In this document: positions 1-21,886 of the stretch, in pieces
Layout of the letters: every line of letters starts with the position of its first letter
How positions within the stretch are numbered: the first letter of the stretch is position 1
DNA from: a virus
IMG/VR virus record: IMGVR_UViG_3300008108_007799
Location: 1 to 21,886 of that record
Length of the DNA: 21,886 nucleotides
Strand: one strand, 5' to 3'
Made by a program: the position numbers and the translations under genes
The notes under the pieces: generated by a model
Databases searched by the model: none
What the model was told of the DNA's origin: nothing
The model's input: the letters and a program-made list of their open reading frames with translations, nothing else

Positions 1-1
1 C

Positions 2-1273
2 TATGATAATGAGGGCAATAAACATATTTTAGTAGGAGGTTCTATTGTCTCTGATTCAATATTATCTAGTGTAATAGATGTTACTTATACAAGTAGCGGT
101 GCTCAAACCTATACCTGGGCAAATCGTTTTACTAATCCTATCAATACTCTGGCACAATTTGTTGTAGTAATAAGTATTATCAATAGCCTTCCAACACAGA
201 TGATATTATGTCTGGGTATGAAAAACTATACGGATATTAACAGTAGTGAAGCTGCTTCTAGTATCTTGGCAAAGGAAGCTACCGATGGTTTTTTTCAAGT
301 AAATTTTCCTGATTTTGTTTTAAAAGAAGCAACAGGTGGAATGCTTTACGTTGGAAACAGATTATTTTACTACGGTAACAACGGACTTGTCAGGTGGTCT
401 TCAATTGCCGCAGAAAAATCAGGGCAGCAGACAAGTTTACAAAAACCATTCCTGTTTTTTGAAGACAAATATTCTATCAATATTAGCACCGATAAAGTAA
501 TCTACGGCGCAGAATGGCGAGGAGGAACAAACTCGCCGACTATAATCTTCTGGACACTCGGCTCCGTTGTTCTTATTAGCAATACTACAGGTAGCAATAA
601 TCAGATTATTGATGATCCTGATGACCTTTCTTTTAGTAGAAAGGTATTATCAAGAGATAGCTCCATTTTATCTTCAAATAGCGTAGTTGAATATGACGGG
701 ATATTCTACTGGCCTGGAACACAAAGATTTTTTGTATTCAACGGCGTAGTTCTTCCTCTTGAAAATAATCTTAATCGTCAGACTTTTTTTGATACTATTG
801 ATATGAGTAAGCGTCAGAGGGTCTTTGGTGTCAAAAATGTAAGCAGAGATGAAATATGGTGGTTCTACCCTGAAAAGGGGAAAGATGCTAACGTTGGATG
901 CACCAGAGCTGTTATTTACAATGTTGTAGATAATACCTGGTATGATACGGATATAGAAAGGGCAGCGGGTTATTTCGATAATACCGGCGGTAATATGTAT
1001 ACTGTAGGAAAAAACCTGAATCCTTACGAAGGTGATAATAACAATTATGTCTGGGAACATGAAGTCGGAAATGATCAGGTCAATCTTTATAAGGATGTAG
1101 ATCAGCAGGTTAAACCCATCCCATCCTTTTTTACCACACCTATCATTTCTTATGCTACCTTTAATCCACAAAAACAGGTAGCAATAATCAGGTCATTGAT
1201 GATCCTGATGACCTTTCTTTTAGCAAAAAGGTATTATCAAGAGATAGCTCCATTCTATCTTCAAATAGCGTAG
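2..1273 (+). pseudogene. Podovirus-type virion structural protein, 5' portion, broken by tandem duplication and open at the window edge
   Basis: The reading frame is open from base 2, so the gene probably begins upstream; the first ATG is at 200 but has no convincing ribosome-binding site. The product resembles the conserved podophage structural protein found next to tail and ejection genes. It carries stretches such as VVEYDGIFYWPGTQRFFVFN, EIWWFYPEKG, AVIYNVVDNTWYDT and a PSFFTTPII segment, with a beta-rich character. These are recalled family hallmarks, not a search result. At about base 1174 the frame runs into a second copy of its own middle region in the wrong frame, reads about 33 unrelated residues (from VAIIRSLMIL) and stops at 1273. 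It therefore lacks the C-terminal domain, which survives in the next fragment. Between 150 and 230 the translation looks unnatural while another frame reads NTDDIMSGYEKLYGY, so an extra frameshift is possible. Role in the virion (tail hub or DNA-retention protein) is inferred. Confidence 0.6.
587..1173 (+). repeat. Tandem duplication, copy A (587 bp)
   Basis: This is the first of two adjacent 587-bp copies of the middle of the structural gene. Bases 803 and 1390 (both ATG of MSKRQ) are exactly 587 apart. The copies are bounded by ACAGGTAGCA at 587 and 1174 and ACAGATAGCA at 1761, so the junction lies on about 10 bp of short homology. Because 587 is not a multiple of three, the second copy is out of frame with the first. 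Confidence 0.9.
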
Positions 1274-1760
1274 TTGAATATGACGGGATATTCTACTGGC
1301 CTGGAACACAAAGATTTTTTGTATTCAACGGCGTAGTTCTTCCGCTTGAAAATAATCTTAATCGTCAGACTTTTTTTGATACTATTGATATGAGTAAGCG
1401 CCAAAAGGTCTTTGGCGTCAAAAACGTAAGCAGAGATGAAATATGGTGGTTCTACCCTGAAAAGGGGAAAGATGCTAATGTTGGATGCACCAGAGCCGTT
1501 ATTTATAATGTTGTAGATAATACCTGGTATGATACGGATATAGAGCGAGCAGCCGGGTATTTTGATAATACCGGCGGTAACATGTATACTGTAGGAAAAA
1601 ACTTGAGTCCTTACGAAGGTGATAATAACAGTTATGTCTGGCAACATGAAGTCGGAAACGATCAGGTCAATCTTTATAAAGCACCAGACCAGCAAACTAA
1701 AGCTATTCCTTCCTTCTTTACGACTCCTATAATTTCTTATGCTACCTTTAATCCACAAAA
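1174..1760 (+). repeat. Tandem duplication, copy B (587 bp)
   Basis: This second copy of the 587-bp segment differs from copy A at roughly 40 positions by eye (about 7%). The differences are mostly at third codon positions and are denser towards the 3' end. That pattern points to two alleles that diverged under selection before being joined, rather than to a fresh slippage event. Confidence 0.88.
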
Positions 1761-2061
1761 ACAGATAGCAGGAATTGATTACAACATAGGTATAGAAAGG
1801 ATAGAGCCTAATATTGTCGGAACAAAAAAGATAAAGATGACTGTTAGTATCAATACGTATGAATATCCTGCAAGTGCTCCTGTAACAGCTACTTATAACC
1901 TGACTGAGGATGGAGAAGTAGAGAATATTATTAGACCTGCTATTAATGAACGCAAACAAGGAAGAAACATTAATTTTACTTTCAAATCAGAAGGTATCGG
2001 TTCTGGTTATCAGATGGGAACTACCTTTGTTTTAGCTGAAATAGATGATGGCAGGCCATGA
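1177..2061 (+). pseudogene. Podovirus-type virion structural protein, 3' portion in a second frame
   Basis: This fragment continues the gene in a frame shifted from the first part. The frame is open from 1165, but codons match the family only from GSNNQ at 1177; the first ATG is at 1390 (MSKRQKVFGV). It repeats the EIWWFYPEKG / NVVDNTWYDT region and then adds the missing C-terminal domain (IDYNIGIERIEPNIVG, then a region ending FVLAEIDDGRP). A C-terminus with a GxxYQMGxxFxxxEIxDxRP pattern is typical of this phage protein as I recall it. Joining 2-1173 directly to 1761-2061 restores one continuous frame, so the ancestor was a single gene. Whether the fragment is translated from 1390 is unknown; no strong ribosome-binding site precedes that ATG. 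It ends in an ATGA overlap with the next gene. Confidence 0.6.
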
Positions 2062-2327
2062 TTAGCGTTTATCCTAAATATATTAGCATTAAATACTGGG
2101 CAGCTACTGTTTGCGATGATTATTCGGATTTTCCCTTACCGATACTCCATGATGAAACGAAATGGGCAGCGTGGGCAGAGAATTTAATCAGTACCCCACC
2201 ATTTATGATTGCCGGAGTACCAAGTCCCTATAAAGACGTTCGTAAAAAGGATGGAGAACTTGCTTTTAAAAACTGGGAAGAATGGGCAAAAAAAGCCTAT
2301 TTGGTTATGCTATCTGATCCAGAATAA
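2058..2327 (+). CDS. Small conserved phage protein, unknown function
   Basis: This 89-residue protein starts in an ATGA overlap with the stop of the structural gene, so translation is probably coupled. It is rich in tryptophan and acidic residues (KYWAATVCDD, ETKWAAWAENL, FKNWEEWAKKAYL) and has no signal peptide or membrane segment. A small Trp-rich protein directly after this tail-type gene fits a virion-assembly or chaperone role, but that is context only. I do not recognise the family with certainty. A weak break of about 50 bases separates it from the nuclease gene downstream. Confidence 0.65.
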   Translation: MISVYPKYISIKYWAATVCDDYSDFPLPILHDETKWAAWAENLISTPPFMIAGVPSPYKDVRKKDGELAFKNWEEWAKKAYLVMLSDPE

Positions 2328-2380
2328 ACTATGATTTTTTAAGTCTACAATTATTTCGTGCTATAATAAAAAAGAAAAAA

Positions 2381-2857
2381 GTGAGCAGATCAATAATCAT
2401 GGCTCTAGACCTTGGTACTACTACCGGCTGGGCTACCTGCGATTTATCGGGTAACATAACTTCTGGGACTACTAGCTTTAAAACCGGTAGGTTTGAAGGC
2501 GGCGGCATGCCTTTTTTACGTTTTAAACGATGGCTTACCGATTTTAAGGCACTACTTGGAGCTATTGATGCAATTTATTTTGAAGAAGTAAGAGCCCATA
2601 AAGGAGTAGATGCCGCCCATAAATACGGTGGATTTGTTGCTCATCTGACCAGCTGGTGCGAACACCACCAGATACCTTACTCTGGCATACCTGTTGGAAC
2701 AATTAAGAAACATATTACCGGTAAAGGAAATGCTCCTAAGGAGTCCGTAATAATGGCAATTAAAAATAAGGGTTTTGCTCCGGTTGACGATAACGAAGCT
2801 GATAGCCTTGCCCTACTTGATTTTGTACTAAATTACCGAGAGAAAATTGAAAGTTAA
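2381..2857 (+). CDS. RuvC-like Holliday-junction resolvase (phage type)
   Basis: This 158-residue protein has the RNase H-like fold signature of RuvC-family resolvases. The first strand carries LDLGTTTGWA (residues 9-18, catalytic Asp), a second carries IYFEEVRAHKG (Glu at about 68-69), and the C-terminal part has DDNEADSLALLDF (acidic cluster with the final catalytic Asp). The four-acid layout looks intact. The enzyme would cut four-way junctions or branched DNA in the cytoplasm before or during packaging, or during recombination with the exonuclease/Bet pair encoded further right. The first possible start is GTG at 2381; ATG at 2399 would begin just before the first strand and is a reasonable alternative. 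The upstream sequence is A-rich with only a weak ribosome-binding site. Confidence 0.82.
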   Translation: MSRSIIMALDLGTTTGWATCDLSGNITSGTTSFKTGRFEGGGMPFLRFKRWLTDFKALLGAIDAIYFEEVRAHKGVDAAHKYGGFVAHLTSWCEHHQIPYSGIPVGTIKKHITGKGNAPKESVIMAIKNKGFAPVDDNEADSLALLDFVLNYREKIES

Positions 2858-2882
2858 TTTTATTTAACTGATAATAATCTGG

Positions 2883-2903
2883 AGTGCCTATTTCCTAGGC
2901 ATT
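2883..2903. terminator. Short hairpin downstream of the resolvase gene
   Basis: AGTGCCTA (2883-2890) and TAGGCATT (2896-2903) can form an 8-bp stem including one G-U pair, with a 5-base loop, 25 bases after the resolvase stop. No T-tract follows on either strand, so it may be an mRNA 3'-end structure rather than a true rho-independent terminator. Confidence 0.25.
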
Positions 2904-2974
2904 ACCTGTAAATCCCAAGCAAGCTTACTCTAGAAAATATAATGCACAAAGTTATCAAGATTTTTGTGGATGAA

Positions 2975-3107
2975 TTAATCTAAGATTTTGACGTTACTTG
3001 CAAATGTCTTTTGACCTTTGATATTTAGTTCGTATTCGACTTTCTGATTGTTTAATAAAACCATATTTATTATCAAGAGAATAAAATTTAACAATACCTG
3101 TTTTCAT
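2975..3107 (-). pseudogene. Decayed cold-shock protein (CspA family) with internal deletion
   Basis: On the minus strand an ATG at 3107 opens MKTGIVKFYSLDNKYGFIK, the first two strands and RNP1-like motif (K-x-GFI) of a CspA-type OB fold. A different frame then ends with QKVEYELNIKG and QKTFASNVKILD followed by TAA at 2975-2977, which is the normal C-terminal end of such proteins. The middle (RNP2-like KDIFVH region and the following loop, roughly 25 codons) is missing. The 133-bp span is not a multiple of three, so the two halves are out of frame. The ORF actually left is a 37-residue peptide. CspA proteins are RNA chaperones of about 66-70 residues; this one cannot fold normally. It lies just downstream of the minus-strand virion genes. 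Confidence 0.75.
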
Positions 3108-3153
3108 GAACACAATCCAAAGTTATTGAATATTCAACTTAAAATAACATTTT

Positions 3154-5337
3154 TTATTCCTGATTGCCATTTAAAATGTTATATAAAGTTGGTAGATAAT
3201 TAGGCTTACTATAAACAACTGGTTTTCTTGTTAATAAATCTCTAGCATAAACAGGATCAGTCAATGCTTGCTCTAGTATGTTATAAGTTGGATTTAGCCG
3301 AGTAAAGCCAGCTATATTATGTTTAAATGGGAGACCTGGAATATATTTTGCTAACGATAAAGGCTGCGTTACCTCAGACCCTAAATATGAGCGTACTCTT
3401 TCCTTTAACTGTTCCTTTGGCATAGTAGCAGAACCAAAAGCAGAGTTGCCCCTAGCTACTTCCGCTCTATTTTTCAAATATTCGTTAATTTGTTCGAATA
3501 CCCCTAGTTCTTCAGGGGAATAGATAGCATCAAGTTTCTGGCCTCTTTCCCTTAAAAATTGACTGGATTTATCATAAGTCGGTAAATTATGATCAATAGC
3601 TTTTCCAAGATACATATCCCTAAAATAAGCCTTAGTTAATTCCTCTGCCGGTGTTCCTTTTACCTGCTCCATGTAATTAGCTATACTAGCCTTAGGCGAT
3701 GCCATGATATTGCGAGGTAAATCATCAACAGGAACTCTATATGCATCCCATTCGTCTTTTGATACAAATTTTTTAAGTAGTCTATCTCTATTGATTTTAT
3801 TAATCTCTGGTGAATGTTCCTTGTAAACTTGTCGATGAGCTAATCCTTCGGGAGTTGCTTCCAAATCTGCTTCTAAAGCTTTTTTCTGTTTGGTAAAATG
3901 CCTAATTAGCGACTCATTACCACCTTTTGCAGACCTTTTTAACTCCGTAATGTTATTACCAATTTCAGTAATGGCCTTATCAATATGACCTGGACTATAA
4001 TGTCCGCTTTCTAAAGTAGCAATTTTCTCTTTTAAATCACTAATTTTTGAAATTTTTCCACGAAACCCTGGCATTAATTCATTTAGTATCTGATCTTTAG
4101 CTTGAAAACTTAAGTTAGGGTATTGTTGCTCAAGTTGAACCATTATTTTATTTACTTCTTTTTCAAGCTCTGTAAGTTCTGTTTTAGATTTTTCTGCTAT
4201 CCTTTTATATTTATCAGGTAACAAAGATTTATTCTTATTTAATCCCTTTTCTATATCACCAAGCTCTTTAGCTATAGCCTGCTCCGTATAACTGTTTAAA
4301 TTTTCAGTAGGATATAAATTAGGTGATTCTTCCAGTTTCCCATACAATGGACTTGCTGCTTTTTCCCTTGCCTTTTCTAGCTTTCCCAGTTTTTTACTAA
4401 TTACTTCTCTCCCTGCTTCTCCTACTTCTATCTGTGTTGGATTTGACTCGCTGCCGATGTTATTTAGTTTCCTACGTAAAATCTCATCATTAGCAGTCAT
4501 TTTACTCTGTATTCCGGTAAAATTTGGAGCATAGGCATTATGTAAATTGGATATATCTCTATTTAAGGCTACTTCTGCCGTAACAGGAATTACATCAAGG
4601 CTTTCAGGGTTAAATCTTTCTAAATTTGTAAGACCTTCCCCTTTAGTAATATCTTTCATTAATTTCGCAACTTTTTCTTCTTTAGCACGATTTCTTCCAG
4701 ATTTAGAGAATCTATCTAATAAATTCCGAGATTTAGAAGCGCCGCCTTGAATGCCAAGAGCAGATATGTCAGCTACTAAAGGGTCAACTCCCGCTTCGAT
4801 AGCAGTACCGCTTAAACTACCAAGAAGCCCCTCTATAGCAGCACTTTTACCAACTTTATTAACTTTACTAAATTTTCCAAGTAATCCGCCTGGAGCTGCC
4901 CACTCCATACCGTGTCCTACTATTCTCTGTAAAGCCTCTCTCGGCTGCGGGGTAATATCAATATCATAGTTTGCTAATCCCTCTTTTATCCATTTTGACG
5001 GACGATCTACATTATCTTCCCTAAAATAATTCGGTTGCTCGCTAAAATGTTTTAGCGCTTCCCTTGTTTCCGGGTCTCTGTAAGGGTTGTTATTATCAGC
5101 AAGCTTGCCTGATACCCATCTAACACCTGCCTCCCCAAGGTTAGCAAGATTAGCAGGTATATCGGGCAATTCTGATAACACACTAGCCGTCTTTTTACTT
5201 AAGAAAGGTAGCCAATCATCTCCTGCGTTTTGATAATCAGGCATTTTAGGTCTAATTCTAAGACCTTCAAACTCATTTTTTCCTGCACTGAATTCACTGT
5301 TTTTAGGCCTGATTCTAAGACCTTCAAAATCACTCAT
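3154..5337 (-). CDS. Large putative phage internal-virion/ejection protein
   Basis: This 727-residue protein is last in a four-gene minus-strand block and starts 2 bases after the preceding stop. The N-terminus has a repeated FEGLRIRPK motif (residues 4-12 and 23-31). A Gly/Ala-rich stretch that could be membrane-active follows (about residues 140-205). A long charged helical, probably coiled-coil region covers about 335-510. The C-terminus is Pro/Tyr-rich with no recognised domain. There are no catalytic motifs that I can identify. Large helical proteins with a glycine/alanine segment encoded beside podovirus tail genes are commonly DNA-ejection (pilot) proteins packed inside the capsid. That role is inferred from composition and position, not from a domain match. 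Confidence 0.65.
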   Translation of the reverse strand: MSDFEGLRIRPKNSEFSAGKNEFEGLRIRPKMPDYQNAGDDWLPFLSKKTASVLSELPDIPANLANLGEAGVRWVSGKLADNNNPYRDPETREALKHFSEQPNYFREDNVDRPSKWIKEGLANYDIDITPQPREALQRIVGHGMEWAAPGGLLGKFSKVNKVGKSAAIEGLLGSLSGTAIEAGVDPLVADISALGIQGGASKSRNLLDRFSKSGRNRAKEEKVAKLMKDITKGEGLTNLERFNPESLDVIPVTAEVALNRDISNLHNAYAPNFTGIQSKMTANDEILRRKLNNIGSESNPTQIEVGEAGREVISKKLGKLEKAREKAASPLYGKLEESPNLYPTENLNSYTEQAIAKELGDIEKGLNKNKSLLPDKYKRIAEKSKTELTELEKEVNKIMVQLEQQYPNLSFQAKDQILNELMPGFRGKISKISDLKEKIATLESGHYSPGHIDKAITEIGNNITELKRSAKGGNESLIRHFTKQKKALEADLEATPEGLAHRQVYKEHSPEINKINRDRLLKKFVSKDEWDAYRVPVDDLPRNIMASPKASIANYMEQVKGTPAEELTKAYFRDMYLGKAIDHNLPTYDKSSQFLRERGQKLDAIYSPEELGVFEQINEYLKNRAEVARGNSAFGSATMPKEQLKERVRSYLGSEVTQPLSLAKYIPGLPFKHNIAGFTRLNPTYNILEQALTDPVYARDLLTRKPVVYSKPNYLPTLYNILNGNQE

Positions 5338-5339
5338 AT

Positions 5340-6509
5340 TTATTGTACTCGTCTATAACCTGGTCTACTTAAAGCTTTTGGTACATCTTCAAAATGGATT
5401 TCTTCTATTACTCCAGAAGGTGCTTGAATTTTAACCCATTCTTCTTGTGGAGATGGATCAGAGGGATGTTCTTCATTCGGTTCTATATCTGATAAACCAT
5501 AGTCCTGAACATTCAAGAATTTTTTTATTTGTTTATAATTATTTTTATCTATAAAACGCTTGGTTCTAGATGATAATGCTGCCGCATTGTAAATTCCTTC
5601 CGCTTCTTTTTCAAGATTATGTAATTTTTGTTCAAAGACATGTTTACTGTCTTTTCCAAAAGTTGGATATAAGTTATTTTGATCTGTATATTTTATCATT
5701 GAATCTGTCGGTGCTGCACCTTTTAATGTCTGCTCTCCCATTATTGCTATCTTTTTACTTGCAGCATAAAGATCGTTATACAGAGCAGCAATTTTCTTTT
5801 TTACAGGATCATTTGAAAATCTACTCATAAAAGAACCAAAATCTTGTAAAGATTTTTCAAAAACAAAAGGATCATCAACGTTAATCCCTTTTTCTTTCAT
5901 TAAAGCTTTTAATTTTTCATAATTTTCCTTTACCTCTCTAACATCTTTAAGATAAGCACCTGTTTTTTTTGCATCCTCCCCAGCTTTATCCTGTTTAGAG
6001 TCCGTCATAATTTTTGGAGCTAATCTATCTAATTCTGAATCAGAGCCGTATTTATTCTTTTTGTACTGTAATTCTTCTTTTCTAAAATTATCCAGTAAAT
6101 TATGGGCTCTTTTAGTTTCTTCCAGCTGCCTCTCTTGGAATTTACGATGCCATGCTTTTTCCTCTTTGGCCGCTTCTAACCCTTCTTGTGCCCTTTGTTG
6201 CTGCAATATTTGATTAGCCAAACGCTCATTTTCGGCAATAGCTGTATCCTCGCTAGTATTATAAGCACTAAGCGCAGGATTCATCGCCCGCCCTATAACT
6301 CCTAAATTATTTTTAAAACCACGCACCCGCGGCTCAGTAGCTAAACCATTACCAAGAGCAAGTAACGCATTATTTATCGCTCTATGCTCCTGATCCCTAC
6401 TCATCCCTAAATTGCTTCGGGTGCTACTAATCGCTTTTGCTATTCCCTCATCAAAAGGATTTCTTCTCTCCGGGAGAGCTGCTACCTGATTTAATATTTC
6501 TTCTTCCAT
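5340..6509 (-). CDS. Putative phage internal-virion/structural protein, helical
   Basis: This 389-residue protein is almost entirely predicted helical and charged, with a coiled-coil-like centre (LANQILQQQRAQEGLEAA onwards, about residues 90-150). The remainder is Lys/Glu-rich, for example VREVKENYEKLKALMKEKG. There is no signal peptide, no membrane helix and no recognised enzymatic motif. The N-terminal part (NPFDEGIAKAISS, ALLALGNGLA) is typical of phage ejection-type proteins as I recall them, but I cannot name a family. It sits 25 bases after the 669-residue gene and 2 bases before the 727-residue gene, so it is probably co-transcribed with both. Role inferred from neighbours. Confidence 0.65.
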   Translation of the reverse strand: MEEEILNQVAALPERRNPFDEGIAKAISSTRSNLGMSRDQEHRAINNALLALGNGLATEPRVRGFKNNLGVIGRAMNPALSAYNTSEDTAIAENERLANQILQQQRAQEGLEAAKEEKAWHRKFQERQLEETKRAHNLLDNFRKEELQYKKNKYGSDSELDRLAPKIMTDSKQDKAGEDAKKTGAYLKDVREVKENYEKLKALMKEKGINVDDPFVFEKSLQDFGSFMSRFSNDPVKKKIAALYNDLYAASKKIAIMGEQTLKGAAPTDSMIKYTDQNNLYPTFGKDSKHVFEQKLHNLEKEAEGIYNAAALSSRTKRFIDKNNYKQIKKFLNVQDYGLSDIEPNEEHPSDPSPQEEWVKIQAPSGVIEEIHFEDVPKALSRPGYRRVQ

Positions 6510-6534
6510 AATTTATACATTTTATAATTAAAAT

Positions 6535-8544
6535 TTACCTCCAATGAGCTCCACTTCTTCCATTACTGTAATTATGATTACGAGGTGGAGTTTGACTTTG
6601 TCCTGAATACCAACCTGAACGAACTGCAGACACATTTCTTGGTAAGTTTTCTTTCCTTGGATATCTATTTTCTATTTCAGCTAATGCCATCTCTCTTAAC
6701 CATTCAGGCGTCCACCCTGGATTATGAACTGCCGTTCTATTCATAAGAGCTTGAATCTGTGCTTCTTTTTGCGCTGTAATTTGTGCTTGACGTTGTTGTT
6801 CTGCTATTCTTGCCTGCTCGGCTCTGACTTGTTCTTGCCTTACCCTTTCTGCTTGAGCGATACGGGTTTGTTCCTGTTCTTGTTTAATACGATTTTCTTC
6901 AGCTATCTTTAAAACCATCTGCCTTTCCTGCTCTTTTCGTCTTGCCTCATCTTCTTTCCTTTTTTGCAGCTTGGTATTTTCAAAATCGGCATAATTCTTG
7001 ATACCTCCCATATCCTGATTTAAATTACTCTCAAGCTCCGTCTCACTATGACTTACCGGTACAGTCTGCGCATATTGTGCCAAAGCATGAATATTTGGCC
7101 TTAAAGATGGCGTATAAACAGAGGGGTTACTACTAACATTTGGATTGGCAAAAATACTGCTAATTTCTGGGCTTACATTGTATTTTACAATATCACTACC
7201 CGCTATTTGCGGCCATTCCTGATTCCTCTCTTCTTCAAATCTCTCGCGTTTCTGATTTAACTCATCTTGCGTATTTAGCCACTTGTCTACTCCGAGCTGG
7301 TTCATTCCGCTAATCTTGCCAAGTACGTCCTGATATTCGGACAATCCTTGCTGACCTAAACTATTTAACCGGTTTAAATCATTCATGTCGCTTTTATTTA
7401 AACTGCTCATTCTTCCGCGAAGTACATCATGCAAGAGATTGTTTCTATTGCCAAAACGACTTTTAGCAATTCTATTAATAGCATCCTCGGTTTGTGATAA
7501 ATGTGATTGTGATCCATAAGTACCCTTTCGCTCATGATCCATACTAATTCTTGCTTTCTCTGCTTTTAAAAGACTTTTGGTATCAGCATCAAGCTTGTTT
7601 ACTTGTGGATCATAAATTGTAGATAAATCGCCTATAGCTCGCGTTCCAACATTCTCTTTCCCCATTAACGAACCATAAAGCTTATCTCTTTCTTCCCTTG
7701 ATGAATCATTATAATCATGGCTCAAATCACCTAGCAGACGATGCGATACTGCTAATTCTTCAGGCACATTAGCTAGCTGCTGACCACTGTAAGTGGGAGT
7801 TGGGCTATTATAAAGATTTAGTCCTTTTTCTAGTAACTTGACTGCTGCTGCTTCACCGTAAGGCCCCATGCTACCCGGATCACCGCCGCTATTTACTATA
7901 TTGTACAAAGCCTTCATCTTTTGTTTTGGGGCGTTTAATTCTTCATAAAACCTATTCTTATCTGCCGAATTTGCTAGATGTGAATATATATGCTGCTGAT
8001 TGCCAAATTGCCCCAGCATATTAGTAAGTCCTGCTCTCTTTGCCTTTTCGCTATTACCAAGAGCATTTAAACTATTGCCAAGTCCGGAATTATATTCAGA
8101 ATCAAGACCCTGTGCATCGTTACTTAAGGCATCTATACCAACACGTGATAATGGAAGCCCTTTATTTAGGTTCTTATCAAATTTATTATAAAAACCGGTT
8201 TGTCTACTACCGGTTCTATCTCCAAACTGTTTTCCCATCAGCTTCCATCCGGTATCGCCTACCCGTCTTTGACCTGACGTCAGTATATCCAGTAAAGAGG
8301 TTTTCTGCCCTTCATTAAAACCTTGTGGAGTTCTATTAAAAACACTGTTTGCCGCTTGGGAATAAGGAGCAGGAGAATTATTAAACTGATCTTCCAGCAT
8401 TCGTTTCCTCTGCGTTAAAGCAGACATCGGAACACTAGTCTTTCCTCTATATACAGGCGTCGGGTTAGCTACCATTCGCCCTACATCACGATTAATTAGG
8501 CTAAGTGCTTGCTCTCGGAGGTCATTTAAGTTGTGTGTTTTCAT
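6535..8544 (-). CDS. Putative phage virion protein with Gln/Glu-rich coiled coil
   Basis: This 669-residue protein is Asn/Ser/Gly-rich over its first 480 or so residues and has no recognised domain. A strongly heptad-like Gln/Glu/Arg coiled coil follows at about residues 530-610 (for example EQERQMVLKIAEENRIKQEQ), then a short tail with a TPEWLREMALAEIENRYP helix and a basic Asn/Gly-rich end. The ATG at 8544 is preceded by AGAGGATAAT, whose purine core lies inside the last codons of the upstream gene; with 1 base between genes the two are very likely translationally coupled. The long coiled coil fits a structural or DNA-ejection role, but no function can be assigned from sequence alone. Confidence 0.65.
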   Translation of the reverse strand: MKTHNLNDLREQALSLINRDVGRMVANPTPVYRGKTSVPMSALTQRKRMLEDQFNNSPAPYSQAANSVFNRTPQGFNEGQKTSLLDILTSGQRRVGDTGWKLMGKQFGDRTGSRQTGFYNKFDKNLNKGLPLSRVGIDALSNDAQGLDSEYNSGLGNSLNALGNSEKAKRAGLTNMLGQFGNQQHIYSHLANSADKNRFYEELNAPKQKMKALYNIVNSGGDPGSMGPYGEAAAVKLLEKGLNLYNSPTPTYSGQQLANVPEELAVSHRLLGDLSHDYNDSSREERDKLYGSLMGKENVGTRAIGDLSTIYDPQVNKLDADTKSLLKAEKARISMDHERKGTYGSQSHLSQTEDAINRIAKSRFGNRNNLLHDVLRGRMSSLNKSDMNDLNRLNSLGQQGLSEYQDVLGKISGMNQLGVDKWLNTQDELNQKRERFEEERNQEWPQIAGSDIVKYNVSPEISSIFANPNVSSNPSVYTPSLRPNIHALAQYAQTVPVSHSETELESNLNQDMGGIKNYADFENTKLQKRKEDEARRKEQERQMVLKIAEENRIKQEQEQTRIAQAERVRQEQVRAEQARIAEQQRQAQITAQKEAQIQALMNRTAVHNPGWTPEWLREMALAEIENRYPRKENLPRNVSAVRSGWYSGQSQTPPRNHNYSNGRSGAHWR

Positions 8545-8545
8545 A

Positions 8546-10147
8546 TTATCCTCTTAAATAACTCTCTAAAGACTTGGAACGAGGAGGAAGATTTACTTTT
8601 CCCCCTCTTTTATGTTTGCGAATGTTTTTTACAAACATGTCTAATTTTTTAGCGCCTAAATCGTTATCTCCGTTACCCAATTTACTAACAATCTGAGGAC
8701 TAATTTCCATTTCTCCATGAGAAACTAATGCTTTAATCTTTTTTTCTCCTGCTAAAGAATTACCATCTCCAGCATCAGCTACTACATCAGCTGGCATTAC
8801 ATAAGAACCATCTAGTAAATCCCTTCTAACCTTATCATCTTGCCCCCCGCTATCACCACTTAAATAAACTATAGGACTTGCAGGATAATAGGTTTCTTCT
8901 GTTAAATAAGCATAAGGACTACGGGCGCTCCCGCCGCCTTTCATTCTAACAGGATTGCCTTCATCATCCATATACTCAAGCCAGCGACCGGTTCTTGCAA
9001 ATTCCTCAGGTGATACAACGCGCCGATTAATACGACCCATGTTCTTTATATCTTCATCTAACTGCTTGTTTTTCCGCTTTTTTTGTAAATCGGCACGTGC
9101 GGTTTCCAGAGCTTCATCAGCTTCAACTTCAGCAATCGTCTTACGACTAGCGTTGCGATATCTTCTTTCTTCCTCTGCTATTTTCTCTGGACTCTTTGGC
9201 TTCTGGCGACCGCTTACTTGCGCTGCTACTGTCCCAAGTGTTAGTAAATTCCCTGGTTGTGTTAGATAGTCTTTTGCATTATCACCAAACTTTTCTAGAA
9301 AACCCCTGTTATCTATATAAGGGTAGCCTGGATATTGCATTTGCGGATATTGTCCATACTGAGGTGGCACTCCACCTCCCATACCTGAAGAAAGTACAGT
9401 TATGCTGCTTAAGTCCCCACTTACATAAGGATTACTTCCTCCAAGCCCAAATAATCCGCTACTACCGCCAGAAGTCCCAAGACCTAAGGCAGGTAATATT
9501 GCATTAGTAGTACCATAATTACTAAGGCTAGAACCAAGAGCTGTAGCTCCGAGCTTACTTGCTCCCCATCCAAGCCCTGATGCCATAGATGGAAGAGCTG
9601 CTCCCATACCTGCTCCTTTTAAAGCTCCGCCGAGTGCACTCTTGCCTCTTGCTGCGTGCTGTGCTCCCTGACCAATAGCACCGCCAATAATACCGCCTAT
9701 TCCGGGCGCAATCATGTTACCGATAATTGCCCCAGCTCCACCTCCTATTACACTTTTTATTGCTTTAAAAGGCTTTTTCCAAAAACTATATTCACGAAGC
9801 CCGGTAGCAGGATTTATCGTACCACTTCCACCTAAACTTTTTAATATATGAGCTTCTATAGGATTAATATGGGCAAGCTCGGTATCGCCGTTTCTTCCGT
9901 GTCTTCGTATAAGATCGGCAAGTCTTGGTAAGTCCTCATCATCACCAACAGAGCCTCCTTCTTTAAAGGAATATTGCGCTCCTGTATTATCATAAGCATT
10001 GCTGTAAGACATATTTGGATCACCATAACCTCTATCTTCATAACGAGAATCAGGCATTTGATTATCGCCATTAGAAACTAGGTTATAAGGATCGGAATTA
10101 TTATAAGGGTAGTTGTAGGTATTTAAATATGGATCGTAATTTTGCAT
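8546..10147 (-). CDS. Conserved podovirus internal-virion protein with glycine-rich segment
   Basis: This 533-residue protein is first in the virion block. The N-terminus is Tyr/Asn/Asp-rich and disordered, followed by ELAHINPIEAHILKSLGGSG and TINPATGLREY (about residues 90-121), a pattern I recall from podophage structural proteins. Residues 130-260 form a Gly/Ala-rich zone with GxxxG-like repeats (IIGNMIAPGIGGIIGGAIG) that could insert in membranes. The C-terminus carries DLLDGSYVMPADVVADAGDG and a degenerate second copy, VSHGEMEISPQIVSKLGNGD, followed by GAKKLDMFVKNIRKHKRGG. The 'DGEYVxxADVVxxLGDGxxxxGAKxL' pattern is widespread in podovirus virion proteins. Ejection-apparatus function is inferred; phage-structural origin is fairly secure. 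Confidence 0.75.
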   Translation of the reverse strand: MQNYDPYLNTYNYPYNNSDPYNLVSNGDNQMPDSRYEDRGYGDPNMSYSNAYDNTGAQYSFKEGGSVGDDEDLPRLADLIRRHGRNGDTELAHINPIEAHILKSLGGSGTINPATGLREYSFWKKPFKAIKSVIGGGAGAIIGNMIAPGIGGIIGGAIGQGAQHAARGKSALGGALKGAGMGAALPSMASGLGWGASKLGATALGSSLSNYGTTNAILPALGLGTSGGSSGLFGLGGSNPYVSGDLSSITVLSSGMGGGVPPQYGQYPQMQYPGYPYIDNRGFLEKFGDNAKDYLTQPGNLLTLGTVAAQVSGRQKPKSPEKIAEEERRYRNASRKTIAEVEADEALETARADLQKKRKNKQLDEDIKNMGRINRRVVSPEEFARTGRWLEYMDDEGNPVRMKGGGSARSPYAYLTEETYYPASPIVYLSGDSGGQDDKVRRDLLDGSYVMPADVVADAGDGNSLAGEKKIKALVSHGEMEISPQIVSKLGNGDNDLGAKKLDMFVKNIRKHKRGGKVNLPPRSKSLESYLRG

Positions 10148-10215
10148 TTTTGCCTCTAGTCTATAACAAAAATAAACGTTATAGCAGAAACAATCTTAAT
10201 CCATGTTTTTTCGTA

Positions 10216-10248
10216 AAAAGAAAAAAGGAGCTAAAAAGCCTAGCCCCT
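10216..10248 (-). terminator. Rho-independent terminator of the recombination operon
   Basis: Read on the minus strand, AGGGGCTA (10248-10241) pairs with TAGCTCCT (10233-10226) with one G-U pair and a 7-base loop, followed directly by six T and a second T-rich run. It lies about 85 bases after the bet stop and before the first virion gene, so it separates recombination and virion transcription units. Confidence 0.7.
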
Positions 10249-10330
10249 AAAAACAGGAAAAAAATGAGTAATTGATCGTGTGTTCACGTTAACATATTTT
10301 AATAAGCAAATCTAGGTGTATTTTCTAAAC

Positions 10331-11215
10331 TTACGCTGCCTCTACTATGCTTTGCGAATAATTATATTGCTTATTAATATACTCTATACAAGCCAGTTGT
10401 CTTTCTTCCCCTAAATCAGCAATACTACGGGCTTCTGCCTTACTGCACCATTTTTCTATGATAGAGCTTGATACGTTATGCAATTTTATAAGTTCTATTA
10501 ACTCGGCTAGAGTTTCGCTCGGCTCTAGGTTTTTGACCTCTTCTTCCTGATGAGATAAAACAGAGTCAAGCTTGCTACTTATGCTAGCAGATTTTGGGGT
10601 TATATTTTTAACCTCCATTTCAAGATCGTTAAAATTCTTCCCCTCCATTTCCTCAGCTGTTGGATGCTGACTTACTATCTCAGGAAAAGCCTTACGCAAG
10701 GCCTGTGCCTCAGCACATTTGGCAAGTTGACCATATGGTCTTTTTTGCCACATAGTATTAGGTGTAGATGTATCTTTTTTAGCAGCATAATTTTCTAACC
10801 AGTATTCTTTAGCAGTAAATTCAACAATAGTATTATTTACCAGCTTTTTAACTGTTACCTTACACCATTTTGGATAAGTAATCTCAGCACCCCCTAGATT
10901 ACATGTTACATCTTCACCGAATTCAGGCTCGCTTACACCTGCATATTGATTACTACGTGCTGCCTGTATCCTATATAGACCGACTCCTGCCATAACCACG
11001 TCTTTATATTCGTACCTACCTGTCTGAGCATTCTTTACACTCATCGGAACAATATGTACCGGCTTTTGCATTGGGTCTAATTTTGCCGCTTTGCAATAAT
11101 CAAGAACCATCTTTATACTTTCATCTCTTGCTCCAGTATATAAGCTGTTTTTTAGTGCCGACCATATATGCTGGTCAATTTCATTACTGGTATTTATTGC
11201 TGCTATATTGCTCAT
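10331..11215 (-). CDS. bet: Bet/RecT-type phage single-strand annealing recombinase
   Basis: This 294-residue protein matches the phage recombination protein Bet (RecT/Red-beta superfamily). Landmarks in order are MVLDYCKAAKLDPMQKPVHI (36-55), a DVVMAGVGLYRIQAARSNQY segment (72-91), YPKWCKVTVKKLV (114-126), NTMWQKRPYGQLAKCAEAQA (153-172) and ALRKAFPE with PTAEEMEG (172-192). It would bind the single strand made by the exonuclease encoded two genes upstream and anneal it to homologous DNA. The C-terminal 90 residues are variable, as is normal in the family. It is the last gene of the operon, 16 bases after the XRE-type regulator, with a terminator downstream. The start is the first ATG, preceded by an AAGGAAGG-type purine run. 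Confidence 0.9.
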   Translation of the reverse strand: MSNIAAINTSNEIDQHIWSALKNSLYTGARDESIKMVLDYCKAAKLDPMQKPVHIVPMSVKNAQTGRYEYKDVVMAGVGLYRIQAARSNQYAGVSEPEFGEDVTCNLGGAEITYPKWCKVTVKKLVNNTIVEFTAKEYWLENYAAKKDTSTPNTMWQKRPYGQLAKCAEAQALRKAFPEIVSQHPTAEEMEGKNFNDLEMEVKNITPKSASISSKLDSVLSHQEEEVKNLEPSETLAELIELIKLHNVSSSIIEKWCSKAEARSIADLGEERQLACIEYINKQYNYSQSIVEAA

Positions 11216-11231
11216 GGTTTACCTTCCTTGT

Positions 11232-11453
11232 TTAAATATCTTTATATTTTATTATTAACTGATAGCGTTTTTTTAATCTTTCTAGAAAATTAGGTTCAAC
11301 TCCTTTATTTCCTCTTTCTACCTCAGTAATCCTGGATGGATAAGTATGCATATATTCCGCAATTTGAGGTATTGTTATACCTGCTTCTTTCCGCATTCTC
11401 CTTAATTCTTCTCCCTCTTCCTTTGTCAGTACCGGATATTTTCTTATCATCAT
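11232..11453 (-). CDS. XRE-family helix-turn-helix regulator
   Basis: This 73-residue protein consists mainly of one Cro/CI-like helix-turn-helix: LTKEEGEELRRMRKEAGITI (9-28), then PQIAEYMHTYPSRITEVERG (29-48) as helices 2 and 3. There is no effector or oligomerisation domain. Its ATG overlaps the stop of the exonuclease gene (ATGATG with TGA), so it is translated as part of the recombination operon, between exonuclease and annealase. This fits an autoregulator of the operon or a small Cro-like repressor. The target operator is not known; an inverted repeat upstream of the operon at 13337-13376 is a candidate. Confidence 0.82.
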   Translation of the reverse strand: MMIRKYPVLTKEEGEELRRMRKEAGITIPQIAEYMHTYPSRITEVERGNKGVEPNFLERLKKRYQLIIKYKDI

Positions 11454-12358
11454 TTAATTAAAAATACTCTTGATTGCTTAGTATAACTACTATACTTCAA
11501 ATACAGGTCTTTTGCCTCATCTTTAAACCTTTTTAAGTCAAAAAATGACCTTGGAGTGCTATTCTTCCATGTAGCTATCACGTTACCGTTATTATCAATT
11601 AGCACATCATAATCTCGCATAAATTCCTGTATATCGGTCTTTAATTTTTCAATAGTACTTTGTATCCTACTTTCTTCTTCTTTTGCTCCTTTAAGCTCTT
11701 GGAGTTTTTCTATGATATTACTTTCTGCTACAATCTCTTGATAATTACTTTGCGGGAATAAGTTAAACGTATCCCTAGTACTCACACATTTAGGCGGTAT
11801 CCTTTTTTCAATATGATTATGCCAGAAATTACAGGCTATCTTAATTAGCTTGTCTTCTAGGTCCTTGGTTCTCTCATAAGTATAAATTCTAAAATCCTGT
11901 CCTCCAATAAGAACAGCTATATCAACCTTTGGTACAGCGCAGATAGCAGCATAATAAGCTACTTGTACAAGATAACTCTCAGGAATCTGATCTGTTCCCT
12001 CTGCTCCCCATTCTTTGCCCCGAGTAAAACCCGCTGTCTTACATTCCAAAACATATTCTTTATCGCCAACCCACCTATCAATATTAGCTCCTAAAAACTT
12101 CATTGAAGGGTGATAGATTGTGTTTGGTTCTATTTCTATCGTTTGAACAGTAATTTCTGCATACTCCTTAGCTATAGTATCTTCTAAAAGAGTACCCCAC
12201 CTCATTGCAGGGCTAGTTTCGCAAGCGATATCATCGCTGGTTTTGTCTAAATATACGTCAAGAGCAGTCCTATAAGGGTTAAGTCCTGCTATGCTACTTA
12301 AATCAGTGCCACCCAGATAGTTTTTACGCTCCCTTAACCATTCTTGCTTGTTTTTCAT
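11450..12358 (-). CDS. YqaJ/lambda-type recombination exonuclease
   Basis: This 302-residue protein has the YqaJ-like viral recombinase nuclease fold. Landmarks are YLGGTDLSSIAGLNPYR (14-30), MRWGTLLEDTIAKEY (52-66; conserved Glu 59), KFLGANIDRW (87-96; metal-binding Asp 94), YVLECKTAG (102-110; E105-x-K107) and ESYLVQVAYYAAIC (127-140). The D...ExK active site is complete. It would resect double-strand ends 5' to 3' and hand the 3' strand to Bet. Residues 215-260 look like a coiled coil, an extension seen in many phage versions. Start ATG at 12358. The 3' end overlaps the XRE regulator by 4 bases, a sign of tight operon organisation. Confidence 0.9.
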   Translation of the reverse strand: MKNKQEWLRERKNYLGGTDLSSIAGLNPYRTALDVYLDKTSDDIACETSPAMRWGTLLEDTIAKEYAEITVQTIEIEPNTIYHPSMKFLGANIDRWVGDKEYVLECKTAGFTRGKEWGAEGTDQIPESYLVQVAYYAAICAVPKVDIAVLIGGQDFRIYTYERTKDLEDKLIKIACNFWHNHIEKRIPPKCVSTRDTFNLFPQSNYQEIVAESNIIEKLQELKGAKEEESRIQSTIEKLKTDIQEFMRDYDVLIDNNGNVIATWKNSTPRSFFDLKRFKDEAKDLYLKYSSYTKQSRVFLIK

Positions 12359-12382
12359 ATTAATAACTTTATTTCTTTATTA

Positions 12383-12640
12383 TTATAAATAACGCTTTAT
12401 TTCTTCAAGCTGACCTAGTACCTTCTGTGGATTAAACAGTAAATGATCTTTTGCTACTGCCTGTCGTTCCAAAAATGAAACTACCAAGACACAAAATTCT
12501 CTCGGTACTACCACAAACTCATCATCAGTCTTTGACTTAATCCACATTGATAAGCTATGAGTTGAAATATCACCAACCATGCCCCAGAGAAGATTAGAGA
12601 TTTCTTCTCGTGGAATAAAACGATCTTTTACAGTAAGCAT
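12383..12640 (-). CDS. Small protein of the recombination operon, unknown function
   Basis: This 85-residue soluble protein has no recognised motif (MLTVKDRFIPREEISNLLWG at the start; PREFCVLVVSFLERQAVAKD in the middle). It starts 1 base after the 220-residue gene and ends 24 bases before the exonuclease, so it belongs to the same operon. Small accessory proteins beside exonuclease/annealase pairs can be host-nuclease inhibitors (Gam-like) or binding partners, but nothing here shows that. Function unknown. Confidence 0.65.
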   Translation of the reverse strand: MLTVKDRFIPREEISNLLWGMVGDISTHSLSMWIKSKTDDEFVVVPREFCVLVVSFLERQAVAKDHLLFNPQKVLGQLEEIKRYL

Positions 12641-12641
12641 T

Positions 12642-13304
12642 TTAAACCTCCACTCCTCTAGTTAGCGAAAAGTAAGAGCGTAATTCCTGATCAGCCGTGT
12701 AAGCATTATACTCTGCCTCCTCTATTGCCTGCTCTAGAGCTATCGGGTCGTATTCGCTAGTATCCCAGTCAACACAGTAATCGTTTGCTTTCTCAAGCAA
12801 ATACTCGTATTTATCAATATCAAGCATTAACCTATAATAGTCATCGCCGTAGATTTTATATGGGATGTTATAGAGACTTGCTCTCTCAATCTGCTCCTCT
12901 ATAAATGCTTCTCTTACCCTTATACCAATTCTGGCAAATGTTTCTTTAGCAGAATCAGATAATTCTAAGCTTTCAGTTTTAGCCTCATTAAACTTAGGAG
13001 TTTCAGTTATATTAGCCGGTAATTGCTCTCTAGATTTACGGTTATTAAAGATTTCTACAGATATTCTTGCTTGCTCAAGATTGGAAAATACCTGCGTAGC
13101 TTCTTTTTGGGGTAGTAGCATCTTCCTTAAGTATTCTTTGGCTTTGGCAACACTGATTTCTTCTAAACTCGGCATGGTAGATTCGCAATTATCATGGCTT
13201 TCTAACTCTATTGTACCATGCTTTACCGAATTATTGATTTTCTCGTGATTTTTTAATTCTGAATAACTACCTTGACATAATGGTAGTGTTAAGATATTTT
13301 GCAT
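12642..13304 (-). CDS. First gene of the recombination operon, unknown function
   Basis: This 220-residue, acidic, soluble protein is helical in its second half (for example SAKETFARIGIRVREAFIEE; ALEQAIEEAEYNAYTADQEL). It has no catalytic motif or known domain that I can see. The ATG at 13304 is preceded by a strong GGAGG at suitable distance (reading GGAGGATATATG), the best ribosome-binding site of the operon. The 170-base spacer upstream holds a 9-bp-arm inverted repeat and a weak promoter. As the promoter-proximal gene it is probably expressed early; function unknown. Confidence 0.65.
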   Translation of the reverse strand: MQNILTLPLCQGSYSELKNHEKINNSVKHGTIELESHDNCESTMPSLEEISVAKAKEYLRKMLLPQKEATQVFSNLEQARISVEIFNNRKSREQLPANITETPKFNEAKTESLELSDSAKETFARIGIRVREAFIEEQIERASLYNIPYKIYGDDYYRLMLDIDKYEYLLEKANDYCVDWDTSEYDPIALEQAIEEAEYNAYTADQELRSYFSLTRGVEV

Positions 13305-13327
13305 ATATCCTCCATTGATGGATAAAG

Positions 13328-13376
13328 TGATTAAAAGTAAGAATTTATTTCGTCAATCAAACTAGTTAATTCTTAC
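13328..13376 (-). promoter_or_regulatory. Candidate promoter/operator of the recombination operon
   Basis: On the minus strand, TTGACG (13356-13351) could be a -35 box, with a poor -10 (TAATCA) 17 bases on. It sits inside a perfect 9-bp inverted repeat, GTAAGAATT at 13337-13345 and AATTCTTAC at 13368-13376, 22 bases apart. A repressor site overlapping the -35 region is plausible; the promoter itself is weak on sequence. Confidence 0.35.
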
Positions 13377-13392
13377 GACATATAAGGTTCTT

Positions 13393-13428
13393 AAAACGTC
13401 TTAAGGTACAAACTTAAGGCGTTTTTTT
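13393..13428 (+). terminator. Rho-independent terminator, best on the plus strand
   Basis: AAACGTCTTAAG (13394-13405) pairs with CTTAAGGCGTTT (13413-13424), 12 bp with one G-U pair and a 7-base loop, followed by a seven-T tract. No plus-strand gene ends just upstream. On the minus strand the same hairpin has one mismatch and only TTTT, and could serve the winged-helix gene, making it possibly bidirectional. Confidence 0.65.
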
Positions 13429-13475
13429 ATTGCCTTATGAAGTGAGTATAGAAGAGGAAAATAGATAAGTCAATA

Positions 13476-13793
13476 TTATTTTTTAGTTAAAGTAAAAGTT
13501 TTTGCTTTTTGTAATTGTATATAGCTTTCTAAAAGTTCAAGTATTTTTTCTTTATTAACCTGATATATAAATACCATTTCTTTTTCTCTAGTTATAAATC
13601 CTCTGGCTAATAATTTTTTGACATTAAAATATAATGCTTGCTTAGATTGTCCCATTAACTCAATAAGAACTGAAATAGGCACACCTTTATCAAATTGCAA
13701 AAGGTTTATCATAATTTTTTTTTGTCCAGTAGACAAAACTTTAGAATTATTGATTGCTTCGAGTAATAAGTTATGGGTTTCTAACAGAGTCAT
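13476..13793 (-). CDS. Winged-helix (MarR-like) DNA-binding regulator
   Basis: This 105-residue protein looks like a single MarR-type winged helix. STGQKKIMINLLQF (21-34) is a first helix, VPISVLIELMGQSKQALYFN (38-57) a helix-turn-helix, and VKKLLARGFITREKEMVFIY (58-77) a recognition/wing segment. A C-terminal helix (KEKILELLESYIQLQKA) may be a dimerisation arm. It is encoded divergently from the initiator-like gene at 14117 across a 323-base gap, a classic position for a regulator of itself and of its divergent neighbour. No ligand-binding part is present. The start is the first ATG of the frame. Target unknown; direct copies of TGTAAGTAAAAA at 13853 and 13908 in the gap are possible sites. 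Confidence 0.7.
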   Translation of the reverse strand: MTLLETHNLLLEAINNSKVLSTGQKKIMINLLQFDKGVPISVLIELMGQSKQALYFNVKKLLARGFITREKEMVFIYQVNKEKILELLESYIQLQKAKTFTLTKK

Positions 13794-13929
13794 AAGCGAA
13801 TGGTGTTATAAAATTTACATAATAATATATGTTAATCAACTTTATATTCAAGTGTAAGTAAAAAATTTTATTGATTTGTAAAATTAACTCATTATTGTTA
13901 ATGGCTATGTAAGTAAAAATTAGGAGGTT

Positions 13930-13953
13930 ATGGAAAGAATTTATAGGAAATAA
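13930..13953 (+). promoter_or_regulatory. Leader mini-ORF (MERIYRK) with strong ribosome-binding site
   Basis: A near-perfect AGGAGG (13922-13927) stands 2 bases before an ATG that opens only seven codons and a TAA. It is the strongest ribosome-binding site of the gap and lies 164 bases before the initiator-like gene, whose own start has no clear Shine-Dalgarno sequence. A short translated leader ahead of a poorly translated initiator resembles leader-peptide control in plasmids such as R1. Inference; it may also be a remnant of a lost gene. Confidence 0.4.
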
Positions 13954-13980
13954 GAATTAAACATCAGAAACACAATAACG

Positions 13981-14035
13981 AAAAAAGAAAGAGTGCCAAC
14001 CCGCAAGAGAAAGCACCCAAACTCCCTTATATAAC
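13981..14035 (-). ncRNA. Candidate antisense RNA to the initiator leader
   Basis: The promoter at 14070-14042 would start a minus-strand RNA near 14035. After about 20 bases it forms a hairpin: GGGTGC (14018-14013) pairs with GCACTC (13996-13991), with a 16-base loop containing CTTG (a YUNR-type motif). It then ends in TTTCTTTTTT (13990-13981), a normal rho-independent terminator. The product would be about 50-55 bases with no coding potential, fully complementary to the leader between the mini-ORF and the initiator gene. The layout matches antisense copy-control RNAs of plasmids. Existence rests on promoter and terminator only, and the stem is short (6-7 bp). Confidence 0.45.
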
Positions 14036-14082
14036 AATTGGAGTATAGAGGTATATTGTCTCTTAGTCAAGGCACTTTTTCT
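13986..14082 (+). promoter_or_regulatory. Nested hairpin in the initiator leader (possible attenuator)
   Basis: Three nested pairings exist on the plus strand: AGAAAGAGTGCC (13986-13997) with GGCACTTTTTCT (14071-14082), 12 bp with one G-U; AAGAGA (14005-14010) with TCTCTT (14059-14064); and ACTCC (14021-14025) with GGAGT (14040-14044). The 5' arm can also pair imperfectly with GCACCC at 14013-14018. So two alternative folds exist, one of them ending in T5. This is the logic of transcriptional attenuators in rep leaders. Inference. Confidence 0.4.
14042..14070 (-). promoter_or_regulatory. Near-consensus sigma-70 promoter reading left
   Basis: On the minus strand TTGACT (14070-14065) and TATACT (14047-14042) are separated by exactly 17 bases, each box one base off consensus. 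It points away from the initiator gene, into its leader. It is one of the best promoters visible in the window and drives the candidate antisense RNA. Confidence 0.6.
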
Positions 14083-14116
14083 AAAATTTAAAACAATTTT
14101 AAATATTAGAAAAGTA

Positions 14117-15193
14117 ATGGCATTATTACAATATTCCGAAGAACACACAATTCAAACACAGCTAGGCAAACTCTACTCTTTCAAGGAAGAAAAAGCCCGT
14201 TATCGTAAACATTACTTACCTTGGGATAAGATAAAAAGAGCCAATAAAAAAGTTAAGCCTGTTCGTCAAAAGTCCTTTTTTCTTAGTAGCCCCGCCAATA
14301 AATTACTTAGTGCCGTTATGAGTAAACTAATTAAAGGGGAAAGAGTATTCCTAAATCACAAATATATTTCTACTTTTACCTTTGTTGAAAGAAGACAGAA
14401 TGTAAGAATTATTGAGGAATTAGAGGATATATTAAATATTACCTATCATAATTCTATTACTATTGATGGTAAAAAATATCGTTATAGTTATGAGTTCGCT
14501 CATAAGGAACAAAACCTTGGAAATACTGCTTCTGTAGAAAATTTTGTCGGGACATTTATGTCCCAACAAAACGACTCTCTCTATATATATAAAGAAAATA
14601 ACAATATTGAAGATATAGATTTAGAATCTAATTTTTTACAAAATTCTGAAAGTGTTAAGCTTAAGGAAAATGCAGAACATAAAATTAGAGAATTTTCACC
14701 TATTCCCCCCTCTAAACTCAAAAAAAGACCCTCTAATAAGCGGAAAAAGCCTACTATGGCACAGGCAAAGGCAAGAATTTATCGTTTTAACCAGTACAAA
14801 GAGCCGCAAGACCTAAAGCACCATTACCCATTAAACAAGGAGGATGGAAGCAAATTACAAAGCCTGTCAGGGCGGGATTTTACCTTAAATGCCATGAATG
14901 AAATACTCTTTTCAATGTCAAAAAGACGAGATAACAGGTTTTGCTCGAAAGCCCAGTTTATGGCATATTTCGGTAAATGTCTGCGGTTTGAGATGCGGGA
15001 CGCTGTCAAAACTAGCAATGATAACTTCCGTATAAAAGCTAATATTTCCAAGGAAAAAATAGCAGAACCCAAGATAATCAGCGGAATTGAGGAAGTAGCA
15101 TATGATTTAAAAAACAGAACCACTGACGGTTTTCAGCTATTATCAATTACTGTTGAGAATTTGCTAGTAAAAAGTAAGGCAATCATGGAATAA
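14117..15193 (+). CDS. Replication-initiator-like protein (first copy)
   Basis: This 358-residue protein shares its architecture with the initiator-like protein at 18488. An N-terminal DNA-binding-type region (about 50-140) includes VFLNHKYISTF, RIIEELEDILNITYHNS and IDGKKYRYSYEFAHKEQN, which lines up by eye with the second copy's IIFNKELLT, LAQLADIYKITPHTS and YKGKKYHFIYSAKRTEN. A variable polar linker (about 145-210) follows, then a strongly basic segment (SKLKKRPSNKRKKP) and a C-terminal helical domain with SKAQFMAYFGKCLRFEMRDA, similar in style to Rep proteins of rickettsial plasmids. A replication-initiation role is inferred from this paralogy, from the dyad inside the linker and from the controlled leader. 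The start ATG has only a weak purine run (AGAAAAG), suggesting regulated translation. Could instead be a DNA-binding regulator. Confidence 0.55.
   Translation: MALLQYSEEHTIQTQLGKLYSFKEEKARYRKHYLPWDKIKRANKKVKPVRQKSFFLSSPANKLLSAVMSKLIKGERVFLNHKYISTFTFVERRQNVRIIEELEDILNITYHNSITIDGKKYRYSYEFAHKEQNLGNTASVENFVGTFMSQQNDSLYIYKENNNIEDIDLESNFLQNSESVKLKENAEHKIREFSPIPPSKLKKRPSNKRKKPTMAQAKARIYRFNQYKEPQDLKHHYPLNKEDGSKLQSLSGRDFTLNAMNEILFSMSKRRDNRFCSKAQFMAYFGKCLRFEMRDAVKTSNDNFRIKANISKEKIAEPKIISGIEEVAYDLKNRTTDGFQLLSITVENLLVKSKAIME
14542..14571 (+). other. Long dyad inside the first initiator gene, possible origin site
   Basis: TTTTGTCGGGACAT (14542-14555) and ATGTCCCAACAAAA (14558-14571) are inverted with one mismatch and a 2-base centre. 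The dyad is in the linker-coding part of the gene, at about codon 143-151. A very AT-rich run (TATATATATAAAGAAAATAA) starts about 12 bases later. The place corresponds to that of the iterons in the second initiator gene. An initiator-binding site is the preferred reading; an mRNA hairpin is an alternative. Confidence 0.45.
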
Positions 15194-15202
15194 CTGCCTT
15201 AC
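15174..15202 (+). repeat. Inverted repeat across the stop of the first initiator gene
   Basis: GTAAGGCA (15174-15181) and TGCCTTAC (15195-15202) form a perfect 8-bp stem with a 13-base loop that includes the stop codon. No T-tract follows, so it is at most a weak terminator or mRNA-end structure. Confidence 0.4.
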
Positions 15203-15306
15203 CTACCTGAAAGTTGTCTACACTAAATCATAGGAATTTATACTGTAACATGATTTTAAATTTTTCCCAATAAAAAAATATCGAAAAAAATTAACTAAAA
15301 AAACTG

Positions 15307-15609
15307 TTAATGTATAAAAGTATTTTTTAACAAAATACCTACAATTAGTAAGCCAATAGCCATGATCCATTTTATATTGGTATTGATGGATTTTACTTCA
15401 GATTTGAGATCAGCAAATTCAGTTCTTAGCTCATGTAGTTCTGTTCTAAACTGGGTTCTTATGTCAGAAACAGCAAGCGATAAATCATTTTTAGTAGCTA
15501 ATTGGTCACTTTGATCATTTATAGCATCTACGATTAGCTCGGCATGTTCTTCTGTAAAGCCATGTTGTGTGAACTTCTTTACTACTGCATGTGTATTTAA
15601 TATGGCCAT
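15307..15609 (-). CDS. Small coiled-coil protein with C-terminal membrane anchor (DUF1640-like)
   Basis: This 100-residue protein has an N-terminal helical part (AVVKKFTQHGFTEEHAELIV), a central coiled coil (about 42-78, with TQFRTELHELRTEFADLKSE) and one C-terminal hydrophobic helix (WIMAIGLLIVGILL, about 81-95). The layout is that of DUF1640/CCDC90-type proteins, which are common in alphaproteobacteria and repeated in Rickettsia genomes. It probably sits in the inner membrane with the coiled coil in the cytoplasm. It is transcribed alone, opposite to both neighbours. Function unknown; position beside the SpoT-like and transporter genes marks it as cargo rather than core phage gene. Confidence 0.7.
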   Translation of the reverse strand: MAILNTHAVVKKFTQHGFTEEHAELIVDAINDQSDQLATKNDLSLAVSDIRTQFRTELHELRTEFADLKSEVKSINTNIKWIMAIGLLIVGILLKNTFIH

Positions 15610-15664
15610 ATTGGTTTATTTTATCTTTATTAGTAATTAGTAAGCAAAAAATCTTAATATAAGT

Positions 15665-15691
15665 CTCCTTTAAATTATTAATTTAAAGGAG
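15665..15691. repeat. Perfect 13-bp inverted repeat
   Basis: CTCCTTTAAATTA and TAATTTAAAGGAG face each other around a single T. No T-tract follows on either strand, so it is more like a protein-binding dyad than a terminator. It lies between the divergent coiled-coil and SpoT-like genes and could control either. Confidence 0.6.
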
Positions 15692-15702
15692 CGAGGCAAA
15701 TA

Positions 15703-15736
15703 TACATCAGAAAGACAAAAAATCAAAACTGATGTA
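15703..15736. repeat. 8-bp inverted repeat upstream of the SpoT-like gene
   Basis: TACATCAG (15703-15710) and CTGATGTA (15729-15736) are perfect inverted copies 18 bases apart, about 95 bases before the SpoT-like start. A regulator site or transcript structure is possible; nothing more can be said. Confidence 0.35.
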
Positions 15737-15831
15737 AAGTATATTGTACATAATAAATTAAAAAGCATCTTTAATAAAGATCAATAAATTATTTATAATA
15801 ATAGTAGATTATCATTAATTAGTTTTTAATT

Positions 15832-16482
15832 ATGGATTATTTAGAACCTTGCCAATATTCCACCAGATTAATAGAAAAATTGGAATCATTAGATACTAAA
15901 AATATACTGGATTTTGATTTGATCAATAAAGCTATTTATTGGGCTAAGAAGTATCACGGCGATCAGAAAAGAAAGAGTGGTGAGGCATATTATACCCATC
16001 CGCTAGAAGTAGCTTATATGATATCTGAACATATGCTAAAAACCGATGTAATAGTAGCAAGTATTTTACACGATATAATAGAGGATACCGAAGTTACTGT
16101 AGGAATGATTATTGATAATTTTAGCTGGCGAATAGCTGAAATGGTTGATAGGCTTACTCGTGATAGGCCTGATGGAATGAAGTTAAGTGTATCAGAAATA
16201 ATCACCAATGCTTATCAAAAACAAGATAACGAAGTATTATTAATTAAGTTAATTGATAGATTGCATAATATGCAGACTATTGGAGTAAAGACTCCAGAAA
16301 AGAAAGAAAAAATTTGTAGAGAAACCATAAATGAAATGTTGGTGGTGTGTTTTTACCTCAACAAAAAATGTCTTGCAGAAAAATTACATGATCTTGGGTT
16401 AACATTACTTAATCAATTCACACAACAGGAGTTTTCATATCTGAAGAATAATAACATTTATCCTCAATTTCTAGTCGCCTAA
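15832..16482 (+). CDS. spoT: Hydrolase-only SpoT-like (p)ppGpp hydrolase
   Basis: This 216-residue protein is a single HD-type alarmone hydrolase domain. Landmarks are HGDQKRKSGEAYYTHP (42-57; metal ligand His56), ILHDIIEDT (78-86; HD pair 80-81 and the ED motif 84-85), MVDRLTRDR (104-112) and LLIKLIDRLHNMQTI (136-150; Asp142, Asn146). All catalytic positions of the RelA/SpoT hydrolase domain are present. The synthetase, TGS and ACT domains are absent, so it should only degrade (p)ppGpp to GDP/GTP and pyrophosphate in the cytoplasm. Rickettsia genomes are known for split and multiplied spoT genes, often on integrative elements. The ATG is preceded by an AT-rich leader with no clear ribosome-binding site. 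Its last 65 bases overlap the convergent transporter gene. Confidence 0.85.
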   Translation: MDYLEPCQYSTRLIEKLESLDTKNILDFDLINKAIYWAKKYHGDQKRKSGEAYYTHPLEVAYMISEHMLKTDVIVASILHDIIEDTEVTVGMIIDNFSWRIAEMVDRLTRDRPDGMKLSVSEIITNAYQKQDNEVLLIKLIDRLHNMQTIGVKTPEKKEKICRETINEMLVVCFYLNKKCLAEKLHDLGLTLLNQFTQQEFSYLKNNNIYPQFLVA

Positions 16483-17746
16483 AAAAGTTTAATGCAAAGA
16501 AATAACCTATATTAACTGGGATTAATAAAATTAAAAGACCTGTGTGACTAAAAAATTTAAAAAGATAAATAGTTCCAAAAGCAGTAATACAGTATGTCAC
16601 AGCCTTTGCTATAGCAAAGGTGAAAGTAGAATGAGTAAATCTTCGTAAAATTGGAAAATACTTAAAAATAACAGGATTTGCTGGAAAAGCTGTACATCCT
16701 AATAAAAGACTTAAAGTTTGTATAATAAATAATTCTAACTCGGAATTAACTACGTTTAATAAAAATGGGAAAGATACCATAAGCGGTACAAACAATATAA
16801 ATTTAAATTTTAGAATTTTTATAGGATGAAATTTAAATACTAATATGGTTAATAATATTGAATTTAATAGATTAATTCCTGATAAAATAAAGTTGTGTTC
16901 AATAATATCAACCGAAGTTAAACCGAATGATTTTAAAATATCTGAACAATAAATATAATTGATATAAAAATAAATTGGTGAAGTACACTCCATAATAAAG
17001 TAGGACAAAATAACACGCTTATCAGTTTTGTGACGCCAAATTAAATTTTTACTTATATCTCCTTTGTTTAAGTTAATTTTATTAAATGCATTTTTTAACT
17101 TATTTTGAGCATCAACAAAATCTCTAGATTCCCTAAGTGTGGTTCTTGCTACTACTCCAATTAAAGCAATTCCTGTTCCAAACCAAAAAGCCATACGCCA
17201 ATTAAAATTTAATGAAGTAGATAATGTTGCAATTCCAAGAGCTGCAAAACCACCTAAAGCACTAAAAACTATTATAATACAAACCATTGGATACACGACA
17301 GGTGGTTTAAAGCTTTCAAGTAGGTAAATTTCTGCTCCTATAATTTCGCTTAAAGAAGATAAACCTTGTAGTATTCTACACACTGTTACTACCCAAGATG
17401 CTGCTATGCCTATTTGAGCATAGGTTGGTACATTTGCCATTATTATACAAGATAATGCCATAATACCTGTTGAAATGATAATAGTAGCTTTTCTTCCTAT
17501 GTTATCACCTATATATCCCAATAATAAAGCTCCAAAAGGTCTTAAAATATATGTTGAACAAAAAGCAAATGCTGACAGTAGGGAAGATGTAAAAGGGTCT
17601 GTTTTAGGGAAAAATAACTCATTAAGAAGTACCGCCATATGAACATATAACATAAGGTCGAAGTACTCCAAAAATGTGCCTATTGACAATAAACCAACAA
17701 CTTCTTTTTGTTCTTTAGTAAGTCTTTTTTGCTCTACTACTTCCAT
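16418..17746 (-). CDS. MFS transporter, ProP-like metabolite:H+ symporter family
   Basis: This inner-membrane protein of 442 residues has about 12 hydrophobic segments. The MFS motif A is clear at residues 77-86 (GYIGDNIGRK). The N-terminal FLEYFDLMLY and the RPFGALLLGYIGD region match the metabolite:H+ symporter family that includes ProP and that is multiplied in Rickettsia. FNWRMAFWFGTGIALIGVV continues the typical pattern, and the TLRES segment starts the central loop. It probably imports a host compatible solute, amino acid or organic acid; the substrate cannot be read from sequence. ATG at 17746 is chosen; a TTG at 17752 would add two residues. No Shine-Dalgarno sequence is evident. The 3' end runs 65 bases into the SpoT-like gene on the other strand. 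Confidence 0.85.
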   Translation of the reverse strand: MEVVEQKRLTKEQKEVVGLLSIGTFLEYFDLMLYVHMAVLLNELFFPKTDPFTSSLLSAFAFCSTYILRPFGALLLGYIGDNIGRKATIIISTGIMALSCIIMANVPTYAQIGIAASWVVTVCRILQGLSSLSEIIGAEIYLLESFKPPVVYPMVCIIIVFSALGGFAALGIATLSTSLNFNWRMAFWFGTGIALIGVVARTTLRESRDFVDAQNKLKNAFNKINLNKGDISKNLIWRHKTDKRVILSYFIMECTSPIYFYINYIYCSDILKSFGLTSVDIIEHNFILSGINLLNSILLTILVFKFHPIKILKFKFILFVPLMVSFPFLLNVVNSELELFIIQTLSLLLGCTAFPANPVIFKYFPILRRFTHSTFTFAIAKAVTYCITAFGTIYLFKFFSHTGLLILLIPVNIGYFFALNFFRRLEIEDKCYYSSDMKTPVV

Positions 17747-17985
17747 ATACAATAATGCTAGTTAATCAATTTGATTTAAGCATCAACAGTAAGAAAATTA
17801 CAACAGGTATATTAAAAATTTTGTCTATTTTCTATTTTAAGTAACAGATAATCATCACAAAATTTTCTCTACCATCTCTAGACAATTAATTTTTCTTAAT
17901 CTAGCAGGAAATCTTGTCCAATTATAATTGATATTTGATTCTGGTATTATTGATTTTTGTAAAAATTAAAATTTTTATAAAAGCG

Positions 17986-18297
17986 ATGAATGTATTGGAA
18001 CAATTTTTTATTGATCCTTTGAAAGGATTTACAGATTCATTGAATAAGCAACTATCAGCTACTTACTGTATGTATTACATAGACGTATATACTTACTCAA
18101 GGGGTAATAAGTGTCGTATTAGGTTAGAAGAATTTGCTCAGAAATGGAAGAAAGAAGCTGATACGTGTCAAAGAATTATGACAAAATTAGAAAAGAGCAA
18201 AGTCATTGTTAAATCAAAAGAATCAGACCCCAACGAAGATAATAATTATGGCTACTTATTCATAACTCCTTTAATTCATCCTTTATTTTATGAATAG
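17986..18297 (+). CDS. Small putative winged-helix protein at the head of the replication operon
   Basis: From ATG 17986 this gives 103 residues (MNVLEQFFIDPLKGFTD...); the frame also extends to TTG 17935, but those 17 extra residues are just translated AT-rich DNA. The centre, CRIRLEEFAQKWKKEADTCQ followed by RIMTKLEKSKVIVKSKES, looks like a helix-turn-helix with a wing (helix, recognition helix, beta hairpin). The end, YGYLFITPLIHPLFYE, is hydrophobic but not a membrane helix. It precedes, on the same strand, a 50-residue gene and the initiator/helicase pair. A DNA-binding role in replication control is possible but not shown. Confidence 0.55.
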   Translation: MNVLEQFFIDPLKGFTDSLNKQLSATYCMYYIDVYTYSRGNKCRIRLEEFAQKWKKEADTCQRIMTKLEKSKVIVKSKESDPNEDNNYGYLFITPLIHPLFYE

Positions 18298-18342
18298 AAA
18301 TAACAGTTTTAAAGTTTATAGAAAATAGAAATTAGTAATCTT

Positions 18343-18495
18343 ATGAACGAGTTGAAAGAAGAATCGATAAAAACGATAGCCAAAAGGTTAAAAAGAATGA
18401 CTAAGGTTGGAGATCAGACACTACTTCACGGAATTTTCTGGGATGATCTAGATACATTATTAAGCTTAATTTTAGAAGAGGAAGAAAGTGAGTAA
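18343..18495 (+). CDS. 50-residue protein coupled to the second initiator gene
   Basis: ATG at 18343 opens a short acidic helical protein (MNELKEESIKTIAKRLKRMT, then HGIFWDDLDTLLSLILEEEE). Its last codons overlap the GTG start of the initiator gene by 8 bases (GTGAGTAA). Its own coding sequence (AGAGGAAGAA) supplies the ribosome-binding site of that gene, a strong sign that it is translated and that the two are coupled. Possibly an initiator partner or regulator; no family recognised. Confidence 0.6.
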   Translation: MNELKEESIKTIAKRLKRMTKVGDQTLLHGIFWDDLDTLLSLILEEEESE

Positions 18496-19759
18496 AGCAG
18501 CTAACGTATCCTATGTAGATTTTCAAAAGAAGAAAAATGTTACAGAGCAGGATATATACAACAGTTGGTACGACAAATGGCTTGATATAAAAAGAGCATG
18601 TGATCCCTCTAAAACAATAGCGCATGAAGCTATTACGTTTATAGCGACTTTAGAATTTCTTTTTACTAAAAATCCTGATGAAATTATTTTTAATAAAGAA
18701 TTACTAACAAAGAAATGTAAGCAGGGTCCAAGACAGCGTAGCAGGTTTTTAGCACAATTAGCCGATATATACAAAATTACCCCTCATACATCATATAACT
18801 ATAAGGGAAAAAAATATCATTTTATATATTCTGCAAAGCGCACAGAAAATTCATTGGCAATTTTAAAAAATCCACAAGAATTTTATAAAAACCGGCAGTC
18901 AAAAATGACTTGCATAGAAGCCAAAAGTGACTTGTATACAAGTCAGAAATGTCTGGTATCCAAGTCAAATTTGACTACCACCTATACTGCCAACCCTAGT
19001 TCTATTCAAGGGATGCAGGAACATAGAAACATAATAGAAACAAATATAGAAACAGATCTTTTAGATCTTTGTTCCAGTAAAGATAGTAGTTTGTGTATAG
19101 AGGGGGAAAATCTAAAAAATCAGGATACTAATTTTATTTTTTCTAATCAGACCGAGCTAGAGGCTAATACGGAGTTCCATAACATGACCCGTGTAGACGG
19201 AATGATAGCAAAGGAGCAGGCTAGAAGGGAACGGGAGGAATTAGCAGGAGACTCATTCGAAGAACGGCTTGCAAGAGCTAAAGCTGATCGGGATAAGGAG
19301 CGATTAGCCTTAGCAAAACAGCAAAAGCCAACGGAAATAAAACAAATTGAACCTGACCCTAATTGCGAATTGTTAGAGTTTGCAAAGCAAGAAATACTGC
19401 ATGCTAAGGAACAACAAAACGATATTCATACCAAGAACGGCAATGTCTACCATGGCAACAGATTGCTTAACGAGTTTGATTTTACGGACGAGTTAATTGA
19501 TGCCGTACGAGAGAGGAGTAATAAACCGCATTTTTCCAATAACCGAATAATTGCGATTATGAGGAACATTGTCGCTAGCAACCCTAAGGTCAGAATTTGG
19601 GGAGGACGACAGGCTTTTATTAACTACATGGTCAAAGCGGTAAATAACGAGAAGGAATTCACTAAGGAGGAGAAAGCGCAATCACTTGCCGAAATAAAGA
19701 AAAAAGAAGCAGAACAGCTACTCTATGACTTTCAACACCGAGTAATCAGATATTTTTAA
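18488..19759 (+). CDS. Phage replication-initiator-like protein with internal origin
   Basis: This 423-residue protein is encoded immediately before a DnaB-type helicase, the place of lambda O or similar initiators. The N-terminal region (about 35-135) appears to be a winged-helix-type DNA-binding part: FNKELLTKKCKQGPRQRSRF, LAQLADIYKITPHTSYNY and KGKKYHFIYSAKRTEN. The linker (about 135-230) is polar and poorly conserved, and its DNA holds the iteron array. A charged helical stretch follows (REREELAGDSFEERLARAKA). The C-terminal domain (DFTDELIDAVRERSNKP, IRIIAIMRN-like helix, GGRQAFINYMVKAV) probably contacts the helicase. It aligns by eye with the 358-residue protein at 14117. GTG start, coupled to the 50-residue gene. 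The role is inferred from position, paralogy and iterons; a name is not assigned. Confidence 0.65.
   Translation: MSKAANVSYVDFQKKKNVTEQDIYNSWYDKWLDIKRACDPSKTIAHEAITFIATLEFLFTKNPDEIIFNKELLTKKCKQGPRQRSRFLAQLADIYKITPHTSYNYKGKKYHFIYSAKRTENSLAILKNPQEFYKNRQSKMTCIEAKSDLYTSQKCLVSKSNLTTTYTANPSSIQGMQEHRNIIETNIETDLLDLCSSKDSSLCIEGENLKNQDTNFIFSNQTELEANTEFHNMTRVDGMIAKEQARREREELAGDSFEERLARAKADRDKERLALAKQQKPTEIKQIEPDPNCELLEFAKQEILHAKEQQNDIHTKNGNVYHGNRLLNEFDFTDELIDAVRERSNKPHFSNNRIIAIMRNIVASNPKVRIWGGRQAFINYMVKAVNNEKEFTKEEKAQSLAEIKKKEAEQLLYDFQHRVIRYF
18884..18989 (+). other. Iteron array: probable lambda-type replication origin inside the initiator gene
   Basis: Three 18-bp units, TGACTTGCATAGAAGCCA (18906), TGACTTGTATACAAGTCA (18928, a perfect palindrome) and TGTCTGGTATCCAAGTCA (18950), are separated by exactly 4 bases, giving a 22-bp period. 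Outer units match the centre one at 15 of 18 positions. Half-sites continue the period on both sides (AGTCA ending at 18901, TGACT starting at 18972). A 22-bp period is not a codon multiple, so the repeat is a DNA feature, not a protein repeat. Lambda ori has the same plan: 18-bp dyad iterons within gene O. Confidence 0.75.
19023..19054 (+). repeat. Three ATAGAAACA direct repeats, possible unwinding element
   Basis: ATAGAAACA occurs at 19023-19031, 19034-19042 and 19046-19054, at 11- and 12-base steps (about one helical turn), with all purine/A-rich bases on one strand. It begins about 35 bases after the last iteron half-site. Lambda-type origins have an AT-rich, strand-asymmetric unwinding region on this side of the iterons. 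Confidence 0.55.
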
Positions 19760-19770
19760 GGAGTAAAATA

Positions 19771-21099
19771 ATGGATCAGGACATTTTAACTAAACTAGAA
19801 GAAATAAAGCAACTTGATGCTCGCAACGAGAAAATAGCTATCGGTCATATGCTCCAAGATGAGGTAGCAGCTATTACTGGAACTAGAATGCTAATAGCAA
19901 AATACTTCATCACTCCTCATGCTGCACATGTGTTTAAGATTGTTAAGTCGTATGTAGAAGAGGGGAAATCAGTTAGCGATATATACTTCCACATTCACTC
20001 AATAGCAGAAGAGGATTGGCAGTCTTTTTCGCAAGGTGTAGCAAGAGAGGAATACTTAAGGCAATGTATGGTACTTAGCGTCCCATTCCTTGGTACAGAT
20101 GTTTACGCTGAGGGTGTTTTTGGCCAGATACAGAAACAGTATTTTAGAAGAGAAGCATTTTTTCTTTATGAAAATGCCAAACCAAAAATTCTTAATACGG
20201 CAGATAGTAAGGATTTAACGGAAATAGTAACTGATATCGGTAACAAGTGTAATGCTCTTCTTGATGGAATGACACCAAGCAACGAATATGATTACGAAAC
20301 AGAAGTAATGGAGGTTTTAAATACTACAGAACAAGCTGTAATCAGTAGCGGTTTTAAAGACCTTGATCAGATTATAGAGGGATTTAGACCAGGTCAATTA
20401 ATTACTGTCGGAGCAGGTACCGGAGTAGGTAAAAGTGCTTTTGCGGTTAACCTTGCTTTAAATATTACTAACCAAGGTTATAAAGTTGGTCTCTGGTCTT
20501 TTGAGATGGATAAGGAGGAAGTTTATCAAAGGATAATTTCAAATATTACTGAAATTAGCAGGAAAGATAGGTTGCATGCAGAAGAACGTTACAATGCAGT
20601 TAAGAAATATTTTAAAGAAGCTAAAGATAATATTCAGATTTTTACTGATCGGATTAAGGATTTAGGGAGTTTCTATCTTCACTGCCGTAAGGAAAGTATC
20701 AAGGAAAACATGAAGGTTATAATTATTGATTATGTTCAATTAATACATTTATCAGGTTTTACGGGTTTAAACAGAGTTTCTGAAATAGAACTCATTACAA
20801 AAACATTAAAGAATATGGCCAGTGAGCTTGGTATTACGGTGATTATACTTTCGCAGTTATCAAGAGAATATCAAAAGAGAGAAAACAAACAACCAATTCT
20901 TTCTGACTTAAGGGATTCAGGTTCAATAGAGCAGGATTCAAACTTAGTAATATTCTTGCACAGGCAGGATGATTACCCGCTGATGCTAAAAGATTATGAG
21001 AAAATAATTACGGTCATAGTAGCAAAAAACAGAGACGGCCGCTGTGGATCATTTATTTTAAAATATCAGGGAAACATAACAAAATTTAGGGAGGAGTAA
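19771..21099 (+). CDS. dnaB: DnaB-family replicative helicase (phage type)
   Basis: This 442-residue protein has the two-domain DnaB plan. An N-terminal helical domain (about 20-130) includes KIAIGHMLQDEVAAI. The RecA-like helicase domain begins at about 195 (GFKDLDQIIEGFRPGQL). Walker A is GAGTGVGKS at 214-222, Walker B is VIIIDYVQ at 316-323, followed by ILSQLSREYQKR (359-370), ILSDLRDSGSIEQDSNLV (376-393) and AKNRDGRCG (418-426), all in the canonical order. It would form a hexameric 5'-3' helicase loaded at the origin by the initiator encoded 11 bases upstream. A strong AAGGAG precedes the ATG. Length is near the usual 440-470. A chromosomal copy is presumably elsewhere; this one is phage-borne by context. 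Confidence 0.9.
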   Translation: MDQDILTKLEEIKQLDARNEKIAIGHMLQDEVAAITGTRMLIAKYFITPHAAHVFKIVKSYVEEGKSVSDIYFHIHSIAEEDWQSFSQGVAREEYLRQCMVLSVPFLGTDVYAEGVFGQIQKQYFRREAFFLYENAKPKILNTADSKDLTEIVTDIGNKCNALLDGMTPSNEYDYETEVMEVLNTTEQAVISSGFKDLDQIIEGFRPGQLITVGAGTGVGKSAFAVNLALNITNQGYKVGLWSFEMDKEEVYQRIISNITEISRKDRLHAEERYNAVKKYFKEAKDNIQIFTDRIKDLGSFYLHCRKESIKENMKVIIIDYVQLIHLSGFTGLNRVSEIELITKTLKNMASELGITVIILSQLSREYQKRENKQPILSDLRDSGSIEQDSNLVIFLHRQDDYPLMLKDYEKIITVIVAKNRDGRCGSFILKYQGNITKFREE

Positions 21100-21303
21100 A
21101 TGAGCGAACTAGAAGCTAGGAAATATACGTCAATTCGTAATTTAAGAGAAGAGATTAGGCAAGATATGGAAGACATAAACCTTTTACGCGGAACGGTTCA
21201 TTACATCGATGATATGAATTTCAATTTTTATAAAAAATACCTTTCAAACAGGATTAATACAAACATTGAGTTATTAATAAACAAGGAGCAAAACAATGAG
21301 TAA
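21100..21303 (+). CDS. Small helical protein of the replication operon, unknown function
   Basis: This 67-residue charged helical protein (MSELEARKYTSIRNLREEIR; FNFYKKYLSNRINTNIELLI) starts in a TAAATG junction directly after the helicase stop, with GGGAGGAG as its ribosome-binding site inside the helicase 3' end. Its own end overlaps the next gene by 8 bases. Coupling on both sides supports that it is translated. No known family; a helicase-associated or regulatory role is possible. Confidence 0.65.
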   Translation: MSELEARKYTSIRNLREEIRQDMEDINLLRGTVHYIDDMNFNFYKKYLSNRINTNIELLINKEQNNE

Positions 21304-21775
21304 ATGGAATAACTTTAACGATGCTGAAGACCAGATGTCTTACGAGTTAATACCGCATAAAACCATAGCAAAGGTTAGGTTATTACTTAAAAAAGGTAAT
21401 CATACTACAAAAGAGTGGCCAGATGGCTATGCTACTAAGAGTAAATCGGCTACTTGCGTATATCTTGCCTGTGAGTTTGTAGTTTTAAGTGGTCAGTATG
21501 AGAATAGGAAAATCTGGAGCAATATCGGTCTTCATAGTGATAATTCCGAGAAATACGGCGAAATCGGTAGGAGCATGATTAAAGCCATTCTTAACTCTGC
21601 TCGCGGGTTACATTCCAAGGATAAATCACCGGAGGCAGAAAAACAAAGGCAGATTAAGAGCTTTACTGACCTTGATAATCTTATATGCGTAGCTGAAATT
21701 ACCATCAAGACATCAGGCGATCAACCTCGTAACGAGATCAAGACTATAATTACGCCCGATCATGCTAAATATTGA
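21296..21775 (+). CDS. Conserved alphaproteobacterial phage protein, possible ssDNA-binding role
   Basis: This 159-residue protein starts WNNFNDAEDQMSYELIPHKT and continues VYLACEFVVLSGQYENRKIW, SNIGLHSDNSEKYGEIGRSM and FTDLDNLICVAEI. I recall a similar set of motifs in hypothetical proteins of alphaproteobacterial phages next to replication genes. The pattern of an N-terminal strand, a KIW/RKIW segment and a helix is reminiscent of DUF669-like OB-fold proteins thought to bind single-stranded DNA. That function is inference. AAGGAGC at suitable distance precedes the ATG, which overlaps the preceding gene by 8 bases. It is the last complete phage gene before the IS fragment. Confidence 0.7.
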   Translation: MSKWNNFNDAEDQMSYELIPHKTIAKVRLLLKKGNHTTKEWPDGYATKSKSATCVYLACEFVVLSGQYENRKIWSNIGLHSDNSEKYGEIGRSMIKAILNSARGLHSKDKSPEAEKQRQIKSFTDLDNLICVAEITIKTSGDQPRNEIKTIITPDHAKY

Positions 21776-21781
21776 AAATTC

Positions 21782-21802
21782 AAGGAGTAAGTAGAACAAA
21801 AC
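21782..21802 (+). promoter_or_regulatory. Orphan ribosome-binding site at the IS junction
   Basis: AAGGAGTAAGTAG at 21782 closely resembles the ribosome-binding sites before the helicase (AAGGAGTAAAATA) and the 159-residue gene (AAGGAGCAAAACA), but no start codon follows. The transposase end begins about 10 bases further on. The next phage gene was probably displaced by the insertion. Confidence 0.45.
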
Positions 21803-21886
21803 CTATAAATTTTCTGCCCAAATTTCATTGGGAGTTTTATAGCCAAAAATCTTTCTCGGCATATTATTTAAAATATCCGCAACATT
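21803..21886 (-). mobile_element. IS30-family transposase, C-terminal end (runs off window)
   Basis: The minus strand encodes NVADILNNMPRKIFGYKTPN EIWAENL followed by TAG at 21803-21805. The 'LNNRPRKxLGYKTPxE' ending is the well-known C-terminus of IS30-family transposases, enzymes that move the element by DDE chemistry. Only 27 codons are in the window; whether the copy is intact cannot be seen. The terminal inverted repeat is probably within 21790-21802 but cannot be defined from one end. Confidence 0.85.

Follow-up and report, generated by a model that had tools for sequence, protein, structure and literature searches.

How might the gap at 13794-14116 govern the probable replication initiator gene that begins at 14117? 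In the window analysed here (an IMG/VR virus record, all 21,886 bases of it), a first-pass annotation had read this gap as antisense control of the initiator, with parallels in R1-type and pIP501-type copy control. The parts it had listed were recovered: the AGGAGG, the seven-codon ORF and the nested hairpin lie where it had placed them, the plus strand over 13981-14116 folding far better than its shuffles (z -4.7, none of 200 as good). Antisense control as such proved well supported by comparison with related leaders, through the promoter, the terminator of the window's own group and two exclusive folds, but the parallels chosen for it were not supported. We consider it likely, judging from sequence comparison, that the gap is a copy-control leader of a plasmid or phage-plasmid in which an antisense RNA lowers translation of the initiator.

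The element and its presumed initiator

Several phage-type genes are present in the window (virion structural protein, RuvC-like resolvase, RecT, YqaJ exonuclease and DnaB helicase); an MFS transporter and a SpoT-like gene with an HD domain are encoded as well. Two neighbouring ORFs, at 200-1273 and 1390-2061, match overlapping parts of the same virion structural family (phrog_3287), which suggests a partial duplication. The protein encoded at 14117-15193 has matches of up to 74% identity on Candidatus Megaera polyxenophila plasmids, and no phage record was found among its matches. One of the matching plasmids, the 64-kb circular CP113869.1, has the gene order of the window around the initiator locus and carries tail-fibre and terminase-like genes in addition; consequently, the window element is likely to be a phage-plasmid. 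Since the matching plasmids belong to Megaera, the host lineage is probably Rickettsiaceae.

With the 14117-15193 protein, no Pfam or NCBIfam family reached its cut-off, and Pfam showed neither a DnaA_N domain nor a RepC match. A relative on pPCS148 (L047), 62% identical over residues 13-311, has a C-terminal DnaA_N domain, and L157, about 31% identical to the window protein and preceded by a leader of group C (see below), carries DnaA_N as well, as do L158, L161 and L162. The AlphaFold model was of low confidence (pLDDT 60), but its residues 58-129 show elements in a winged-helix-like order; a fold search of the PDB with this model gave non-significant matches, several of which are Rep proteins. 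Taken by homology, the product is a probable replication initiator. A distant paralogue of it (18488-19759, 25% identity) adjoins the DnaB helicase gene; the paralogue's leader was searched for the antisense arrangement described below, and no matching minus-strand promoter was found there.

Antisense promoter, terminator and leader pairings among 49 relatives

Viral contigs, plasmids of Megaera and MAGs of Rickettsiales served as sources of leaders, of which 49 were kept; L033 and L047 were excluded on account of the different kind of coding sequence that lies upstream of them, and L099 was not used. They were sorted by eye, according to leader sequence, into seven groups: A, to which the window belongs (15 leaders), B (15), C (7), D (3), E (3), F (2) and G (4). 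Leaders of the same group are related, so that the counts and the p-value given below do not come from independent cases. The features of the window are collected in the table.

Table. Features of the leader region and its flanking genes (window coordinates).
Feature	Position	Strand	Basis
Divergent small winged-helix gene	13476..13793	-	Pfam MarR_2, E=0.001, below cut-off
Probable sense promoter (TTGATT-16-TATTGT; transcript predicted to start near 13905)	13871..13898	+	scored 9.5 in a consensus scan (ad hoc scale)
AGGAGG and seven-codon ORF MERIYRK	13922..13953	+	read in the sequence
Predicted antisense RNA of some 55 nt, starting at 14035 and ending at about 13981	13981..14035	-	promoter and terminator
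seg1, AGAAAGAGUGCC, pairs with seg3; inside the predicted antisense target	13986..13997	+	duplex energy, group permutation
Antisense terminator hairpin (hairpin T), U-tract at 13990-13981	13991..14018	-	in 15/15 group-A leaders
Hairpin P, ACUCC-loop-GGAGU, over the antisense -10	14021..14044	+	predicted antisense start inside the loop
Antisense promoter TTGACT-17-TATACT, predicted start 14035	14042..14070	-	consensus match 10/12
seg3, GGCACUUUUUCU, partner of seg1 or, extended to 14093, of seg4	14071..14082	+	pairing comparisons
seg3:seg4 hairpin, arms 14075-14093 and 14097-14114, directly 5' of the start codon	14075..14114	+	inverted repeat
Probable replication initiator gene, 358 aa; presumed controlled gene	14117..15193	+	relatives on Candidatus Megaera plasmids

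The minus-strand promoter claimed by the first-pass annotation is indeed present. A promoter of the form TTGACN-17-TATNNT lies 70-89 nt ahead of the start codon in all seven groups, and the strict pattern with its exact 17-base spacer was found in 48 of the 49 leaders, against 0.02 expected from dinucleotide shuffles, which argues that it is not there by chance; in L022, the -10 departs from the pattern. Likewise, the claimed rho-independent terminator on that strand was recovered: in the window its best fold has -13.8 kcal/mol, with none of 15 shuffles as good, and it is followed by the tract UUUCUUUUUU. Our strict terminator scan of the window omitted this hairpin, probably on account of its loop limit of 8 nt. 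In group A, standard pairs are formed in 94% of cells when hairpin T is read as antisense RNA and in 62.7% when it is read as sense RNA; wobble pairs favour the minus strand by 52 to 0, the G.U pairs giving stability as antisense only, and the mean MFE is -13.1 kcal/mol as antisense versus -4.0 as sense. The plus-strand reading of the hairpin, which leaves 37% of cells unpaired, was rejected. Since no pair of hairpin T is altered on both sides in group A (no classic covariation), the case for it is made by strand preference together with conservation. The strand test in group B gave 23 versus 23, and most leaders of groups B-G are without a recognisable antisense terminator. A discrete, terminated antisense RNA is predicted in 15/15 group-A leaders, the window included.

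On the sense strand, hairpin P occupies a fixed position relative to the antisense -10; in nearly all leaders, its loop contains the point at which the antisense RNA is predicted to start. When the 31 distinct stems are compared, pairs 3 to 8 show several standard types that differ on both sides, that is, compensatory changes; these were counted by a script anchored on the -10, the MAFFT columns for P being out of register. The segment just downstream (in the sense direction) of the antisense -35, seg3, has two possible partners; the first-pass annotation had likewise named two alternative folds. With seg1 it forms 12 pairs in the window and 17 in group B, where 98.8% of cells are paired, and the native duplex has -19.4 kcal/mol, whereas exchanging one side for those of other groups gives means of -10.3 and -7.0. 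With seg4, whose end lies at the start codon or close to it, seg3 forms an inverted repeat that is 94% complementary (-11.3 kcal/mol), and the region 14070-14116 folds with a z of -4.75. For each of the two pairings, the native assignment was the best of the 5040 permutations of the seven groups. In group D, seg3 pairs upstream with the loop of hairpin P and so creates a pseudoknot; most of the other groups use, as the activating partner, a linear segment that flanks hairpin P instead of its loop. The seg1:seg3 pairing is weak in L145 and L151 and nearly missing from the predicted ensemble in L150, L028, L034, L045, L046 and L154, and simple strand counts over the two long-range helices favour neither strand. 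On this comparison, the two sense pairings of seg3 are mutually exclusive and specific across seven divergent groups.

When the antisense target was masked in silico, the mean accessibility of the start region, as predicted by the energy model, fell from 0.53 to 0.33 and was lower in 47 of the 49 leaders; in chimeras, masking changed it by a mean of 0.000 as compared with -0.196 in native leaders (p=3e-24). As to preservation in relatives, which the first-pass annotation had named as a check, comparison at the level of sequence establishes the promoter and the two exclusive pairings, as well as the antisense terminator and its strand preference in group A; in most of the remaining leaders, no recognisable terminator was found.

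A proposed translational switch and its alternatives

From these features we infer transcription of both RNAs, antisense binding, an effect on translation, a role in copy number and an initiator function of the gene, and we propose the following sequence of events. The sense RNA would begin at the probable sense promoter; TTGA-type promoters similar to it stand upstream of the switch in many relatives and are not strictly conserved. In the absence of antisense RNA, seg1 would pair with seg3 once the latter has been made, so that the start region stays open and the initiator is translated. The antisense RNA would cover seg1 and the 5' half of hairpin P, making its first contact probably at the loop of P, which lies opposite the antisense RNA's own 5' end. 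With seg1 occupied, seg3 would be freed to fold onto seg4, the start site would be closed and initiator synthesis would drop. The dose of antisense RNA would track copy number and provide negative feedback, and the target sequence would set incompatibility. The claim of a poor ribosome-binding site at the initiator start is borne out, only AGAAAAGTA preceding the start codon.

The leader could also be read as an attenuator of the pIP501 or pT181 type, one of the two parallels drawn in the first-pass annotation, in which seg1:seg3 followed by a U-run is a rho-independent sense terminator under antisense control. Groups A, B and D do have a U-run after or within seg3 (GGCACUUUUUCU in the window), but there is none after seg3 in groups C, E and F and in the DnaA_N-type leaders. 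Moreover, the antisense RNA covers seg1 and would break this stem, blocking the terminator and giving positive feedback, the wrong sign for copy control, and the conserved seg3:seg4 pairing would be left unexplained. pIP501 and pT181 share with the window an antisense RNA that decides between leader folds; the effect is of opposite sign, and the terminator is missing in several window-type groups. Because of the sign of the feedback and the missing U-runs, translational control is preferred and attenuation appears unlikely. The other parallel, R1, would have the antisense RNA block translation of the seven-codon leader peptide, to which the initiator would be coupled. This we hold to be highly improbable, despite the strong AGGAGG and short ORF in the window and the enrichment of very short ORFs in the leaders of other groups. 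The AGGAGG (13922-13927) is kept in most group-A leaders, but the ORF (ATG GAA AGA ATT TAT AGG AAA TAA, 13930-13953) follows it at a spacing of 2 nt only, and of the 14 leaders of group A in which the AGGAGG region is retained, six have its ATG, the others having ACG, AGG, ACA, CAA and the like. Between its stop codon and the antisense target there is a gap of about 30 nt, and 14117 is a long way off; by all these signs, the leader peptide is neither conserved nor coupled to the initiator.

Two further readings do without an antisense RNA as the regulator. The minus-strand promoter might mainly drive the winged-helix gene that runs leftward from 13793, its antisense effects being incidental, and it is consistent with this that a small divergent ORF is found in nearly all relatives and that groups B-G are without a clear antisense terminator. 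Group A, however, has a strong terminator between the promoter and the divergent gene, and both promoter and pairings are retained in L031 and L036, which have no adjacent divergent ORF of such size, and in L018, where the nearest homologue is 878 nt off; we find this reading very unlikely. Next to no weight is given to the view that an autoregulatory protein binds the inverted repeats in the DNA, with the RNA folds as by-products. The repeat 5' of the start codon is a near-perfect palindrome in DNA, but the use of G.U pairs in hairpin T is strand-specific, both partners of seg3 keep pace with it, and the position of the antisense promoter is fixed within the structure.

The winged-helix gene may encode a second, transcriptional repressor. 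A divergent ORF of about 90-125 aa occupies its position in nearly all of the 49 loci, and recognisable homologues of the window's winged-helix protein were found in only 18; this ORF may be a fast-changing partner repressor across the loci. The direct repeat TGTAAGTAAAAA stands at 13853-13864 and 13908-13919 of the window, flanking the sense promoter, and is a possible operator. A second minus-strand TTGACT-17-TATACT, with the same hexamers and spacing, is located at 13473-13445, just past the winged-helix gene.

Known systems and wider reach

By their logic, the nearest systems are those of IncB/IncI-alpha/IncL-M and the ctRNA of repABC, and by the tests applied the window leader is a member of neither. 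In the first, an antisense RNA (RNAI or Inc RNA) competes with an activating long-range pairing, the repA/repZ pseudoknot (PMC10724649, PMC12365149 and works cited there). The window-type leaders resemble it in that antisense RNA is predicted to oppose an activating long-range pairing, failing which a hairpin closes the initiator start, in that antisense and target are structurally asymmetric, and in the pseudoknot topology of group D, with a hairpin loop as partner. They differ in having no conserved, initiator-coupled leader peptide, in the linear segment that serves most groups where only group D has a pseudoknot, and in an unrelated initiator; against Rfam, the leader gave no match at the gathering score and nothing credible below it. 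In repABC of Alphaproteobacteria, where the ctRNA (RepE) lies between repB and repC, a large stem-loop keeps the initiator start open without ctRNA, and the downstream sequence refolds into a rho-independent terminator with it (model in PMC6090056). The likeness lies in a short antisense RNA (about 50-60 nt) ended by its own terminator, as predicted here for group A, and in a refolding that would decide the fate of the initiator start, but the refolded hairpin of repABC is a terminator whereas seg3:seg4 in the window lies directly against the start codon and is not followed by a U-run. In addition, a divergent winged-helix gene and phage-type genes stand in place of an upstream repA/repB operon, and the window initiator is not RepC-like by Pfam. 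R1/IncFII (CopA, CopT, Tap) is similar in directing antisense RNA against the initiator mRNA leader, with a possible second repressor gene nearby, but the window-type antisense target is without a conserved leader peptide.

The Rickettsia plasmids pRAM18 and pRAM32 have a DnaA-like initiator and a low copy number (PMC3244465). Such an initiator is a point of likeness (DnaA_N is found in relatives of the window protein, not in the protein itself); leader control is not described in PMC3244465, from which the word "antisense" is absent, and neither plasmid was among the homologue matches. In agreement with the first-pass annotation, which knew of no antisense-controlled initiator in Rickettsiales, our search of open-licence papers turned up none that deals with antisense control of a plasmid initiator in Rickettsiales, nor did it yield a study of plasmid copy control at such a level in this order. 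Rickettsiales are hard to grow and manipulate; a leader whose logic is legible in its sequence and open to testing in an E. coli reporter offers a direct handle on copy control.

A similar arrangement was observed before DnaA_N-type initiators on other Megaera plasmids. L158, L160 and L161 have a minus-strand promoter some 57 nt ahead of the start and a hairpin with the Shine-Dalgarno GGAG inside it, and the corresponding arm of that hairpin also pairs with a segment further upstream; for DnaA_N-type initiators, the layout of the window thus places the GGAG within the seg3:seg4 hairpin. L162 has the pairings and a minus-strand terminator, but its best -10 is 15 nt from the -35. DnaA_N-type leaders are few, and between the close relatives L158 and L161 the seg1:seg3 pairing is not specific. 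Strains NDG2, PCS and SAG 25.80 each have several such plasmids with a different leader on each, and the leaders of co-resident plasmids show weak cross-complementarity, which fits a role in compatibility. The divergent leader set presents an antisense switch that alters its specificity while the layout stays the same, and this bears on the coexistence of several plasmids in one symbiont. We tentatively suggest, as a possibility that falls somewhat short of an even chance, a previously undescribed class: an antisense-controlled translational switch spanning two initiator subfamilies of Rickettsiaceae plasmids and phage-plasmids, in which the target segment (linear or loop) is the activator, an AUG-stop mini-ORF replaces the leader peptide, and fast diversification lets several plasmids share one endosymbiont cell.

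The leaders contain a number of further elements. In groups B-G, a Shine-Dalgarno sequence followed by an AUG-stop or AUG-one codon-stop mini-ORF was found in 14 of 34 leaders against 0.7 expected (among them L005, L006, L018, L019, L028, L040, L142, L145 and L147); it sits 5' of seg1 and stops short of the switch. In groups C, D, E and F (for example L142, L034, L006 and L155), an extra sense hairpin upstream of hairpin P has the form GAUGUAUC-loop-GAUACGUC or GGCGUUUUGC-loop-GCAAGGCGUC, with AACC and a T-run after it. Many leaders of these groups have, still further upstream, a hairpin with a motif like TTCTTGGCGGT. Finally, L014, L016, L022, L024, L026 and L045 carry a small GAAT-loop-ATTC hairpin upstream of the switch, which repeats the loop of hairpin P (CTGAACA, CCGAACA or CCCAACA); the two change together, and the small hairpin may be a second antisense contact.
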